From Haloplanus ruber (lineage in GTDB: Archaea > Halobacteriota > Halobacteria > Halobacteriales > Haloferacaceae), in NCBI RefSeq assembly GCF_024494725.1, contig NZ_JANHDK010000001.1:992001-1056000 (forward strand): a DNA stretch of 64,000 nucleotides. Direction: 5' to 3'. Positions 1-64,000 of this stretch are shown here, piece by piece; positions within the stretch are counted from its first letter, which is position 1; every line of letters starts with the position of its first letter. Under the pieces are notes generated by a model that did no database searches, was not told the origin of the DNA, and saw only the letters and a program-made list of their open reading frames with translations. Both the position numbers and the translations under genes were made by a program.

Positions 1-1
1 C

Positions 2-169
2 GCCGATCCGTTCAGTCGGTTCCGGACGGTGTTCGATTACACCCTCTCGTTACCGATGCTGTCGGCCGCTCCCGGCCCCGAAACGTACGAACAGGACGAT
101 CCCTTCGTCCGTGGGCCGACGCGGACCGCCGACTGCGATGCCGGCGAGAGTCGGCCAGCGGAATCTTGA
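2..169 (+). CDS. C-terminal end of an unrecognised protein (partial)
   Basis: An open frame enters from the left edge and stops with TGA at 167-169, giving 55 residues. The visible part has a mixed hydrophobic and aromatic stretch followed by a polar, acidic tail, with codon use like the real genes nearby. The following dinB start (196) lies 26 bases downstream on the same strand, so the two could be co-transcribed. I do not recognise the family. Too little is present to propose a function. Confidence 0.5.
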   Translation, partial: ADPFSRFRTVFDYTLSLPMLSAAPGPETYEQDDPFVRGPTRTADCDAGESRPAES

Positions 170-195
170 GGGGCGTCGGCCACCGACATCAAGGC

Positions 196-1479
196 ATGTC
201 CGGCGGCGAGACGCTCCCGGGGGCGACGGCAGACACCGACGAGCGGATCGTCTGTCACGTCGACGTGGACTGTTTTTATGCCTCCTGTGAGCGGTTGCGC
301 GACCCCGACCTGCGGGGCGACCCCGTCGTCGTGGGGATGGGATACGAGGCTGGCGAATCCCACGGCGCCGTCGCGACGGCGAGTTACGAGGCCCGCGAGT
401 ACGGCGTCGAGAGCGCCCAGCCCATCTCACAGGCGCTCGAACGGTTGCCCCGCAAGGAGCGCGCCCGCGAGGACCCGAGCCTCGACCCGGCCGACGCCGG
501 CCACTACCGCACGGTCGACCTAGAGTATTACCGCGAGGTCGCCGGCCGGATCAAGGCGATCCTCCGGGAGTGTGCGGATCGCATCCGTGAGGTGAGCGTC
601 GACGAGGCGTACATCGACGTGACCGAGCGGACGGCCTGGACCGTCGTCGACGGGCGACCGCTGGCGGAGGGTTACGCCCGACACGTCAAAGAGCGGATCG
701 CCCGAGAGGTCGGCGTGCCTGCGAGCGTCGGCGTCGCCCCCAACATGAGCGCCGCGAAGGTGGCGAGCGACCACGACAAGCCCGACGGACTCGTCGTGGT
801 CGAACCCGGCGAGGTGCGCGAGTTCTTCGCCCCGCTGCCCGTCTCGGCAGTCCACGGCGTCGGCCCGGTGACGGCCAGAGAGTTGCAAGCGCGCGGCATC
901 GAGACGGCCGGCGACCTCGCGGCGGCCGACCCCGGAACGCTCCGGGAGCGGTTCGGCGAGCGAGGGCAGACACTCCACAATCGGGCACGCGGGCACGACG
1001 ACCGGGACGTGACGCCGAAGGGCCGCCCCAAGAGTCTCTCGCGGGAGTCGGCGTTTACCGAGGCCACCGACGACCCCGAGCGACAGCGGGAGACAGTGAC
1101 GGGGTTGGCGGCCGACGTGGCCGACCGGGCCGCGGGAAAGGACGCTCTCTATCGCACCATCGGAATCAAGGTTGTGACACCGCCGTACGACGTGAACACG
1201 CGCGAGCGGTCGCTCCCGGGACCGGTCGCCGACGCCGACTTGGTCCGGGAGGTGGCGCTCGACCTCCTGACGGAGTTCGCGGGCGCGTCGATTCGGAAAC
1301 TCGGGGTCCGGGTGTCGAACCTCCAGTTCGCGGCCGCGGAGCAGGCGCGTCTCGACGGGTGGGAGGGGCCGGGCGAGAGGGACGACGAGAACGGGGACGG
1401 AGACGGTGGCACCGACGGCGACGCCCGTGCCGACGCGGGCGCCCGCGGCCAGTCGTCGCTCGCCGACTTCGACGCGTAG
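196..1479 (+). CDS. dinB: DNA polymerase IV (Y-family translesion polymerase)
   Basis: Translesion DNA polymerase of the DinB/Dbh group, 427 residues, which copies past damaged template bases. The first catalytic motif HVDVDCFYASCE is at residues 21-32 and the second, VSVDEAYIDVT, near residues 133-143. Both carry the acidic residues that hold the metal ions. The palm and fingers are followed by helix-hairpin-helix and little-finger regions. An acidic low-complexity stretch precedes the C-terminal QSSLADF, which resembles a PCNA-interacting peptide (inferred role: tethering to the sliding clamp). I chose the ATG at 196. An in-frame TTG at 166 would add ten residues but would overlap the preceding gene. 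Confidence 0.95.
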   Translation: MSGGETLPGATADTDERIVCHVDVDCFYASCERLRDPDLRGDPVVVGMGYEAGESHGAVATASYEAREYGVESAQPISQALERLPRKERAREDPSLDPADAGHYRTVDLEYYREVAGRIKAILRECADRIREVSVDEAYIDVTERTAWTVVDGRPLAEGYARHVKERIAREVGVPASVGVAPNMSAAKVASDHDKPDGLVVVEPGEVREFFAPLPVSAVHGVGPVTARELQARGIETAGDLAAADPGTLRERFGERGQTLHNRARGHDDRDVTPKGRPKSLSRESAFTEATDDPERQRETVTGLAADVADRAAGKDALYRTIGIKVVTPPYDVNTRERSLPGPVADADLVREVALDLLTEFAGASIRKLGVRVSNLQFAAAEQARLDGWEGPGERDDENGDGDGGTDGDARADAGARGQSSLADFDA

Positions 1480-1541
1480 CCGCCGGCATCGGACGCCCGT
1501 CTGACGCGGAACTATGGGGGGCGGGACCCTCTCACACGTCG

Positions 1542-3647
1542 ATGACGGAGACGGAAACCATCACGGTCGCGGACGTGAGCGAGGGGCCCGGAGGCGACGC
1601 CGACGCCGACCCCGGGACGCCGGTCTCGCTCCCGGCGGTGGAACTGCTCACCGGTCGTGGGTTCGTCACCGGGAAGTCTGGGTCGGGGAAGTCCAACACC
1701 GCGTCGGTGCTGGTCGAGAACTTACTCGCGAACAACTTTCCGGTCCTCGTGGTCGACACGGACGGCGAGTATTACGGCCTGAAAGAGGAGTTCGAACTTC
1801 TACACGCCGGCGCCGACGACGAGTGTGACATCCAAGTCAGCCCGGAACACGCCGAAAAGATCGCGTCGCTGGCACTGGAGGGGAACGTCCCCATCATCCT
1901 CGACGTCTCGGGGTACCTCGACGAGAGCGAGGCCAAGGAACTCCTTCTCGCGGTCGCCCGCCACCTCTTTGCCAAAGAGAAGAAACTGAAAAAGCCGTTC
2001 CTGATGCTGATCGAGGAGGTCCACGAGTATATCCCCGAGGGCGGCGGCCTCGACGAGACGGGGAAGATGCTCATCAAGATCGGCAAACGCGGCCGGAAAC
2101 ACGGCCTGGGGATCGTCGGCATCAGCCAGCGCCCGGCAGACGTAAAGAAGGACTTCATCACGCAGTGTGACTGGCTGGTGTGGCACCGACTCACGTGGAA
2201 CAACGACACGAACGTCGTGAGTCGGATCATCGACGCCGAACACGCGAACGCCGTCGAAGATTTGGGTGACGGTGAGGCCTTCCTGATGACCGACTGGAGC
2301 GAGTCGGTGCGACGGGTGCAGTTCCACCGCAAGCGCACCTTCGACGCAGGGGCGACGCCCGGTCTCGACGACTTCGAGCGCCCGGAACTCAAGTCGATCA
2401 GCGACGACCTGGTCGCCGACCTCCGTGAGATCAGCGACGAACAGGAGCGGCGGGAGAGCGAACTCGCGGACTTACGCCAGGAGGTGGAGAAAAAGGAGCG
2501 GCGCATCGAAGAACTCGAAGCGGAGTTAGCGGAAGCCCGTGACCTCTCCCGGATGGCCGACCAGTTCGCGCAGGCGATGCTCCAGAAGGCAGCGGCGCCG
2601 TACCGCGGCGGCGACGGGGCATCCCCCGCCCGCCCGCGTGACCTCCCGTCGGATCAGGCCACACTCCCGACGGACGAACCGGACGAGGCAGACAATCGGA
2701 CCGACACCACCGACGACTCGGTGACCGACGGTCCCGACGAAACGGGCCACGACGCCGAGGGGAAGTCGTACCCGACCATCGAACCGACCGACTGGCCAGC
2801 GCCCGGTCTGGTTCCGGACGTCGAACGCGCGGACGACGGGGAGGCGGCCGAGGGTGGAAGCGATACCGCTGAGGGTCCCGGCGCCTCGGCGGCAGAGCAG
2901 GCGGACGTGACCTTCGGGGACGCGAACGACGAGACGGCCGACACGACGGACGCGGAGGCGTCGACGGCGGCCGACGGCAGCGCGGACGAGGGACCGGCGA
3001 AGGCGGGGGCGAGCGATCCGGAACCTGGCACCCGCGAGGCGGTCGTCGCGGCGCTCCGCCGGCGGATCGGGGACCTGCCGGCGCTCTCCCGTGAGATGTT
3101 GGCGCACTACCGCGAGGTGGGGCGGGCCGACCCCGTCGACGCCCACGTCGCCGCGGGCGGGACGCCGAAACAGACCCTCGCGTACGGTCGGAACCGGCCG
3201 CTCCGGCGAGAGGGGCTGATCGAACACGTCGAACAGGACACGTACCGCTATGCCCTCCCGGACCGGGTGGCCGAGCGGTTCGACGGCCACCTCGACGGGA
3301 CGGCGCTGGCGTCCGTCCAGCGAGCGGTCGAGAAGTCGTTCGTCGACGAGTCGACGCTCGGCGGGAAGACGGTCGGCCCGGCGGAGGCGAGCGAAATCGG
3401 CGGCGGGCCTCGTGATCACGACGTGCCGGACGAGGAGCGGACGGACGTGGAGATGCTTCCGGACGACGAGACGGTCGAACCGGACGACGGGTTCGTCACC
3501 GAGGACGTGGCGATCATCGACGACGAGGGAACGGCGGACGACGACGGGGACGACGGTGGGCGCGTGGCGAGCGAGGATAGCGACGACGGCGACACGGGGA
3601 CCGAAACCCCCGCGGAAGAGGACGCGGGCGGCGTGGAGATTCTCTAG
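1542..3647 (+). CDS. HerA-like / DUF87 ATPase with coiled coil and acidic linker
   Basis: P-loop ATPase of the HerA/FtsK-like group, 701 residues. The Walker A motif GKSGSGKS is at residues 44-51, and a Walker B-like [10 protein letters not shown] lies near 153-162. A conserved sensor-like stretch containing [10 protein letters not shown] follows. Residues about 295-340 form a charged coiled coil, about 350-490 are an acidic, probably disordered linker, and about 495-600 look like a compact winged-helix-type region. The last 60 residues are again very acidic. HerA relatives pump or unwind DNA at ends, but no nurA-like nuclease is adjacent, so the role is inferred only. It follows dinB on the same strand after 62 bases. 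Its TAG shares CTAG with the convergent tpiA stop. Confidence 0.85.
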
Positions 3648-4288
3648 ACGCCCGCGACCAGCTGTTCGAGTGCGGCCTTCGGATCGTCGGCCTTGGCGAC
3701 GCCGCTGGCGAGGAGGACCCCCTCCGCGCCGAGGTCGGCGGCCGCGGCCAGGTCGTCGCCGGTCGAGACGCCGGCGCCACAGTACACCGCCACATCGGGG
3801 TCGATAGCGTCGGCGGCGGCGACAGCCCCTTCGACGATGTCGGGATCGGCGGTAGCGACGGACACGTCGCCGCCGATGAGGGCCGGGGGTTCGACCGCGA
3901 CGGCGTCGGGGCCGAGCGCCGTCGCCGCGGCCACCTGTTCGGGATTGTTGGCACACACCACGGTCGCGAGGTCGGCGCGCGCGGCGGCGTCGAGAGCGCC
4001 GTCGACGTCGGCTAGGGTGAGTCGGCGCTCCGAGTGATTGAGCAGGGTTCCCGTCGCACCGGCGTCGGCGGCCGCCTCGGCGAGTGTGTGACCGGTGTGA
4101 CTCCCGTGGTCGACTGGCGCGACGTGTTGGGCCCACGTTTCGACGCCCGTCGCCGCGACGCGGTCGAGGTGGGCGGCCTGCGGGGCGACGGCGATGCGGA
4201 CGCCGTGCGCGTCGGCGACCGTCCGGGCCGCCTCGGCGACGGCAACCGGATCACAGGGGTAGGCTTTCAGATTGACGAGGATGAACAT
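3644..4288 (-). CDS. tpiA: Triosephosphate isomerase
   Basis: Archaeal-type triosephosphate isomerase, 214 residues, the short form usual in archaea. It interconverts dihydroxyacetone phosphate and glyceraldehyde 3-phosphate in central carbon metabolism in the cytoplasm. Visible signatures are the substrate lysine in NLKAYP (K8), the electrophilic histidine in NHSERR, the catalytic glutamate in VEPPALIGG, and the phosphate-binding loop [10 protein letters not shown] near the C-terminus. The stop codon overlaps the convergent ATPase gene by 4 bases, so neither gene has room for a separate terminator there. Confidence 0.96.
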
Positions 4289-4313
4289 ATCCGGGATGGG
4301 TGGGCGGGTGGGG

Positions 4314-4319
4314 AAAAAA
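4314..4319 (-). terminator. T-run terminator after the nitrilase gene
   Basis: Six consecutive T on the minus strand start 6 bases past the nitrilase-family stop codon at 4325 and lie before the tpiA start. Oligo-T runs are the usual archaeal termination signal. It probably separates the two leftward genes. Confidence 0.5.
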
Positions 4320-4324
4320 CGTGG

Positions 4325-5425
4325 CTATCCGTCATCGCTGACCGCCTCGGCGACCGCCTCGACCGCTTCGACCGGCACGTCGTACTCCTCGGCGAGCGAC
4401 TGTGCGCGGGCGGCCGAGAGCGCCGGCCGGTCGTCCGGGTGGTGATCGTGGACGGGGTCGGGGCGACCGTCGCGCACCTCTAGGTTCACGGCGTCCCAGC
4501 GGGTGTAGTGGCCCATGGCGTCGAAGTAGGCCTTTGTCGCGCGGCGCTCGTCGCGGTCGAACGTCGCGGTCAGGAGCGTTTCCTCGCCCACCGCCGGGCC
4601 GGCCTTGACGATTCCAGCGGGGTTGACGAGCATACTCCCGCCGTTGCCGACGCCGAATCCGATCTCATCCTCCTCGAAGCCCTCGGGCACGTCGTCGCTC
4701 ATGTAGGCCGAACAGGAGGCGACGAACGACTGTGTCTCGAAGGCGTACTCTCGGACGGCGGGGTAGATGTCGCAGGTGTCCCGTGCGGCGGCGGACTCGG
4801 CCCGCGTCTTGTCGCCGGGGTGGCCCTGCTGTTCCCAGAACCCGGGCCAGACGGCCGCGTGAATCTCCTCGCCGTCGGCACACAGCGCCGCCTTCGACAG
4901 CGTCATGTGGTTCTCGTAGCAGACGAGGCCGCCGAGACGGCCCACGTCGGTGTCGTGGGTGGTGAGGTGTTCGGGGTCGCCCCGGCCCCAGATGGTCCGC
5001 TCGTCGTGGGTGGGCATGAGTTTGCGGTGGCGGCGAACGAGTTCGCCCGACCGGTCGAAAAAAAACAGCGAGTTGTAGAGCGTCTCGCTCCCTCGGCGGT
5101 CGTCCACCTCGTTGGTGCCGAGAACGAGGTGAAGGTTCGCGTCGGCGACGGCGTCACCGATGGTTTCGACGGCGTCGTCGTCGACGTGGAGGCTGTTGGC
5201 GCCCAGTTCGACCATCAGGTCGGTCCACCGGGCGATGGAGGTACTCCGCCGCCAGTAGGGGTAGCCCGGGAAGTACGTCTCCGGGAAGACGAGGACGTCG
5301 ACCCCACGGTCACCGGCGCGTTCGATCCACCGGCAGGTCTTATCGAGGGTCCCTTCGGCGTCGTGGTACGCGGGTTCGATCTGTGCGGCACCGAGCGTGA
5401 ACGTCTCGGCCACGTCACGGGACAT
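4325..5425 (-). CDS. Nitrilase/carbon-nitrogen hydrolase family protein
   Basis: Member of the nitrilase superfamily, 366 residues, close in length and motifs to aliphatic nitrilase / cyanide-degrading branches that act on nitriles or amides. The Glu-Lys-Cys triad is visible: E49 in FPETYFPGYPYW, K135 in HRKLMPTHDER and C169 in GGLVCYENHM. The GYPYW context and length favour true nitrilases over short amidases, but the substrate cannot be read from sequence. An upstream in-frame GTG at 5449 would add eight residues. I prefer the ATG at 5425 because the conserved fold begins soon after. It stands alone on the minus strand behind MBF1. Confidence 0.88.
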   Translation of the reverse strand: MSRDVAETFTLGAAQIEPAYHDAEGTLDKTCRWIERAGDRGVDVLVFPETYFPGYPYWRRSTSIARWTDLMVELGANSLHVDDDAVETIGDAVADANLHLVLGTNEVDDRRGSETLYNSLFFFDRSGELVRRHRKLMPTHDERTIWGRGDPEHLTTHDTDVGRLGGLVCYENHMTLSKAALCADGEEIHAAVWPGFWEQQGHPGDKTRAESAAARDTCDIYPAVREYAFETQSFVASCSAYMSDDVPEGFEEDEIGFGVGNGGSMLVNPAGIVKAGPAVGEETLLTATFDRDERRATKAYFDAMGHYTRWDAVNLEVRDGRPDPVHDHHPDDRPALSAARAQSLAEEYDVPVEAVEAVAEAVSDDG

Positions 5426-5458
5426 GCCGGGGGTATCGCCCCCGACCACTATAGTCGT

Positions 5459-5995
5459 CTAGTCTTTTCGCTTGACGACGTCGCCGAGGGTGGTCGTCGT
5501 CGAGGAGCCACCGGACCACTCGGCGTCCTCGTCGCCACCCCCCTCGGACAGCGAGATGTCGAGTTCGCCTTCGAGTTTGCGCTGCACTTCGTCGCTCGGG
5601 AGCACGTCACCCCGTTCGAGTTTGCGGATGAGACTCGCCTTCTCGTTGAGTTGATTTGCCAACTCCTCTTGGCTCAGGCCGCGGTCTTCGCGGGCCGAGC
5701 GGATGCGCTCGTCGTAGTCGGTGACGACCTGGTCCATGTCGTCGAACATATCGCGCCGTCGGGAGGAGCCACCGCCGCCACCGCCACCGGTCGACCCCGA
5801 CCCACCGGACGCGGAGGAGGAAGACGAGGACGACGACGAGGAGGTGGAGTACTTCGTCGAGGCGGAACTCCCCGAATCGGTCCGAACTTCGGTCCCGAAG
5901 TCGGTACACTCGTCACAGAGTTCCAGTTCCGCCCCTTCGACTTTCGTCGTCGTGAGGGATGAGCTCTCGGCACCGCACATTTCACACTGGGGCAT
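5459..5995 (-). CDS. Archaeal multiprotein bridging factor 1 (MBF1-type HTH protein)
   Basis: 178-residue regulator with an N-terminal zinc ribbon (C4-x2-C7 and C27-x2-C30) and a C-terminal Cro/C1-type helix-turn-helix near residues 95-150 (RGLSQEELANQLN followed by LIRKLERGDVLP). This is the architecture of archaeal MBF1, a proposed transcription or ribosome-associated bridging factor. Unusual here is a long Ser then Gly low-complexity linker at about 46-80, including ten serines in a row. The start at 5995 is supported by a TATA box 28 bases upstream, implying a leaderless message. The longer frame upstream is not supported. Confidence 0.92.
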   Translation of the reverse strand: MPQCEMCGAESSSLTTTKVEGAELELCDECTDFGTEVRTDSGSSASTKYSTSSSSSSSSSSASGGSGSTGGGGGGGSSRRRDMFDDMDQVVTDYDERIRSAREDRGLSQEELANQLNEKASLIRKLERGDVLPSDEVQRKLEGELDISLSEGGGDEDAEWSGGSSTTTTLGDVVKRKD

Positions 5996-6020
5996 ACCCA
6001 CAGGTAGCGGGTGCCTCGGG

Positions 6021-6026
6021 ATAAAA
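6021..6026 (-). promoter_or_regulatory. TATA box of the MBF1 gene
   Basis: The minus strand reads TTTTAT centred 28 bases upstream of the ATG at 5995, the normal spacing for a leaderless haloarchaeal transcript. Confidence 0.6.
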
Positions 6027-6051
6027 GGTGCGCCCGGTCCCGCCCGCGCGA

Positions 6052-6657
6052 TCAGGCGGCGAGGTCGCGCCACGCGCCCCAGAACCGCTGGAGCGCGGTC
6101 AGATGTCCCACGACGGCAAAGAGGACGAGGAGCCAGCCGACGACCGAAAGCGGGCCGAACGGAACGGTCACGACGGCGGCGACGACACCGGTGATTCCGA
6201 CGAGCGCGAGGCGGTCGGCCCGGCCGACGAGACCACCGTACTCTCGCCCCAGCCCGACCGCTTGGATCTGCGTCCCGAGATACGACGTCATCAGGACGCC
6301 GGTGACGGCGAGCAGTCCCAGGTCGTACCGGCCGACGCCTGCGGCCAGGCCCACCACGAGGACGATGTCGGCGTAGCGATCCAGTACGTGATCCAGCAGG
6401 TCGCCCGCCCGGGAGTCAACGTTCTGTGTGCGAGCGAGTGCGCCGTCGAGCAAGTCGAGCCAGCCGTTCGCCAACACGCAGAGCGCGCCGAGGAGGTAGC
6501 CAAGCGGCGTGGCGAGATAGAACCCGCCGGCGGCCGCGAGAGCGAAGCCGAACGCGACGACGCTGACGCCGTCGGGCGTGAAGCCGATCCGGTCGGCGGC
6601 GGTCACCATCGGATCGAGGAGGAGTTCGGCCACCGGGCGCAGGCGGTCGAGTGTCAT
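6052..6657 (-). CDS. CDP-alcohol phosphatidyltransferase (archaetidylinositol-phosphate-synthase type)
   Basis: Integral membrane enzyme of 201 residues that transfers a CDP-activated lipid to an alcohol. The family signature D-x2-DG-x2-AR-x8-G-x3-D-x3-D is complete from residue 68 (DLLDGALARTQNVDS onward). Five to six hydrophobic segments surround it. In archaea such proteins make archaetidylinositol phosphate or archaetidylglycerol phosphate; the exact alcohol is not decidable here. It overlaps the kinase gene upstream by 4 bases (6654-6657), so it is the last gene of the hisC unit. Confidence 0.9.
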   Translation of the reverse strand: MTLDRLRPVAELLLDPMVTAADRIGFTPDGVSVVAFGFALAAAGGFYLATPLGYLLGALCVLANGWLDLLDGALARTQNVDSRAGDLLDHVLDRYADIVLVVGLAAGVGRYDLGLLAVTGVLMTSYLGTQIQAVGLGREYGGLVGRADRLALVGITGVVAAVVTVPFGPLSVVGWLLVLFAVVGHLTALQRFWGAWRDLAA

Positions 6658-7175
6658 AGGTACTCGAGGAAGTCCACGTCGCCGGCGCTGGGGTCCCGGT
6701 CGCCCGCGATGACCGCCTCGATTTCGGCGGCCACCTCGTCGGGTGTTCGGTCGCTCGTGTCGACCTCGTAGACGGCGTCGGGACCGTGGCGCTCGACTGC
6801 CTCAGAGAGGATCACATCGAGCGCCTCACTCTCCGCGTTCTCGACGGCTTTCGCCTCGCTCGCACCGCGTTCGCGCAGGCGGTCTTCGAGCACGTCGGGG
6901 TGACACCGGAGGACGACCACCCGGTCGGCGTCCAGGTGGTGAGCGAGGTGAGACTCGGCGACACCGGTCCACTCGCCGACCGCCTCGCGGACTGCGTCCA
7001 GATCGGCCACCAGCGAGTCGCGATCCGTGTCGCGCTCCGTCCAGAGCCCCGCCTCGCGGATTAGCTCGTTGAGGTGGATCACCGGGTCGTCGAGCAGCGT
7101 CGTCGCCGTCGTCTTCCCGGTGCCGGGCGTCCCGGTGACGGCGACTCGGGGGTCGTCGTTCGCGTCCGCGCTCAC
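6654..7175 (-). CDS. AK6/Fap7-type adenylate kinase
   Basis: Small nucleoside monophosphate kinase of 173 residues with Walker A GTPGTGKTT at residues 15-23 and the short AK6-like fold. Archaeal and eukaryotic Fap7/AK6 proteins combine adenylate kinase or ATPase activity with a role in small-subunit rRNA maturation, so either role is possible. I chose the GTG at 7175: it overlaps the hisC stop as GTGA, and the P-loop follows at the expected distance. A longer frame upstream would lie entirely inside hisC. The gene is the middle one of the leftward unit. Confidence 0.88.
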   Translation of the reverse strand: MSADANDDPRVAVTGTPGTGKTTATTLLDDPVIHLNELIREAGLWTERDTDRDSLVADLDAVREAVGEWTGVAESHLAHHLDADRVVVLRCHPDVLEDRLRERGASEAKAVENAESEALDVILSEAVERHGPDAVYEVDTSDRTPDEVAAEIEAVIAGDRDPSAGDVDFLEYL

Positions 7176-8254
7176 GCCCGCACCTCCGCCAACACGTCGT
7201 TGATCGTTTCGACGGCGCGGCGTGTCCCCTCGCGGGTGCCACACGAAACGCGCACACACGCCGGCAGGCCGAAACTCGAACAGTCACGGATGATGACGCC
7301 CTGTCGCTGTGTGGCCTCGGCGACGGCGCCTGCCTCGCCCACCTCCGCGAGAACGAAGTTGCCACCGCTCTCCCACGTTGGCGCGTCGAGGGTCTCGCGG
7401 AGGTACTCCCGCGCCCAGCGGGCCGTCTCGACGGTCTGTTCGAGGTGGTCGTCGTCGTCGAGAGCGGCCAGCGCGGCGCGACACCCGACCTCGCTGGCGG
7501 CAAAGGGTGTGTTGACCCGGGCGTAGGCCTCGGCCCACGCCTCGGGGACGACGCCGTAGCCCACACGGAGACCCGCGAGGCCGTAGGCCTTCGAGAACGT
7601 CCGCGTAACGGCGACGTTGTCGTAGGCGTCGAGGAGGTCAACCGCCGAGGGGGCGTCCGTGTACTCGGCGTAAGCCTCGTCGACGATCAAGAGCGTGTGG
7701 TCGGCCACCGCCTCCGCGAGGTCGACGATGGCCGCCTGTGAGAACTCCGCACCCGTCGGGTTGTGGGGTGTGGTGAGGTAGACGATCCGCTCGCCGTCGT
7801 AGGCGTCGAGGACGGTGTCGGGCGTCTGGGCGAAGTCGTCGGCCTTCGACAGGTCGTAGGTCGACACCTCGCCGTGGTGATAGCGGGCGCTCATCCGGTA
7901 GTACGAGAAGCCGGGGTCGGGCGCGAGCACCCGGTCGCCGGGGTCGAGGAGGGCTCGGGCGAGGTAGTCGAGGGCGCCGTCGGCACCCGGCGTCACCCAG
8001 ATCTGCTGGGGTGTAACGTCCCAGTGATCGGCCAGTTTTGCGGCGAGGTCCGTATGCGAGGCCTTGGGGTAGACCCCGACGTTCGGCGCCGTCTCGTGAA
8101 TCGCCTCGACGGCGGCCGGACTCGGGCCGTGTGGGTTCTCGTTCGACGAGAGTTTCGTGAGGTCGTCGGGGTCCATCCCCAACTCGCGGGCGACCTCTTC
8201 TGCCCCGCGGCCGGGTACGTACGGCGAGAGTTCCGAGAGGTCCCGTGGCTCCAT
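7172..8254 (-). CDS. hisC: Histidinol-phosphate aminotransferase
   Basis: PLP-dependent class I/II aminotransferase of 360 residues for the histidine pathway, converting imidazole acetol phosphate to histidinol phosphate. HisC features seen are KLSSNENPHGPSP near the N-terminus, the TTPHNPTG nucleotide-fold motif, DEAYAEY, and the PLP lysine in TFSKAYGLAGLRVGY around residue 220. The start at 8254 is supported by CTTAAG 27 bases upstream. It heads a three-gene unit with the AK6-like kinase and the lipid transferase. No other his genes are in view. Confidence 0.95.
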   Translation of the reverse strand: MEPRDLSELSPYVPGRGAEEVARELGMDPDDLTKLSSNENPHGPSPAAVEAIHETAPNVGVYPKASHTDLAAKLADHWDVTPQQIWVTPGADGALDYLARALLDPGDRVLAPDPGFSYYRMSARYHHGEVSTYDLSKADDFAQTPDTVLDAYDGERIVYLTTPHNPTGAEFSQAAIVDLAEAVADHTLLIVDEAYAEYTDAPSAVDLLDAYDNVAVTRTFSKAYGLAGLRVGYGVVPEAWAEAYARVNTPFAASEVGCRAALAALDDDDHLEQTVETARWAREYLRETLDAPTWESGGNFVLAEVGEAGAVAEATQRQGVIIRDCSSFGLPACVRVSCGTREGTRRAVETINDVLAEVRA

Positions 8255-8278
8255 GTTCGGAGGATACGGACGCCGACG

Positions 8279-8284
8279 CTTAAG
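8279..8284 (-). promoter_or_regulatory. TATA-like element of hisC
   Basis: CTTAAG is centred about 27 bases upstream of the hisC ATG (8254), consistent with a leaderless promoter. Confidence 0.45.
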
Positions 8285-8327
8285 CGTGGTCAATATCAGC
8301 GTGTGTTTGCTCGGCCGACGGCGAGGG

Positions 8328-9923
8328 TCAGAGCCAGCCGTCGAGGCGGTCGGCGAGGCGACAGGAGAGCGCCGCGATGGTGAGCGTCGGATTCATCGCG
8401 CCGCCGGTGGGGAAGACGCTGCTGCCGGCGATCCAGAGGTTGTCGAGGTCGTGGGTCCGGCAGTCGGGGGCGACGACGCTCTCGGCGGGGTCGGTCCCCA
8501 TCCGCGTCGTCCCCATGTGGTGAAAGGCGGGACCGGTCGCGTCGGGGCCGACCACCCAGTCGACTTCGGCGCCGAGTTCCTCGAGGACCGCCACCTGCAC
8601 CTCGTTCGCCCGTTCGATTGCCGCGCGGGTCCGCGGGCCGACCGACCACCGGACCTTCGGAACCGGGTTGCCGTGATCGTCGGTCGTCGAGCGGTCGAGC
8701 GTGATCCGGTTCTCGGCGTTCGGGAACTGCTCGACGAGGCCGCCGACCGCGAGGTGGGTGCCGTACGCGTCCCGAAGGTCATCGAGGAGGGCATCGCCCC
8801 AGTCGTCGGCGCCGAGCGCCTGTGTCACCGGCGACGGCCCGGCGTAGTTGAGAAATTCGAGTTTGACGCCCGGGAGAGGATCGGTGCCGTCGTAGAGGGC
8901 GTGACACTCGGTGGTGTTGAACCCGACGTGGTTCTGTCGGGTGGGGCGGTCGATCCGGCCGCCGGCGCCGGCAAAGCAGTGGTCCATGAAGTGCCGTCCC
9001 ACGAGGCCCGAGGAGTTGGCGAGGCCGTCGGGGTAGGCCTCGGAGTCCGAGAGCAAGAGGAGACGGACGTTCTCGACGCCGCCGCAGGCGAGGACGACCG
9101 ACCGGGCAGCCTGTCGGTGTTCGGTCCCGTCGGGCGTCGCGTAGACGGCGGCCTCGACCCGTCGTCCAGCGTCGTCGTGGACGAGTCGCTGGACGGGCGC
9201 GCGGTCGATCACCCGGGCGCCGGCCGCCTCGGCGCGGGCGATATGCCGCTCGGCGGTGTATTTCGCCCCCGAAGGACAGACCGGCTTGCAGGTGCCGTAG
9301 CCGGCACACCCGGCGGCGCCGTCGTAGGGTTCGGAGTTGCGTGCGTTCGGCACCGAGTGGGTGGGCAGGCCGAGTGACTCGCAGGCCTCGGCGAAGATGG
9401 CGTCGCTGTGAGACGGGGGGAACGCGGGCAGAGGAAACGGCTCCTCGCGTGGCGGGGCGAAGGGGTTGTCGTCGGCGCCTGCCACGCCGAGTTCGCGTTC
9501 GGCCGCCGCGTAGTACGGTCGAAGGTCCGCGTAGTCGATGGGCCAGTCGGTCCCGACACTGTGACGGGATCGGAGCTCGAAGTCGCGTTCGTGCAGGCGC
9601 ATCACCATCCCCTGCCAGTGGAGCGTCGACCCCCCGACACCCTTCACCCGGGCGGCGTTCAGCGGGTAGTCTCGCGGCCCATCGGTGGCGTAGGCGTCGC
9701 GCTCCCCGCCCATGTCCCAGAGTCCGTTCACGCCGGGCCGGAGGTGGGCGTCGAGTTGTGCCTCGCGGTCCGCGAGGTCGAACCGTGGCCCGGCGTCGAG
9801 GACGACGACGTCGTGTCCCGCTTCGGCGAGGCGGGCGGCGACGATAGCGCCCGCGGGACCGGCACCGACGACACAGACGTCCGCCCGTGGCGCCGGCGTG
9901 CGGTCGGACGACTCCTCAGCCAT
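8328..9923 (-). CDS. GMC-family FAD oxidoreductase (gluconate-2-dehydrogenase-like large subunit)
   Basis: 531-residue flavoprotein with an N-terminal Rossmann motif GAGPAG at 20-25, a cysteine-rich stretch GCAGYGTCKPVCPSG in the middle, and the C-terminal HHMGTTRMG and GGAMNPTLTIAA blocks typical of GMC sugar/alcohol dehydrogenases. It has no signal peptide, whereas the adjacent small subunit carries a Tat signal and overlaps it by 8 bases. The pair is therefore probably exported as a folded complex through Tat, as known for gluconate 2-dehydrogenase-type enzymes. The electron acceptor is unknown: no cytochrome subunit is adjacent. Confidence 0.9.
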   Translation of the reverse strand: MAEESSDRTPAPRADVCVVGAGPAGAIVAARLAEAGHDVVVLDAGPRFDLADREAQLDAHLRPGVNGLWDMGGERDAYATDGPRDYPLNAARVKGVGGSTLHWQGMVMRLHERDFELRSRHSVGTDWPIDYADLRPYYAAAERELGVAGADDNPFAPPREEPFPLPAFPPSHSDAIFAEACESLGLPTHSVPNARNSEPYDGAAGCAGYGTCKPVCPSGAKYTAERHIARAEAAGARVIDRAPVQRLVHDDAGRRVEAAVYATPDGTEHRQAARSVVLACGGVENVRLLLLSDSEAYPDGLANSSGLVGRHFMDHCFAGAGGRIDRPTRQNHVGFNTTECHALYDGTDPLPGVKLEFLNYAGPSPVTQALGADDWGDALLDDLRDAYGTHLAVGGLVEQFPNAENRITLDRSTTDDHGNPVPKVRWSVGPRTRAAIERANEVQVAVLEELGAEVDWVVGPDATGPAFHHMGTTRMGTDPAESVVAPDCRTHDLDNLWIAGSSVFPTGGAMNPTLTIAALSCRLADRLDGWL

Positions 9924-10476
9924 CGTCCTCCGTCTCCGACGACATCTCGGCTTGGCGGTAGCTCTCGACCCCGCCGGGGTGACCGGCCGGGTTCTCGATG
10001 CCGACCAGTCGACCGCCGGTCGGCGAGGCATAGAAGGCATAGAGCAGTTCGTTGACGACGTAGAAGCGAACCCGGCCGGGTAACCCCCCGTCCGGGTCCG
10101 GATCGCTCACGTCGACCCGGAGGTCACGGAGCATCCCGTCGAGGGTCTCGGGATCGAGATCCGTCAGGGGTGTCTCGAACCAGTCACGGGCCGTCGCGTC
10201 GAGGGCCGCCGCCGTCTCCACCACCCCGGCCCGACGGGCGTCGTCGTCGGCAACCCGACCCGCCACGTACGTCTCGACGAAGTCGCCGACACCCGTCGCG
10301 GCGTCGGGATAGACCACCTCCGCGACGGCGACGAGCGACGCGAGGGCGTTCTCGGGGACGGCCGCGTCGGCGGCCGCGGACTCCGTGGACGGGGAATCGA
10401 GGAACGCGCGCCCGACGGCGACGGCGCCACCGGTCGCTGCCAACGCCGCCACCGCGTCCCGTCTGGTCAGGTCCAT
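9916..10476 (-). CDS. Gluconate 2-dehydrogenase subunit 3 family protein with Tat signal
   Basis: 186 residues, beginning with a twin-arginine signal (LTRRDAVAALAATGG and a short hydrophobic run). The rest is a helical domain like the small (gamma) subunit of gluconate 2-dehydrogenase, ending in a region with GHPGGVESYR. It is translated just before, and overlaps by 8 bases with, the GMC large subunit, which fits a stable two-subunit dehydrogenase. A TATA-like TAAATTTA lies about 26 bases upstream of the ATG, so this gene is first in the unit. Confidence 0.87.
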   Translation of the reverse strand: MDLTRRDAVAALAATGGAVAVGRAFLDSPSTESAAADAAVPENALASLVAVAEVVYPDAATGVGDFVETYVAGRVADDDARRAGVVETAAALDATARDWFETPLTDLDPETLDGMLRDLRVDVSDPDPDGGLPGRVRFYVVNELLYAFYASPTGGRLVGIENPAGHPGGVESYRQAEMSSETEDDG

Positions 10477-10498
10477 CGCGGCGGTGATTAGGCCGGCC

Positions 10499-10506
10499 TA
10501 AATTTA
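10499..10506 (-). promoter_or_regulatory. TATA box of the GMC dehydrogenase unit
   Basis: TAAATTTA, a palindrome, is centred about 26 bases upstream of the start at 10476, at leaderless spacing. Confidence 0.5.
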
Positions 10507-10532
10507 TGACTTGCCTTCCGCTCGCTGCGAGG

Positions 10533-11264
10533 TCAGTCCTGTCGGACGGTAAAGGAGAGGGTCTCGACGCCCTCGACCTCGACCTCGACCTCGTCGCCGT
10601 CTTCGAGGCCGCCGACGCCCGAGGGGGTGCCCGTCGAGATGACGTCGCCGGGTTCGAGGGTCATGTACGTCGATATCTCCTCGATCAGTTCCGGCACGGT
10701 GAAGATGAGCTGTGAGATATCGGAGTCCTGCTTGGTCTCACCGTTGACCCGGAGGCTGACGCTGGCCTCGTCGGGCAGGTGTTCGGGGTCAGCGACGACC
10801 GGGCCGAGGGGTGCACCGCCGTCGAAGGCTTTGCCACGGACCCAGTTCTGTTCCTGACGCTGGTCGTCGCGGTTGGAGATGTCACAGAGGACGGTGTAGC
10901 CGGCGATCACCGACTCGGCGTCGGCGGCGTCGACGTTCCGGCACTGTTCGCCGACGACGACGCCGAGTTCCGCCTCCCAGTCCACCTGCTCTTTGCCCGC
11001 AGGCAGGGTGACGGTGTCGCCGTGGGCGGCCACGGTGTTCGGGGGCTTCAAGAACAGCATCGGCCGCTCCGGAATATCCATGCCCGTCTCCTCGGCGTGA
11101 TCGGCGTAGTTGAGGCCGATACAGACGATTTTCGACGGCTCACAGGGTGGGAGCACGTCGACCTCGTCGAGGCCGTAGGTCTCGTCGGCGAAGCTGACGG
11201 CGTCGCCGTGCCACTCGCCGGTACGCACCATCCCTGCGGGGTCGCGGAATCTGACCTGTCGCAT
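10533..11264 (-). CDS. Fumarylacetoacetate hydrolase family protein
   Basis: 243-residue enzyme of the FAH family, whose members hydrolyse or decarboxylate 2-oxo or diketo acids with a bound divalent metal. Metal-ligand blocks are visible: DWEAELGVVVG near residue 95-105, CDISNRDD near 127, and the catalytic-type lysine stretch RGKAFDGGAPLGP shortly after. The C-terminal GDVISTGTPSGVG is also characteristic. The particular substrate (for example acylpyruvate, or an aromatic degradation intermediate) is not decidable, and no degradation cluster surrounds it. An AAAATAAG element at 11286-11293 (top strand) gives a promoter 25 bases upstream. Confidence 0.9.
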   Translation of the reverse strand: MRQVRFRDPAGMVRTGEWHGDAVSFADETYGLDEVDVLPPCEPSKIVCIGLNYADHAEETGMDIPERPMLFLKPPNTVAAHGDTVTLPAGKEQVDWEAELGVVVGEQCRNVDAADAESVIAGYTVLCDISNRDDQRQEQNWVRGKAFDGGAPLGPVVADPEHLPDEASVSLRVNGETKQDSDISQLIFTVPELIEEISTYMTLEPGDVISTGTPSGVGGLEDGDEVEVEVEGVETLSFTVRQD

Positions 11265-11285
11265 GGAGGCGGGTCATCGGCCGGC

Positions 11286-11293
11286 AAAATAAG
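11286..11293 (-). promoter_or_regulatory. TATA box of the FAH-family gene
   Basis: The minus strand reads CTTATTTT, about 25 bases upstream of the ATG at 11264. Confidence 0.5.
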
Positions 11294-11348
11294 CCTTCCC
11301 CGTCGGTGAGTAAGATTGACGGTCGCGTCCCGACAACGCTCCGATGCA

Positions 11349-12080
11349 ATGGAACTTACCTGGCACGGCCACTCCACGTGGCACGTTACGGTCGATGACA
11401 CGTCGCTGTTGATCGACCCCTTCTTCGACAACCCGCACACGTCGCTCGACCCGTCCGACGTGCCGGCACCCGACTACGTCCTGTTGACCCACGGACACGC
11501 CGACCACATCGCCGACGTGGGTGCGTTCGCGGACGCGACGGTCGTGGGCACGCCGGAGGTGACCGGCTGGGTCGTCGACGAACACGGCATCGAGGACACC
11601 GTCGGGATGAACCTCGGGGGTACCGTCGAGTGTGGCGACGCCTACGTGACGATGCACCGCGCGGACCACACCAACGGGATCGGCACCGACTACGAGTACA
11701 GCGCCGGGATGCCCGCCGGCTACGTTATCGGCGACACGAAGCCGACCCAAGAGACCGACGAGGACGCCTTCGCGTTCTACCACGCGGGTGACACCGGCCT
11801 GATGAGCGAGATGCGCGACGTGATCGGGCCGTTCCTCGACCCCGACGTCGCCGCCCTGCCGGTCGGCGATCACTTCACCATGGGCCCGGCACAGGCCGCC
11901 CTCGCCGCCGACTGGCTCGACGTCGATCACGTCTTCCCGATGCATTACGACACCTTCCCGCCCATCGAAATCGACGTGAGCCAGTTCGAACACGAAGTCA
12001 CGGCGGCCGGCGCCGACGCCGACGTCCACGTCCTCGACGGCGACGAGAGTCACACCTTCGAACGGCCGTACGGCGACGGG
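11349..12080 (+). CDS. UPF0173-type metal-dependent hydrolase (metallo-beta-lactamase fold)
   Basis: 243 residues. The metallo-beta-lactamase signature THGHADHI is at residues 47-54, with further ligands in HRADHT and YHAGDTG and a C-terminal MHYDTFPP. This matches the YtkL/UPF0173 group of beta-lactamase-fold hydrolases of unknown substrate. The ATG at 11349 begins the conserved WHGHSTWHV block almost at once; an in-frame start at 11316 would add an unlike basic extension. It is divergent from the FAH-family gene. Confidence 0.9.
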
Positions 12081-12142
12081 TGAGCGTCGTCGGAGCCGCG
12101 ATGGACAGTATTTAGACGCGGCGGGTCCTTTCGGACGGTGGT

Positions 12143-12541
12143 ATGAGCGACATCGAAACCATCACCGTCAGCGAGGAAGGCTTCGCCTGCGTCAACCAAG
12201 TCGGCGACTTCGAGTTCACCGTCGACGCGACCGACGAGGACGGACCGAACCCGAACGCGGCGCTCGTGGCGACGTACGCCTCCTGTTTCCTGCCTGCGTT
12301 CCGCGTCGGCGGCCAACAGCGGGACCACGACGACTTGGGCAAGATCCAGATCGACGCGGACGCCACACTGGACGACGACGATGACCTCGCGTCCATCGAG
12401 TTCGCCGTCCACGTCGCCGCCGACCTCGCCGACGAGGAGTTCGACGAAATCGTCGCCCGCGCCGAGGACATCTGTCACGTCCACGCGGCGCTCCGCGATG
12501 GACTCGAAGCCGACGTTACGGTGTACGGCGACGCCTTCTGA
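12143..12541 (+). CDS. OsmC-family protein
   Basis: 132-residue OsmC/Ohr-like protein. Two cysteines typical of the peroxide-reducing family are visible, C48 in TYASCFLPAF and about C111 in ICHVHAAL. The second site is followed by His rather than the common Pro, so hydroperoxide reductase activity is likely but not certain. It is cytoplasmic and strongly acidic. A TATA-like GTATTTAG lies about 31 bases upstream of the ATG. It stands alone. Confidence 0.85.
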   Translation: MSDIETITVSEEGFACVNQVGDFEFTVDATDEDGPNPNAALVATYASCFLPAFRVGGQQRDHDDLGKIQIDADATLDDDDDLASIEFAVHVAADLADEEFDEIVARAEDICHVHAALRDGLEADVTVYGDAF

Positions 12542-12586
12542 CCGGCGCTACCGCTCAGCGCCGGCGTCTCGGTGCCAAAAAGGCCG

Positions 12587-12721
12587 TCAGCGGCGGTACC
12601 AGCGGTAACTCATCGCCCGACCGTCGACGATGACCACCTCCTGTCCGTTCGTCGTCGGCGGGCGTTCGGCTCCGTCCTCCGGGCTTCCCCGGAAGACGTA
12701 CGGACTGTCGTTTGATGCCAT
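12587..12721 (-). CDS. 44-residue small protein, function unknown
   Basis: A short gene starting at the ATG at 12721 and ending at TGA 12587-12589. The product is polar with a proline-rich middle, a short hydrophobic strand (EVVIVDG) and an unusual C-terminus rich in aromatic and basic residues (AMSYRWYRR). Support comes from a good TATA box 28 bases upstream (minus-strand ATTTATGT), haloarchaeal codon use, and a 12-base perfect palindrome between TATA and start that suggests regulated transcription. It is convergent with the OsmC gene. I do not recognise a function; comparison with other haloarchaea would settle whether it is conserved. Confidence 0.65.
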   Translation of the reverse strand: MASNDSPYVFRGSPEDGAERPPTTNGQEVVIVDGRAMSYRWYRR

Positions 12722-12725
12722 GTTA

Positions 12726-12737
12726 CGTGATATCACG
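12726..12737. promoter_or_regulatory. Palindromic candidate operator CGTGATATCACG
   Basis: A perfect 12-base palindrome lies 5 bases before the start codon of the 44-residue gene (12721) and just downstream of its TATA box (12746-12753). It therefore overlaps the expected transcription start. This is where a repressor would block transcription. No regulator gene is adjacent, so the ligand and binding protein are unknown. Confidence 0.45.
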
Positions 12738-12745
12738 CACCAACT

Positions 12746-12753
12746 ACATAAAT
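12746..12753 (-). promoter_or_regulatory. TATA box of the 44-residue gene
   Basis: The minus strand reads ATTTATGT, centred 28 bases upstream of the ATG at 12721. Confidence 0.55.
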
Positions 12754-13018
12754 CCACGTCAGACACCGTGTCGAGTCAGAGCGGCCTGAGTGCGGGCAAA
12801 TACGCGTCAGCCAGTTTCCCCACATCGGGAGTGATGTCCCCCATTTTTGTGAGTTGCACGCGTTGAACGGAGTAGTTCGGTGACCGACGATAGCCACTCC
12901 GGCGACAGCCGACGAGTCACGACGACCGATCCGGGGGCGTGGGCCGCGTGAGCGAGACGACCGTGTGTCCGTTCCGGCCTCGCCCCGGACGGAGACGAAC
13001 CGACGGGAGACGAGAACC
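12754..13018. other. Intergenic region without a supported gene
   Basis: About 265 bases between the small-gene promoter and the permease start. Antisense open frames here lack start signals and haloarchaeal protein character. A weak GGAGAC sequence shortly before 13019 could act as a ribosome-binding site for the permease. I see nothing else. Confidence 0.4.
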
Positions 13019-14461
13019 ATGAGCAGTCACGGCGAGCGCTCCCCGGAGGCGAATCTGAGCCTTCTCGACGCGACGATGATTGGGATGGGTGCGATGATCG
13101 GGGCGGGCATCTTCGTCCTGACGGGGCTGGCCGCCGAAATCGCCGGGCCGGCGGCCATTCTGGTGTTCGTCCTCAACGGCGTCGTGACGGCGTTTACCGG
13201 ACTCTCGTACGCGGAACTCGCGTCCTCGATTCCGAAAAGCGGCGGCGGATACGCCTTCGTCAGGGAGGTGTTCGACGACCTGTCCTCGTTCCTGATGGGG
13301 TGGATGCTCTGGTTTGCCTACATGATCGCCGGGGGACTGTACGCCCTGGGATTCGCACCGAACTTCCTCGAACTACTCCACGTCTACGACGTGACGCCGG
13401 CCCCGGGCGCCGTGGGTGCCATCGCGCTGCCAGCCGTCGACGCCGCCATTCCGGTGGGAGTGGTGTTGGCGTCGGTTGCGGTGCTTTTTCTCGTCGGGCT
13501 AAACGCGCTCTCGACGGCCGCGAGCGGGAGCGTCGAGACGATTTTCACCCTGATCAAGGTGAGCATCCTCGTCGTCTTCGTCGGCTTCGGAATCGCGTCG
13601 CCGATGTTTTCGTCCGCGGAGTTTCAGCCGCTGTTCGCCGACGGGAACGGCCCCTTCTCTCTCCTCCCCGCGATGGGTCTCACCTTCATCGCCTTCGAGG
13701 GGTACGACCTCATCACGACGGTCACCGAGGAGGTCAAAAATCCCCGCGAGAACATCCCCAAGGCCATCTTCGTGAGTCTGGCGGTGACGGTGGTCGTCTA
13801 CCTCGCGGTGGTGGGCGTGGCCATCGGGACGTTGGGCGCGAGCGGACTGGCCGCGGCGGGCGAGGCCGGCATCGCCCAGGCGGCGACGGAGTTCATGCCG
13901 ACGGGACTCCCGGTGATCCAGAATGGGGGCGCGATTATCGTCTTCGGCGCCGTCTTCTCCACGCTGACGGCGCTGAACGCGGTGGTCATCGCCTCCTCGC
14001 GCGTGGCGTTCTCCATGGGTCGGGAGGAACAACTCCTCCCCTCGTTCGGCCGGCTTCACCACCGGTACGGGACGCCTTTCGTCGCCATCCTCGCCAGCGG
14101 GGTGGTGATGCTCGCATCGGTCGTGTTGCCGACCCAGAGCGCCGGAAACATGTCGAGTCTCTTCTTTTTGCTCTCCTTTATTGTGGTCAACGCTTCGGTC
14201 ATCAAGCTTCGGCGGGAGCGACCGGACATGAACCGGCCGTACGAAATGCCGTACTACCCCGTCCCGCCGATTCTCGGCATCCTGCTCAACCTGCTGTTGA
14301 CGGGCGTGCTGATCCGGTATCTCCTCCGGACGGACACGCTCGCGCTCCTCCTCAGTATCGGCTGGATCGTGCTGGGTGGCGTCGCGTACGGCGTCCACCT
14401 GTTGCTACGGACGGACGACGACGACCCCGACACCGCGTCGACGACATCAGGAGACGATTAA
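13019..14461 (+). CDS. APC-family amino acid permease
   Basis: 480-residue membrane transporter with about twelve hydrophobic segments. The first carries the APC glycine motif MIGMGAMIGAGIFVLTG, and the cytoplasmic loop FEGYDLITTVTEEVKNPREN is the family's conserved loop. Such proteins import amino acids or polyamines driven by an ion gradient. The substrate is not readable. I use the ATG at 13019; an in-frame GTG upstream adds an unlikely polar extension. It is followed after one base by a TrkA-N-type protein, suggesting nucleotide-linked gating. Confidence 0.92.
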   Translation: MSSHGERSPEANLSLLDATMIGMGAMIGAGIFVLTGLAAEIAGPAAILVFVLNGVVTAFTGLSYAELASSIPKSGGGYAFVREVFDDLSSFLMGWMLWFAYMIAGGLYALGFAPNFLELLHVYDVTPAPGAVGAIALPAVDAAIPVGVVLASVAVLFLVGLNALSTAASGSVETIFTLIKVSILVVFVGFGIASPMFSSAEFQPLFADGNGPFSLLPAMGLTFIAFEGYDLITTVTEEVKNPRENIPKAIFVSLAVTVVVYLAVVGVAIGTLGASGLAAAGEAGIAQAATEFMPTGLPVIQNGGAIIVFGAVFSTLTALNAVVIASSRVAFSMGREEQLLPSFGRLHHRYGTPFVAILASGVVMLASVVLPTQSAGNMSSLFFLLSFIVVNASVIKLRRERPDMNRPYEMPYYPVPPILGILLNLLLTGVLIRYLLRTDTLALLLSIGWIVLGGVAYGVHLLLRTDDDDPDTASTTSGDD

Positions 14462-14462
14462 C

Positions 14463-15116
14463 ATGGCAAGCCACCGTAATGTGATCATCGCAGGCGGCGG
14501 GCGCGTCGGCTTCCAGACAGCGATCACCCTCGACGACCGGGGCCACGACCTCACCATCATCGAGCGTGACCCGGACCGGTGTGACAGCATCGCCGACGAG
14601 TACGTGGCGACGGTCATCCAGGGTGACGCCTCGAACCCCGACATCCTCGAACAGGCAGACGTCGAGTCGGCGGACGTGATCGCCGGGCTAACCGGGGAAC
14701 CGGGGTTGAACCTGGCGGTGTGTATGGAGGCCGCGGCGATGGCGCCGGGCATCCGGACTGTTGCACGCATCGACTCTCGACGGCGAGAGGCGTACGGTCG
14801 GTTCGTCGACGAGACGGTGTTCCCCGAGGATGCGGGGGCACGCGTCGCAGTCAACGAAATCGAGGGGAGCGATGTGCGGTCGATCTCCGACGTGACCGGC
14901 GACCTCGACATCCTAGAGATTCGGGTCGATGAGGGGGCGCCAGCCGCGAACAAGGAACTTCGAGCGGTTCGCTTCCCCGCGGGCACGCTCGTCATCTCCG
15001 ACGACGACGGCAACCGGGTCGCCAGACCGGACACGACGCTCACCCCCGGTCGGCACTACGTCATCGCGGTCGACCCCGACGTGGCCGACGAGGTGCTGAA
15101 CCTGCTTCGCGGTTAA
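14463..15116 (+). CDS. TrkA-type NAD-binding regulatory protein (RCK domains)
   Basis: 217 residues. The N-terminal Rossmann fold has GGGRVG at residues 11-16 and an acidic strand end (IIERD), followed by a C-terminal RCK-C-like domain with ELRAVRFPAGTLVIS. TrkA/RCK proteins bind NAD(H) or cyclic nucleotides and gate ion channels or transporters. Here it starts one base after the APC permease stop, so it is most likely that transporter's regulatory subunit rather than a potassium-uptake subunit. No Trk membrane gene is present. Confidence 0.88.
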   Translation: MASHRNVIIAGGGRVGFQTAITLDDRGHDLTIIERDPDRCDSIADEYVATVIQGDASNPDILEQADVESADVIAGLTGEPGLNLAVCMEAAAMAPGIRTVARIDSRRREAYGRFVDETVFPEDAGARVAVNEIEGSDVRSISDVTGDLDILEIRVDEGAPAANKELRAVRFPAGTLVISDDDGNRVARPDTTLTPGRHYVIAVDPDVADEVLNLLRG

Positions 15117-15895
15117 TCGAGGATGCGCTCTACGTCGGCCAGCGAGTCGAGGACGTAGTCGGGCGAGATGTCACTCTCGGCGAGGTCGGCGTCGTCGGTG
15201 ACGCCGGTGCGGACGAGCGCCGTCGTCATCCCCGCACGGTCACCGAGCGCCACGTCGGTGTCGAGGCGGTCGCCGACGACCAGACACGCCGACGGCGACA
15301 CCCCGAGGCGGTCGCGGACGATGCGAAGTGCCGGCTCGGAGGGCTTGCCGAGGACCACGTCCGGGTCGCGGCCGACGACGCCGGCGACGGCGTTGATGAT
15401 GGCGCCCGATCCGGGGAGGTCGCCGCCGGCCGCGGGGATCAGCATGTCCGGATCGGTGCCGACGAGTGTCACGTCGTCGCCCTCACAGGCCCGGAGCGCG
15501 GCACAGAGGCGGTCGTAGTCGAACGACCGGTCGATGGAGAGGACGACCGCCTCGGCTCGGGCGGCCTCGTCGACGACCGTGAGACCAGCGTCGGTCAACT
15601 GCTCGACAAGTGCCGGTTCGCCGACGACGAACAGCGCGTCGTCGTCGTGACGCTCGCCGAGGTAGGTGGTCGTGACCGTTCCGGCGGTGATTATTTCCGC
15701 GGGATCGACGTCGAAGCCGGCACGGCCCAAGCGCTCGGCGTACGCCGGCGGCCGCTTGGTCGGATTGTTCGAGACGAACAGCCGTCGACACCCCGCGGCA
15801 GCCAGGTGGTCGAGTCCCTCGGCCGCACCCGGGATCGGTTCGTCGCCACGGACCACCGTCCCGTCAACGTCGAGGACGACACCACGATAGGTCAT
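15113..15895 (-). CDS. HAD-superfamily hydrolase, NagD/IIA type
   Basis: 260 residues. The nucleophile motif DVDGT is at residues 9-13, SNNPTKRP near 45 is the second motif, and the lysine in LGKPSEPAL and VVGDRLDTDV form motifs III and IV. The cap lies between motifs II and III, as in type IIA (NagD, phosphoglycolate or nitrophenyl phosphatases). It is a soluble phosphatase for small phosphorylated metabolites; the substrate is unknown. Its stop shares TTAA with the convergent TrkA-like gene. A longer upstream frame is unsupported. Confidence 0.9.
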   Translation of the reverse strand: MTYRGVVLDVDGTVVRGDEPIPGAAEGLDHLAAAGCRRLFVSNNPTKRPPAYAERLGRAGFDVDPAEIITAGTVTTTYLGERHDDDALFVVGEPALVEQLTDAGLTVVDEAARAEAVVLSIDRSFDYDRLCAALRACEGDDVTLVGTDPDMLIPAAGGDLPGSGAIINAVAGVVGRDPDVVLGKPSEPALRIVRDRLGVSPSACLVVGDRLDTDVALGDRAGMTTALVRTGVTDDADLAESDISPDYVLDSLADVERILD

Positions 15896-16024
15896 CGATC
15901 CGCCTAGGGCCGCCGTGTAGTTGAACGCCGCGCTCGCCGGCGGGCGTCTGTGCGGCCGCGCGGTCCGGTCGACCCCCCACTCGAACCAAAGAGCCATTTG
16001 GACGCCGCCCTACTGTTCGGTACC

Positions 16025-16795
16025 GTGACGAACACGCAGTTGACGCTCGTTCAGATCGACAACTACGGACCGTGGACGGTGACGCCGGAACCGCGCCGCG
16101 AGATGGACCTCCAGACGCTCCAGTCGCGACTCTTCGCCGACATCGCGCAGTTCGTCGGCTACCGGGGCGGCTACGCCTTCTTCACCCGCTTCGACAACAT
16201 GGTCGCGGTGACGAACGGCTTGGATATCGACGATCACGAGCTCCTTCAGGAGTCGATGGGGAACCGCTATCCGGTCACCGTCAGCCTCGGGATCGGTGCC
16301 GACCCGAACCCGGCAGTCGCGCTGGAGCAGGCGACCGAGGGCCTCCAGCGCGCCGGGAGCGCACAGGACGGCGACCGGCGCGAGGTGCTCGCCGGCGACC
16401 CCATCACCGACGACAGCGACGACGTGTCCATCGCCCACTTCGACGTGAACGACGCGACCGGAAAGTACACCGATCAGCTCAACGAGTTCGATTCGTTCAT
16501 CCAGATCGAGCAGGGGTACGCGGCGCTGATGCGGCATCTCCGGGAGGAGCAGGGTGGGCTCTCCTTTTTCGTCGGGGGCGACAACATCATCGCGGTCGCA
16601 CCCGAGATGTCGACCGACGCCTATCAGGACGCCATCGACCACGTCGAGGAGGCCGTCGGCGTCGACCTCAAGGTGGGCGTTGGTCGCGGCGCCTCCGCGC
16701 ACGAGGCGGGGATGGCGGCAAAACACGCCCTAGAGGAGTGTCGGCACCGTGGGACCGCCGTCGAGTGGGGCGACGTGACGGCGGACGGCGCGTAG
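16025..16795 (+). CDS. gch3: GTP cyclohydrolase III (archaeal riboflavin/F420 pathway)
   Basis: 256 residues of the archaeal GTP cyclohydrolase III (ArfA) family, related to GGDEF-like palm domains. It opens the imidazole ring of GTP to give the formylamino-pyrimidine used for riboflavin and coenzyme F420. The two-domain structure shows as repeated palm-like units, with FFVGGDNIIAVAPE around residue 182-195. The GTG at 16025 gives the conserved N-terminus TNTQLTLVQIDNYGPWT; the longer frame upstream adds unrelated sequence. It stands alone, divergent from the HAD gene and convergent with the aminotransferase. Confidence 0.93.
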   Translation: MTNTQLTLVQIDNYGPWTVTPEPRREMDLQTLQSRLFADIAQFVGYRGGYAFFTRFDNMVAVTNGLDIDDHELLQESMGNRYPVTVSLGIGADPNPAVALEQATEGLQRAGSAQDGDRREVLAGDPITDDSDDVSIAHFDVNDATGKYTDQLNEFDSFIQIEQGYAALMRHLREEQGGLSFFVGGDNIIAVAPEMSTDAYQDAIDHVEEAVGVDLKVGVGRGASAHEAGMAAKHALEECRHRGTAVEWGDVTADGA

Positions 16796-16796
16796 C

Positions 16797-17960
16797 TTAC
16801 GCCTCGATGGGGGTCTCGCCCACGTCGAAGTTCTGGGCTTCGAGTGCGTCTTCCATCGCCGTCAGCAGGCAGGCGACGTTCTGTCGACGCGCGGAGTACC
16901 CCATACAGCCGATCCGCCAGACGTCGCCCTCGAGGTCACCGAGACCGCTCGCGATTTCGATGTCGTACTCCTGCATCAGGAACTCGATGACGGCGGTGTC
17001 GTCGACGCCGTCCGGCACCTCGATGGTGTTCAGGCTCGGGAGCCAGTACTCCTTCTCGGCGGCGGGATCGAGACCGAGACGCTGGAGGCCCTCCCGGAGT
17101 TCGCCCGCGACCTCGCGGTGGCGCTCCCACCGATTCTCGAGTCCTTCCTCGGCGACGAGGCGGAGCGCCTCGCGAAGCCCGTAGAAGTTCGTGGTCGGGG
17201 CGGTGTGGTGGTAGTTGCGCTCGTCGCCCCAGTACTCCATGACGAGGTCGAGGTCGAGATACCAGGAACCGGTGTCGGTCTCCCGGTTCAGCACCTTCTC
17301 CCGGGCGCGGTCGTTCATCGTCAGCGGCGTCGCCCCGGGGGTACAGGAGAGACACTTCTGGGGACTGCCGTAGGCGGCGTCGATACCCCACTCGTCGAGA
17401 CGGAGTTCGACGCCCGATAGCGACGTGACACAGTCCGCAAGCACGAGCGCGTCGTGGTCGTGGGCGATGTCGGTCATCTCAGACACGTTCGGCTGGCGGA
17501 CGCCGGTACTGGTTTCGGCGTGGATGAACCCGAAGACGTCGGGCTGGTGTTCGTCGAAGGCGGCTGCGACGTCCGCGGGCTGGAGGGGTTCGCCCCACGG
17601 GGCGTCGACGGTCACCACGTCGCCACCCGCGCGGCGGGCAATCTTGCCCATACGGTCACCGAAGTAGCCGTTCGTGGGGACCAACATCGTATCGCCCGGC
17701 TCGATCAGGTTGCCGATGGCCGTCTCCATCGCCGCCGTCCCCGTCCCACTCGTGGCCAGCGTCCACTCGTTGTCCGTCTGGAACGTATATCGCAACAGCT
17801 CTTGGATGTCGTCCATAATCTCCAGGAAGGCGGGATCCATGTATCCGAGCGCCTGCGTCGACATCGCACGGAGGACGCGCGGGGCGATCATGCTCGGGCC
17901 AGGACCCATCAGAATCCGCGACGGCGTATCGAACTCGCTCGTATCAGGTGGGCTTCTCAT
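16797..17960 (-). CDS. Class V aminotransferase (serine-pyruvate / alanine-glyoxylate type)
   Basis: 387-residue PLP enzyme. The N-terminal MGPGPSMIAPRVL block, SGTGTAAMETA, DCVTSLSG and the PLP lysine in GSPQKCLSCTPG near residue 200 mark the alanine-glyoxylate / serine-pyruvate aminotransferase group. The precise amino donor and acceptor are undetermined. The start at 17960 has the TATA box TTTTTATT about 26 bases upstream, so the longer frame to 18056 is not used. The gene ends one base from the convergent cyclohydrolase. Confidence 0.9.
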   Translation of the reverse strand: MRSPPDTSEFDTPSRILMGPGPSMIAPRVLRAMSTQALGYMDPAFLEIMDDIQELLRYTFQTDNEWTLATSGTGTAAMETAIGNLIEPGDTMLVPTNGYFGDRMGKIARRAGGDVVTVDAPWGEPLQPADVAAAFDEHQPDVFGFIHAETSTGVRQPNVSEMTDIAHDHDALVLADCVTSLSGVELRLDEWGIDAAYGSPQKCLSCTPGATPLTMNDRAREKVLNRETDTGSWYLDLDLVMEYWGDERNYHHTAPTTNFYGLREALRLVAEEGLENRWERHREVAGELREGLQRLGLDPAAEKEYWLPSLNTIEVPDGVDDTAVIEFLMQEYDIEIASGLGDLEGDVWRIGCMGYSARRQNVACLLTAMEDALEAQNFDVGETPIEA

Positions 17961-17982
17961 ATCCGAATCGAAGGGCGAGCGG

Positions 17983-17990
17983 AATAAAAA
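17983..17990 (-). promoter_or_regulatory. TATA box of the class V aminotransferase
   Basis: The minus strand reads TTTTTATT, centred about 26 bases upstream of the ATG at 17960. Confidence 0.55.
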
Positions 17991-18069
17991 CCTGGGTGTT
18001 CGTGGCAATACATCGTCGAAGTTCGATTCGACGATTGCTACATGAAAGCGTTTCACGCGGTGGCGAGTG

Positions 18070-18315
18070 TCACCCTAACTGTGCCCACGCGAACCGCCAG
18101 CAGAGCGTCAGCACCGCGACGACGACGTACGCGCCGACCAGCGAGGCGACGAAGTACCCCGCTAGCCGCGCGGGAGACATAGACGCCGCCGAAATTGCGG
18201 CGCTGACGCTGTACGCGGCTGCGAGCGCGTGATGGTACCAGTTGAAGCCGAGTAGCGAGGCCGACCCATCGTCGTCGGGCGGGTCCGGGAACGGCTCCTC
18301 GGGTGGTGCGGACAT
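18070..18315 (-). CDS. Small membrane protein, function unknown (81 residues)
   Basis: 81 residues: a proline- and acid-rich N-terminal tail of about 20 residues, then two hydrophobic helices (about 28-45 and 51-71), with aromatic residues in FNWYHH and CWRFAW. The start ATG is at 18315; longer in-frame extension runs into the divergent mutase gene. It lies between the class V aminotransferase and the mutase subunit, with no partner in an operon. I do not recognise the family. Confidence 0.65.
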   Translation of the reverse strand: MSAPPEEPFPDPPDDDGSASLLGFNWYHHALAAAYSVSAAISAASMSPARLAGYFVASLVGAYVVVAVLTLCWRFAWAQLG

Positions 18316-18387
18316 ACGTTCGCGTCGGTGTCCCGGATGAAAAGCGACGGGGGCGGCCACAGAGGCTCCGTTAGAGTCAAACGCCCG

Positions 18388-18406
18388 TGTGCTGAAAGGT
18401 AGCACA
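18388..18406. promoter_or_regulatory. Inverted repeat TGTGCT-N7-AGCACA at the mutase start
   Basis: Two perfect 6-base arms separated by 7 bases end on the A of the mutase-subunit start codon. The repeat covers the expected transcription start, since a weak TATA-like GTTAGAGT lies about 32 bases upstream of the ATG. It could be an operator or a short RNA hairpin at the ribosome entry site. Confidence 0.35.
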
Positions 18407-18822
18407 TGAGCGCAGGCCAGGAACAGCGGACCATCCGGTGTCTCGTCGCCAAGGTCGGCCTCGACGGCCACGACCGGGGCGCCCACGTCATCGCCCGGGC
18501 GTTCCGGGACGCGGGATTCGAGGTCATCTACTCCGGACTCCACCGCGCGCCGGAGGAAATCGTTCAGGCGGCGGTCCAGGAGGACGTGGACGTCCTCGGC
18601 ATCTCCATCCTCTCGGGGGCGCACAACACGCTGGTGCCGAAGGTGATCGAGGGGCTGAAAGAGTACGGTGCCTTCGAGGACACCCTCGTCATCATCGGCG
18701 GGATCATCCCCGACGAGGACCGGGCGGACCTGATGGCGGCTGGCGTCGCCGAGGTGTTCGGTCCCGGGACGCCGATGCAGGAGACCATCGACTTCGTCCG
18801 GGACAACGTTCCGCAACGATGA
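18406..18822 (+). CDS. Methylmalonyl-CoA mutase small/C-terminal subunit (B12-binding)
   Basis: 138 residues forming one cobalamin-binding domain. The B12 signature D-x-H-x2-G is D20, H22, G25 in KVGLDGHDRGAHV, with SILSGAHNTL and IIGGIIPDED further on. It is the separate B12-carrying subunit of methylmalonyl-CoA (or a related acyl-CoA) mutase; the catalytic large subunit is not in this window. The next gene, the MeaB-type GTPase that protects and reloads the mutase, overlaps its stop by ATGA, which supports the assignment. Confidence 0.93.
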   Translation: MSAGQEQRTIRCLVAKVGLDGHDRGAHVIARAFRDAGFEVIYSGLHRAPEEIVQAAVQEDVDVLGISILSGAHNTLVPKVIEGLKEYGAFEDTLVIIGGIIPDEDRADLMAAGVAEVFGPGTPMQETIDFVRDNVPQR

Positions 18823-19895
18823 GCGAGGCCGAGACGGAGGCACCGGACTTGGTCGCCGACGTCCTCGACGGCGATCATCGGGCACTCGCCCGCACCATCT
18901 CGAAGATCGAGGACCGCGCCCCCGGCTACCGCGACATCGTTTCGGCGCTGCACGCCCACACGGGCGACGCGGAGGTGATCGGTGTCACGGGGAGTCCGGG
19001 CGCCGGCAAGTCGACGCTGGTCGACAAACTCGCCAAGACCTACCGGGACCGTGGACTCACCGTCGGCGTCATCGCGGTCGATCCCTCCTCGCCGTACACC
19101 GGGGGCGCGGTGCTCGGTGACCGCATCCGGATGGCCTCGAACGTCGGTGACATGGACGTCTTTTTCAGATCGATGAGCGCCCGCGGCCAACTCGGCGGAC
19201 TCTCGACGGCCACCGCCGACGCGATCAAGGCCCTCGACGCCTTCGGCAAGGACCGAATCGTCGTCGAGACGGTCGGCGCCGGCCAGAACGAGGTGGACGT
19301 GGTTCGGACTGCCGACACCGTGGTCGTCCTCGTCCAGCCCGGCAGCGGCGACGACGTCCAGATGCTCAAGGCCGGCATCCTCGAAATCGGGGACGTGTTC
19401 GTCGTCAACAAGGCCGACATGGACGGCGCCTCGACCACCGTCTCGGACCTCCAAGAGATGCTCCACATGCGCGAGGGGGCGACGGCGGCCGGCGCCGGCC
19501 ACCACGGTGCGGGCGCGGCCGTCGAGAGTGACGCGAACGCCGACGACAAGTCGACTGACGAGTGGGACCCACAAATCGTCGAGACCGTCGCGACCGAGGG
19601 CGAGGGCGTCAGGGACTTGATCGGCGCCCTCGACGCCCACTACGACCACCTCCGGTCGACCGGCGAACTCGACCGGCGGGCACGGACTCGTACCGCCGAG
19701 GAGATCCGACAGCTACTGCGTGCCGACGCGGCCGACCTGCTCGAAGGAGAGATCGACCGCCGCGGCGGGATGGCGACGCTCGTCGACGAGGTGCGGGCCC
19801 GCGAGACGGACCCCTACACCGTCGCCGACCGCATCCTCACGCCGCTTGCCGACTGTGTCCGCGAGCGTCGGGAGCGCGACGACCCCGTCGAGTGA
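18819..19895 (+). CDS. meaB: MeaB/ArgK-type GTPase, methylmalonyl-CoA mutase chaperone
   Basis: 358 residues. G3E-family P-loop GTPase with Walker A GSPGAGKS at 58-65, AVDPSSPYTGGAVLGDRIRM as switch region, ETVGAGQNEVDV, and NKAD as the base-specific motif. MeaB gates cofactor loading and protects the B12 mutase from inactivation. The gene overlaps the B12-binding subunit by 4 bases. A Gly/His/Asp-rich insert at about 220-245 (GAGHHGAG and acidic residues) is an adaptation or linker not needed for the fold. Confidence 0.93.
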   Translation: MSEAETEAPDLVADVLDGDHRALARTISKIEDRAPGYRDIVSALHAHTGDAEVIGVTGSPGAGKSTLVDKLAKTYRDRGLTVGVIAVDPSSPYTGGAVLGDRIRMASNVGDMDVFFRSMSARGQLGGLSTATADAIKALDAFGKDRIVVETVGAGQNEVDVVRTADTVVVLVQPGSGDDVQMLKAGILEIGDVFVVNKADMDGASTTVSDLQEMLHMREGATAAGAGHHGAGAAVESDANADDKSTDEWDPQIVETVATEGEGVRDLIGALDAHYDHLRSTGELDRRARTRTAEEIRQLLRADAADLLEGEIDRRGGMATLVDEVRARETDPYTVADRILTPLADCVRERRERDDPVE

Positions 19896-19949
19896 CCCCG
19901 CTCCGGGGACAGCCGACAGGGTGAAACCACCGCAAAACGAGACGCGGAT

Positions 19950-20870
19950 ATGTCCCTCCGTTCGGCGGCCCCCGGCCTCGGCGACCACCCGCTCGCGGCG
20001 GAACTCGCGGCGGTCGTTCTCGCGCTTCTGGGCGTCCACCTCTGGCGACGAATCGCGACGATGCTCCAGCCCGCGGTGTCGAACGTAGTGCCCGTCGGCG
20101 GCCCCGTCGCCGACAGCCTGCTCGCGGGCGCAGTGCTCGTCGGCGGCCTCGTGGCGTACGTCGGCGCGTACGCGGCCCTCCGCGGTGTCGACGTGCGGTT
20201 GGCGCCGCCGTCGGCGGGCGACCGCCACCGCCTCGGTCTGGCCCTCCTGCTTCCGCCGGGACTCGTTGCCTGCACGAAGGCCGTCGGCGACGCTACCGGC
20301 GTCCCGTACAACGCGCTCACGATGTCGGCGTGGGGTGCCGGCACCCCCGCGACGACGTTCCTGGCGCTACTCGGCCCCGGCGTCCTCGTCGGTGCCTGCT
20401 CGCTGACCGTCGTCTGTCACCTGCTCGTCCAGGGGACGTTCGAGCGCGTGGTCGATGGCCGCCGGGCGGCCGCTCTGACGACTGTCGTCGCGGCGGTCGT
20501 GCTCACGGGCGCTCCCGGCGGGCTAACGGCGTTCCCCCAGCCGGGGAAGCTCGCGCTCGCGGGGGCGTTCGTCGTCGCACTCGGGATCGCTTTGTATGCC
20601 GTCGAACACGTCGACCGCGACGCGCTGGCGTATCTCGCCTACCTCCCCGTCACCGCGGTTCTCGGCCTCGTTATCATCGCTTGGGCGGCCGACACCGGCT
20701 CGGTCGCCGAACTGTTGTACGGCGCCACACAGGTCGCCGTCCTCTGGGTGGCGGCGACGGGATACGACCGGACTGACTCGCTTCTGCTTCCCGCGGCGGC
20801 CTACGGGTCGCTGCTTCTCTCACAGGAGGCGGTGGTCTACCTCTTCGAAGCCGGACTGCAAAGCTGGTGA
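19950..20870 (+). CDS. Polytopic membrane protein, function unknown
   Basis: 306 residues, very hydrophobic, with about eight to nine predicted membrane helices and short loops. A faint resemblance to CPBP/abortive-infection-like membrane proteases can be imagined in the CHLLVQGTFERV segment, but the two-glutamate motif of that family is absent, so I do not assign it. It lies after meaB with a 54-base gap and before an alpha/beta hydrolase. There is no clear partner. Confidence 0.7.
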   Translation: MSLRSAAPGLGDHPLAAELAAVVLALLGVHLWRRIATMLQPAVSNVVPVGGPVADSLLAGAVLVGGLVAYVGAYAALRGVDVRLAPPSAGDRHRLGLALLLPPGLVACTKAVGDATGVPYNALTMSAWGAGTPATTFLALLGPGVLVGACSLTVVCHLLVQGTFERVVDGRRAAALTTVVAAVVLTGAPGGLTAFPQPGKLALAGAFVVALGIALYAVEHVDRDALAYLAYLPVTAVLGLVIIAWAADTGSVAELLYGATQVAVLWVAATGYDRTDSLLLPAAAYGSLLLSQEAVVYLFEAGLQSW

Positions 20871-20890
20871 GCGACGGCCCGACCAGCCGG

Positions 20891-20896
20891 TATAAG
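20891..20896 (+). promoter_or_regulatory. TATA box of the alpha/beta hydrolase
   Basis: TATAAG is centred 26-27 bases upstream of the ATG at 20920, a textbook leaderless arrangement. Confidence 0.6.
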
Positions 20897-20919
20897 GGCA
20901 CCGCGTCCGAAAGGCGAGT

Positions 20920-21843
20920 ATGAAGCTCAGACGCCTCGGGGGCGCCCTCCTCGGACTCGGGACGGCGGCCGCCGTTGCCGACCGCGTCCTCCAGGACGCG
21001 GCGGGCGAACTCGAACCCGCCCTCGACGCGACCGAGCGGACGTATCGCTGGCGCGGGATGGACGTCGCCTACGCGGAGGCTGGCGACCCCGACGATCCGG
21101 ACCTCGTCTGTCTGCACGGCATCAACGCCGCCGGATCGAGCGGCGAGTTCCGCGCGATTTTCGACGCGCTCGCGGAGCAGTACCACGTCGTCGTCCCCGA
21201 CCTACCGGGGTTCGGCCGCTCGGCTCGACCCCCACTTCGTTACTCCGCGTCGCTCTACGAGGACTTCGTCGCCGACTTCCTCGCCGAGTTCGAGACGCCC
21301 GCGGTCGTCGCGTCGTCGCTCTCCGGTGCCTACGTCGCCCGCGCGCTGCGTCTCGGCGTCGACGTGGAGTCGCTCGTCTGCATTTGTCCGACGACCGTCG
21401 GCGGCCCCGATCCGCCGAAGCCGTGGCTCCGCGAACTCCTGCGCGCGCCGGTCGTCGGGGCGGCGCTATTCGACGCACTGGTGTCGAAACCGTCGATCCG
21501 GTATTTCAACGCCGACCACGCCTACGCCGACCCGTCCGTGGTATCCGCCGCGTGGACCGACTACCAGTGGCGGACAACCCACCAGCCGAACGCCCGCTTT
21601 GCCGTCGCCTCCTTTATCGCCGGCCACTGCAATTCGTCGCTCGACCTCGATGCGGCCCTCGAAGAGACCGACGTGCCCGTAACCCTCGTCTGGGGCCGCG
21701 GCGCGACGCTCCCACCGCTGTCGCGGGGGCGGACGTTGGCCGAGGCGGCCGACGCGCGGCTGGTCGTGTTCGATCACGCGAAGCTTCTCCCGCACGTCGA
21801 ACACCCCGAAGAGTTCGTCGAGACGGTCGTCGCCGCCGTCTGA
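20920..21843 (+). CDS. Alpha/beta-fold hydrolase
   Basis: 307 residues with an N-terminal hydrophobic segment (GALLGLGTAAAVA) that may anchor it to the membrane. Fold marks are the oxyanion HG in CLHGINAAGSSGEF, DLPGFGRS, the nucleophile elbow ASSLSG where S133 takes the nucleophile position, and a C-terminal histidine in LLPHVEHPEEF. The elbow departs from the usual GxSxG but keeps small residues. The substrate is unknown. Its TGA abuts the convergent DUF35 stop to give TGATCA. Confidence 0.87.
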   Translation: MKLRRLGGALLGLGTAAAVADRVLQDAAGELEPALDATERTYRWRGMDVAYAEAGDPDDPDLVCLHGINAAGSSGEFRAIFDALAEQYHVVVPDLPGFGRSARPPLRYSASLYEDFVADFLAEFETPAVVASSLSGAYVARALRLGVDVESLVCICPTTVGGPDPPKPWLRELLRAPVVGAALFDALVSKPSIRYFNADHAYADPSVVSAAWTDYQWRTTHQPNARFAVASFIAGHCNSSLDLDAALEETDVPVTLVWGRGATLPPLSRGRTLAEAADARLVVFDHAKLLPHVEHPEEFVETVVAAV

Positions 21844-22224
21844 TCACCGCGTCCGCAACGCCAGCAGGTCGTCGCCCGTCGTCTCGTTGGTGCCGACCGC
21901 CGGCTCGACGGTCATCCCGACCGACACATCCTCGGGGTCGATCCCGCGGACGACACCCGTGAGACGCACGTCGCCGAAGTCGGCGATTGCGGTAGCGTAC
22001 GGCTCCTCGTCGGCGAAGTCGGGGGCGGCGACGTAACACACGGTGAACGTCTCGACGGTCCCTGTCTCGGACAGCGGCGTCCGCTCCAGTTCCGGCGACC
22101 CACAGTCGGGACACACCCGACGCGGGGGAAGCGAGCCGTGGCCCTCGGGACAGACGTAGAAGTACCCCTCGCCGTCGTCGATAGCGTCCAGCCACTCGTC
22201 GTAGCCCGCGTTTTCGTCGGTCAT
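21844..22224 (-). CDS. DUF35 OB-fold/zinc-ribbon protein, thiolase partner
   Basis: 126 residues. An N-terminal rubredoxin-like zinc ribbon (C25, H29, C38, C41) is followed by an OB-fold domain. DUF35 proteins bind CoA and are known to bridge thiolase with HMG-CoA synthase in archaeal complexes that channel acetoacetyl-CoA. It overlaps the thiolase gene by 4 bases (22221-22224), which fits that role, although no HMG-CoA synthase is in this window. Confidence 0.9.
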   Translation of the reverse strand: MTDENAGYDEWLDAIDDGEGYFYVCPEGHGSLPPRRVCPDCGSPELERTPLSETGTVETFTVCYVAAPDFADEEPYATAIADFGDVRLTGVVRGIDPEDVSVGMTVEPAVGTNETTGDDLLALRTR

Positions 22225-23387
22225 CGGTCCACCTCCAAAACGTGGACGACAGCGGAGGCCACCGTCCCGCCCGCGTTGTGAGTGACGCCGACCGTCGCGT
22301 CGGGGACGTGCTCGCTGTTGGGGTGATCGCCCCGGAGCAGTCGCGTCATCTCGGCGATCTGACTGCCGCCGGTGGCGCCGACGGGATGGCCCTTGGCCTT
22401 CAGCCCCCCGGAGAGGTTTACGGGCCGGTCGCCGCTCGCCGTCGTCTCGCCGCGGCGGGCGGCGCCGACCCCCTCACCTGGCTCGTAGAAGCCCAACCCC
22501 TCGATGGCCAGCACCTCGGCGATGGTGAAACAGTCGTGGACCTCGACGAGGTCGACGTCGGCAGGGTCGCGACCCGCGTCGGCGTACGCCTCGCTCGCCG
22601 CGCGCTCGGTCGCCGGCGTGACGGCGAGTTGCTCGCGGGCCTGCAAGGCGAGGTTGTCGCCGCCCTGTCCCGACCCGGTTACCGACACCGGCGCCTCCAG
22701 ATCGTTTGCCGCGGCGTACTCGTCGCTCACGAACACGACGGCGCTCGCGCCGTCGGTGACGGGACAGGCGTCGAGGAGGCCGAGCGGATCGGCGACCATC
22801 GGCGCGTCGAGAGCCTCCTCGACCGTGATCTCGCGGTGAAACTGGGCGTACTCGTTGGGGAGGGCGTTGTCGTGGTTTTTCATCGCGACGTGTGCGAGGT
22901 CCTCTCGCGACCCGCCGAAGCGCTCGAAGTAGGCCCGCGCCATCAGGGCGTACGCACTGGGGAAGGTGATCCCTGCCCTGATCTCGAAGAGGTCGTCGGC
23001 GGCGGTCGCCAACCCCTCGGTGACGTCGGCCGTCGAGAGGTTGGTCATCCGTTCACAGCCGCCGGCGAGGACCACGTCCGCCTCGCCGGAGCGGACGGTG
23101 CGGACGGCTTCCCGGACCGCCACGCCCGCGGACGCACACGCCTCCTCGTATCGGGTCGCCGGGCAGTTCACCCCGACCATCTTCGCCATCAGCGGTGCCT
23201 GGTGGCCCTGGCGCTCCGCGAGCGCCCCCATGAAGTTGCCGTAGTTGATCTCCTCGATGTCGTCGCCGGAGATACCGGCGTCCTCGCGCGCCGCGAGGGC
23301 GGCCTCCGCGAACAGATCGCGACCGGTACGCTCCGGCTGTCGCCCGAACTGCGTCAATCCGACGCCGGCGACTCGAACGCCTGTCAT
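22221..23387 (-). CDS. Thiolase-family acetyl-CoA acetyltransferase
   Basis: 388 residues. The nucleophilic cysteine is in EEACASAGVAV near residue 84, the histidine block is GLKAKGHPVGATGG, and VTHNAGGT lies at the C-terminus where classical thiolases have CxGGG. That replacement is usual in the archaeal/SCP2-like thiolases that pair with DUF35. The reaction is condensation or cleavage of acetoacetyl-CoA (or another 3-ketoacyl-CoA), feeding mevalonate or fatty-acid routes. The ATG at 23387 is backed by a TATA box 24-25 bases upstream. The much longer frame is an artefact. Confidence 0.9.
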   Translation of the reverse strand: MTGVRVAGVGLTQFGRQPERTGRDLFAEAALAAREDAGISGDDIEEINYGNFMGALAERQGHQAPLMAKMVGVNCPATRYEEACASAGVAVREAVRTVRSGEADVVLAGGCERMTNLSTADVTEGLATAADDLFEIRAGITFPSAYALMARAYFERFGGSREDLAHVAMKNHDNALPNEYAQFHREITVEEALDAPMVADPLGLLDACPVTDGASAVVFVSDEYAAANDLEAPVSVTGSGQGGDNLALQAREQLAVTPATERAASEAYADAGRDPADVDLVEVHDCFTIAEVLAIEGLGFYEPGEGVGAARRGETTASGDRPVNLSGGLKAKGHPVGATGGSQIAEMTRLLRGDHPNSEHVPDATVGVTHNAGGTVASAVVHVLEVDR

Positions 23388-23406
23388 GCCATCACATACG
23401 CAGACG

Positions 23407-23416
23407 AATAAATAAA
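23407..23416 (-). promoter_or_regulatory. TATA box of the thiolase-DUF35 unit
   Basis: The minus strand reads TTTATTTATT, about 24-25 bases upstream of the thiolase ATG (23387). Confidence 0.55.
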
Positions 23417-23543
23417 GACCTGCCGAATTCGGCGCCGCTCCGCTCGGTATCGGCGGTGTTGCTTCGACGACTGTCATGCAGCGTATCGACGTTCGACGTT
23501 CGGAGACCGAAACGGTTAGTCGCCCGGGAGGACAGATGTGGCC

Positions 23544-24842
23544 ATGCACGGCTGGATCGGCGAGACGTTCACGAGCGACACCGGGTGGTCGCATCTGGAG
23601 CGACTGGTCGACATCGGTGACCGGATGGCCGGCAGCCCCGGCGAACGCGAGGCGCTGACCGCGACCCGCGACGCGCTCGCGGACCTCGGCGCCCGGGACG
23701 CACACGTCGAGACGTTCGACGTCCAGGGGTGGGTTCGAGGATCGAGTGGCGTCGAGACGCCGGACGGCGACACCGAGTCGATTGCCCTCCCGCGGAGTCC
23801 GTCTGGGTCCGCGACCGGCCGCCTCGTCGACTGTGGCGATGGCCTGCCCGCGGACTTCGAGGCCGACCTCGACGGGGCGGTAGTCGTCGTTTCCTCGACG
23901 GTGCCCGACCACTACGACCGGTTCATCCACCGCCGCGAGAAGTATTACCGCGCCGTCGAGGCCGGCGCTGCCGCCTTCGTCTTCCGCAACCACACCCCTG
24001 GCTGTCTCGCGCCGACGGGTAGTGTCGGCACCGACGATTCGCCGCTCGGTCCCATTCCGGCCGTCGGGGTGAGTAAGGAGGTCGGGACGCGACTCGTCCG
24101 CCGACACGAGGGCAAGCAGGTGACCGTCCGCGTCGACTGCGAGACGCCCGCGGCGACGAGTGGGGTCGTCCGGGCCGATATTGGCCCCGATACCGACCGC
24201 GCGGTGTACCTGACCAGCCACGTCGACGCCCACGACATCGCCGAGGGCGCCGTCGACAACGCCGCGGGGACGGCGACCGTCCTCGAAGTGACGCGGGCGT
24301 TGCTCGCGCGCGACGCCGACCTCTCCCGCCGGGTCCGAATCGTCTGTTTCGGCGCCGAAGAGGTCGGCCTCCGGGGGTCGAAACGCGAGGCCGAGCGGAT
24401 CGACCCCGACGCCGTCCAGGCGCTCGTCAACTGTGACGGCGTCTGTCGCGGCCGGACACTCCAGTGGTACACCCACGGCTTCGAGGCCCTAGGCGACGCG
24501 GTCACCGACGTCGCCAACCGCGTTGGCCACCCCGTTTCCGTCCGCCCGAGCCAGCACCCACACAGCGACCACTGGCCGTTCGTCGCGCGCGGTGTCCCCG
24601 CACTGCTCGTATCGAGCGAGGGTGACGACCGGGGACGCGGCTGGGGGCACACCCGCGCAGACACGCTCGACAAACTCGAACGGCGGACGCTCCGCGAGGG
24701 GGCTATCCTCGTCACGGGCGTTGTCGCCGCCCTCGCCGATGCCGACCGGATCGACCGCCGGTCGACGGAGGCCATCGCCGCCGACCTGGAGCGCGAGGAC
24801 CTCGCGGCCGGCATGCGGGCGACCGGCGACTGGCCGTTCTGA
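23544..24842 (+). CDS. M28-family zinc peptidase
   Basis: 432 residues. A protease-associated-like domain occupies the middle third, then the M28 two-zinc core: SHVDAHD, VDNAAGT, the catalytic pair in CFGAEEVGL, NCDGV and a late HTRADT. M28 enzymes are aminopeptidases or carboxypeptidases. No signal peptide is visible, so it probably works in the cytoplasm. The ATG at 23544 starts the conserved region; in-frame GTG 23538 would add two residues. Confidence 0.9.
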   Translation: MHGWIGETFTSDTGWSHLERLVDIGDRMAGSPGEREALTATRDALADLGARDAHVETFDVQGWVRGSSGVETPDGDTESIALPRSPSGSATGRLVDCGDGLPADFEADLDGAVVVVSSTVPDHYDRFIHRREKYYRAVEAGAAAFVFRNHTPGCLAPTGSVGTDDSPLGPIPAVGVSKEVGTRLVRRHEGKQVTVRVDCETPAATSGVVRADIGPDTDRAVYLTSHVDAHDIAEGAVDNAAGTATVLEVTRALLARDADLSRRVRIVCFGAEEVGLRGSKREAERIDPDAVQALVNCDGVCRGRTLQWYTHGFEALGDAVTDVANRVGHPVSVRPSQHPHSDHWPFVARGVPALLVSSEGDDRGRGWGHTRADTLDKLERRTLREGAILVTGVVAALADADRIDRRSTEAIAADLEREDLAAGMRATGDWPF

Positions 24843-24883
24843 ATCGCACGGGCTTTTTACCGTCGTGGATCGACGTGCCTCGC

Positions 24884-24955
24884 ATGGAGCGGATGCCGTA
24901 CGCGGAGCAACCCGGCCGGGGAGTGTCGGGAGCGGAGAGCGGAGGACGGCGGTGA
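24884..24955 (+). CDS. Possible 23-residue leader ORF ahead of the NAD-kinase-like gene
   Basis: The ATG at 24884 opens a 23-residue frame (beginning MERMPYAEQPGRG) that stops at TGA 24953-24955 and overlaps the GTG start of the next gene as GTGA. A TATA-like CTTTTTAC (24853-24860) is centred 28 bases before this ATG, the normal leaderless spacing, so ribosomes should start here first. Either it is a leader peptide coupling translation of the kinase-like gene, or the message has a true 5' leader. The peptide has no family match that I know. Confidence 0.35.
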   Translation: MERMPYAEQPGRGVSGAESGGRR

Positions 24956-25680
24956 ACGTCGCCGTCAGAGGCGACGACGGGACCGTCGCGACGGCAGCAG
25001 GCGTCGCGGGGGCGTCACTCGTCGCCGAGGACGGGAACCACCCCGTCGACGCCCTCGTCGCCGTCAGTGACGCTGCCGTCCGTTCGGTCGTCACCGATCC
25101 ACCCGACGCGCCCGTGCTCCCCGTGACTCACGCGGGTGGCCGACACTGCGTCGCGCGGCCGGACCTGGCGAGTGCCCTCGCGGCGCTGGTTGCGGGCGAC
25201 GGTGGTTACGAGTCACACCCCGTCCTCGGCGTCCGTCGTGACGGGGACATCATCGCGCGCGCACTCCGAGACGTCGCCCTCGTCACCGACGCGCCCGCGA
25301 GCATCTCGGAGTACGCCGTCACGGCGGGCGGAACGCACCTCGATTCCGTCCGGGCCGACGGCATCGTCGTCGCCACCCCCCTAGGGAGCGACGGTTACGC
25401 TGCCGCGGCAGGAGGGGCGGTACTCGAAGCCGGCAGCGGCGCCGCAGTCGTGCCCATTGCACCGTTCTCGACGGCACCCAGCCGTCGCGTCGTCGACCCG
25501 GACGCAGGTCTCGACCTCTCGGTGGAACGGGAGGGTGCGGTCGGCCTCTTCGTCGACGGCGTCCGCCGCGATACCGTCGATGCCGGCGCCGCCCTCCGGG
25601 TCGAACGCGCCGGCTCGGTCGAGGTGGCGACGGCGCCCGTCGACGGTGTCGGGGCGGGGACCGGCACGAACACCGGATAG
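24952..25680 (+). CDS. NAD-kinase-like protein with degenerate nucleotide motif
   Basis: 242 residues. The C-terminal half fits NAD kinases: SEYAVTAGG, then VATPLGSDGYAAAAGG, which corresponds to the conserved GSTAY..S.GG loop, and APFSTAPS. The N-terminal half is short, and the GGDGT motif that binds ATP phosphate in true NAD kinases is replaced by VAVSDAAV. It may therefore be a diverged paralogue with another substrate, or inactive as a kinase. The GTG start at 24952 overlaps the small upstream frame. It stands between an M28 peptidase and the respiratory block. Confidence 0.75.
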   Translation: MNVAVRGDDGTVATAAGVAGASLVAEDGNHPVDALVAVSDAAVRSVVTDPPDAPVLPVTHAGGRHCVARPDLASALAALVAGDGGYESHPVLGVRRDGDIIARALRDVALVTDAPASISEYAVTAGGTHLDSVRADGIVVATPLGSDGYAAAAGGAVLEAGSGAAVVPIAPFSTAPSRRVVDPDAGLDLSVEREGAVGLFVDGVRRDTVDAGAALRVERAGSVEVATAPVDGVGAGTGTNTG

Positions 25681-25721
25681 GAACGGAAAACTTCTAATGA
25701 GTCACCGGCCCAGGTTGAACC

Positions 25722-26162
25722 ATGCAACCGCTACAGTTCGTCGTCCCGGTCGGCGCCCTCGAAGCGCTCGAACCGTACATCGCGCACGTGGTGCTGGCGC
25801 TGGTGTTGGTGAACATGCTCACGCGGATTCGGGCCCACTCCGTCCACGCGACGCAAGTCGAGGACGGCGCCGATGAACTGAGCCGGTACCTGCCCCACTC
25901 GCTGTCGATGGTGGCGCTCGTCGTCGTCTCGTTCGTGTTCCTGATCGTCGAACCGCACGGCGGGATGGTCATGTCGGTCATTGCCGTCGGCCTGCTGTTG
26001 ACCGACTTCTTTGAGTTCGAGTCCCGGCAGGTCGAGGCTCGAAACGACATGACCTTCGAACGTCCAAAGGGCGCCGTCGCGGCGTCGCTGCTCGCCCTGC
26101 TGTACGCCGGCTACCAGAGCCTGTTCATCTTCATCGAACCGGTCTGGAACGCCATCGTCTGA
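25722..26162 (+). CDS. Membrane protein at the edge of the cytochrome bc block (146 residues)
   Basis: 146 residues with four hydrophobic segments, at about 8-30, 62-77, 79-95 and 119-140. Polar loops contain THATQVEDGADE and FESRQVEARND. I do not know its function. In my recollection, haloarchaeal genomes carry similar membrane proteins next to their cytochrome bc genes (domains in the DUF7313 range). Its gene is convergent with the bc operon and ends in a T-rich stretch. A TATA-like AACTTCTAAT lies about 28 bases before the ATG. Confidence 0.78.
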   Translation: MQPLQFVVPVGALEALEPYIAHVVLALVLVNMLTRIRAHSVHATQVEDGADELSRYLPHSLSMVALVVVSFVFLIVEPHGGMVMSVIAVGLLLTDFFEFESRQVEARNDMTFERPKGAVAASLLALLYAGYQSLFIFIEPVWNAIV

Positions 26163-26173
26163 ATCAATCGACC

Positions 26174-26182
26174 GTTTTTCTT
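26174..26182 (+). terminator. T-rich terminator
   Basis: GTTTTTCTT lies 12 bases after the stop of the 146-residue membrane protein gene. Oligo-T is the archaeal termination signal. Confidence 0.5.
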
Positions 26183-26258
26183 CACCGGCGTCACGCCGTC
26201 CCCCAGCGACGCGTGTCGGACGCTCGCACACGGGAGGCACAGCTCGTCGGCATGTTTG

Positions 26259-26264
26259 AAAAAA
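26259..26264 (-). terminator. T-run terminator of the cytochrome bc operon
   Basis: Six T on the minus strand lie about 20 bases past the stop of the last bc-operon gene (26285). Together with the plus-strand T tract this makes a bidirectional terminator region in the 122-base gap. Confidence 0.5.
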
Positions 26265-26284
26265 GGACTATCGTCCGCGGGCGA

Positions 26285-26566
26285 TCAGGCGTTTCGTCGA
26301 CCCTCGACCGCCTTGCGTGCCTGTCTGGCGGCCGGGAGCAGGACCCAGAACGCCAGCGGGCCCAGGATTGCGAACCAGAGGAGCACGTCCATCAGCCCGA
26401 TGGCAAGCAGGTTGAACAGATCCGCGTTCGCGGGGTTGGGCGACACCGGACTCACGAGCTGTCGGGTGCTCTCGAAACTCGGCGTGCGATACCAGCCGGC
26501 GAGCACAATCCAGCCGAGGCCGGCGCCAGTGAAAATACCGACCCCCTTGATGAATTCGTCAGCCAT
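26285..26566 (-). CDS. Small membrane protein of the cytochrome bc operon (93 residues)
   Basis: 93 residues with two membrane helices (about 8-25 and 52-79) and a basic C-terminus (ARQARKAVEGRRNA), suggesting an inside C-terminal tail. It overlaps the upstream membrane-protein gene by 8 bases, so it belongs to the bc operon as its last gene. Likely an accessory subunit or assembly factor of the quinol-oxidising complex, from position only. No redox-ligand motif is visible. Confidence 0.8.
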   Translation of the reverse strand: MADEFIKGVGIFTGAGLGWIVLAGWYRTPSFESTRQLVSPVSPNPANADLFNLLAIGLMDVLLWFAILGPLAFWVLLPAARQARKAVEGRRNA

Positions 26567-26948
26567 TATCTGAAGATTCGGCGGCGTCCTCTTGAGAGTT
26601 TCCCATTCCGCGGGCGCGAAACCGCGTGCCGAGGACGTATACGCCGGCGCCGAGGGTAATCGACGCGAGTCCAGCGACGGCGAGGACCGCACTCAACACC
26701 GTCGACGGCGGGGTGACGCCGACAACGCCGAGCAGACCGATCACGAGGCGCCGCAGGAGGCTGAGTCGTATCGTCGCAGCGTCGAGCAGGACGAAGCCGA
26801 GAACGACGCTGCCGACGGCGATGAGCGTCGAGAAAACGGTGATCGTCTTATAGAGGCGCATCGGAACGACCACGTCGCGGCGGCCGCTGTCGGTGGTCGG
26901 CGTGTCGTCGGCAGGATCGTCGCTCACGTCGTCCGAAGAAGCAGTCAT
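26559..26948 (-). CDS. Membrane protein of the cytochrome bc operon (129 residues)
   Basis: 129 residues: a hydrophilic acidic N-terminal 25 residues, a first helix at about 34-56 (TITVFSTLIAVGSVVLG), a second region at about 68-80 and a third at about 83-108, then a polar tail. It starts 10 bases after the cytochrome b C-terminal gene and overlaps the next small protein by 8 bases. Probable accessory subunit of the bc-type complex, judged only from position. It has no His, Cys or Met pairs suggesting a cofactor. Confidence 0.8.
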   Translation of the reverse strand: MTASSDDVSDDPADDTPTTDSGRRDVVVPMRLYKTITVFSTLIAVGSVVLGFVLLDAATIRLSLLRRLVIGLLGVVGVTPPSTVLSAVLAVAGLASITLGAGVYVLGTRFRARGMGNSQEDAAESSDNG

Positions 26949-26958
26949 CGACCGTCGG

Positions 26959-27738
26959 TCACTTCGGCGGCCGGAGCCGGTAGTACCGACGGTTGAGGTC
27001 GTACATATACCCTTCGCGCATCGTCTTCAGGATGGCGTAGGTGATCGTCGTCGCCACGATGGGCAGGAGGAACGTCAGATCGAACAGGAGGTGGACGTTC
27101 ATCGGCATCAGGTTCTTGACCGCGAGCAGGCTGATCGTCAGCGCGAAGACGACGCCGCCGACGCCGACAGCCGACCAGAACGGCTGTTCGACGGGGCGTC
27201 GCGCCGACCCCTTGTTCAGGAAGGGCACGATGGCGATGACGCCGACGACGACGACGTTTGCCAGCACGCCGTAGGTGCGGTCGGCCGTGAGCTTCTGCCC
27301 GCCCAGAATGGCGAGGTCGGGGTTCAGTGGGCCGAGCTTCAGCAGGCCGAACGACCAGTAGAGATACCAGTCCGGCAGGATGATCGCCGGCGTCGAACTC
27401 GGATTCGCCGGCGCCCCGATGTGTGGCGGCATCGTCGCCGCGAGGAAGAAGATCATCCCGGTGAAGAACGCCACGATAGAGAGGTTGCGAACCGTCTCGT
27501 GGGGCCACGTCGGGAACGCGAGTACGTCGCGCTCGACGTAGTCGGACTCGGTGCGTAGGTCTTGGTCCTCGCGCCGGGCTCGCTCGAAGTACTCGTAGGT
27601 GAGCCGTGAGAGGCCCGTCGTCCGTTCCTTACGCTCGCGCCACGTCGGCGTCTCGTCGTCCGGGGCAACGATGCCCGGACCGCCGCCGTCGGTGCGAGCC
27701 TCCTCGCTGCCGTCGGTGTTGGTGTCGGTTTCGCTCAT
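26959..27738 (-). CDS. Cytochrome b C-terminal half (subunit IV-like) of a bc-type complex
   Basis: 259 residues. A charged N-terminal 80 residues precedes about four to five membrane helices. The quinol-site motif is PDWY at 122-125, the counterpart of the PEWY of mitochondrial cytochrome b; the PDWY form is common in menaquinol-type complexes. This split arrangement matches the b6f pattern, where subunit IV is separate from cytochrome b6. It is encoded 3 bases after the N-terminal half and forms the quinol-oxidising core with it in the cytoplasmic membrane. Confidence 0.93.
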   Translation of the reverse strand: MSETDTNTDGSEEARTDGGGPGIVAPDDETPTWRERKERTTGLSRLTYEYFERARREDQDLRTESDYVERDVLAFPTWPHETVRNLSIVAFFTGMIFFLAATMPPHIGAPANPSSTPAIILPDWYLYWSFGLLKLGPLNPDLAILGGQKLTADRTYGVLANVVVVGVIAIVPFLNKGSARRPVEQPFWSAVGVGGVVFALTISLLAVKNLMPMNVHLLFDLTFLLPIVATTITYAILKTMREGYMYDLNRRYYRLRPPK

Positions 27739-27741
27739 GGT

Positions 27742-28536
27742 TTAGTGGGGTTCCGCGATGCCCTGCACCCAGACGATGCCGATGTGGATAGCGATCAGCG
27801 TCGTCACGACGAAGGGTAGCAGGAACACGTGGAGGATGTACATCCGCTGGAGCGTCGCCTGACTGAGGGTGAACCCGCCGAACAGGAGTTGGGCGATCCA
27901 CTCACCGGCCAGCGGAATCGAGAGCGACATCTCGACGCCGATCTGTCCGGCCCAGAAGGCGAGTTGGTCCCACGGGAGCAGGTAGCCCGTGTATCCGAAC
28001 ACCATCGTCAGGCTGATCAGGACGATGCCCAGCAGCCAGTTGAGTTCGCGCGGCTCCTTGTACGCACCCGTGAAGTACACACGGAGCATGTGGAGGAACA
28101 CGGCCGCGACCATCACCTGTGCCGACCACCGGTGGATGGACCGCAGCATGAACCCGAACTGGAGGTCGGTCATGATGAACGTGATCGAGTTGTACGCCGT
28201 ACTGGGGTCACCCGCCTGTGCCGGGGCGTAGTAGAACCCGAGTAAGGCGCCGCTGACGGCGGCGACGACGTACGCGAGCGTCGAGAACGACCCCAGCGCG
28301 TACAGTGGGTACCAGTACCAGAACTTGTTGTCTAGATCGTACTGTTCCGTGTGGCTCTTCGGCATCTGCATGTTGACCTTGTAGTACAGGTTCTCCATCA
28401 GCTCAAGGTAGTCAACGATGCGGAGCCGCTTGTCCATCCAGACCAGTGCCGTCAGGAAGGTGGCTTCGACGGGGGTCAGATCCTTCCGTTTCATCCACCC
28501 CTTGTGGTCCATCTCGTCTTTCTTTTCTAGGCTCAT
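27742..28536 (-). CDS. Cytochrome b N-terminal half (b6-like) of a bc-type complex
   Basis: 264 residues with four haem-carrying helices. The haem ligands are visible as H135 and H149 (13 residues between) in RSIHRW and FLHMLR, and H236 and H251 (14 between) in YILHVF and IAIHIG. The 14-residue gap in the second pair is the b6f-type spacing. No cysteine stands where b6 binds its extra haem c. A hydrophilic, basic N-terminal extension of about 75 residues precedes the core. It works with the neighbouring subunit IV-like protein and the halocyanin. Confidence 0.95.
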   Translation of the reverse strand: MSLEKKDEMDHKGWMKRKDLTPVEATFLTALVWMDKRLRIVDYLELMENLYYKVNMQMPKSHTEQYDLDNKFWYWYPLYALGSFSTLAYVVAAVSGALLGFYYAPAQAGDPSTAYNSITFIMTDLQFGFMLRSIHRWSAQVMVAAVFLHMLRVYFTGAYKEPRELNWLLGIVLISLTMVFGYTGYLLPWDQLAFWAGQIGVEMSLSIPLAGEWIAQLLFGGFTLSQATLQRMYILHVFLLPFVVTTLIAIHIGIVWVQGIAEPH

Positions 28537-28539
28537 GTG

Positions 28540-28926
28540 TTATCGCTTGTAGTACGGGTACACTGCGCGTTTGACGGTGTCCCACGCCCCGTCGCCGATG
28601 CTCGTGCCGTCGACGTCGTCCTCGCTGATGTAGAGGTCCTCCCACTTCCGGCGTCGCTTCTTGACGATGACGACGTCGGGGAGGAACTCCTTGCGATACA
28701 GCGCGAGGATGAACGCGAGGTCGACGAAGATGACAGCCAGGATGGCGCCGAGGAACATGTTGCCCGTCTCAGTAAGGCCCCATCCGCTCACGAGGCCGTA
28801 GGCGAACATGAACACGAACACCACCTCGATGACCGTCAGGAGGACGATGGCGATGGCCGCGGCTGTGCTCTCGCGAGCCGGTTCGTACCGGTGGATGTCG
28901 CCGTAGGTACTGCCGCTAGACGACAT
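28540..28926 (-). CDS. Small membrane protein of the bc operon (128 residues)
   Basis: 128 residues with two helices at about 22-45 and 56-76, and a basic-then-acidic C-terminal tail (KKRRRKWEDLYISEDDVDG...). The stop is 3 bases upstream of the cytochrome b start, and the gene begins directly after the halocyanin stop. Such a tight position between the two redox proteins suggests a structural subunit of the complex. I do not recognise a function; similar proteins are conserved beside haloarchaeal bc genes as far as I recall. Confidence 0.8.
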   Translation of the reverse strand: MSSSGSTYGDIHRYEPARESTAAAIAIVLLTVIEVVFVFMFAYGLVSGWGLTETGNMFLGAILAVIFVDLAFILALYRKEFLPDVVIVKKRRRKWEDLYISEDDVDGTSIGDGAWDTVKRAVYPYYKR

Positions 28927-29562
28927 CTACTCTCCCCTCCCGGTGCCAGTGTTCGGCGACTCGCCGTACTTCAGGACGTAGAAGGTGAACACGAGCGAGA
29001 CGATGATACCGAGCATCGTCGCGCCGCCCACCCAGTGGGCCTGAATCGGGACGCCGAGGGTGTGAAGGTCGACCTCACCGCTGCCCTCACCACCACCGCC
29101 GCCCTCGCCGCCACCGCCGCCGGGAATCTCGCCGGCGACGACGACGCCCTTCATGCCGAGGCCCCGATGGGGCTGGCAGAAGTACTTGGCGACGGTCGCC
29201 TCCTCGAAGGTCTGTTCGTAGGTAAAGCCGGCTTCGGCGGAGAGTTCACTCTCGAAGTCGCCGCCTTCCTCGGCGACGACGTTGTGTTGCCCACCCTCGC
29301 CGTTCCACTCCCAGACGACGGTCGTTCCGGGGTCGACCTGAACGGCCGCGGGGTCGAACCCGAAGTTCCCGCCGTTACCCTGGGCACCGACCGTGATCGT
29401 TACCTCGTCTTGGCCGGTTGCGTCGGCCACCTCGCTGTAGTTACCAACGTCGCTCATCCACCCGTCGAACGACGCCTGTGCGGCGGCTGGCGTCGCCGTC
29501 GCGGCGGCCGTTCCAACGGCGGCGGACCCACCGGCCACTCTCAGGAGATCCCGCCTCTTCAT
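28927..29562 (-). CDS. Membrane-anchored halocyanin (type 1 copper protein)
   Basis: 211 residues. An N-terminal Tat signal (MKRRDLLRVAGG) leads a blue-copper domain with ligands H93 (GQHNVV), C129 and H132 (YFCQPH) and M137 (GLGM). A Gly/Glu-rich linker at about 147-163 and one C-terminal helix (about 177-200) anchor it, so the copper domain faces outside. Halocyanins carry electrons in haloarchaea. Fused to an anchor and encoded inside the bc operon, it is the probable electron acceptor of the complex, in the place where a Rieske protein or cytochrome c is expected. Confidence 0.94.
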   Translation of the reverse strand: MKRRDLLRVAGGSAAVGTAAATATPAAAQASFDGWMSDVGNYSEVADATGQDEVTITVGAQGNGGNFGFDPAAVQVDPGTTVVWEWNGEGGQHNVVAEEGGDFESELSAEAGFTYEQTFEEATVAKYFCQPHRGLGMKGVVVAGEIPGGGGGEGGGGGEGSGEVDLHTLGVPIQAHWVGGATMLGIIVSLVFTFYVLKYGESPNTGTGRGE

Positions 29563-29616
29563 ACGGTCAAAACTGAGGATGGAATGCGCTTAAACCCACC
29601 GACTCCCCAGTGGTCG

Positions 29617-30441
29617 TTAGTCCGGGTCACCGGTCTCGTCGGCGGCGGTCGACCCCGTCGAGGCCGTCTCCGACCCCTCCAGCGGCGGGAGGAAGTCGGG
29701 GCGGTCGCCGTCGTCGACGCCGGTCGCACGCAAGCGATCACGGAACTCCTCGGCCCGGAAGCGATCCGAGAGTCGGGCGTTGGCGACGACCGCAAAGAGG
29801 AACAGGCCGATGCCAGCGAAAACCAGCCCCACCACCGGCGGGACGAGGTTGACGTACCCCCCCGGCGTGGGGACGGCGTCGGTGAACAGCCAGACGCCGA
29901 TCAGCCCAAGCCCCGCCAGCAGTTGCGCGACGGCAACCACTTGAAGCAGATTGTTCCCCAGTTGTCCCGTCCCCTCCGGGACGTCGTCGGGGGTCGGCAG
30001 AGAGACGTCGTCGGGCGCGTCGGGCACCGCGTAGGAGTCCATCGAACACAGCGCCACGGTGGGTTTTACGTCTCGGAGGACCGTCCCCTGCCCTTCGACG
30101 CTCCCGTCGGGGCCGACGATGGCGTACCCCTCGTCGGAGTAGGCGACCAATCGCTCCTCGCCGCCCTCCTCGTAGCGTTCGAGGACGGCGAACACCTCGC
30201 GGGTGTCGATCCGGTTCTTGAGGTCGTTCTCCACGCGGTCGAGCAAGTCTTCGCCGACGACCCACGTCTCGGGGTCGAACGCCGCCTCCCACTCCTCGGC
30301 GCTCATCTGCGCCATGTCGCTGGGGCCGAAGTCCTCGAAGTCGTACTTCTCTTCGACCTGTCGACGTAATGCCTGGACGTCGTCGGCCTCGTCGGCAGCA
30401 TCGGGAGGGGTGTCCTCTTCGCGTGCGGGCGAGTCGCTCAT
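29617..30441 (-). CDS. Membrane protein heading the bc operon (274 residues)
   Basis: 274 residues. The first 170 are hydrophilic and acidic, with a globular-looking section (FDPETWVVGEDLLDRVE and YSDEGYAIVGPDG). Two membrane helices at about 167-190 and 200-222 follow, then a polar tail. No Rieske CxH pairs, haem or copper motifs are present. It is first in the leftward bc operon, 54 bases before the halocyanin gene. The ATG at 30441 is preferred over an in-frame extension to 30489. Function unknown; probably a structural or regulatory subunit. Confidence 0.78.
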   Translation of the reverse strand: MSDSPAREEDTPPDAADEADDVQALRRQVEEKYDFEDFGPSDMAQMSAEEWEAAFDPETWVVGEDLLDRVENDLKNRIDTREVFAVLERYEEGGEERLVAYSDEGYAIVGPDGSVEGQGTVLRDVKPTVALCSMDSYAVPDAPDDVSLPTPDDVPEGTGQLGNNLLQVVAVAQLLAGLGLIGVWLFTDAVPTPGGYVNLVPPVVGLVFAGIGLFLFAVVANARLSDRFRAEEFRDRLRATGVDDGDRPDFLPPLEGSETASTGSTAADETGDPD

Positions 30442-30523
30442 TACTTTGGGTGTTGGGCCGGAGTCCCTGTTAGCGTGACGGTTGACCACTCCGCGGCGGC
30501 GTCCGGGCTGGTTCGAGGACCAC

Positions 30524-30542
30524 CCCCATCACCGTGGTGGGG
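30524..30542. repeat. Near-perfect inverted repeat between the divergent bc-block genes
   Basis: CCCCATCAC and GTGGTGGGG flank a single C. The arms match in eight of nine positions. It sits in the 154-base divergent promoter region between the 274-residue gene and the 158-residue gene and could be a regulator site. With a one-base centre it cannot form a normal RNA hairpin. Confidence 0.3.
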
Positions 30543-30565
30543 AAGACGGTCCACGAGCCGCGTCC

Positions 30566-30573
30566 GTTTTAAC
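30566..30573 (+). promoter_or_regulatory. TATA box of the 158-residue membrane protein gene
   Basis: GTTTTAAC is centred 26-27 bases upstream of the ATG at 30596, at leaderless spacing. Confidence 0.55.
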
Positions 30574-30595
30574 GACCCCAGCCTAACGGTCGACG

Positions 30596-31072
30596 ATGGT
30601 ACGCGACGCGACGGTGGCGACCCTCGCCGGCCTCGCGGTGACCGCGAGCCTCCCCTTCTATCTCTACGGTGCGTGGATCGTGCTGGACAACGACACGGTG
30701 ACGTGGGACGTGTTGACGAGGCACTTGAAGTATATCACAGTGGGGCTGGTGTTGACGACGGTGCCCGTGGTCGGCTGGATGGCGCCGCGTCTGATGGACC
30801 AGTTCGGCGGGTTGGCGGTCCTGCACGCCGTTCTCGGCCTCCAAGCCTACGCGATGCTCGCGTTCGCGCTGACGGGCATCGTTCGGATCTTCCAGGCGAA
30901 ACGCGAGGCCGATCTCTATCGTGACCCCGACCCCGATACAGACCTGAACGACCTCCACGAGAACATGGGTGCGTGGCGCGGGCGCCTCCGGGTCGGCGTC
31001 TTCGGATACGTCCTCTTCTGGCTCGGGGCCTACCTCGTCGGAATCGTCCGATACGTCCAGTTACACCTCTAG
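30596..31072 (+). CDS. Four-helix membrane protein divergent from the bc operon (158 residues)
   Basis: 158 residues with four membrane helices. Histidines sit in TRHLKYI and VLHAVLGL at helix starts, and a hydrophilic loop (DPDPDTDLNDLHENMG) lies between helices 3 and 4. The four-helix shape with paired histidines resembles small cytochrome b561/DUF420-like membrane proteins, but I see no clear haem motif. It is divergent from the bc operon across 154 bases, so shared regulation is plausible. Its TAG shares CTAG with the endonuclease III stop. Confidence 0.78.
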   Translation: MVRDATVATLAGLAVTASLPFYLYGAWIVLDNDTVTWDVLTRHLKYITVGLVLTTVPVVGWMAPRLMDQFGGLAVLHAVLGLQAYAMLAFALTGIVRIFQAKREADLYRDPDPDTDLNDLHENMGAWRGRLRVGVFGYVLFWLGAYLVGIVRYVQLHL

Positions 31073-31755
31073 CTCCACGCCTCGCCGCTCGCGCGGTCGA
31101 CATCCGAATCCAGTTTCGAGGACGGGCAGATGTCCTCAAGGACGCAGTCGTCACAGTCTGGGTTGCGTGCGTCACAGGTCGCCCGCCCGTGGCTGATGAG
31201 TAGGTGTGTCAGTTGTTGCCAGTCGCCTTCGGGGATCACGTCCATCAGGTCCGTCTCGATCCGCTCTGGCCGCTCCTCGGTCGTGAGGCCGAGTCGACGC
31301 GAGAGCCGCTGGACGTGGGTATCGACGACGATGCCCTCGACGACGTCGTGGCCGTGCTGGAGGACGACGTTCGCCGTCTTGCGGCCGACCCCCGAGAGGT
31401 CGGTGAGTTCGGCCATCGTGTCTGGGACGTCGCCGTCGTGGTCCGCGACGAGAGTCTCGCCCATCGAGGTCAGATACCCCGCCTTGTTGTTGTGGAAGGT
31501 GATACCGTAGATATCGTCAGCGAGTTCGTCCTCGTCGGCCGCGGCGTAGTCCGCCGCGGAGGTGTACTTCTCGAAGAGATCGGCCGTCACCTCGTTGACC
31601 CGTTCGTCGGTACACTGCGCCGACAGGACGACGGCGACGAGCAGTTCCAGCCGGTTCGCGTAGTTCAGCGAGATGGTGGCGTCGGGGTACTCCTCGGAGA
31701 GTCGGTCGACCACCTCGGCGGCCTGTGCCTCGCGAGACGCCAGTGGCGTGCCCAT
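31069..31755 (-). CDS. nth: Endonuclease III
   Basis: 228-residue base-excision repair glycosylase/AP lyase that removes oxidised pyrimidines. The helix-hairpin-helix with catalytic lysine is LSGVGRKTANVVL, the catalytic aspartate is in VVDTHVQRL, and the iron-sulphur cluster loop is C-x6-C-x2-C-x5-C (CDARNPDCDDCVLEDIC). The ATG at 31755 is preferred; the in-frame upstream extension is basic and unlike the family. The gene ends 4 bases into the convergent membrane-protein gene. Confidence 0.95.
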   Translation of the reverse strand: MGTPLASREAQAAEVVDRLSEEYPDATISLNYANRLELLVAVVLSAQCTDERVNEVTADLFEKYTSAADYAAADEDELADDIYGITFHNNKAGYLTSMGETLVADHDGDVPDTMAELTDLSGVGRKTANVVLQHGHDVVEGIVVDTHVQRLSRRLGLTTEERPERIETDLMDVIPEGDWQQLTHLLISHGRATCDARNPDCDDCVLEDICPSSKLDSDVDRASGEAWS

Positions 31756-31864
31756 GGCTCGCGGTCGGCACCGATCCCCGTTGAGTTTGTCGGCTGGGTC
31801 CCGCACTCTCACGTCCGATACCGGGGCCGTACATTATTTACCGGGCGGTTCCCTTGTCGCGCTC

Positions 31865-33091
31865 ATGGAGTGGACGCGCCGGGGGTTGTTGGTGGGGACG
31901 GCGGTCGGGCTCAGCGGCTGTCTGTCCGCCGGGGGCTCGAACGTCGACTACCCCGAGACGGCGACCGAAACCGCGGCCGACAAGGCACTGGTCGAGGCAG
32001 AGACGGCCGCCCCGGCGACCGACGAGGACGAGGCGACACCACAGACCGAGGCGCCCGTGCCGAACCGACAACTGGCGGGCGAGGTGGAGCGGGCGTACGG
32101 CGAAATCGAGTGGTTCGCGACCGAGTACGACACTGCAATCGAGACGTATCAGCGCGTCCTCGGCAACGCGATGGCGACCGTCCGACGGGTGCAGGACTCC
32201 GCGGAGTTCGACGCCGAGAACCTCGAACTGGTTCGGCGGGCGACCGACCGAGCCGTCGCGACCACAGAGACAGAGCTCGGCGGACATTTCGGCCTCCCCG
32301 GACAGATGCGCGACGAAATCGACGCCCACATCGAGACGATCCGCCGGTTTGGCTCCCGGGGCGACCTCGACCGGGTCGACGTAGAGCTCGAACGGCTCTA
32401 TGACTACCTCCGAGGGATTCGTAGCGACCTGTTCGTCCGCCGCGTCCTCTCGGACCGACAGATCGACGCACGTCTCTACCGATACCTCCACGACGAGACG
32501 CCGGACGACGACGAGAACGAGGACGACGAGAACGAAGACGACGACGACGAGGCGGACCCGGGGCTGTTCGAGATCTATCACTCCTCTGGATACGCGGGCT
32601 ACGCCTACGCCGGCCCGCAGTACGTCGAGCGCGACCCGTTCGGCGACGACGACGCGGACGATACGAACGAAGGCGCGGAGTTGCTGGCCCGCCAGCGGAC
32701 GCAGTTCGAGTCCGTCGGCGAGCCGACCGGCCGAACCGGATTCGCGTACGTGGTGAGCCACGGCGTCCCGGACGAGGCGGACCAGCCGACGGATCTCGAA
32801 CCGCTCGACTACGAGCACACGTCACTGTTCGTACAGCGGTACGACGACGTGGCGACGGCAGGGGCGGCCGTCGAGCGTCTCTACGACACCGCTGTCAGCC
32901 GCGAGGGGCACTACTCGTTCGGCCGCGACCGATGGGACCGAGTGTACTACGAGGCCGACGGCGACGTGACCTACGCCTTCCTGATCCAGGCGGGGCAGTT
33001 CATCCTTGTCGCCGCGCCCGCCGAGGTGGCGTGGGAAGAGCGCATCGACTGGACCGAGGCGCTGGACCGACTGTGGCTGTGGAGACCCTAA
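31865..33091 (+). CDS. Lipoprotein with Tat-type signal, function unknown (408 residues)
   Basis: 408 residues. The N-terminus has a twin-arginine signal (TRRGLLVG) and a lipobox-like LSGC, so the mature protein probably starts at that cysteine and is anchored outside the membrane. A Thr/Glu-rich spacer, a helical region of about 120 residues, an acidic repeat-like linker (DDENEDDENEDDDDEAD) and a C-terminal globular domain follow. There is no enzyme motif I recognise. A small membrane-protein gene follows after one base, so the two may function together. Confidence 0.8.
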   Translation: MEWTRRGLLVGTAVGLSGCLSAGGSNVDYPETATETAADKALVEAETAAPATDEDEATPQTEAPVPNRQLAGEVERAYGEIEWFATEYDTAIETYQRVLGNAMATVRRVQDSAEFDAENLELVRRATDRAVATTETELGGHFGLPGQMRDEIDAHIETIRRFGSRGDLDRVDVELERLYDYLRGIRSDLFVRRVLSDRQIDARLYRYLHDETPDDDENEDDENEDDDDEADPGLFEIYHSSGYAGYAYAGPQYVERDPFGDDDADDTNEGAELLARQRTQFESVGEPTGRTGFAYVVSHGVPDEADQPTDLEPLDYEHTSLFVQRYDDVATAGAAVERLYDTAVSREGHYSFGRDRWDRVYYEADGDVTYAFLIQAGQFILVAAPAEVAWEERIDWTEALDRLWLWRP

Positions 33092-33092
33092 C

Positions 33093-33584
33093 GTGTCCCG
33101 GCAGTCGACGCGGCCCTCCGCACGCCGGCAGGTGGCCCTGATCGTCGGCGCGTTCACCGCCGTCGGCGTCGCCCTCGGTATCGTCGGCTTCGTCGGCACC
33201 GACTGGGTGCGGACGCAGTTCGTCACGGCGGCAACCGGGTCCGATCCCGCGACGTTTGGCCCCGTGTTCGTCGCGCTCTCGGTGTTGCAGACCACGATGA
33301 CGCTGTTTTTCGCCGGTCCTATCCTCGCCGCGACGCTCGGGCTGCTCGTCGGGTCGCGATTCGTCAATCACGGCACGGCCGGCGCCGTCGCCGCCGCCGG
33401 GTCGCTCGTCGGCTTCTTCGTGTTGGCCGGAGCGGGCCTCGCGGGGCTTGCCCTCGTCTCGGGGCCGGGAACCGACCAGACGTACTCGCTCGTTGGCGCC
33501 GTCGGTCCGCTCTTGCTTTCCGGGGCCACCACGGCGGCCACGGGCGGCGTGGCGGGACTGCTGGGCTCTCGGATCGTTCGGTGA
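33093..33584 (+). CDS. Membrane protein following the lipoprotein (163 residues)
   Basis: 163 residues, four hydrophobic helices (about 14-32, 55-79, 87-115 and 131-156), otherwise short loops. The GTG at 33093 begins one base after the lipoprotein stop, so the two genes are translationally coupled. The sequence is Ala/Gly/Val-rich without polar residues suggesting transport or catalysis. I do not recognise the family; a membrane anchor or partner for the lipoprotein is an inference from position. Confidence 0.72.
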   Translation: MSRQSTRPSARRQVALIVGAFTAVGVALGIVGFVGTDWVRTQFVTAATGSDPATFGPVFVALSVLQTTMTLFFAGPILAATLGLLVGSRFVNHGTAGAVAAAGSLVGFFVLAGAGLAGLALVSGPGTDQTYSLVGAVGPLLLSGATTAATGGVAGLLGSRIVR

Positions 33585-33624
33585 GACCGGCAGACATAAC
33601 TGTCCGGTTCGCGGGGGCTTCGGT

Positions 33625-34515
33625 ATGTACGGTGAGGCCGCCGCACTCGGGGCGGGGACGATCCTGAACGCCCTCTCGACGGGCATGGGGTCGGCCTTCG
33701 CCATCGACGCGGAGACGACCGCCCGGGTCGAACTCGACGGCTCCGGGAGCGTCAGCGGCGAGATTGCGGGGGCGCCGGACGCCGACACCCGCCTGATTCG
33801 TCGTGCGGTCGAACGCGTCGTCGAGCGATTCGGCGACGGGGAGGGCGGACACGTCCGCACCGAGAGCGAGGTGCCGATGGCCGCGGGGCTGAAGAGTTCG
33901 AGCGCCGCCGCGAACGCGACGGTGCTGGCGACGCTGTCGGCGCTGGAGGTGCCCGTCGCGGGCGCGGTGGCCGGCGAGGATACGGCGGCCGCCACGCTCG
34001 ACCGTGAGGAGGCCTGCCGTATCGGCGTCCGGGCCGCCCGCGACGCCGGCGTCACCGTCACCGGCGCGTTCGACGACGCGAGCGCGAGTATGCTCGGCGG
34101 CGTCACCGTCACCGACAACGACGCGGACGATTTGCTCGCCCACGAGGCCATCGAGTGGGACGCCCTCGTGTGGACGCCGGCGGAGCGAGCCTTCAGTGCC
34201 GACGCCGACGCGGAACGATGCGCGCGGGTGGCGCCGATGGCCCGCCTCGTCGCCGATCTGGCCCTCGATGGGAACTACGGCGCGGCGATGACGGTCAACG
34301 GGCTGGCGTTCTCGGCCGCCCTAGAGTTCCCGACGGAACCGGCGGTCGAGGCGATGCCCCACGCCGCGGGCGTCTCGCTCTCGGGGACGGGACCGAGCGT
34401 CGTCGCCGTGGGCGAGCGCGAGACACTGGCAGCGGTGCGCGAACACTGGGATCAACGGACGGGAGACACATGGATGACCACGACACGAACGGATGGCGCA
34501 CGGGTGATCGAATGA
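33625..34515 (+). CDS. aroK: Shikimate kinase, archaeal GHMP type
   Basis: 296 residues of the GHMP kinase superfamily, unrelated to bacterial AroK, used by archaea to phosphorylate shikimate. The ATP loop PMAAGLKSSSAAANA lies near residues 89-103, the N-terminus begins with AAALGAGTILNALSTGMGSA, and SLSGTGPSVVAVG is the C-terminal GHMP motif. It makes shikimate 3-phosphate in the aromatic amino-acid pathway. The next gene is chorismate mutase, overlapping by 4 bases, which supports the role. Confidence 0.95.
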   Translation: MYGEAAALGAGTILNALSTGMGSAFAIDAETTARVELDGSGSVSGEIAGAPDADTRLIRRAVERVVERFGDGEGGHVRTESEVPMAAGLKSSSAAANATVLATLSALEVPVAGAVAGEDTAAATLDREEACRIGVRAARDAGVTVTGAFDDASASMLGGVTVTDNDADDLLAHEAIEWDALVWTPAERAFSADADAERCARVAPMARLVADLALDGNYGAAMTVNGLAFSAALEFPTEPAVEAMPHAAGVSLSGTGPSVVAVGERETLAAVREHWDQRTGDTWMTTTRTDGARVIE

Positions 34516-34799
34516 ACGACGTGACCGAGGACATGTCGCTCTCGGAACTCCGCGAGGAGATCGAGGAGATCGACCGCGAACTCGTCGAACTCATCGCTCG
34601 CCGGACCTACGTCGCGGGCACAGTCGCCGACGTGAAAGCGGAGCGGGACCTCCCGACGACCGACGAGTCACAGGAGGCCCGCGTGATGGATCGGGCGGGC
34701 GAGAACGCCGAACACTTCGACGTCGACGCGAACCTCGTGAAGGCCATCTTCCGCCTGCTCATCGAGTTGAACAAGGTGGAGCAGCGGGAGAGTCGCTGA
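34512..34799 (+). CDS. Chorismate mutase (AroQ class)
   Basis: 95 residues, all helical. The substrate-binding blocks are LREEIEEIDRELVELIARR near the N-terminus, VADVKAERDLP and the C-terminal IFRLLIELNKVEQ, as in AroQ-class mutases. It converts chorismate to prephenate for phenylalanine and tyrosine. It overlaps shikimate kinase as ATGA. The following prephenate step (tyrA) lies about 4 kb downstream on the other strand. Confidence 0.95.
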   Translation: MNDVTEDMSLSELREEIEEIDRELVELIARRTYVAGTVADVKAERDLPTTDESQEARVMDRAGENAEHFDVDANLVKAIFRLLIELNKVEQRESR

Positions 34800-35085
34800 G
34801 GGTTGCGGTTCGGGCCGCATTGCGGGCGGTCGTCAGTCGTTGCTCGGGTCGAGCTAATCTCCCGAAGCGTCGATGTCCTCGTCGTCGCTGAGGCGTGGCC
34901 ACGCCGCACGCCCTCGTAGTCGACACGTGCCGAGAGAGTTCGATCCGCAGAACGCTGTCGTTCCGCACCCCGTCCGTACGCAGGAACGTGCCGCCGGCTC
35001 TGTCCGTCGACCTCCGCCACCATGCCCGGCAGTCGAATCGCACGAGAGGCATCGTTTCACCGCTGTCGAGTCACAGCCACCCGCC
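34800..35085. other. Intergenic stretch, no confident gene
   Basis: 286 bases between chorismate mutase and the convergent carbonic anhydrase. Minus-strand frames of about 68-97 residues exist, and one ends in an acidic tail (PRLSDDEDIDASGD) at 34854, which looks haloarchaeal. The rest of each frame is basic and cysteine-rich, and no single frame is convincing. It may be a decayed small gene or plain spacer. Confidence 0.35.
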
Positions 35086-35766
35086 TCAGTACGTCCACAG
35101 CCGTTCGATCCGGTCCTCGATAGCGGGGTGACTCGCTCGCAGCGTCGCGGGGTCGTGCTCGCCGTCGACGTTGATGACGTGAACCTCGCCCCGCCGGCCC
35201 GAGTAGACGTCCTGAAAGTCGTAGACGACGCCGATCACGTCGACGGCGGACGGAACGTCGTCGCTCCCGACGAGGGCGTCGACCTGCCGGTCGACGTTGT
35301 ACTCGACGAGGCGGTCGATTGCCGCCGCCCGCGTCAGATCGTCGGGAAGCGCGTCGATGCCCGGCGACAGATGCGGAGTCAGGAGGTCGAGACAGCGCTC
35401 GATTCCCGGCGGTTCGTCGACGCCGTCGGTCAGGTCGGCGTGGGCCGCTGTCACGGCCCCACAGCCCGTGTGTCCCACGACGACGACGGTTTCGGTCCCC
35501 GTGTGGGCGATGGGATAGAGGACGTCCCCAGAGACCACCTCGCCCGCGTGGGTGTGCTCGACGACGCGGTTGCCGATGTTACCGCAGGTAAAGAGCTGCC
35601 CCGGGCGGTCGTTGCCCCAGATGTGGTCTTGGAGGACCCGGGAGTCGGAACAGCAGACGGTGACGACCGGGGGGCGCTGGGCGTCCTGGACGTCGTCGAA
35701 CCGACCGTCGAACGCGGTGGCGTGTTCCAGGTTTCGGTGTAAGAGGTCGACGAAGGCGTCGTCCAT
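35086..35766 (-). CDS. Beta-class carbonic anhydrase
   Basis: 226 residues. The zinc ligands are C39 (CCSDSR), H99 and C102 (GHTGCGAV), with the D41-R43 dyad, as in beta carbonic anhydrases. It interconverts CO2 and bicarbonate in the cytoplasm, supplying carboxylases or pH balance. The length and full zinc set indicate an active enzyme. It stands alone on the minus strand, 43 bases from surE. Confidence 0.93.
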   Translation of the reverse strand: MDDAFVDLLHRNLEHATAFDGRFDDVQDAQRPPVVTVCCSDSRVLQDHIWGNDRPGQLFTCGNIGNRVVEHTHAGEVVSGDVLYPIAHTGTETVVVVGHTGCGAVTAAHADLTDGVDEPPGIERCLDLLTPHLSPGIDALPDDLTRAAAIDRLVEYNVDRQVDALVGSDDVPSAVDVIGVVYDFQDVYSGRRGEVHVINVDGEHDPATLRASHPAIEDRIERLWTY

Positions 35767-35809
35767 CGGCCGTCGGTTGCGAGCGGGCGATCAAAGGTGT
35801 TGGCGTCGG

Positions 35810-36595
35810 TCAGTGATAGGTTTCCGCGAGGGCATCGAGCGCCTCGTGGTGCTCGGAGGTGTGTGGCGCGGTGAGCGGCGAGACGCTGACGCGCCCTTCG
35901 ACGATGGCCCGCCGGTCGGTCCCTTGCGGGTCGGGGAGGGTTCCCTCGCGCATCCGCGCCCAGACGTTATCGGTGAGGCCGATCCGGTCGCCGTCGCGTT
36001 CGGCGCGCATATCGTAGAGCGTCGACGGCTCGGTGATCTCGATGGGTGCGAGGTCGTCGCCGGGTTCGTGGATCGGGACGTTGACGTTCAGGTAATCGGC
36101 CTGCTCGAAGACGCCGGCGCCGACGGCGTGATCGACGAGATACCGCGTCGCCTCGGCGGCGTTGCGGTAGTGGTGTGTCTCGTCGGCGGCGTGTTGCCAC
36201 TCGCCGTCCGCCCCAGGGACGTACAGCGAGACGGCGATGGCCGGCACGTCGAAGAAGGCGGCCTCGACGGCGGCGCTGACGGTGCCCGAGCGCCCGAGGA
36301 CGTACGCCCCGAGGTTGGCGCCGCGGTTACAGCCCGCAATCACCATGTCGACGTCGGGACAGAGCGCCTCGAGTCCGACGACGGTGCAGTCGGCGGGCGT
36401 CCCATGGATGGCGTATCCGAGGTCGTGTTCCTCGACGTCCACCTCGCGGGACATGGCCCGCCCGACAGCGCTCTGGTCGCCTTTCGGGGCGACAGCCGTC
36501 ACCTCGGTGAACGCCGAGAGCGCGTCGTAGAGGGCACGGAACCCGACGGAGTCGATACCGTCGTCGTTCGTCAAGAGTACGTGTGGCTCGTCCAT
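35810..36595 (-). CDS. surE: 5'/3'-nucleotidase SurE
   Basis: 261 residues. The SurE metal site LLTNDDG is at the N-terminus, followed by VAPKGDQSAVGRAM and the nucleotide block AGCNRGANLGAYVLGRSGTVSAA. SurE removes phosphate from nucleoside monophosphates. The ATG at 36595 is used; an in-frame GTG at 36601 adds only two residues. It stands alone. Confidence 0.94.
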   Translation of the reverse strand: MDEPHVLLTNDDGIDSVGFRALYDALSAFTEVTAVAPKGDQSAVGRAMSREVDVEEHDLGYAIHGTPADCTVVGLEALCPDVDMVIAGCNRGANLGAYVLGRSGTVSAAVEAAFFDVPAIAVSLYVPGADGEWQHAADETHHYRNAAEATRYLVDHAVGAGVFEQADYLNVNVPIHEPGDDLAPIEITEPSTLYDMRAERDGDRIGLTDNVWARMREGTLPDPQGTDRRAIVEGRVSVSPLTAPHTSEHHEALDALAETYH

Positions 36596-36675
36596 GCCCA
36601 CACTTCGGGAGGCCGACGAGTTAGGCGCTCCGGCTGATCGGCGGCCGACGGCGGCACGGGGTGCGAGCGTCTACG

Positions 36676-38070
36676 TCACGCCACCAGGTCGACGACGGCC
36701 TCGCCGTCGACGACGAGATTGTACGCCCCCTCGTCGTCGTTCCAGAGCGCGAGGGCGTTCTCGAACCGGATGACGGCCCCGTAATCGGCCTCTCGGAGCG
36801 TGCGGTTCAGCCCCGACTCCCGCGTCAACACCGCGTAGTGTTCGAGGCGTTCGCTCCCGTCGCCAATCTTGAACAGGGGGTTGCCCTCGTCGGCGAGGTT
36901 CCGGCTGAGTTTCACCGCCAGCAGGTCGATCCGTTCGGTGACGTGTCGCTCCATGTCAGCCATCCGGGCGTGGCGGGCGGCGTCAGCACGGACACCCACC
37001 CGGCGCTGTCCGTCCGGCCGGAAGAGCGTATAGGAGAACTTCACCGTCTCGTTGGTGAACGTGCCGGGATCGGTGCCGGCGTCGTCGAGGCGTCGCTGCG
37101 GGTGAGGCGCCTCGACCGGCGGGCGTTCGTCGAACGACCAGCCACGATCCGACGGCGTCGCGCCGGGCCACAGCCGAAGCGTGGGAGCGTAGACGCTCAC
37201 GTCCCGGTCGGCCGCGACGGTGCGCTCAACCTGTCGAAGGCCGGTACTGGTTTCGAGGTCGGCCGGCGAGAGCGCGACGAGGGTGCCGTCGTCGGCGAGG
37301 GCGTCCAGACAGCGGTCGACGGCGGCGACAGGGTCGTCGAGTTCGCTCAGAACGTTCGCCGCGAGGATCAGGTCGTAGGGGGCGTCTCCGAACCCGAAGT
37401 CCTCGACCCGGTCGCGGTGGATCGTCGGCCGGACGTTGCGCCGTGTCCCGTCGAGCAGGCTGTCGAGGACGTCGGCGGCCGCGCTCGGCTCGACGGCGTG
37501 GTAGTCGACGACGGCGTCGTCGGGGAGATACTCGAAGAGGCCAAGCGCCGGGCCGCCGACGCCGGCGCCGACGTCGAGGACGCGGAGGCGACGCGGGAGC
37601 AAGGAGCGCTCGACCAGGTCGTCGAGCGGGTAGCCGACGGCGGCGTAGTAGTCGGGGAGATGATAGAGGGCGTAGCCGAGCGCCACCTCGTCGTCGTACT
37701 CGACGGGGTTGCCACGGTAGTAGTCGTCTTTCAGCCGCCGGATCACCTCGCGCAGGCGGTCACCGGTCTCGCCGCGGTGCCAGTTCGCGCCGTAGCGGGC
37801 GACCAGCAACTCCTCGACGGTCTCGACGTGCCGGTCGGGGAGACGGGTCGGCGCCCAGTCGGTCGCCGGGACGGGTTCCGCGGCGGCGGGAACGAAGGTG
37901 CCGTCCGCACGCTCGAAGAGTCCGAGGTCGTATGCCTCCTCGCGGAGCACGCGGCGAACAGCCGCCGGATGCGGCCGGCCGTCGATGTAGTCGGCGATTT
38001 CGTCGGGGTCGACCGGTCGCACCTGCCGGAGGTACTTCGCGTTCGAGCGGACGGACTCGCGGTCGATCAT
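36676..38070 (-). CDS. Rsm22-like methyltransferase
   Basis: 464 residues. The S-adenosylmethionine site is LRVLDVGAGVGG near residue 162-173, with acidic VEPS, ANVLSELD and a strand LVALSPADLET. The helical N-terminal extension, and a C-terminal region in which cysteines are absent, suggest the Rsm22 / mitochondrial small-subunit methyltransferase family, thought to act in ribosome assembly. It overlaps the prephenate dehydrogenase gene by 4 bases, an unexplained pairing. Substrate unproven. Confidence 0.83.
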   Translation of the reverse strand: MIDRESVRSNAKYLRQVRPVDPDEIADYIDGRPHPAAVRRVLREEAYDLGLFERADGTFVPAAAEPVPATDWAPTRLPDRHVETVEELLVARYGANWHRGETGDRLREVIRRLKDDYYRGNPVEYDDEVALGYALYHLPDYYAAVGYPLDDLVERSLLPRRLRVLDVGAGVGGPALGLFEYLPDDAVVDYHAVEPSAAADVLDSLLDGTRRNVRPTIHRDRVEDFGFGDAPYDLILAANVLSELDDPVAAVDRCLDALADDGTLVALSPADLETSTGLRQVERTVAADRDVSVYAPTLRLWPGATPSDRGWSFDERPPVEAPHPQRRLDDAGTDPGTFTNETVKFSYTLFRPDGQRRVGVRADAARHARMADMERHVTERIDLLAVKLSRNLADEGNPLFKIGDGSERLEHYAVLTRESGLNRTLREADYGAVIRFENALALWNDDEGAYNLVVDGEAVVDLVA

Positions 38071-38798
38071 TCGCCGGCCTCACGGTAGAGGTCCTCGAAG
38101 GTCTCGCCCTCGGCGTCGGCGACCCGTCGGGCGGCCCTCGCGACGGCGTCGGCGCCGTCGAACGTCTCCTGAATCTCACGGTACACGCGCGGGGTGCCGC
38201 CGGTGACCGCCGTCACGAGGTCGTCCATCGCGGCGGAGACGGGGGTGGCGAACTCCTCGCGCACGTCGGCGGCGGCGAGGGCGTAAGCGAGGACGGCGGT
38301 GTGGGCGCCAGCCTGGACCGTCTCCATCGCGGCGTCGTGTTCCTCGACGGTCGTCTCGAAGGTGTGGTTGCCGGCGGCGGCCACCGTCGCCCGGATGGCG
38401 TCAGTCACGGGACCGGGGGAGTCAGCGACGACGGCCACGTTTCCGGGGGCGTTCGACGCGGCAAAGAGGGGGTGCATCGACACCCGCTCGCGGTCGGGGA
38501 GGGCCGCACGCATCGCCGTCACGGGGGCGGCCATCACGCCGGTCACGTCACACATCGCACGCTCGGCACGGGGGGCGTACCGTTCGACGGCCGCGTCGAC
38601 GGCGGAGACGGGGACCGCCAGACAGACGGCCGCGAACGTCTCGCTCGTGTCGGTCGGCACCGCCCGGACCCCCGCGCCGAGGTCGGCGGCGGCCCGTTCG
38701 GCGGCGGCGGCGTCGACGTCGGCGAGGGCGACGGGTCGGTCGACGGTCTGGGCGATCCAGCGGCCCATCTCGCCCGCGCCGACCACCAGCAGCTCCAT
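38067..38798 (-). CDS. tyrA: Prephenate dehydrogenase
   Basis: 243 residues. The Rossmann motif is VVGAGEMGRWIAQ at the N-terminus, followed by DVTGVMAAPV, the catalytic-type histidine in SMHPLFAA and TVEEHDAAMETVQAGAHTAVL. It oxidatively decarboxylates prephenate to 4-hydroxyphenylpyruvate for tyrosine. It is first in a two-gene unit with the Rsm22-like gene. A CTTTTGAT about 27 bases upstream of the ATG at 38798 is the probable TATA element. The longer upstream frame is not supported. Confidence 0.9.
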   Translation of the reverse strand: MELLVVGAGEMGRWIAQTVDRPVALADVDAAAAERAAADLGAGVRAVPTDTSETFAAVCLAVPVSAVDAAVERYAPRAERAMCDVTGVMAAPVTAMRAALPDRERVSMHPLFAASNAPGNVAVVADSPGPVTDAIRATVAAAGNHTFETTVEEHDAAMETVQAGAHTAVLAYALAAADVREEFATPVSAAMDDLVTAVTGGTPRVYREIQETFDGADAVARAARRVADAEGETFEDLYREAGE

Positions 38799-38857
38799 GC
38801 GCCGTGATTTCCCCTCACCGATCAAAAGGGGTTCGGTGCGGGCGGTCGGCGGGGCGT

Positions 38858-40027
38858 TTAGAGACCGAGTCGAAACACCCGATTGGCCAGTAGGGCGACG
38901 AGCGCCACGCCCGTTACGCCCACGAGCAAGCCGTAGGCGGCCGCCCACCCGCTCGCGTCCGAGAGGACGCCGACGGCGACACTCCCCGTCGACCCGAGCA
39001 CCATGTACGCGGTGCGAACGAGGCCGAAGGCGGCCCCACGCTCGTCGGCCTCGAACGTATCGAAGAACCGCGACTGAAGGGGCGCCCCCCACGTCATCGC
39101 GACGCCGACACAGACGACGGCGGGGAAGAGCGCGATCCGCGGCCCGGCGACCAGCAGGCCGTAGCCGACGACGCCGAGCGCCATCGTACCGGTAGCGGCG
39201 CTGTCGCGGCCGATCCGGTCGGAGACCCACCCGGTCGCCGGCTGGACGAGGCCGTTGACGACGAAGTAAGCCGAAAAGAGGAGGCCCGCGGTCGTCTCGG
39301 GCAGGTCACGAAAGGTAACGAGGAAGGTCGGAAGAAAGGAGGCGGTCGCCTGCCAGGAGAAGGCACCGAGACAAGCCACGAGCGTCGTGAACGCGATGGG
39401 TGGGCGAGAGAGGACGGCGATCAGCGGTCGGATCGCCATCCGGTCGCGCATCGCCTCGTCGGGACGCTCGGGAGGCGTCCGCTTGACCCGCCAGGCGAAG
39501 GCGACGAACGCCGGGAGCGCAACGGCGGCGCCGACGGCGATGGCGGCCCGCCAGCCGAAGCGGACGGCGACGGCGGTAGCGACGACGGGTGCAACGAGCC
39601 CCGCCAGTGGCCCGCCGGCGACGTGGACGCCGATGGCCCGGCCGATGTCGTCGAACTCCTTTGTGAGAAGCGAGGTGGCGACGCTGTAGTGGAGGCCGGC
39701 GCCGGCACCGAGCGCAACGGTCAGGACGGCGAAGACGGCGAAGGTCGGGGCGAGCGAAAGCGAGAGGCTAGCGGCGGCGGTGATCCCGACCGCCGCGAGG
39801 ATGACCCGGCGCTCGCCAAAGCGGTCGCCGAGGATCCCCGACGGGAACTGTGTGAGGGCGTAGGCGGCCCACATGCCCGAGAGCGCGAGACCGACCGCAC
39901 CGGTCGAGACGTCGAAGTGCCCGGTTACGTCCGGGACGACCGGACTGATGACCAGTCGCGCCAGCATCGTCGACGCGAAGGCGAGCGTACAGAGCGCGAG
40001 GACAGTGTGGCGATACCGCCAGTGCAC
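38858..40027 (-). CDS. MFS transporter
   Basis: 389 residues with twelve predicted helices. The loop 2-3 signature GILGDRFGERRVIL is intact, and the mirrored GWVSDRIGRDSA follows helix 8, both marks of the major facilitator superfamily. The substrate (efflux of small molecules or uptake of an organic anion) is not readable. The start is GTG at 40027; no upstream ATG fits the frame. It follows the peptidase gene on the same strand after 37 bases. Confidence 0.9.
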   Translation of the reverse strand: MHWRYRHTVLALCTLAFASTMLARLVISPVVPDVTGHFDVSTGAVGLALSGMWAAYALTQFPSGILGDRFGERRVILAAVGITAAASLSLSLAPTFAVFAVLTVALGAGAGLHYSVATSLLTKEFDDIGRAIGVHVAGGPLAGLVAPVVATAVAVRFGWRAAIAVGAAVALPAFVAFAWRVKRTPPERPDEAMRDRMAIRPLIAVLSRPPIAFTTLVACLGAFSWQATASFLPTFLVTFRDLPETTAGLLFSAYFVVNGLVQPATGWVSDRIGRDSAATGTMALGVVGYGLLVAGPRIALFPAVVCVGVAMTWGAPLQSRFFDTFEADERGAAFGLVRTAYMVLGSTGSVAVGVLSDASGWAAAYGLLVGVTGVALVALLANRVFRLGL

Positions 40028-40064
40028 ACCGGGGTTGGACTCACCGCAAGCAAGTGCTTTGCGA

Positions 40065-41231
40065 TCAGACGACCAGTTCGACCGGGTACTCCGTCAGGTT
40101 CTCCGCGCCCTCTGCGGTGACGACGACGAGGTCCTCGATGCGGACGCCGCCAACCTCGGGGTCGTACAGCCCCGGCTCGATGGTGATCACGTTCCCGGGT
40201 TCGAGTGCGTCGCCGTCGGGGGCGACCCGTGGCAGTTCGTGGACGTCGAGGCCGACGCCGTGGCCAGTGCTGTGGATGAAGCCCGTCTCGGTCGTGGGGT
40301 CGGTCCGGAGCGTCGGGAGGCCGGCGGCCTCGTAGACGTCGCAGGCGGCCGCGTGGACCGCCTCGCCCGTGACTCCGGGTTCGACGGCGTCAAGCGCCGC
40401 CCGCCGAGCCTCGTCGGTCACCTCGAACCACTCTCGAAGGGTGGGATCGGGCTCCCCGCGCAGGAACGTCCGTGTCATGTCCGCGTGGTAGCGCGTCTCC
40501 TTGTCTCGGGGAAAGATGTCGACGACGATTGGCTCGTCGGCACGGAGCGGGCCGGACCCCCGGTCGTGAGGGTCGGCCGCGTCGGCCCCGCAGGCGACGA
40601 TGGTCTCGTCGAGCGCACACCCCTCGTCGAGGAGCGTCCGTTCGATGGCCCGCCGGACGGCCTCGCTCGTCAACGGCTCGCCGTCGTGGTGGAGGACGCC
40701 CGAAACGACTGTCGTCGACTCGATCAGCGACTCGGCGGTCGCCATCGCCCGCTCGTTCGCCCGTTGGGCCCGGCGAACGTGCTCGATTTCGGCGTCCGTC
40801 TTGACCGCGCGGATGCGCGTCACCGCGTCGTCGCCGTCGACGCGGACGGTCACGCCGGCCTCGCGCAGGCCGTCGGCGGTGCCGAGCGGGAAGCGCGCGG
40901 GGACGAGCACCGAGTCGACCCCACGGTCGGCGAGAAAGTCGGCGACGACGGCGGCCCGCCCGGCGACGGGACCGGCCTCGCTCACCCGCTCGCGGTAGTC
41001 GTACGTGGAGAGCCGCGAGACGGTGTCGGCCCGAGCGTCGGTTCGCGCGCGGCCGTACTCCAGCCCCGAGACGAGGAGGTGGACGCCCGCGGGGGTGTAG
41101 CAGGTGAGGAAGGGGTCGGGCGCGTCGAAGCCGGAGAGATACCGCTGGGTCGAGTCGGCGCCGTCGGCGTCGACGAGGTAGCCGTCACAGTCGCCGAGGG
41201 TGGCGTCGAGCGCAGAGAGGTCCGGATCCAT
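40065..41231 (-). CDS. M24-family Xaa-Pro aminopeptidase-like protein
   Basis: 388 residues. The N-terminal creatinase-like domain is followed by the pita-bread catalytic domain. Metal ligands are visible in PIVVDIFPRDKETRYHADMTRTF, STGHGVGLDVHE, ITIEPGLYDPEVGG and GGVRIEDLV. It removes an N-terminal residue before proline, or is a diverged creatinase-type hydrolase. The ATG at 41231 begins a plausible N-terminus; the extension to 41327 does not. It is divergent from a VOC-family gene. Confidence 0.9.
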   Translation of the reverse strand: MDPDLSALDATLGDCDGYLVDADGADSTQRYLSGFDAPDPFLTCYTPAGVHLLVSGLEYGRARTDARADTVSRLSTYDYRERVSEAGPVAGRAAVVADFLADRGVDSVLVPARFPLGTADGLREAGVTVRVDGDDAVTRIRAVKTDAEIEHVRRAQRANERAMATAESLIESTTVVSGVLHHDGEPLTSEAVRRAIERTLLDEGCALDETIVACGADAADPHDRGSGPLRADEPIVVDIFPRDKETRYHADMTRTFLRGEPDPTLREWFEVTDEARRAALDAVEPGVTGEAVHAAACDVYEAAGLPTLRTDPTTETGFIHSTGHGVGLDVHELPRVAPDGDALEPGNVITIEPGLYDPEVGGVRIEDLVVVTAEGAENLTEYPVELVV

Positions 41232-41317
41232 GCCCTCCAGTCGGGGAGCAGGCGACAAATACGCTTGGTGTGGGCACCACGGCCGACAGTTATGCCCCTG
41301 GCGTCGGGACAGATGGC

Positions 41318-41743
41318 ATGGCACCACAGTCCGACGACCAGCCGACGCTGACCGGCATCGACCACTTCGTCCTCACCGTCGAGGACGTCGAGGCGACCTG
41401 CGAGTTCTACGCCGCCCTCGGCGCCGAGGTCAAAACCTTTGGCGACGGCCGGAAGGCGGTGCACTTCGGCGCACAGAAAATCAACCTCCACCCCGTCGAC
41501 AACGACGTCGACCACGTCGCCGCGTCACCGACGCCCGGCGCCGGCGACTTCTGTCTTCTGACGGAGACGCCGGTGCCGACGGTGATCGAGCGCCTGCGCG
41601 ACCGGGGAATCGACATCGTTGCCGGGCCGGTCGAGCGGACCGGTGCGGTCGGGACGCTCACGTCGGTGTACGTACGGGACCCGGACGACAACCTAGTGGA
41701 GTTCGCCAGGTACGGCGACGACGACGCGCCCGCCGAGGGGTGA
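41318..41743 (+). CDS. VOC-family (glyoxalase-like) protein
   Basis: 141 residues with one paired beta-alpha-beta-beta-beta fold. H15 (IDHFVLTV), the HLHP-like INLHPVD and the late acidic DDNLVEF are at metal-ligand positions of the vicinal oxygen chelate family. This may be a glyoxalase, a fosfomycin-type enzyme or a dioxygenase-like protein; the substrate cannot be read. It is convergent with the LysE gene, with its stop 3 bases away. Confidence 0.88.
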   Translation: MAPQSDDQPTLTGIDHFVLTVEDVEATCEFYAALGAEVKTFGDGRKAVHFGAQKINLHPVDNDVDHVAASPTPGAGDFCLLTETPVPTVIERLRDRGIDIVAGPVERTGAVGTLTSVYVRDPDDNLVEFARYGDDDAPAEG

Positions 41744-41745
41744 GA

Positions 41746-42441
41746 TTACACGAGCGTCCGGACGGCGTCGACGAGAAAGACCACGCCGAACCCGGCGAGC
41801 ACGAGGGCGCTCGCGCCGGCGACGAGCGGGGCGAACTTGGCGACACGGCGCTGGGCCGCCCGGAGCGCGGCGGGAAAGCCGGTGATCCAGACGACGATTC
41901 CGAGGAAGAACCCGACGATGAGCGCCGGGCTGCCGGTTTGCACCACCAGCAGTCCGGCCAGGTCGGCGCCGACGTAGGGCGTGTACGCGAGAACGTCCAG
42001 CCGACCGGGTTCCAGTAGGCCGACGCCGATAGTCAGCCAGAAGAGGATCTGGTAGGGGTTGGTGAGCGCGAGGATGAACGCCTTCCGGAAGCCGGTGGTC
42101 GCTCGGGTTGGCAGGGTCGACCCGCCGGTCGGCACCGTCTCCGTGTCGCCGGCGGCGTCCAGGGCGGCCCCGTAGGCGAAATAAAGCATGAGGACGCCCC
42201 CGACACCGACCATGACGGCGCGGACGGTGGGGAACCGCTCAACGAAGGTGACGACGCCGAGCAGCGAACAGACGAGGAAAACGGCGTCGGCGGTCATCGC
42301 GCCCAAGCCGGTCCGGGCGCCCGCGAACCAGCCGTTGTTGACCGACTCCTCGGCGATGACGGCGTTCATCGGTCCTGGTGGGGCCGCGAGCGCGAGGCCG
42401 AAGACGACACCGGCCAAGAGCGACGGGAGGGGATTCGGCAC
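41746..42441 (-). CDS. LysE-family transporter
   Basis: 231 residues, six predicted helices. The N-terminus FGLALAAPPGPMNAVIAEES is the LysE-family motif, and TNPYQILFW appears in the middle. Such proteins export amino acids or related metabolites with proton or sodium exchange. The substrate is unknown. It stands upstream of the VOC gene end and 39 bases from the GDT1 gene end on the same strand. Confidence 0.9.
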   Translation of the reverse strand: MPNPLPSLLAGVVFGLALAAPPGPMNAVIAEESVNNGWFAGARTGLGAMTADAVFLVCSLLGVVTFVERFPTVRAVMVGVGGVLMLYFAYGAALDAAGDTETVPTGGSTLPTRATTGFRKAFILALTNPYQILFWLTIGVGLLEPGRLDVLAYTPYVGADLAGLLVVQTGSPALIVGFFLGIVVWITGFPAALRAAQRRVAKFAPLVAGASALVLAGFGVVFLVDAVRTLV

Positions 42442-42480
42442 GGGTCGACTCTGGCCGGCATCGAGAAAAACGCTGGCGCT

Positions 42481-43191
42481 TTACACCAGCGCCAGGACGG
42501 CCGTCGAGGCGGCGTCGACGGCCGTCTCCCAGACGGAGAAGCCGGTGGCGATGCTCAGGACGGTGTCGGCCGCGAAGAAGGCAAAGAGGCCGGCCGAGAA
42601 GAGGTGCGCCTTCCGGAGATCCAGCCGGTGGGAGAATCTGTGGAAAAAGAAGGCGTTGGCCAGGCTCACGGGGATGATGGCGAGCATCTCGCCGGCCCAG
42701 ATGGCCGGGCTGGCACCGTACTGAGCGGCGAGGCCGATGGTGACGAGTTGGGTCTTGTCGCCGAATTCGCCGACCGCCATCATCGCGAAGATGGGCACGA
42801 AGCCACCGAGTGCGTCCGGCAGTTCCCGGCCGAACACTCGCGGCTCGAAGTCCGTCGACAGCGACGTCATCCCGCCGTCGGTGGTCGCGGCGTCGACCGC
42901 CTCGGGATCGCCGTTGGACGGCGCAGACCGATAGAGCAGGATCGCAAAGACGAGAAACAGACCAGCGGTGAAGGCGTCGAGGACGACCGGCGGCAGGGCG
43001 CGCTGGAGTGCCTCGCCAAAGAGGATTTCGAGGGTGGTCCAGCCGGCGAAGGCCGCCCCCGCCGCGCTCACGACCACCATCGGGTTGTACCGGGTCGAGA
43101 GTCCCGCGATGATGAACTGCACCTTCTCGCCGGGCAGGACCACGAGCTGGGCGACGAAGGCGACGGTGAGAATCTCCAGCCAGCCCGTCAC
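42481..43191 (-). CDS. TMEM165/GDT1-family manganese/calcium exporter
   Basis: 236 residues, two three-helix repeats. The second copy carries the family motif E-x-G-D-K-T in GEFGDKTQL. In the first copy the motif is degenerate: VLPGEKVQF keeps Glu and Lys but loses the acid and Thr. GDT1 proteins export Mn2+ or Ca2+. The gene overlaps the upstream DtxR-type regulator by 4 bases (43188-43191), so the metal is most likely Mn2+ with expression controlled by that regulator. Confidence 0.88.
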   Translation of the reverse strand: MTGWLEILTVAFVAQLVVLPGEKVQFIIAGLSTRYNPMVVVSAAGAAFAGWTTLEILFGEALQRALPPVVLDAFTAGLFLVFAILLYRSAPSNGDPEAVDAATTDGGMTSLSTDFEPRVFGRELPDALGGFVPIFAMMAVGEFGDKTQLVTIGLAAQYGASPAIWAGEMLAIIPVSLANAFFFHRFSHRLDLRKAHLFSAGLFAFFAADTVLSIATGFSVWETAVDAASTAVLALV

Positions 43192-43895
43192 GCGCCGCTC
43201 ACCCCTTCGAGTTCGTCCCGGTCGTTCACCCGGTCCGTGTCGACCGGACGGACCCGAATCGTCCGCGCGACGCCTTCAGGGAGGCTCTGCTCGTCGTCGC
43301 CGATCCGGACCGTAACCATCCCGAAGGGGGCGACGTCGACGACGTCGAGTTCCGACCCCGGGCGGACGCCCACGTCGTCGAGGTACGCGAGTTCCGCCTC
43401 GTCGCGGTCACGAACTCGTTCGACGACTACGCACGCGCCCGGTTCGTGGTCCGTCAGGGGCGTGGTCTCGTCGCCGTCGAGCGGGCGGAGTTCCGCGCAG
43501 GGGATGGGATCGCCGTGCGGATCGACCTCGGGGTCGCCGAGCGCCTCGGCGACCCGGCGCTCGAACTCCTCGGAGATGTGGTGTTCGAGCGCGTCCGCCT
43601 CGGCGTGGACGTCCGTCCACGAGTAGTCGAGATGCTCGGCGAGGTACGCTTCGAGCAGCCGGTGGTGCCGGATCACCTCCAAGGCGACCGTCTCGCCCTC
43701 GGTCGTCAGTTCGACGCCCTTGTACTTCTCGCGTTCCAGCAGGTTTCGCTCCGTGAGCTTCTCGACCATGCTGGTCACCGTCGGCGCCGTCTTGCCGACC
43801 TCGTCGGCAATGGCGGAGGTCGCGACCGGCGCACCCTCCTCCGATTGGAGCCGATAGATCGCCTTGAGATAATCTTCCATCGCGTCACTCAACAT
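43188..43895 (-). CDS. DtxR/MntR-type metal-dependent transcriptional regulator
   Basis: 235 residues in the DtxR order: an N-terminal winged helix (AMEDYLKAIYRLQ, KTAPTVTSMVEKLTERNLLE), a dimerisation and metal-binding domain (EHHISEEFERRVAEALGDPEVDPHGDPIP), and a C-terminal FeoA/SH3-like domain. Such regulators sense Fe2+ or Mn2+. Its promoter holds the 14-base palindrome TTAGAC-AC-GTCTAA between TATA and the start, so autoregulation is likely. The downstream exporter GDT1 overlaps its stop by 4 bases. Confidence 0.92.
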   Translation of the reverse strand: MLSDAMEDYLKAIYRLQSEEGAPVATSAIADEVGKTAPTVTSMVEKLTERNLLEREKYKGVELTTEGETVALEVIRHHRLLEAYLAEHLDYSWTDVHAEADALEHHISEEFERRVAEALGDPEVDPHGDPIPCAELRPLDGDETTPLTDHEPGACVVVERVRDRDEAELAYLDDVGVRPGSELDVVDVAPFGMVTVRIGDDEQSLPEGVARTIRVRPVDTDRVNDRDELEGVSGA

Positions 43896-43909
43896 CTGCG
43901 TGCCCGGTT

Positions 43910-43923
43910 TTAGACACGTCTAA
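43910..43923. promoter_or_regulatory. Palindromic operator TTAGAC-AC-GTCTAA of the DtxR-GDT1 unit
   Basis: Perfect 6-base arms around AC, lying between the TATA box (43925-43931) and the regulator start (43895), over the expected transcription start. Arms of this kind (TTAG...CTAA) resemble known DtxR/MntR sites, so it is probably bound by the adjacent regulator itself. Confidence 0.65.
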
Positions 43924-43924
43924 T

Positions 43925-43931
43925 CTATAAA
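43925..43931 (-). promoter_or_regulatory. TATA box of the DtxR-GDT1 unit
   Basis: The minus strand reads TTTATAG about 33 bases before the ATG at 43895, implying a leader of a few bases. Confidence 0.55.
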
Positions 43932-43970
43932 CCTGTCGCGCCAAATACTAGAGTGGTCCGGGGTAAACCC

Positions 43971-45140
43971 TCAGACGCCCTGGCTCATCAGGTGGCTCCG
44001 GAGCAGGTCCGCCGTCTTCACGCCGGCATCGGCGTTGATCAGTACGACCGTCTCGTCGTCGCCGAGGGCGCCCCGCTCCGCGAGCGCCCACGCGCCGGCG
44101 GCGGCGGCACCGCCCGTCGCGCCCACCTCGGTACCCAGTCGCTGTGTCAGCGCCACCGCGCTCTCCAGCATATCGTCGTCGTCGACGGCGACGGCCTCGC
44201 CCTCGCTTGCCGCGATGGCGTCAAGCGCGAGCGCACCACCCGCGGGGTCGGGAATCTCGAGTTCACCACAGATGGTGTCGGGATACTCGACCGGGTGGAC
44301 CTCGCCGTCGCCGTCGTGGGCGTCGACGATGGGCGCACAGCCCTCGGCCTGGACGGCGTGGACCCGAGGCATTCGGTCGGTCAGGCCCAGAGTGACGAGG
44401 TCACGGAATCCGCGTTCGATCCCCACCAGCGTCTCGCCGGTGCCGACGGCGACGACGACGGCGTCCGGCGCCGTCCAGTCGCGTGCGCCGGCCACCTCGT
44501 AGGCCAGCGTCCGGTAGCCGTCGTGGCGGTACGGCGTCGTGAACTCCTGCAGCGAGTACCACTCGCGGGCCAGGTCGTCGTGGAGCGCGGCGAGCGCGTC
44601 GGGATACCGTCCGCCGCTCACGCGCATGTCCGTGCCGTGGACGTTCACCATCGCCTTGTTGGGGAAGGGTGCCCGGGAGGGGAGGAAGGCATAGCAGTCG
44701 ATGTCGGCCCGGCCGGCGTAGGCCGCAGCGGACTGGCCGGCGTTGCCGGCGGCCGCGAGTCCCAACAGGTCGGCACCCTGCCGGTCGGCCATCGTCACCG
44801 CAACCGAGAGTCCGCGGTCGAGGATCGTTCCTGTAGGGTTTCGCCCCTCGTCTTTGAGGAGGACCGCGCCGACGCCGAGGTCGGCGGCGAGGTCGGTGGC
44901 GTCGAGCAGCGGCGTTGCCCCCTCGGCAGCCGAGACGGCGTCCGCGGCGTCGACCGGCAAGAGCGCGTCGTAGTCCCACATCGACCGCGGCGCGGCCGGC
45001 AGGGCCGCGGGGTCGACGGCGTCGAGGTCGTAGACCGGGTCGAGCGGTGCGCCCGCGTCGCTCCGGCCGACGTGATCGAGGTCGTACCGCTCGCCGGTTG
45101 CCGTACAGTCGAGACCGAGGAGCCGTTCGGCGGTGTCCAT
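43971..45140 (-). CDS. Threonine synthase-like PLP-fold protein lacking the PLP lysine
   Basis: 389 residues, fold type II. The substrate loop (LAAAGNAGQSAAAYAG), phosphate loop (VVAVGTGETLVG) and N-terminal VLLKDEGRNPTG match threonine synthases. In true enzymes the motif continues as S-F-K-D-R-G, with the lysine forming the PLP Schiff base. Here it reads T-I-L-D-R-G, so residue 107 is leucine (codon CTC on the minus strand). It may therefore be a non-catalytic or differently working paralogue. It stands alone next to the DtxR unit and opposite the amine oxidase. Confidence 0.87.
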   Translation of the reverse strand: MDTAERLLGLDCTATGERYDLDHVGRSDAGAPLDPVYDLDAVDPAALPAAPRSMWDYDALLPVDAADAVSAAEGATPLLDATDLAADLGVGAVLLKDEGRNPTGTILDRGLSVAVTMADRQGADLLGLAAAGNAGQSAAAYAGRADIDCYAFLPSRAPFPNKAMVNVHGTDMRVSGGRYPDALAALHDDLAREWYSLQEFTTPYRHDGYRTLAYEVAGARDWTAPDAVVVAVGTGETLVGIERGFRDLVTLGLTDRMPRVHAVQAEGCAPIVDAHDGDGEVHPVEYPDTICGELEIPDPAGGALALDAIAASEGEAVAVDDDDMLESAVALTQRLGTEVGATGGAAAAGAWALAERGALGDDETVVLINADAGVKTADLLRSHLMSQGV

Positions 45141-45186
45141 GCCGGCGGTTGCGACCGGAGGGGCAAATCCCTGTCCATGAGCATGG

Positions 45187-45194
45187 CTTCTTTA
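45187..45194 (+). promoter_or_regulatory. TATA-like element of the amine oxidase gene
   Basis: CTTCTTTA is centred 27-28 bases upstream of the ATG at 45218. Confidence 0.45.
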
Positions 45195-45217
45195 CCATCG
45201 CCGGCCGACCGTCCGAT

Positions 45218-46498
45218 ATGGACGACACACCGTCGGTCGCCGTCGCCGGCGCCGGACTGGCGGGGCTCGTCGCCGCGCGACACCTCGCCGACGCCGGCGC
45301 CGACGTCACCGTGTTCGAACGCCGCGAGGAGGTGGGCGGCCGGGTCCGGACCCGCCGCCGAGACGGATTCACCCTCGACCGAGGCTTTCAGGTCCTCTTT
45401 ACCGCCTATCCGGCCGTGCGCCGGGAACTCGATCTCAGCGCGCTCGACCTGCAGTCGTTCTCGCCGGGCGCCGTCATCGCTCGCCCCGGCGAGCGGTCGG
45501 TCCTCTCGGACCCGCTACGCGACCCGCTCTCGCTCACCGATAGCCTGTTCAACCGCGAGGTGACGACGACCGACAAACTCCGGACGCTCGCCCTCCGACA
45601 GCACGTGGGCGAACGCGACGAGACGGCCATCTTCGAGAGCCCCGACGACCGGATCGACGACTATCTCCGCGATTGGGGCTTCTCCGAGAAGTATCTCGAC
45701 AACTTCGTTGCGCCCTTCTACGGCGGCATCACGCTCGACCGCTCGCTGTCGACGTCCAAGCGCGTCTTCGAGTACACGTTCAAGGCGATGAGCGAGGGAC
45801 TGATCGCCCTCCCCGCGGAGGGGATGGCTGCCGTCCCCAAGCAGTTGGCGGCCCGGGCCCGTGAGGCCGGGGCGACGATCCGTCTCGACGACCCCGTCGC
45901 CGCGGTCACGAACGACCGAAACGGGAGGGTGACCGTCGAGGCCGAGCGTCGCACCGTCGACGCCGACGCCGCCGTCGTCGCCACCGACCCGCGAACGGCG
46001 AAACGCCTGACCGGCGTGGCGTCGGTTCCCACCGCCGCCCGCTCCTCTGTCACCCTGTACTGCGCCCTGCCCGACGGCCCTTCCCTCAACGACGCTCGGA
46101 AGATCCACCTGAACGCGGCCGACGACAAGCCGAACGCCGTCGTCCCGCTCTCGGCGGTGGCACCGAGCTACGCCCCCGACGACCGCCGACTGCTCTGTGC
46201 GACCTTCCTCGGCGACGACGTCCTCGATACGCCCGACGACGTACTCGTCGAGGCGACCCGCGAGGCGCTCGCGGCGTGGTATCCCGAACGCCGATTCGGC
46301 GGACTGTCGGGCGTCCACACCGACCGGATCGAGTTCGCCCAGTTCGCCCAGCCGCCGGGCGTCCACGACGACCTGCCGGGCGTCGACGACCCCGACGGTC
46401 CCGTCTACCTCGCTGGTGACCACACGGCGTGGTCGTCGATCCAGGGGGCGATGCGGAGTGGGCGAGAGGCCGCGGCAGCGGCGCTGTCGGAGCTGTAA
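45218..46498 (+). CDS. FAD-dependent amine oxidase / phytoene-desaturase-like protein
   Basis: 426 residues. The FAD Rossmann motif VAGAGLAGLVAARHLADAG is at the N-terminus, followed by the acidic FERREEVGGRVRT, and a C-terminal FAD contact VYLAGDHTAWSSIQGAMRSG, as in amine oxidases and carotenoid desaturases. The substrate is not readable; no carotenoid genes are next to it. The ATG at 45218 is backed by a TATA-like element. The longer upstream frame overlaps the threonine-synthase-like gene and is not real. Confidence 0.9.
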   Translation: MDDTPSVAVAGAGLAGLVAARHLADAGADVTVFERREEVGGRVRTRRRDGFTLDRGFQVLFTAYPAVRRELDLSALDLQSFSPGAVIARPGERSVLSDPLRDPLSLTDSLFNREVTTTDKLRTLALRQHVGERDETAIFESPDDRIDDYLRDWGFSEKYLDNFVAPFYGGITLDRSLSTSKRVFEYTFKAMSEGLIALPAEGMAAVPKQLAARAREAGATIRLDDPVAAVTNDRNGRVTVEAERRTVDADAAVVATDPRTAKRLTGVASVPTAARSSVTLYCALPDGPSLNDARKIHLNAADDKPNAVVPLSAVAPSYAPDDRRLLCATFLGDDVLDTPDDVLVEATREALAAWYPERRFGGLSGVHTDRIEFAQFAQPPGVHDDLPGVDDPDGPVYLAGDHTAWSSIQGAMRSGREAAAAALSEL

Positions 46499-46528
46499 GC
46501 GCGAAATAAAAGATCGAACCCGGCGGCG

Positions 46529-47800
46529 TCAGCCGAGCGGTTCGTCGGTGACGACGAGGTCGCCGCGGTCCTCGGCGTTGCCGAGGCTCCCCGGCGAGAG
46601 GTCGAAGTCGAAGGCGCCGGTCGGCAGCGCGAGCGTCGAACACGCGTTGGGCACGTCGACGACGCCGCTCTGTCGGCCCTCGACGGGCACCGTGCCGAGG
46701 ATGTGCAGGGCCTGCTGGCCCGTGTACCCGAACTGCTTCAGGTAGTCGATGGCCTGCAGACACGCCCGGCGGTAGGCCGTATGCGAGTCGATGTACTTCT
46801 GTTCGCCGTCCTCGGTGACGGAGTAGCCACAGAAGGTGACGTAATCCTCGAAGTTGGGGCCGCGATGTCCCGGTTCGAAGATGGGGTGGGTGACGCCGTG
46901 GTCCTCCATCCCGTTTTTCACCACCTCGAACTTGCAGTCGATGTACGCGGCCATCTCGATTGCGCCACAGAAGGTGATCTCACCGTCACCCTGCGAGGCG
47001 TGGAAGTCGCCGACGCCGAACTTGGCTCCGTCGACGTAGACGGGGAAGTAGACGGTCGATCCAATCGAGAGGTCCTTGATGTCGTGGTTGCCGCCGTGTT
47101 CGCGTGGCGGAACCGTCCGGGCACCCTCCTTGGCTGCCTCCTCGGCCTCCTCGGGATCCATCTCGCCCATCAGCGCGCCCTCGGGGGTCGGCGGATTGGC
47201 CACACCGGGTTCGGCCTCGTTTGTCGGGTGGTTCGGAATCGAGTCGGGGTCCTCCTCGAACTTGTCGATGAGTGCCTGCTCGCGCTCGTTCCACTCGTCG
47301 AGGAGTTCCTGGCTGGGGGCACACCCGGCGAGGCCGGGGTGGATCTTCCCCTCGTAGCGGACGTCGGGCACGTGCCGAGAGGAGACGGTGTAGCCGTCCA
47401 GATCCCAGACCGACTTGGCGGCATCCGAGAAGTGATCGGTGAGGAATCCCCCGCCGTTTTGCTGTGAGAAGGTGCCGGTGAACCCGAACTCCGAGCGGCC
47501 GTTGAGCGGCCCCATATCGAGGAACTCGACTTTCAGGAGGTCACCGGGTTCGGCACCGTTGACGTGGACGGGGCCGGCGAGATAGTGGACCTGTGTGAGG
47601 TCGACGTCGCGTACCTCGTCGGGGTCGTCGTTATCGGTGATCTGACCGCCGGTCCAGTCGAGGGCTTCGAGGCGAGCGGTGTCGCCGTCGTCGACCTCGA
47701 CGACCGCAGGGATGTCCGGATGCCAGCGGTTGAACGGGTTCGCACCGGGCTGTTCGTCGGGGGGACTGTCAACGTCGACTTCGAATTTCACTTCGGGCAT
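46529..47800 (-). CDS. fmdA: Acetamidase/formamidase
   Basis: 423 residues of the FmdA/AmdA family, which hydrolyse formamide or acetamide to the acid and ammonia. Conserved blocks are GDLLKVEFLDMGPLNGRSEFG, IHPGLAGCAPS, EHGGNHDIKDL, GDFHASQGDGEITFCGAIE and CSTLALPTGAFDFD. The length is normal. It is preceded on the same strand by an AmiS/UreI-type channel gene, so uptake and hydrolysis of amides are paired. The ATG at 47800 fits the conserved start MPEVKFEVDVD. Confidence 0.93.
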   Translation of the reverse strand: MPEVKFEVDVDSPPDEQPGANPFNRWHPDIPAVVEVDDGDTARLEALDWTGGQITDNDDPDEVRDVDLTQVHYLAGPVHVNGAEPGDLLKVEFLDMGPLNGRSEFGFTGTFSQQNGGGFLTDHFSDAAKSVWDLDGYTVSSRHVPDVRYEGKIHPGLAGCAPSQELLDEWNEREQALIDKFEEDPDSIPNHPTNEAEPGVANPPTPEGALMGEMDPEEAEEAAKEGARTVPPREHGGNHDIKDLSIGSTVYFPVYVDGAKFGVGDFHASQGDGEITFCGAIEMAAYIDCKFEVVKNGMEDHGVTHPIFEPGHRGPNFEDYVTFCGYSVTEDGEQKYIDSHTAYRRACLQAIDYLKQFGYTGQQALHILGTVPVEGRQSGVVDVPNACSTLALPTGAFDFDLSPGSLGNAEDRGDLVVTDEPLG

Positions 47801-47904
47801 TGGTATCGTGGGTCGTGTGGTACCCAAGAAGTAATTTCAACCATCTTCACTTAGTTATTTGGTTATATTTGGTATATTAGTTCATATGTGAACGAGTGTT
47901 CGAA
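47801..47904. promoter_or_regulatory. AT-rich leader with inverted repeats between amide-channel and formamidase genes
   Basis: 104 bases, far more AT-rich than the rest of the window. It contains GTTCA-TATG-TGAAC (47880-47893) and the overlapping GAAC-GAGT-GTTC (47890-47901), both built on GAAC/GTTC half-sites. A TATA-like run (minus GAAATTACTT) lies around 47828-47837, about 34 bases before the formamidase start. These may be operator and promoter for formamidase, and part may terminate the channel gene. Confidence 0.4.
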
Positions 47905-48429
47905 TTATGCCCACGGCCAGAAGCCGGCGGCCATCAGATACCCGCCGACGGCGGTGGCGACGCCCGTCGCGGCGGTGAACCAACCGACCGGAACAGTCAG
48001 TTCGTCACGCTGGAGGCCGAGCAACACGAAGAAGGCGGCCCAGAGTACCGCCCAAATCCACCAGAGCGCAGTCAGTCCGACGTCGCCGCCAAGCAAGACG
48101 AGATAGCCTGTGGGTGCGGCGGTGAGTGCGACGAAAAAGCAGTACCATCCGAACGAGCGTTGATCCTCGACCCCTCGGATCGCGTTCGATCCGATCCAGA
48201 GGTACGTCATCGAAAACAGGAGTGTCCCCGCAGCGTTGAACGGCGTTCCGTCCGAGGCGTCACCCCCGAACGCCCACCAGAGAACGATCAAAAACGTGAT
48301 CGCCCCCGTCAGGAAGTTGAATATCGCGACGTCGCTGTCGTCGCCGTAGCCGAGGAGCCACATCCCGTTGACGAAGAGGACCCCCCCAACGAACAGGAGT
48401 CCCATCCCCAGAATCTCATACAGCGGCAT
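47905..48429 (-). CDS. AmiS/UreI-family amide or urea channel
   Basis: 174 residues with about six membrane helices. The first, GLLFVGGVLFVNGMWLLG, is the family signature, and TYLWIGSNAI and WWIWAVLWAAFFVLLGLQ follow. AmiS/UreI proteins are small channels for short amides or urea. It lies directly before the formamidase gene (104 bases), so it probably lets formamide or acetamide in. The ATG at 48429 is used; an in-frame GTG at 48435 adds two residues. Confidence 0.88.
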   Translation of the reverse strand: MPLYEILGMGLLFVGGVLFVNGMWLLGYGDDSDVAIFNFLTGAITFLIVLWWAFGGDASDGTPFNAAGTLLFSMTYLWIGSNAIRGVEDQRSFGWYCFFVALTAAPTGYLVLLGGDVGLTALWWIWAVLWAAFFVLLGLQRDELTVPVGWFTAATGVATAVGGYLMAAGFWPWA

Positions 48430-48447
48430 CGACACCCTCCGACACCG

Positions 48448-48476
48448 AGAACTGTTCTTCCGTGGTCAGTATGACC
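48448..48476. promoter_or_regulatory. Two palindromes in the amide-channel promoter region
   Basis: AGAAC-T-GTTCT (48448-48458) and GGTCA-GTA-TGACC (48464-48476) are both perfect and lie 19-47 bases before the channel start (48429). The first shares GAAC/GTTC half-sites with the repeats before formamidase. AT-rich sequence follows further upstream to about 48570, with TATA-like CATTATACA around 48494-48502. Confidence 0.4.
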
Positions 48477-48647
48477 CTGCTATCTAAACAATCGTGTATA
48501 ATGACACCCAGTTTGTGCATTACATGCCTACATACAACAGGTATTATTTAAAATTTATCTCCAAACCGAACAGTCGCGGGGCGCGTGCGATTGCCTCCCC
48601 CTCCGGGTCACAGACCGAGAGGATCCGTCGGCATCGTCGTCCCCCCG

Positions 48648-50312
48648 TCAGTGACCGATAGCCCACGGATAGCCGCCGGTCGAGCGCTGGACGCCGCCAC
48701 CGCCGGTCCCGTGGTCGTGGTCGTGTCCCTCTCCCTCGTCGTGGAGAGGTTCGTCCGTCTCGATCACGTCGTCGACCCGCAGGAGGAAGGTGGCGGCCTG
48801 CGCCGCGTTGGCGATCATCCGCTCTTTCACCCGTGCGGGTTCGAGGAGTCCGACCGCGACGGCGTCACAAACGTCGCCGGCCGTGGCGTCGACGCCCGCG
48901 GTCGTCTCGCCGGCGTCGTGCCGGCGGCGGAGTTCGAGCAGTGCGTCGACCGGGCGCATACCGGCGTTGCGGGCGAGCGCAGCCGGAATCGTCTCGATGG
49001 CGTCCGCGAAGGCGCTCACGGCGAAGGCCTCGCGGTCGGGGACGGTACGCGCGTGAGAGCGAAGGTCGCGTGCGAGACCGACCTCGACCGCGCCGCCGCC
49101 GGGAACCAAGCCGGGGTGTTCCGCCGCCGTTTCGAGGACCGTGAGGCCGTCGGCGACGATGCGTTCGGTCTCCGTGGCGACGTGGGCGGTTCCCCCTCGG
49201 AGGAGCAACGACCGGTGGGTCGCCGACGCGTCACACACGAGGACGAAGGGCGTGTCCCCGACCTGTCGGCGTTCGACGGCGTCCGCACGCCCGACCGCAG
49301 TCCGGTCGAGGTCGTCCAGATCTAGTACCGGTCGTGCGCCGGTCGTGCGTTCGAGTTTGTGGACTTCGTCCTGGCGGGTCCGCTCGAAGACGAGGACGCC
49401 CTGACGGGCGAGAAGCGTCCGTAGCCGGTCGTCGACAGCCTTCTGGCAGAAGAGCACGTCGACGCCGTGGGCATCGAGGGTGTCGACGTATCGCTCGTAG
49501 GTCTCGGACTCGAACGCCTGGGCACGTTCGAGGTCATCGACGTCGTCGACGGCGTACCGCGGCGCCGACTCGGGGGTCGGGATGGTGAGTTCGTCGTCGA
49601 CTACCGCGACGACGGCGCCGTCGACACGGGACGGGACTGGGCTCGGAACGTCCGAGAGCGCTGTCGAGGACCGATCCGTGTCGATGACGAGGCCATCGAG
49701 GAGTTCGGAGGCCTCCGTGTCGGCACCGGGGACAGCGTGCAGCGTCAGGCGGTCCTCGCGTGGCCGGTCGCCGTCCCGGATCGCCTCGTGACTCTGGACC
49801 ACGAGGTCCGCGAGAAACGCCGTTCGCTCGTCGTCCCAGCGGCCGGTGACGGTCGTCTCGACCACCGCCCGCCGCGTCGCTGTGTCCATCGACACGGCGG
49901 CGGTGTGTGCGTCGAGTTGTGAGCGCGCACGGGCGGCCGCTCGCGTGTAGCCCTCGATCACCGTCCTCGGATGGAAGCCGTCGTCGAGAAGCGAGGTGGC
50001 CTCGTCGAGCAGCGCCCCCGCGAGGATGACGGCCGCGGTCGATCCATCGCCCAGTTCGCCGCTCTGTGCGCGGGCGATATCGGCGACCAGCGTCGCCGCC
50101 GGCGATTCGATCTCCATCCGCTCGACGATGCTGCTCCCTTTGTTGGTCAGGAGGACCTCTCCACCGCCGACCAACATCTTGTCCGACCCCATGGGGCCGA
50201 GCGTCGTCCGCAACATCTCGCCGAGGGCGACGCCGGCGGAAAGATTTCGGTCGACGGCATCCTCGCCGTCGACCCGATCTACGACGTTCGCTATCGTCTC
50301 TAGTCCGGCCAT
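48648..50312 (-). CDS. Thermosome (group II chaperonin) subunit, diverged
   Basis: 554 residues. The group II order is intact: the nucleotide loop LGPMGSDKML, GDGSTAAVILAG (D89), the apical middle region, then VPGGGAVEV and GVDATAGDV. It folds proteins with ATP in a double ring in the cytoplasm. It is unusually diverged: the TND-G stretch reads TNKG, so K58 stands where other subunits have Asp. The tail is His/Gly-rich (GHDHDHGTGGGGVQRS) rather than the usual Gly-Met tail. Such paralogues occur as extra subunits in haloarchaea. Confidence 0.9.
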   Translation of the reverse strand: MAGLETIANVVDRVDGEDAVDRNLSAGVALGEMLRTTLGPMGSDKMLVGGGEVLLTNKGSSIVERMEIESPAATLVADIARAQSGELGDGSTAAVILAGALLDEATSLLDDGFHPRTVIEGYTRAAARARSQLDAHTAAVSMDTATRRAVVETTVTGRWDDERTAFLADLVVQSHEAIRDGDRPREDRLTLHAVPGADTEASELLDGLVIDTDRSSTALSDVPSPVPSRVDGAVVAVVDDELTIPTPESAPRYAVDDVDDLERAQAFESETYERYVDTLDAHGVDVLFCQKAVDDRLRTLLARQGVLVFERTRQDEVHKLERTTGARPVLDLDDLDRTAVGRADAVERRQVGDTPFVLVCDASATHRSLLLRGGTAHVATETERIVADGLTVLETAAEHPGLVPGGGAVEVGLARDLRSHARTVPDREAFAVSAFADAIETIPAALARNAGMRPVDALLELRRRHDAGETTAGVDATAGDVCDAVAVGLLEPARVKERMIANAAQAATFLLRVDDVIETDEPLHDEGEGHDHDHGTGGGGVQRSTGGYPWAIGH

Positions 50313-50481
50313 GGTATGCTGATCGTACGTCCGGACAACCTATCGAACCATAAACGCACGGATATATGCGATATTGTGGGGCATACGCGAACCTATTCGA
50401 AGGATATTCCAGAGTCCCGCCATCGGTCGGCCCCTTCACCGTCGCCGGCGGGTGTATCTCGGCCAGACACCCGCGACCAAC
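50313..50481. other. Divergent promoter region of thermosome and PH-domain genes
   Basis: Between the thermosome start and the PH-domain TATA box. AT-rich elements occur at about 50340-50378, including minus-strand GCATATATCC, likely the chaperonin promoter. This would imply a leader of about 20-30 bases. No gene is visible. Confidence 0.4.
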
Positions 50482-50489
50482 GTTTACAA
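50482..50489 (+). promoter_or_regulatory. TATA box of the PH-domain gene pair
   Basis: GTTTACAA is centred 26 bases upstream of the ATG at 50512, at leaderless spacing. Confidence 0.5.
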
Positions 50490-50511
50490 TCCCCGCCAGA
50501 GAAGGCCGCGT

Positions 50512-51144
50512 ATGGTCTCTCATCCCGACTGGTTCTCGCTCGACACTGGCGAGACGATGGTTCGGCAGGGCGCGCCGCGGGTGCGTCGGGTCCTGCCGGC
50601 GGTCGTCGCGGCGACGCTCTGGCTCGGCCTCCTCGCGGTCGGCGCAGTCGTTGCTGTCCGGACGCTCGTGGTATCGACCCCGGTTGCCGTCGGCGCTGCC
50701 GTCCTCCTCGCGCTTCCGGCGGTCGCCGGGACCGCGTGGCGCTACCTGCGGACGGTCAACGTCGAGTACGTCCTCACCGACCGAAACTGCTACCGAAAAC
50801 GAGGAGTCCTCTCGACCAGCGTCACCCGCGTCGGTCTCGGGGACGTCGAGCGTACCGCCCTCCATAAGAACGTCTGGGGGTCGATCTTCGACTACGGCAC
50901 TGTCTCGATCAGCACCGCGGGCACCGACGGCGTCGACCTCCGGCTTACCGACCTCGACGGTCCCGAGGCCTTCCGCGACGAACTCCAACAGCGGGCAGGT
51001 CACGAGACCGGGGACGGGTCGACCGGAGGGTCGATCCCCGATTCCGCCGGACTGGACGCCGCGACGGCCGAGACGCTCCTGACCGAGTTCACCGCGTTGC
51101 ACGCGGCGGCCGACCGCCTCGACCGGGAGGTGAGCGACGGATGA
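50512..51144 (+). CDS. Bacterial-PH-domain membrane protein 1
   Basis: 210 residues. A short N-terminal part with LDTGETMVRQGAPR, two membrane helices at about 27-66, and a bPH2 (YdbS/YdbT-like) domain containing VLTDRNCYRKRGVLSTSVTRVGLGDVERTAL, then a helical tail. Such proteins are of unknown function in bacteria and archaea. It overlaps the next gene of the same design by 4 bases (ATGA), so the two likely form a heteromer. Confidence 0.85.
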   Translation: MVSHPDWFSLDTGETMVRQGAPRVRRVLPAVVAATLWLGLLAVGAVVAVRTLVVSTPVAVGAAVLLALPAVAGTAWRYLRTVNVEYVLTDRNCYRKRGVLSTSVTRVGLGDVERTALHKNVWGSIFDYGTVSISTAGTDGVDLRLTDLDGPEAFRDELQQRAGHETGDGSTGGSIPDSAGLDAATAETLLTEFTALHAAADRLDREVSDG

Positions 51145-51785
51145 GCGAGGCCACGCCCGACGCCGATATCGGAACCGAGACCACGACCCAACCGGAGTGG
51201 GTCTCGCTCGACCCCGGTGAGGAGGTCGTCTGGACCGGACGGCCGGCCTTCGAGACGCTCTATGGCACCATCGCGACCGGTCTCGTGCTGACCGTCGTGG
51301 TGATCGGCGTGCTGATCCTCCTCGGAGTGCCCTTTGCCTACGTCCGAATCCAGAACACCGAGTACGTCGTCACCACCCAGTCGCTGTACGTCAAGACGGG
51401 CATCTTCTCGACCAACATCGAGACGGTCGACCTCGACCGCATCCAGAACACGGAGTTCAACCGGAGCTTCTGGGGCAAACAGTTCGATTACGGCTCCATC
51501 TCGATCAGCACGGCCGGAAGTAGCGGCGCCGAAATCTCCTTCGACGGCATTCCGGACGCCCCCGCCGTCCGCGACCGGATCACCGAGTTGAAACGCCAGC
51601 GGACGGAGCGAGAGGGAACGGAGGGCGAAGGCGGCGACGCGCCCGCCAGCGCAGCCCAGTTGACCGAGTTGATCGAGGAAGTCCGGGCCACCCGAGAGGC
51701 GTTCGAGCGGATCGAGCGTCGACTCGCGGACGGCACGGACGACGACCCGGACGATCAGTCCCGGACGAACGCCTCGTCGCCGTAG
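51141..51785 (+). CDS. Bacterial-PH-domain membrane protein 2
   Basis: 214 residues with the same design as the preceding protein: LDPGEEVVWTGRPAFETL, two membrane helices at about 42-66, and a bPH2 domain with YVVTTQSLYVKTGIFSTNIETVDLDRIQ, followed by a charged helical tail (about 150-205). It looks like a tandem duplication with diverged tails. Its last 31 bases overlap the 3' end of the convergent E1-alpha gene (51755-51785), an unusually long overlap here. Confidence 0.85.
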   Translation: MSEATPDADIGTETTTQPEWVSLDPGEEVVWTGRPAFETLYGTIATGLVLTVVVIGVLILLGVPFAYVRIQNTEYVVTTQSLYVKTGIFSTNIETVDLDRIQNTEFNRSFWGKQFDYGSISISTAGSSGAEISFDGIPDAPAVRDRITELKRQRTEREGTEGEGGDAPASAAQLTELIEEVRATREAFERIERRLADGTDDDPDDQSRTNASSP

Positions 51786-52849
51786 CGGTCGAGAATGTCG
51801 AGGAAGCCGGCGCGTTGCTGTCGGAGTTCCGGCGGCAGGTCGTCGTAGGCGTGCTCGAACATGGACGCCGGATCGGCCTCTACCTCGGCGGCCGCCTCGA
51901 TGACCGCGGCGACGTGGTCCGCGATACCGTCCCGGATCTCGGCGTCGCGTTCGTCGTCGAGGCGGTCGGTCCGCCGGAGGAAGGCCTCGAATCGGTCTAG
52001 CGGGTCGCGGTCCTTCCAGCGTTCGACCTCCTCCTCGTCGCGGTAGACGGTCGGATCGTCGGCGGTCGTGTGGGCGCCGTAGCGGTAGGTGATGGCCTCG
52101 ATCAGCGTCGGCCGTGTCTCGCCCGCGGCGGGGTCGTGGGCCCGGTCGACGGCCTCTTTCGTCACCTTGTAGCACGCGAGTGGGTCCATGCCGTCGACGC
52201 GGACACCCTCCATGCCGTACGCCGCGGCTTTCTGTGCGATGGTGTCGCTCGCGGTCTGTCGCTCCACGGGCACCGAGATGGCCCAGCCGTTGTTGTTACA
52301 GAAAAAGACCGTCGGGGTGTCGAACACGCCGGCGAAGTTCATCGCCTCGTGGAAGTCCCCCTCGCTCGTGGCGCCGTCGCCAAAGTGGACGACTGCGGCG
52401 CGGTCGTCACCCTTCAGTTTCGACGCCCACGACAGCCCGACCGCGTGGGGTAGGTGGTCCGCGATGGTGATGTTCAGCGGGAAGACGTGTTTGTCCGCAA
52501 GCGTCGCGTTGCCCGACTCGTGGCCCATCCAGTACGAGAGGTAGCCGGCGTCCAAGTCGCGGACGACGACTGCGCCGTGTTCGCGATACTGATAGAGGAT
52601 CCAGTCGTCGTCGGCGAGTGCGTAGGTCGACCCTACCTGTGCGCCCTCCTGCCCCGCACAGGAGGCGAAGGTGCCCAGTCGCCCCTGCCGCTGGATGTTG
52701 ATCGCCCGCTCGTCGAAATGCCGGGTGAGGCGCATATCGCGGTACATATCCAGAAGCGTCTCGTCGGAGAGGTCCGGGACCGCATCCTCGTCGACGGGGA
52801 CGCCGTCTTCGTCGAGCACCCGGACGAACTCGCCGTCCTCGTAGTCCAC
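51755..52849 (-). CDS. 2-oxoacid dehydrogenase E1 component, alpha subunit (orphan)
   Basis: 364 residues. The thiamin-diphosphate/Mg site GDGATSEGDFHEAMN with a following NNNGWAIS, and YRYGAHTTADDPTVYRDEEE, are typical of E1-alpha of branched-chain or pyruvate dehydrogenases. E1-alpha normally pairs with E1-beta, E2 and E3 in one operon, yet none of these is in view: the next genes are a metallophosphoesterase and PH proteins. It may work with a distant complex. The 3' end overlaps the PH gene by 31 bases. Confidence 0.9.
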   Translation of the reverse strand: MDYEDGEFVRVLDEDGVPVDEDAVPDLSDETLLDMYRDMRLTRHFDERAINIQRQGRLGTFASCAGQEGAQVGSTYALADDDWILYQYREHGAVVVRDLDAGYLSYWMGHESGNATLADKHVFPLNITIADHLPHAVGLSWASKLKGDDRAAVVHFGDGATSEGDFHEAMNFAGVFDTPTVFFCNNNGWAISVPVERQTASDTIAQKAAAYGMEGVRVDGMDPLACYKVTKEAVDRAHDPAAGETRPTLIEAITYRYGAHTTADDPTVYRDEEEVERWKDRDPLDRFEAFLRRTDRLDDERDAEIRDGIADHVAAVIEAAAEVEADPASMFEHAYDDLPPELRQQRAGFLDILDRYGDEAFVRD

Positions 52850-52978
52850 GGTCAGTCACCCCGGTTCCGTTCGTGCTGCCGGTTTCCTGGCCGCCGTCGG
52901 GCGACCCGCGTGTCGGACTCCCGCCGTGGCCGTGGCCGTCCCTGCATACCTCGCCCGAGAACCTCCGCCGAGTAAATG

Positions 52979-53665
52979 CTATCGCCGACGGAGGTGGGGT
53001 CGCAGGTCGGCGAGGCGCGGAAACCACAGCGTCTCACCTTCGACGACCACGCCAGGCCGGACCGTATCGAGAGACGGCACCAGCGGCGAGTCGACGCCGT
53101 CGCGTTGTTCGACCCGGACGCCCGCAGCACCCGTCGAGAACGCCGGAAGCACGAGCGTCGGCCGGTCGGCGTAGCCCGATTCCACCCACAGGAAGCAGTC
53201 GCGTTTGTCTCCCTCCACGGTCAGTGCCGGGTGGACGTGTCCGCAGACGTACCGTTCGGCGTCCGTTGCGGGTGCCTCGTGGCCGTGACAGACGACGGTC
53301 CCGTCGGAGAGTCGGTAGGCGTCGTGGACCGGTCCCGGCCACGCGTCTGTGAGGCCACCGTCGTGGTTGCCGGCGACGGCCACCGGGCGCGCACCGGCCG
53401 CGCGGATCAGCCCCGCGAGCGTCCGAAGCGTCCCGCCCGCCCGCGGCCGTGGCGTCCCGAACCGGTGGAGCAGGTCACCCGCGAGGACGACGGTCTCCGG
53501 CGCGGTCGCCGCAACGGCCGCTGCGAGGCGCTCTCGGAGGTCCGCACGCTCGTCAAGTAGGGGGCCGGCGTTCGACGCCGCGGCCCACCCGACGTGGAGG
53601 TCGGCAACGACGAGCGTCGCGGCCGCGGGGAGGTAGGCCGTTCGGCCGTGCGTTTGCGGGGGCAC
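52979..53665 (-). CDS. Metallophosphoesterase, SbcD/Mre11-related (TIGR00024-like)
   Basis: 228 residues from the GTG at 53665. The five phosphoesterase motifs are present: VADLHVGW, GDLLHR, AGNHDG, CHGHEAP and CGHVHP. These hold two metal ions and act on phosphodiesters or phosphomonoesters. Archaeal proteins of this size resemble Mre11/SbcD but lack its capping domain. The start is uncertain: a TTG at 53692 would add nine residues. It follows the J-domain gene on the same strand, 43 bases away. Confidence 0.85.
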   Translation of the reverse strand: MPPQTHGRTAYLPAAATLVVADLHVGWAAASNAGPLLDERADLRERLAAAVAATAPETVVLAGDLLHRFGTPRPRAGGTLRTLAGLIRAAGARPVAVAGNHDGGLTDAWPGPVHDAYRLSDGTVVCHGHEAPATDAERYVCGHVHPALTVEGDKRDCFLWVESGYADRPTLVLPAFSTGAAGVRVEQRDGVDSPLVPSLDTVRPGVVVEGETLWFPRLADLRPHLRRR

Positions 53666-53708
53666 AGTCGTCCGGTTGGCCCGGACGGGCAAAGCGGTGA
53701 CGCCAGGG

Positions 53709-54308
53709 CTAGTCGGCGTGCTCTTTCGCCGTCGCGTAGGCCTCGCGGAGCCGGCGGAAGGATTCGCTGTCCCCGCCCTGGTCGGGGTGGACGTCCTTCA
53801 CGCGCCGGCGGTACGCCGCTCGTACCTCCTCGGCGTCGGCCGTCGGCTGGAGGCCGAGTTGCGAAAACGCCGCGCCGACCGACTCACCCTCTGTCGTCGA
53901 CCGTTGGCGTCCGGTCTCCGGGACGTCGAAGGGGAGTCGCCGGCCGAGCGCCGATCCGGGCATCTCGTGTTCACAGAGGACGGCGTGTGTGTCCGTCCCC
54001 TCGATGGTGAAGTACGCCTGTGGGTCGAAGGTGATGGCGACCGCTCGCTCGGGCAGGTAAAACGCGACCGTCTCCCCGTGGACCGACGCGTCCTCGGCGT
54101 ACCGCTCGCCGATGGTACCGAGGTAGGTCCGAATCTCTGCCCGACGGCGGTCGGTGCCGTCGATCCGCTGTCGCCGGTCCGTCGGTGGGGTAGGAAAGAG
54201 CCGGTCTCCCGCGACGAAGATTCCCGCGACTAGGAGGACGACGGCGAGACCCATGGCGACCCCGACGAGCAACCACGCCGGCAACAGGGACAACCACTCC
54301 ACGAACAC
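53709..54308 (-). CDS. Membrane-anchored DnaJ-domain protein
   Basis: 199 residues. One N-terminal membrane helix (LPAWLLVGVAMGLAVVLLVAG) precedes a hydrophilic region of about 110 residues, then a C-terminal J domain with the essential HPD in VKDVHPDQGGD and LREAYATAKEH. J proteins stimulate Hsp70 (DnaK). The C-terminal J domain on a membrane anchor suggests recruitment of DnaK to the membrane. The GTG start at 54308 is used; no dnaK is in this window. Confidence 0.87.
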   Translation of the reverse strand: MFVEWLSLLPAWLLVGVAMGLAVVLLVAGIFVAGDRLFPTPPTDRRQRIDGTDRRRAEIRTYLGTIGERYAEDASVHGETVAFYLPERAVAITFDPQAYFTIEGTDTHAVLCEHEMPGSALGRRLPFDVPETGRQRSTTEGESVGAAFSQLGLQPTADAEEVRAAYRRRVKDVHPDQGGDSESFRRLREAYATAKEHAD

Positions 54309-54359
54309 GCCCCTCGTTTGGAGTGCGCAGTAAAGAATTTCTCGACGGCGGCGAGTCGC

Positions 54360-55118
54360 TCAGCCGATATACCGGAGGTCGTCGTCCGTCGGGACCTGCG
54401 CGCTCTGGTTTTGCATCTCCTGGATCTTGCCGACGACTTCCTCCATCTCCTCGGCGCGGTCCTCCAAGGAGTCGTAGTCGAGGTCGAACCCGAGGACCGC
54501 CTCAAGCACTTCGAGGACGGCACGGGCGCTCTTGGGGTCGACCAGATAGCCGCTGGTTTCGCCCATCAGACAGGCGGCGTCGAGGCCGCGACGGCGGCCC
54601 ATCCCCAGCAACAGGCCGCTGACACCGACGATGCCGCCGGCGGGTTCGTCCTCACGGAACTCGACGCCCGCGTCCAATAAGTCCGTCTTCAGGTCGGCGT
54701 CGGTCACCGCACCGAGGACGTGGTACTCCTCGATGAGTTCGCCCGTGGGGACGCCACCGAGGGCGAACAGGCGCTCGGCGCCCAGCCCGGTGGCAACGTC
54801 GAGGAACGCCTCGGTGAGGTGGTAGTGCCCGGCGTTGCTCCCCGCCTGGTGGTCGCCGCTGAGGACGAGCAGGTCGCGGCCGTCGGTCTTGACGGCGTGG
54901 AACTCGGCACAGACCAGTTCCGCAACACCCTCGTCGTCGATGCTCACCTGCGGGGGGAACTCGTCGGCGTACACGCGGCGGACGAGTTCGCTCTCGTACT
55001 CTTCGAGCAGGTACTCCGCGGCGAGTTTCCCCACGTGACCGACGCCGGGAAGCCCCTCGATCAACACCGGCTCCGACACCGTCGACTCCGCGACCGTCTC
55101 GATCTCGATGGCGTCCAT
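54360..55118 (-). CDS. PAC2-family proteasome assembly chaperone homologue
   Basis: 252 residues. The N-terminal LIEGLPGVGHVGKLAAEYL, LALGGVPTGEL and GETSGYLVDPKSA blocks match the PAC2 family, related to eukaryotic proteasome-assembly chaperones. Archaeal members form rings and bind the 20S proteasome, but their exact role is open. It ends a conserved leftward gene row after the Nop10 gene, spaced 5 bases from it. A helical, acidic C-terminus completes it. Confidence 0.9.
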   Translation of the reverse strand: MDAIEIETVAESTVSEPVLIEGLPGVGHVGKLAAEYLLEEYESELVRRVYADEFPPQVSIDDEGVAELVCAEFHAVKTDGRDLLVLSGDHQAGSNAGHYHLTEAFLDVATGLGAERLFALGGVPTGELIEEYHVLGAVTDADLKTDLLDAGVEFREDEPAGGIVGVSGLLLGMGRRRGLDAACLMGETSGYLVDPKSARAVLEVLEAVLGFDLDYDSLEDRAEEMEEVVGKIQEMQNQSAQVPTDDDLRYIG

Positions 55119-55123
55119 ACCGC

Positions 55124-55306
55124 CTATTCGCGTTCGCGGCGCTTAAGAGCGCGTCGGTACTCCCCGTACGGGTCCGCAGGATCGAAGGGCGCGGGTGCGC
55201 TGTTGACCGCCGCGGCGCCACACTCCGGGCAGGTGTCGTCGAGCGTGTACACCGGGCGGTCGTGGCTGTCCCGCCACGCACCACACACGCGGATGTCCGC
55301 TTTCAT
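55124..55306 (-). CDS. nop10: H/ACA RNA-protein complex subunit Nop10
   Basis: 60 residues, standard size. A zinc ribbon with C8, C26 and C29 and the conserved HDRPVYTLDDTCPECG and FDPADPYGEYRR identify archaeal Nop10. It supports Cbf5 in H/ACA-guided pseudouridylation of rRNA. It is in the classical archaeal order L44e-S27e-aIF2alpha-Nop10. The ATG at 55306 is the only fitting start; frames running through it are otherwise artefacts. Confidence 0.95.
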   Translation of the reverse strand: MKADIRVCGAWRDSHDRPVYTLDDTCPECGAAAVNSAPAPFDPADPYGEYRRALKRRERE

Positions 55307-55376
55307 CGCCCCGGTCGCGTCCGAAGGCTGACACGCCGAACCGGGGGCGTCAGCCGTCCGGGGGACCCGAAGAGAG

Positions 55377-56177
55377 TCATTCGTCGTCGGTCTCGCGCTC
55401 GCGGTGGTACCGCGCCGTGCCGCCGGCCGTCGCGATAGCCTCACTGGCGCGCTCGGCGCTGGCTTCGAGTTCCGACTCCGCGCGCTTGTAGTCAGGGGCC
55501 TGCACCTGGATGCGGTACTCCGGCGACCCGACGTAAGAGACCGACAGCTGCACCTCGTCGCCCACGTCGCCGTTGCCCTCGGCGGCTTGGAGCGCCTCCT
55601 TGATGTGGTCGACGCCGTCGCCGTTCGGACACTCGAGGTCGACGTAGCCGGTGACGTTGACGTACGGGACCGAGACGTTCTCGCGGGCGGTCGAGACGAT
55701 TGTCTCAATGTCGCCGTCGTCGAGGTCCACGTCGTCGAGGGCCTCGATACCGTGGATCGCCGCCGACTCGAAGGCGTCGTAGAGGCTCTCGAACTCCGCG
55801 AGGAGGGCGTCGGCGATCCGACGGTACTCCTCGTCGGCGACGTCCTCGCCGAACGCGAGACCCATCCACTTGTCGGCTTTCTGCTCGTTTTTCCACTCCT
55901 GAATCTTCTCTTTATGTTGGTGCTCGTTGACGTCCTTGATCGAGAGATCGATCTGCTGGGACCCCTCGTCGACGTCGAGCACCTTCGCGACGACCGTCTG
56001 TCCCTCGCGGACGTGGTCGCGGACGTTCTTGATCCAGCCGCTGGCGACTTCGCTGATGTGGGCGAGGCCGCGTTTGTCCTCGTACTCCTCGAGGTCGACG
56101 AACACGCCAAAGTCGGTTATCTCGTCGACCTTGCCGACGACGAGTTCACCCGGTTCGGGCCAGCCACTGTATTTCAT
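55377..56177 (-). CDS. Translation initiation factor aIF2, alpha subunit
   Basis: 266 residues. An S1-type RNA-binding domain lies at about 9-85 ([23 protein letters not shown]), followed by a helical middle domain and a C-terminal alpha-beta domain, the three-domain order of eIF2-alpha. As part of the aIF2 heterotrimer it helps bring initiator Met-tRNA to the ribosome. The regulatory Ser51 loop of eukaryotes has no serine equivalent visible. It follows S27e on the same strand after 4 bases. Confidence 0.95.
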
Positions 56178-56181
56178 GGTG

Positions 56182-56355
56182 TCAGCGTGCCTCGACGGTG
56201 CCGGTGACCTCGCCTTCGAAGGCGGCGTGACCGCCCGTCGGGCGGGCGAGCGTGCTCCCGCAGACCGCGCAGTTCACCGTCGTCGACACCTTGTCGAAGA
56301 CGGTCTGTTCGTTGCCACAGTCGGCACACTCGACGGTGACGAAGTTCCCCGTCAT
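56182..56355 (-). CDS. rps27e: Ribosomal protein S27e
   Basis: 57 residues. A zinc ribbon with C10, C13, C29 and C32 (ECADCGN and NCAVCGS), followed by [13 protein letters not shown], matches archaeal S27e. It is a small-subunit ribosomal protein. Its start overlaps the L44e stop by 4 bases, and it stands 4 bases before aIF2-alpha. This is the usual archaeal gene order. Confidence 0.95.
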
Positions 56356-56633
56356 TCCTGGAACTCCAGTCGTCCCGCGCGCCATCCCTCGCGCATGTGG
56401 GCCTTGCCGCACTCCGAGCAGCGGTACTTCAGGTTGGTCTTTTTCGTGGGTTTGTCGCCACCGGGCACCTTCGAGAACTTCCCGGCGTTGCCGATGGTGG
56501 ACGTGTTCCGCTCGCGCTGGCGGTCGATCCACTTCATCCCCGTCTCGCGACCGCGACGCACTTTCTCGACCTCGTGCTCGAAGTGCCCGTTGCAGTGCGG
56601 GCAGTACGTGTTGAATCGGCGTGGCATCTGCAT
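56352..56633 (-). CDS. rpl44e: Ribosomal protein L44e
   Basis: 93 residues, a large-subunit protein with two zinc-binding pairs: CPHC at 11-14 near the N-terminus and CSEC near residue 72-75. The start [14 protein letters not shown] is the common archaeal form. It heads the L44e-S27e-aIF2alpha-Nop10-PAC2 row. A TATA-like minus GTTTTAAC at 56669-56676 lies about 40 bases upstream of the start, implying a leader of about 13 bases. Confidence 0.95.
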
Positions 56634-56668
56634 AGATAATCTACCTTACCGGGGATTTCACGTCGGGC

Positions 56669-56676
56669 GTTAAAAC
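56669..56676 (-). promoter_or_regulatory. TATA box of the L44e-S27e-aIF2alpha-Nop10-PAC2 unit
   Basis: The minus strand reads GTTTTAAC centred about 40 bases before the L44e ATG, so the transcript should have a short leader. Confidence 0.45.
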
Positions 56677-56707
56677 CCGTTCGGTGTCCGGTCGATGCGT
56701 GGCCCGC

Positions 56708-57493
56708 TCACTCGGGGAACAGCGGCGGCGACAGGCTTTCGCGCTCGATGAGTTCGATCTCGTGGCCGTCTTGATCCGTCGTGAACGCGTACATGTCGTC
56801 ACAGGACGACGGATCGCGGTAGTCCGCCGCCTCGCGTTCCATTAACTGCTCCCAGTCCTCGTGCAGGTCATCGACGCGGACACAGAAGTGCCCCCACGCG
56901 TCGCCCATGTCGTAGCTCCGGCCGTCGTAGTTGTAGGTGAGTTCGACCGCCATCGCCTCCGGGGCCGCGCCCGCGGGCTTGGTGAAGTAGTTGGCGAAGC
57001 TGCCGGCCTCCCACCGCCCCGTGGGGACGTGTTCGAACTTCCGAGTCCAGAAGCCAAGCGCCGCGTCGGCGTCCTCGACGCGGATCATAGTGTGGTCCAG
57101 ACTCCAGCGGGCGCCCTGTTCGCGCTCGACCAGTTCCACCTCGTGGCCGTCGGGGTCTTTCACGAACGCGTACTGACCGCCACAGGAGTCGGGGTCGCGG
57201 TAGTCTTCGACGCCGGCGTCGGTGAGTTCCGCGTAGGCGTCGTAGACGTCCTCGACGCGGACTGCGATGTGCCCCCAGGCGTCGCCCATCTCGGTCGGGC
57301 CGCCGTCGTGGTTGTGCGTGAGCTCCAGCATCGCCCCCTCCTCGTGCATCTCCTCGGGACCAAGGTAGACGATGGTGAACGTGTCCGCCTCCCAGCGGTC
57401 TTTCTCTTCGTAGTCGAGGTGGGACTGGTACCAGTCGAGCGAGTCCTCCAGATCCGCGACCCGCATCATGACGTGGTCGAGCGTTCCGTCCAT
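56708..57493 (-). CDS. Two-domain VOC (glyoxalase I-like) protein
   Basis: 261 residues, two tandem VOC domains. The first begins LDHVMMRVADLEDSLDWYQ and the second LDHTMIRVEDADAALGFWT. Each carries a late HEVELVER or HEIELIER with metal ligand Glu, and LELTHNHDGG or VELTYNYDGR. The repeat pattern is of lactoylglutathione lyase type, a fused enzyme that would use two half-sites. Whether it acts on a thiol hemithioacetal is unknown. It stands alone on the minus strand. Confidence 0.9.
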   Translation of the reverse strand: MDGTLDHVMMRVADLEDSLDWYQSHLDYEEKDRWEADTFTIVYLGPEEMHEEGAMLELTHNHDGGPTEMGDAWGHIAVRVEDVYDAYAELTDAGVEDYRDPDSCGGQYAFVKDPDGHEVELVEREQGARWSLDHTMIRVEDADAALGFWTRKFEHVPTGRWEAGSFANYFTKPAGAAPEAMAVELTYNYDGRSYDMGDAWGHFCVRVDDLHEDWEQLMEREAADYRDPSSCDDMYAFTTDQDGHEIELIERESLSPPLFPE

Positions 57494-57559
57494 ATCCGAC
57501 GGGTGGAGCGGCGGGCCGAAAAGCGTACCGCAACCGGCGGTCGGTGGTGGGAAGAGCGC

Positions 57560-58009
57560 TCAGTCCGCCCCGGAATCGGCGAGAAACGGCCGCGCGTAGT
57601 ACCACCAAGCGACCGCCCAGCAGGCGACGGTGCCGAGCGGCCAGCCGACCCGCCCGGGCTGGAATGAAAAGCCACGGGAGAGGGTCAACGCCGCCACCCC
57701 GGCGGCAGCGAGGAGACCGGCGGTCACTCGCCGGTCCTCGCGGCCGACTGTCCCGGCCGCCGCGCTCGCGAGCGCGAGAAGATAACACGCGACCGAGAGC
57801 GGCCAGGCGGTGATGTACGCCGGAAGCCCACGGGTGTAGCGAAAGAGAAAGTCCCAGAGGAAGGTGATCCCGACCGGATCGACGTTCGCCAGCCCCCACG
57901 CAAAGACAAACGAGGGTGGGCGCCCGCCCGCGAAGGTCTGGACCGACCACGGCACCGCAAGGAGCGCGAGCACCGCGCCGAACCGACGGCGGGGGGACGC
58001 GAGAGTCAC
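57560..58009 (-). CDS. Haloarchaeal membrane protein, function unknown (149 residues)
   Basis: 149 residues with four hydrophobic segments, at about 11-25, 44-80 (two close), 95-108 and 121-137. It is aromatic- and glycine-rich, with WPLSVACYLLALAS and WPLGTVACWAVAWWYYARP. It begins with GTG at 58009, overlapping the last base of the DRG stop. I recall similar small membrane proteins conserved in haloarchaea, but no function is known. Coupling to the GTPase gene may be only from packing. Confidence 0.72.
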   Translation of the reverse strand: MTLASPRRRFGAVLALLAVPWSVQTFAGGRPPSFVFAWGLANVDPVGITFLWDFLFRYTRGLPAYITAWPLSVACYLLALASAAAGTVGREDRRVTAGLLAAAGVAALTLSRGFSFQPGRVGWPLGTVACWAVAWWYYARPFLADSGAD

Positions 58010-59121
58010 TATCGGCGGGCCACGACGCGCATCACGTCTTCGTCCTGAAGTTCGTGGTCACGGCCGACCTGTTGTTCGTCGTGTTTCGCGCTGGGACCGG
58101 TGACCCGAGCGAAGCGGAAGCGTTCGTCGAGGGTGCCGCCGAGTTTCGAGAGCGCATCGTCGACGGCGTGTTCCCCTCGGCGCAAGACGAGTGGTTCCTC
58201 GTAGTCGACGCCGCGACCCGGTTTGTCCATGTAGACACGAATCAGGCCGAGGGCGTCCCAGACCTCCTCCTTGAGCGCGTCGAGGCCGCGTTCGTCCGCG
58301 GCGCTGATGAACACGACATCGTCGGGGTCGAGGCCGTGGTCGCGGAGTTCGTCCTCGACCGTCGGGAGGTAGTCCGTGTCGATCAGGTCGGCCTTGTTGA
58401 CGGCGACGATGGAGGGAAGGTAGACGCGGTTGTCCTGAATGCCGTCGATGAGTTCGTCGATGGTGCAGTCCCCGCGAATCGTCACGTCGGCGTTGACGTA
58501 GCCGTGTTCCCGCAACACGCTCTTGATCGTCCCCTCGTCGAGTGCGACGTCATCGGTCGTGGTGACCCGGAGACCACCCTTGCCGGTCTTGTTGATCGAG
58601 AGGTTCGGCGGCGAGGTGTCCAGACGGACCTTGTTGGCGTAGAGTTCCTCGGCGAGACGGTCGTACTGCTGGATCTCGAACACCGAGAGAACAAACACCA
58701 CGAGGTCGGTCGTGCGGACGACCGACAGCACCTCCTGTCCGCCGCCACGGCCGCCGGCGGCGCCCTCGATCAGCCCTGGCACGTCGAGGATCTGGATGTT
58801 GGCGCCGTTGTGTTTGAGCATTCCCGGGTTCACGTCGAGTGTGGTGAACTCGTACTCGCCGACCTCGCTTTCGGCGTTGGTGAGGGCGTTGAGCAGCGTC
58901 GACTTGCCGACGCTGGGAAAGCCGACGAGACCGACGGTGGCGTCACCGGTCTTCTCGACCGCGTAACCGCCACCGCCACCCGAGGAGGCCTGCCGTTCGA
59001 GTTTCTCCTTTTTCTCCGCTAGTTTCGCCTTCAGCCGACCGATGTGCTGTTCGGTGGACTTGTTGTACGGCGTCTCGGAGATCTCCTCGCGGAGGTCATC
59101 GATCTCTTCCTCCAGGCCCAT
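58009..59121 (-). CDS. DRG-family GTPase (Obg-like)
   Basis: 370 residues, the usual DRG size. G1 is GFPSVGKST, the switch FTTLDVNPG, G3 DVPGLIEGA and G4 NKAD. A C-terminal TGS domain (LIRVYMDKPGRGVDYEEPLVLRRGE...) completes it. DRG proteins bind ribosomes in eukaryotes and archaea. The N-terminal helical part has a Gly-rich linker (SSGGGGGYAVEK) before the G domain. It is first of a two-gene leftward set with the 149-residue membrane protein. Confidence 0.95.
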   Translation of the reverse strand: MGLEEEIDDLREEISETPYNKSTEQHIGRLKAKLAEKKEKLERQASSGGGGGYAVEKTGDATVGLVGFPSVGKSTLLNALTNAESEVGEYEFTTLDVNPGMLKHNGANIQILDVPGLIEGAAGGRGGGQEVLSVVRTTDLVVFVLSVFEIQQYDRLAEELYANKVRLDTSPPNLSINKTGKGGLRVTTTDDVALDEGTIKSVLREHGYVNADVTIRGDCTIDELIDGIQDNRVYLPSIVAVNKADLIDTDYLPTVEDELRDHGLDPDDVVFISAADERGLDALKEEVWDALGLIRVYMDKPGRGVDYEEPLVLRRGEHAVDDALSKLGGTLDERFRFARVTGPSAKHDEQQVGRDHELQDEDVMRVVARR

Positions 59122-59236
59122 TACCCGCCACTCCGCCGGCGGCGTCGAAAAACCTGTTCCTTCGGCGTTCCCGCGCCAAGTGATAGAACTTCGACACGGT
59201 TATACTGGGGTACGGAGACGTGTCAGGTAGTCACCG

Positions 59237-59440
59237 ATGCCGGATCCGGAGCGGTTGCGAGACAGCACACAGATCGTCCTCCCCTGCGAGGATCTCACTG
59301 GCCTCAGGGAGACGCTAGAGGCCGAGTTTGCGGTTACCGTCTTCGTGACGGACGACGCGGTCTGCCGGATCGTCGGCAGTCCGGTCGAGATCAAGGAGGT
59401 CGGACGATTCCTCGCTCGACACGGGATCAACCTCGCCTGA
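59237..59440 (+). CDS. Small haloarchaeal protein (VNG1110C-like), 67 residues
   Basis: 67 residues of mixed alpha/beta character (IVLPCEDLTGLRETLEAEFAVTVFVTDDAVCRIVGSPVEIKEV reads as strands and a helix). I recall highly similar proteins in other haloarchaea under the name VNG1110C, of unknown function. The TATA-like TTATAC at 59200-59205 lies about 34 bases upstream. It is divergent from DRG and stands alone. The C-terminal half resembles a KH-like or RNA-binding fold only in outline. Confidence 0.75.
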   Translation: MPDPERLRDSTQIVLPCEDLTGLRETLEAEFAVTVFVTDDAVCRIVGSPVEIKEVGRFLARHGINLA

Positions 59441-59481
59441 CCGGGGCCGCTGGCGTCCGGAGACGGCGGTGGGTCGAAGCG

Positions 59482-59488
59482 TTTTCTA
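59482..59488 (+). promoter_or_regulatory. TATA box of the 120-residue membrane protein gene
   Basis: TTTTCTA is centred 27 bases upstream of the ATG at 59512. Confidence 0.5.
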
Positions 59489-59511
59489 CGCTCGACCGCT
59501 AACGGGCGCAC

Positions 59512-59874
59512 ATGGACGAGCAACCGGGGCTGAGCGACCAGTATCGGATGGCGAGCCCGTGGCCGCTTTTCGTTGCCCTCGGCATCCCCATCGCGGAACT
59601 CGGCATCCTGTTCGACGTATTCGTCGTCGCGGTGGCGGGGCTACTGCTGTTCTGCGGGAGTCTCACCGGAATGATCCGTGAAGCGGGCTACGCCGAGACG
59701 GCGTGGCGGCCGCTTGCGGTCTTCGCCGTCCTCCTATTCGCGGTGGGCGGAGTCCTCGCCTTCACCGACGTGTCGCTGGTGACCCGCGGCTACGCCATCC
59801 TCACTGCGGGTGGAATCCTCGCCGCCGCGGGCATCGGCGGGGAACTGTTCGTCCCGAAGCGAGACCCGGTCTGA
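59512..59874 (+). CDS. Membrane protein upstream of coxA (120 residues)
   Basis: 120 residues with four hydrophobic segments. The first is FVALGIPIAELGILFDVFVVAVAGLLLFC, then LAVFAVLLFAVGGVLAF and ILTAGGILAAAGIGGE. The N-terminal tail is hydrophilic. It stands in a row of small membrane proteins leading to the terminal oxidase gene, so an accessory or assembly function for the oxidase is plausible. I do not know the family function. Confidence 0.78.
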   Translation: MDEQPGLSDQYRMASPWPLFVALGIPIAELGILFDVFVVAVAGLLLFCGSLTGMIREAGYAETAWRPLAVFAVLLFAVGGVLAFTDVSLVTRGYAILTAGGILAAAGIGGELFVPKRDPV

Positions 59875-59920
59875 GCAACTGCCGGCCGCCAGGCGGGCGC
59901 TATCTCTCGAGGATGGAAAC

Positions 59921-59927
59921 CTATTTG
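59921..59927 (+). promoter_or_regulatory. TATA box of the 98-residue membrane protein gene
   Basis: CTATTTG is centred 28 bases upstream of the ATG at 59952. Confidence 0.5.
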
Positions 59928-59951
59928 TTCGACCTGTGTTTTGGGTGAATC

Positions 59952-60248
59952 ATGGCGACGAAAGTGTTTGATCGGGACACGCTCCTCGATCTGACGGTGA
60001 ATTTCATCCCACTGTTCATCCTCCTGTTCTTTCTCGTCGGCTACTTCGTGTACAACCCCTTCAAGCTCGGATCGACCGAACGTATCCTCCAGTATATGCT
60101 ACTGGCCACGCCCTTCGTCCTGCTCGCGATTCTGACGTATCTCTCCGGGAAGGCCATCGCGTCGACCGAGAAGTCCAGTCCGGTGTACATGCCCGGTGCG
60201 GCGACGGTCGACGGCGCGGAGCCAATCGAGGACGAACACGAGGAGTGA
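59952..60248 (+). CDS. Two-helix membrane protein upstream of coxA (98 residues)
   Basis: 98 residues. Two helices at about 16-34 and 48-66, then a hydrophilic acidic tail ending DEHEE. It is 100 bases before coxA on the same strand with its own TATA box, so probably a separate short transcript or co-regulated subunit. It resembles small haloarchaeal membrane proteins found next to cytochrome oxidase genes; no cofactor residue is visible. Confidence 0.8.
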   Translation: MATKVFDRDTLLDLTVNFIPLFILLFFLVGYFVYNPFKLGSTERILQYMLLATPFVLLAILTYLSGKAIASTEKSSPVYMPGAATVDGAEPIEDEHEE

Positions 60249-60317
60249 GTGACGGGGGTCCGCGACCCCTGTGAGAACCACACGTACCGGCGGAGCTTCG
60301 GGGACCGCACCCGAATA

Positions 60318-60325
60318 TTTCTTAA
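60318..60325 (+). promoter_or_regulatory. TATA box of coxA
   Basis: TTTCTTAA is centred 27 bases upstream of the ATG at 60349, at leaderless spacing. Confidence 0.55.
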
Positions 60326-60348
60326 CCCTGCGTTCCTGAGCAACGTCT

Positions 60349-62100
60349 ATGCAGATCACCGGACAGTTAACGTTGACGGTGCTCATGGGGCTCTTCCTCG
60401 TGATCATCGCCGCGTGGCTCGCGCGGATCGAAGACTGGCGGTCGTACACGCCGCTTGGGAGCGGCGGGGCGGCCGGCGAGTCGGGATACGTCTCACAGGA
60501 GAAGCCGACGGGAATCAGTCGCTGGCTGACGACCGTCGATCACAAGGATATCGGCATGCTCTACGGCGCCTACGGCGTCCTCGCCTTCGTCGTCGGCGGC
60601 CTGATGATCATGGTCATGCGAGTGGAGTTGCTCGACCCCGGGATGACACTCATCTCGAACTCGTTTTACAACTCCCTCCTGACGAGTCACGGGATCACCA
60701 TGCTGTTCCTGTTCGGGACGCCGATCATCGCGGCGTTCGCGAACTACCTCGTCCCGCTCCTGATCGGCGCAGACGACATGGCGTTCCCCCGAATCAACGC
60801 CATCGCGTTCTGGTTGCTCCCGCCGGGGGCCCTGCTCATCTGGGCGGGCTTTTTCCCGCTCGGTGACATCATTCCCGCACAAACCGCCTGGACGCTCTAC
60901 ACGCCGCTCTCGACGGGTGCCGGCGGCGGAAACCAGGCCAACGCCGGGGTCGACCTGATGATCCTCGGCCTCCACCTCACCGGTGTCTCGGCGACGATGG
61001 GGTCGATCAACTTCATCGCGACCATCATCACCGAGCGCGCCGAGGAAGTGACGTGGGCCAACCTCGATATCTTCTCGTGGACCATCCTCACCCAGTCGGG
61101 GCTGATCCTCTTTGCCTTCCCGCTGCTGGGCAGTGCGCTGTTGATGCTCCTGCTGGATCGGAACCTCGGAACGAGCTTCTTCGCTATCGAAGCCGGCGGG
61201 ACGATGCTCTGGCAACACCTGTTCTGGTTCTTCGGCCACCCCGAAGTGTACATTCTCGTGTTGCCGCCGATGGGTATCGTCAGCTACGTCCTCCCGCGGT
61301 TCGCCGGGCGTCGGCTGTTTGGATTCAAGTTCGTCGTCTACTCCACCCTCGCCATCGGGGTGCTCTCGTTCGGCGTCTGGGCCCACCACATGTTCGCTAC
61401 GGGCATGGACCCGCGCCTGCGCGCGTCGTTCATGGCGGTGTCGATGGCGATTGCCATCCCCTCGGCCGTGAAGACGTTCAACTGGATCACGACGCTCTGG
61501 AACGGGAAGGTTCGGCTCACGACCCCGATGCTGTTCTGTGTCGGGTTCGTCTCGAACTTCATCCTCGGAGGCGTGACGGGCGTGTTCCTCGCTTCCATCC
61601 CCGTTGACCTAGTGCTTCACGACACCTACTACGTCGTCGGTCACTTCCACTACGTCGTCATGGGGGCCATCGCCTTCGCCGGCTTCGCCGGACTCTACTA
61701 CTGGTTCCCGATGTTCACCGGTCGGATGTATCAGCGGCGGCTCGGAAAGATTCACTTCTGGACGTGGATGATCGGGTCGAACATCACGTTCCTCGCGATG
61801 ATCGTGCTCGGATACGGCGGGATGCCGCGCCGGTACGCCACGTACCTCCCCAAGTTCGCCACCTTCCACCAACTCGCCACGCTCGGGGCGTTGCTGATGT
61901 TCGTCGGCGGCCTCGTCTGGACGTACAACTTCGTTGTTTCGTGGCTCGAAGGTCCCCGGGTGCAGGACGGCGACCCGTGGAACCTCCGCGACGACGGGAT
62001 GTACACCAACGAGTGGCAGTGGTTCCAGGACCGACAGGAGACGGCCATCACGGACGGCGGCGACGAAGACGTCGTTGCCGACGGCGGCACTGAGGAGTAG
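60349..62100 (+). CDS. coxA: Haem-copper oxidase subunit I
   Basis: 583 residues, an aa3-type subunit I with an extra N-terminal helix. Low-spin haem ligands are in TSHGITMLF and VVGHFHYVV, the high-spin haem histidine is also in the VVGHFHYVV segment, and CuB ligands are WFFGHPEVYI (with the cross-linked Tyr) and VWAHHMFATG. The D-channel-type residues DLMILGLHLTGVSATMGSINF and K-channel features are present. It reduces oxygen to water and pumps protons. Subunit II is not nearby. Confidence 0.96.
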   Translation: MQITGQLTLTVLMGLFLVIIAAWLARIEDWRSYTPLGSGGAAGESGYVSQEKPTGISRWLTTVDHKDIGMLYGAYGVLAFVVGGLMIMVMRVELLDPGMTLISNSFYNSLLTSHGITMLFLFGTPIIAAFANYLVPLLIGADDMAFPRINAIAFWLLPPGALLIWAGFFPLGDIIPAQTAWTLYTPLSTGAGGGNQANAGVDLMILGLHLTGVSATMGSINFIATIITERAEEVTWANLDIFSWTILTQSGLILFAFPLLGSALLMLLLDRNLGTSFFAIEAGGTMLWQHLFWFFGHPEVYILVLPPMGIVSYVLPRFAGRRLFGFKFVVYSTLAIGVLSFGVWAHHMFATGMDPRLRASFMAVSMAIAIPSAVKTFNWITTLWNGKVRLTTPMLFCVGFVSNFILGGVTGVFLASIPVDLVLHDTYYVVGHFHYVVMGAIAFAGFAGLYYWFPMFTGRMYQRRLGKIHFWTWMIGSNITFLAMIVLGYGGMPRRYATYLPKFATFHQLATLGALLMFVGGLVWTYNFVVSWLEGPRVQDGDPWNLRDDGMYTNEWQWFQDRQETAITDGGDEDVVADGGTEE

Positions 62101-62109
62101 GGACGCAGC

Positions 62110-62116
62110 TTTTTTT
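62110..62116 (+). terminator. T-run terminator after coxA
   Basis: Seven T start 9 bases after the coxA stop codon, a strong archaeal terminator. Confidence 0.65.
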
Positions 62117-62130
62117 ACGGCCGATTCGCG

Positions 62131-62214
62131 TCAGGTTGCGAGCAGGATGCCGGTGACGAACATCAGGAGTGCGACCGACCCGAGGATGATTCCGAGGAGA
62201 TCCGTGTTGCTCAT
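62131..62214 (-). CDS. 27-residue single-helix membrane protein
   Basis: A very small gene, ATG at 62214 and TGA at 62131-62133. After MSNTD come about 20 hydrophobic residues (LLGIILGSVALLMFVTGILL) and a two-residue tail, so it should be one membrane helix with an outside or inside short end. It lies just past the coxA terminator on the opposite strand. Such mini-proteins accompany cytochrome oxidases and other respiratory complexes, but the function here is inferred only from position. Confidence 0.55.
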   Translation of the reverse strand: MSNTDLLGIILGSVALLMFVTGILLAT

Positions 62215-62295
62215 ACGCTCCCAACGGCGCGTATCGGCAAATGAGCATCGGTCCGAAGGGAAAGCGCTAATCGGCCGGTTCCCGTACCGCTAGCC

Positions 62296-62565
62296 GTGTC
62301 CGTGACGCAGACGCCACTGAACGGCCGCCGATTCGTGTTGTACCTCTATGTCGCCATCGTCGCGGTGGCCGGCGTGCTCGGGGTCATCCTCGGCGAAGTC
62401 GTCGACATGGGCGAACCGCCCCGCCTGTTCTTTCTCGTTCCGCTCCCGCCGAACGGCGCTGGCTTCGCGGTGTACGGCGTGGTGACCGTGGCCGTCGCGC
62501 TCGGCCTGCCGCTCGCACTCGTCGCCTACGTCTCGGAGCAAGAAGCGTCGGGGGAAGACACTTAG
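62296..62565 (+). CDS. Two-helix membrane protein (89 residues)
   Basis: 89 residues from the GTG at 62296. Helices at about 13-34 and 55-79 flank a loop with GEPPRLFFLVPLPPNG, and the polar tail ends in SGEDT. It lies between coxA and the universal stress protein gene on the same strand. I do not recognise a function; its position suggests membership in the respiratory neighbourhood. A second GTG six bases later is an alternative start. Confidence 0.72.
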   Translation: MSVTQTPLNGRRFVLYLYVAIVAVAGVLGVILGEVVDMGEPPRLFFLVPLPPNGAGFAVYGVVTVAVALGLPLALVAYVSEQEASGEDT

Positions 62566-62589
62566 TCACTGGCCGCTCCAAAGCCGGGT

Positions 62590-62988
62590 ATGTATCACGT
62601 CGTGATCGGCGTCGACGATAACGAAGAGCGGGCAGTCGCGTGTGCGCAAGCCGTCGCCGACCTTCCGGGTGCTGGATCGGGCGCCAAGGTCACCATCATT
62701 CACAGTTTCACCGACAACCCGAGCGGTGCCTCGGCCTCCCAGATCGGCTCCGTCCGCGAGGCGATGGAGTATCTCGAAACGCAGGGCATCGAGGTGACGG
62801 TGACGGAATCTAGCGGCGACCCTGCCGAACAGATCGTCGACGTTGCCGAAAGCGAGGATGCGAATCTGATCGTCGTGGCCGGGCGAAAGCGGTCGCCGAC
62901 GGGGAAGGCGCTGTTCGGAAGTGTCACGCAGTCGGTGATTCTGAACGCGAATCGGCCGGTGATGGTCGCCGGCGATACCGACGACTAG
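62590..62988 (+). CDS. Universal stress protein (UspA family)
   Basis: 132 residues with the Usp fold. The N-terminal strand YHVVIGVDDNEE, the ATP loop-like GRKRSPTGKALFGSVTQSVI at the C-terminal end (G-x2-G-x9-G type), and MVAGDTDD are typical. Such proteins bind ATP or AMP and are induced under stress. A TATA-like ACTTAGTC at 62559-62566 lies 27 bases before the ATG. Its TAG overlaps the convergent thioredoxin-domain gene as CTAG. Confidence 0.92.
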   Translation: MYHVVIGVDDNEERAVACAQAVADLPGAGSGAKVTIIHSFTDNPSGASASQIGSVREAMEYLETQGIEVTVTESSGDPAEQIVDVAESEDANLIVVAGRKRSPTGKALFGSVTQSVILNANRPVMVAGDTDD

Positions 62989-63659
62989 AACGCCTCGGCG
63001 AACGCGTCGGCGTAGGTCGGCGGCGACTCCCGGCCGGTCACGGTCGTCACGAGGTCACCCTTGCGAAAGCAACAGACCGTGGGCGCGGTGTCGACCCCGA
63101 AGGTACGCCGGAAGTCGGGGACGGACGGCCCATCCACGCCGGCGACGGCGACGCCCTCGGGTATCGCGTCGAGGAGCGCATCGAGGTCCGTCTTCAGCGC
63201 CTCACAGGGTGGACAGTCCCGACGCCACACGGTCACGACGGCCGTGGGGTTCTCGTCGAGAAATGCCCGCCACGCCCCGTCGTCGAGTTCCGTGAGGGCG
63301 TCGGGGACGGGCGACGCGGGCGTGATCTCGCCGACGAGTGTCGCCATGGTCAGGAGCGTCTCGTCGTCGACGTCGTCGTCGAGGACAGCCCGAAGCGAGA
63401 GGGTGTCGATCAACCCCTCGCGGGTCACGGCGCCGGCCTCGATCCGCTCGGCGGCCGTCGACTCGGGAATCGCAAACGTCTCCGCAACGGTACGGCGAAA
63501 TCGGTCGGCGTCGGCGTCCGCGTAGGTGTCGTGGTAGACGCGTCGCGCCGACTCGAACGTCTCGGTCGTGACGAGTCCGTCGTCGCGTTCGTCGACGAGT
63601 CCGGCGGCAATGAGTCGATCCAGCGCGGATTCGAGCGCCGCCTCGGAGGGGCCAGCCAT
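62985..63659 (-). CDS. Thioredoxin-domain protein with N-terminal helical domain
   Basis: 224 residues. The C-terminal thioredoxin fold has the redox pair CPPC in WRRDCPPCEALKTDLD and the cis-proline region DTAPTVCCFRKGDLV. The first 110 residues are helical (LESALDRLIAAGLVDERDDG and following) and not part of thioredoxin; the domain looks like a winged-helix or helical bundle. It may be a thiol regulator. The ATG at 63659 starts two bases from the stop of the upstream ABC ATPase gene. Confidence 0.85.
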   Translation of the reverse strand: MAGPSEAALESALDRLIAAGLVDERDDGLVTTETFESARRVYHDTYADADADRFRRTVAETFAIPESTAAERIEAGAVTREGLIDTLSLRAVLDDDVDDETLLTMATLVGEITPASPVPDALTELDDGAWRAFLDENPTAVVTVWRRDCPPCEALKTDLDALLDAIPEGVAVAGVDGPSVPDFRRTFGVDTAPTVCCFRKGDLVTTVTGRESPPTYADAFAEAF

Positions 63660-63660
63660 C

Positions 63661-64000
63661 TCAGACCCCCAGGTAGCGCTCGCGAGTCTCGTCGTCGTCC
63701 CGGAGTTCCGTGGCCGATCCGTCGAAGACGACGGCCCCTTGGTCGACGACGTACGCGCGGTCGGCAATCTTGATTGCGGCCGCGGCGTTCTGTTCGACCA
63801 GCAGGATCGTCACGCCCTGATCGCTGATGCGCTCGATGGCCGCCTCCACGTCCTCGACGATTTTCGGCGCAAGTCCCTCGTAGGGCTCATCGAGGAGGAG
63901 GAGGTCGGTGCTCTGTTTGAGCGCCCGCGCGATGGCGAGCATCTGCTGTTCCCCGCCCGAGAGCGTGCCAGCCTTCTGGGTCTTGCGCTCGCCGAGGCGG
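63661..64000 (-). CDS. LivF-type ABC transporter ATPase (C-terminal part; runs off the window)
   Basis: Partial: the frame is open to the right edge. Read on the minus strand, it has the ABC signature LSGGEQQ, Walker B LLLLDEPYEGLAP, the switch histidine position occupied by LVEQN, and VVDQGAVVFDG. LVEQN in place of a histidine is typical of the LivF branch, branched-chain amino acid or urea importers. It is in a unit with the thioredoxin-domain gene, spaced one base. Confidence 0.92.
   Translation of the reverse strand, partial: RLGERKTQKAGTLSGGEQQMLAIARALKQSTDLLLLDEPYEGLAPKIVEDVEAAIERISDQGVTILLVEQNAAAAIKIADRAYVVDQGAVVFDGSATELRDDDETRERYLGV

Follow-up and report, generated by a model that had tools for sequence, protein, structure and literature searches.

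Our findings suggest, with a probability that we put at roughly 0.6, that a haloarchaeal family of threonine-synthase-like proteins has repeatedly dropped PLP and has been kept for a second role that does not use this cofactor, most likely ligand binding or regulation. The protein at issue, which we name KL, is the lysine-less threonine-synthase-like protein encoded at 43971-45140 (minus strand) of the window, that is, the whole 64,000-nucleotide stretch of Haloplanus ruber DNA analyzed here; it would be a haloarchaeal protein of the threonine-synthase (ThrC) branch of PLP fold type II that has ceased to use PLP. In what follows, "own family" refers to the taxonomic family of the window's genome, and Lys and non-Lys members are those with lysine or another residue at position 107. 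The features of the gene on which the argument turns are these:

43971-45140, minus strand: KL, lysine-less threonine-synthase-like protein of 389 amino acids (PF00291, 211 bits; AlphaFold2 mean pLDDT 97.4)
44820-44822, minus strand: Leu107 codon CTC at the position of the PLP Schiff-base lysine, aligned with the lysine of 2d1f, 2zsj, 6cgq and 1uim
44742-44744, minus strand: Asn133 of the asparagine loop, kept in KL, changed in 37/166 non-Lys versus 2/34 Lys members
44607-44609, minus strand: Arg178, family-specific (Asn in 25 ThrC rows, Glu or Gln in six paralogue rows)
44430-44444, minus strand: GTGET, residues 233-237, where most lysine-bearing relatives have GGGVG as the glycine loop that binds phosphate
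44256-44282, minus strand: PDTICGELE, residues 287-295, with P287, D288, G292 and E295 fixed in Lys and non-Lys members
43986-44000, minus strand: C-terminal RSHLM motif, residues 381-385, past the end of the ThrC alignment

The reading frame of KL is open throughout its 389 codons, which bears out the earlier judgement that a frameshift is unlikely. The motif NPTGTILDRG occupies residues 101-110, and in alignments with the four solved threonine synthases listed above the Schiff-base lysine position falls on Leu107. KL scores 211 bits against the Pfam PALP profile (PF00291, PLP fold type II; cut-off 35), and its best curated families are threonine synthases, every one of them under its cut-off (NF006050, 275.5 against 303; TIGR00260, 125.7 against 167.1). 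All six curated families matched by KL-family members at E <= 1e-30 are likewise threonine synthases. The AlphaFold2 model, computed with 124 aligned sequences, has threonine synthase 6nmx_D as its nearest PDB structure (E 1.3e-26, TM-score 0.88 normalised to the target), and on this predicted structure KL retains the fold. Membership of PLP fold type II is thus supported by profile and fold, and what fails in KL is the Schiff-base lysine together with the glycine-rich phosphate-binding loop. Zinc-ribbon-like cysteines are present in the N-terminus of the own-family consensus, and in the corresponding part of KL (45018-45140) only C12 is left.

The first-pass annotation had presented KL as one odd protein with leucine (CTC) in place of the Schiff-base lysine. 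The residue itself is confirmed, since none of 58 own-family orthologues, aligned and counted without the six rows that belong to a lysine-bearing paralogue, carries lysine at this position (Leu in 43, Tyr in 5, Phe in 3, His in 3, Val in 2, Ile and Thr in one each), and the codons used there are diverse across orthologues. A sequencing error at the residue 107 codon is excluded by this comparison of orthologous sequences. The oddity is real, but it is not an isolated case: KL belongs to a class-wide family in which residue 107 has switched repeatedly.

The genome search returned a KL match in 148/148 own-family genomes. Five weak own-family matches were searched again; in G012 the gene is cut by a contig end, and in G108 the N-terminal third is unmatched. 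Frame breaks or internal stops occur in the KL orthologues of 3/148 own-family genomes (G100, G114 and G127), which may be pseudogenes or assembly faults. Median dN/dS was 0.174 over 259 non-Lys pairs, which are not independent, and 0.151 over 50 Lys pairs, paralogues not removed, with 0.159 over 11 mixed Lys/non-Lys pairs, all by the Nei-Gojobori method on pairs 80-97 percent identical. These ratios indicate that purifying selection maintains the gene in the Lys and non-Lys states alike, and a loss of the catalytic residue that is conserved across species under purifying selection, as observed here, is what characterizes a pseudoenzyme. The notion that KL is merely a decaying gene or a sequencing error could appeal to the three broken orthologues and to the unmatched third in G108, perhaps assembly faults themselves; we give it next to no credence, and for the window's gene it is refuted by the 148/148 matches, the median dN/dS of 0.174 and the non-Lys state of 166/200 members.

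This last count rests on 200 non-redundant fetched loci selected for D288, E295 and R381, three residues that are accordingly fixed by construction. Lysine occupies residue 107 in 34 of them, a share to be read as a biased estimate because the queries with which the loci in all our sets were found were made from, or leaned to, non-Lys sequences. The 166 non-Lys members carry Leu (84), Ala (21), Thr (17), Val (15), Tyr (7), Arg (7), His (6) or Phe (5), as well as Ile, Gly, Gln and Glu in one member each.

The loss extends beyond the lysine. Although the strings AAGNAGQS (residues 130-137) and GTGET (residues 233-237) are both found in KL, the earlier statement that KL preserves the remaining pocket motifs did not hold, as GTGET is an altered phosphate loop: the GGGxG pattern is intact in 31/34 Lys members versus 0/166 non-Lys members, the three Lys members with a disturbed loop being L137, L288 and L289. 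An acidic residue lies within the phosphate loop in 124/166 non-Lys versus 2/34 Lys members, residue 370 is neither Thr nor Ser in 54/166 versus 0/34, and residue 293 is Gly in 33/34 Lys members and Glu in 122/166 non-Lys members. The PLP-contact roles assigned here to ThrC positions follow the literature on the enzyme. Together, the altered loop in 166/166 non-Lys members and the drift of residues 133 and 370 in some of them point to a loss of PLP binding, not to the loss of a single residue. An altered loop need not exclude phosphate, however, because GHG-type loops, which occur in several non-Lys members, are also found in the Lys-bearing relative L006.

Two kinds of Lys members depart from the common pattern. 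In L137 (Natrinema salsiterrestre), Lys107 stands amid a background typical of non-Lys members (loop TGTGTGL, E293), which suggests either a reversion or that the site is used differently. In L288 and L289 (genomes G245 and G247), Lys107 is kept, the phosphate loop is disturbed, N133 has become Asp, and the rest of the PLP site is gone.

A lysine displaced to another position could in principle take over. In the 58 own-family orthologues, lysine is found at columns 96 and 162 in 58/58, at 375 in 56/58, at 210 in 52/58 and at 243 in 32/58, and at columns 191, 300 and 387 in only 12-20/58. Columns 96, 162, 210, 243 and 375 are not replacements, because they are lysine as well in the lysine-bearing paralogue and in the canonical ThrC of the window's genome, L004. 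No conserved substitute lysine was found among these 58 orthologues.

Some lysine mutants of PLP fold type II can bind PLP as an external aldimine. KL might still be a PLP enzyme, working without an internal aldimine, through K96 or K162, or with PMP or an external aldimine, a reading to which the near invariance of K96 and K162 lends some weight, as does the retention of both N133 and T/S370 in 93/166 non-Lys members. We nonetheless consider it improbable: K96 and K162 are equally conserved in members with K107 and hence are not replacements, K96 is lost in L192 (Ala), L193 (Val) and L297 (Ala), and the intact GGGxG loop is missing from every non-Lys member. KL as a binder of free PLP was considered as well and rejected, the phosphate loop being altered throughout the non-Lys members and N133 and T370 in some of them.

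If PLP has been dropped, the question becomes what has been kept. Drifting and fixed positions were compared in 170 sequences of at least 300 bits (27 Lys and 143 non-Lys; six paralogues and over-long rows left out). Outside the own family, non-Lys members are loose at positions that are fixed in Lys members, among them 106, 107, 133, 234, 236, 237 and 371, a set that covers the lysine, both the asparagine and the phosphate loops and the segment following the last strand; the relaxation is not limited to the pocket, as many outlying positions appear in the same list. Fixed in both groups, in a list that is not exhaustive, are K96, D97, N101, T103, D108, R109, Y141, R156, K162, M164, N166, H168, R178, R205, E215, Q264, C268, P287, D288, T289, G292, E295, D321, D378, R381 and S382. 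Particularly, R156, K162, M164, R178, C268, D288, G292 and E295 are fixed but unlike ThrC, with residue 295 being Glu in the KL family and Arg in ThrC; one Lys member, L266, has Gln at 178. We take Arg160, Asn154 and Ser155 of the Thermus threonine synthase to be the residues that bind the substrate phosphate. At the corresponding positions of KL the arginine is kept (R205), and the asparagine is replaced by E199, which is Thr or Ser in Lys members.

These observations bear on a further possibility, namely that KL is a cofactor-free enzyme that uses its own side chains (for instance C268, H168, D97, E293/E295 and R178) in acid-base or covalent chemistry. Many of the invariant residues would suit a catalytic role equally well, and among the residues invariant in both Lys and non-Lys members many are charged or nucleophilic, in a gene under purifying selection. 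Additionally, E236 and E293 are fixed in 98/98 own-family-type sequences, whereas Lys members lack them or have them only rarely, as a new active site predicts. Outside the own family, however, E236 is found in only 10/45 and E293 in 23/45 non-Lys sequences, and one common new active site built on these two residues is unlikely because they are not in all non-Lys lineages; residue 107 itself varies freely, and the fixed set is common to Lys members too. We therefore regard cofactor-free catalysis as possible but doubtful.

The reading that we favor, in which PLP was lost and a second role kept, would proceed as follows. The ancestor would have combined a PLP reaction with a second role residing on a surface or cleft to which R156, K162, N166, H168, R178, R205, Q264, C268, the P287-D288-T289 stretch, G292, E295, D378 and the R381-S382 pair would contribute. 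Different haloarchaea would have lost the PLP reaction on several occasions while the second role persisted. This role would most likely be that of a non-catalytic ligand-binding dimer, either a sensor or a regulator of a partner, in which the two fold-type-II domains would close around a ligand, a small anion or an amino acid, and perform no chemistry on it. In the own family, E236, the first residue of helix 236-250 in the AlphaFold2 model, the helix by which the PLP phosphate would be held, may occupy the phosphate site. The first-pass annotation had offered a pseudo-enzyme, a regulator or a new chemistry; with the lysine gone, the frame intact and a separate thrC in the genome, a pseudo-enzyme or repurposed fold fits best.

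The family appears to be spread across the class. At E <= 1e-60 the family alignment matches 242/242 class genomes, a figure that does not prove an orthologue in each because this threshold also admits canonical ThrC; the lysine-bearing paralogue, too, scores far better than this threshold. A value of 1e-90 is reached in all class genomes but G149, G250 and G285. Among these, G149 and G285 contain the divergent members L195 and L214; in G250 no match exceeds 227 bits, and the best one is a ThrC. The best match in other classes of the phylum reaches 302 bits. The relatives, among the best 80 of 286, include Haloplanus, Haloferax, Halobellus, Halogeometricum, Halorubrum, Natrinema, Natrialba and Halobacterium.

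Two trees were used to count switches at residue 107. Tree 1 comprised 113 rows, outgroup included (a set thinned to 114 of 178 rows plus 5 outgroup rows, with the long branches L214, L195, L230, L189, L187 and L186 taken out), and the lysine-motif and loop columns were removed. Tree 2 comprised 111 rows, 107 of them counted, with more of family f3; columns 133, 293, 370 and 371 were also dropped, thinning kept 22 of 101 own-family-type rows and 79 of 90 others, and L187, L186, L188, L189, L194, L195, L214, L070, L071 and L226 were left out, together with rows of 330 filled columns or fewer. Both are quick searches with SH-aLRT support only, a weak backbone and many weak forks. On them, the fewest changes between Lys and non-Lys are 6 (tree 1) and 8 (tree 2), as root-free minima, and the fewest changes in the identity of residue 107 on tree 1 are 34. 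Loss-only counts were 8 on one tree, or 5-7 with forks grouped, and 19 on tree 2; because the outgroup rooted tree 2 within the own family, dividing it, the root-free minima alone are quoted as our estimate.

The phosphate loop follows the lysine in 5/7 independent pairs on tree 2, with 0 in the opposite direction (p 0.0625), and in about 4/5 on tree 1 (p 0.125), and residue 293 does so in about 3/7 on tree 2 (p 0.25). The coupling of lysine and loop across independent pairs is thus suggestive but not significant. Residue 107 is lysine in the 25 ThrC sequences compared, lysine having been one criterion for that set. Lysine can be argued to be the ancestral state because of these 25 ThrC sequences and of the FK/GGGVG pair in most Lys members; the change counts by themselves fit loss or gain alike, and gene replacement by transfer may also have contributed.

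The neighborhood of the gene bears on whether the two forms occupy one locus. In the window, KL is accompanied by the following features:

45218-46498, plus strand: divergent FAD-dependent amine-oxidoreductase-like gene, conserved neighbor (PF01593, 206 bits; synteny)
43910-43923, no strand assigned: palindrome TTAGAC-AC-GTCTAA between KL and the DtxR gene, a single exact copy in the genome
43188-43895, minus strand: DtxR-type metal-dependent regulator, conserved neighbor (PF01325, PF02742, PF04023)
42481-43191, minus strand: GDT1/UPF0016-type divalent cation antiporter (PF01169, 96 bits)
41746-42441, minus strand: LysE-type translocator (PF01810, 81 bits)

In 27 own-family stretches the FAD gene is present in 22, and the DtxR gene lies downstream within 2.7 kb in 18; of the exceptions, L048 has it at a distance of 5.5 kb and L042 on the opposite side, and 7 of the 27 stretches yielded none. 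The gene order of KL, with the FAD gene upstream and DtxR-GDT1-LysE downstream, recurs around two Lys members, L122 of Halobacterium bonnevillei and L125 of Halostella pelagica, the FAD match lying 4.8 kb upstream in the latter. Part of this order surrounds Lys members in Halorarius (LysE at L131; FAD and LysE at L154), FAD and LysE genes flank L288 and L289, and DtxR, GDT1 and LysE adjoin an Ala member in Halospeciosus (L150), around which the FAD gene was not detected. The four neighbor genes were not found around nearly all Natrialbaceae members, L151 keeping the FAD gene. The shared locus makes the Lys and non-Lys forms positional orthologues in several families rather than a pair of ancient paralogues.

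The palindrome at 43910-43923 is probably, judging from its position and conservation, the DtxR auto-operator of a DtxR-GDT1-LysE unit. It occurs within one mismatch of twelve in 25/34 named loci with KL-DtxR adjacency, a count made without a shuffle control, and at up to two mismatches the window holds 2 matches against 0.59 expected. On this arrangement, DtxR would regulate its own gene along with GDT1 and LysE, leaving KL, which lies upstream of the operator, outside the unit, and for this reason a metal-response role for KL is not proposed.

KL is not the sole threonine synthase candidate of its genome. Eight other PALP genes score above the family cut-off there (L001 to L006, L008 and L009), and the Schiff-base lysine is present in all eight, by alignment or motif. 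A canonical thrC does lie elsewhere in the genome: L004 carries the lysine and reaches 289.8 bits against TIGR00260 (cut-off 167.1), versus 125.7 for KL. The lysine-bearing paralogue (L072-L075, L077, L078 and L291), which has Glu or Gln at 178 and is without E295, is another matter, as a search of the window's genome at E <= 1e-40 returned KL alone and no close lysine paralogue.

These data also bear on the idea that KL is an inactive subunit of mixed oligomers, regulating an active PLP enzyme that would be either the canonical ThrC or the lysine paralogue. Deoxyhypusine synthase, which supplies a precedent for this idea, belongs to a different enzyme family from KL, and YggS/PLPHP, another protein with which KL may be compared, has another fold. 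In trypanosomatids, a catalytically dead deoxyhypusine synthase paralogue is reported to activate its partner; like KL, it has kept the fold without the catalytic residues, and it is conserved for a regulatory role, as KL may be, the partner in that case being its active paralogue (PMC3663545). As the search at E <= 1e-40 recovered no close lysine paralogue, only the distant ThrC, which is present, could be the partner of KL, and no thrC occurs among the identified neighbors; an inactive subunit is thus, in our assessment, rather unlikely. YggS/PLPHP resembles KL in being a relative of PLP enzymes that is apparently without catalytic activity (PMC9601805), and differs in that it binds PLP, whereas KL has lost the lysine.

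With respect to ThrC itself (TIGR00260; NF006050/PRK08197; 6nmx, 2zsj, 2d1f, 1uim), KL shares the fold, the order of motifs, Arg205 in the PYR/PHR motif and the asparagine loop. It differs in lacking the Schiff-base lysine, in its phosphate loop (GTGE versus GNAGN), in having R178 and E295 instead of Asn and Arg, in its extra C-terminal RSHLM segment, and in failing the curated cut-offs. With the Lys members L122 and L125, KL shares the invariants R178, PDTxxGxxE and RSxLM along with the gene neighborhood; unlike KL, these members keep K107, GGGVG and T370, and because of this they are probably working PLP enzymes.

A literature search by title and by the start of the abstract, with subscription papers mostly outside its scope, found neither a natural lysine-less fold-type-II family nor the KL gene, and the KL family may thus perhaps be an apparently undescribed pseudoenzyme-type family on the PLP fold. 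In PMC8305020, the terms threonine, thrC, pyridoxal and PLP gave only two matches, both in the reference list. A Haloferax thrC3 mutant (HVO_2969) is reported to be rescued by glycine, serine and threonine added together (PMC4300041); HVO_2969 would be either the canonical ThrC or a KL orthologue.

Our results point to a correction of annotation: KL-family proteins are apt to be named threonine synthases, because all six curated families that they match are threonine synthases, and most of the members read cannot use PLP in the known way. It is also conceivable, though on balance we doubt it, that one haloarchaeal enzyme locus has shed its vitamin-B6 cofactor many times in parallel and kept an unchanged task, which had come to depend partly or wholly on the protein's own side chains; if true, one protein at one locus would exist in nature as a series of forms, some PLP-dependent and some PLP-free. 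Together, our findings suggest that PLP-type and non-PLP-type versions occupy the same locus across one archaeal class, which would open the conversion of a cofactor enzyme to study, and orthologue swaps in the tractable Haloferax and Halobacterium could probe how and why such an enzyme becomes something else.
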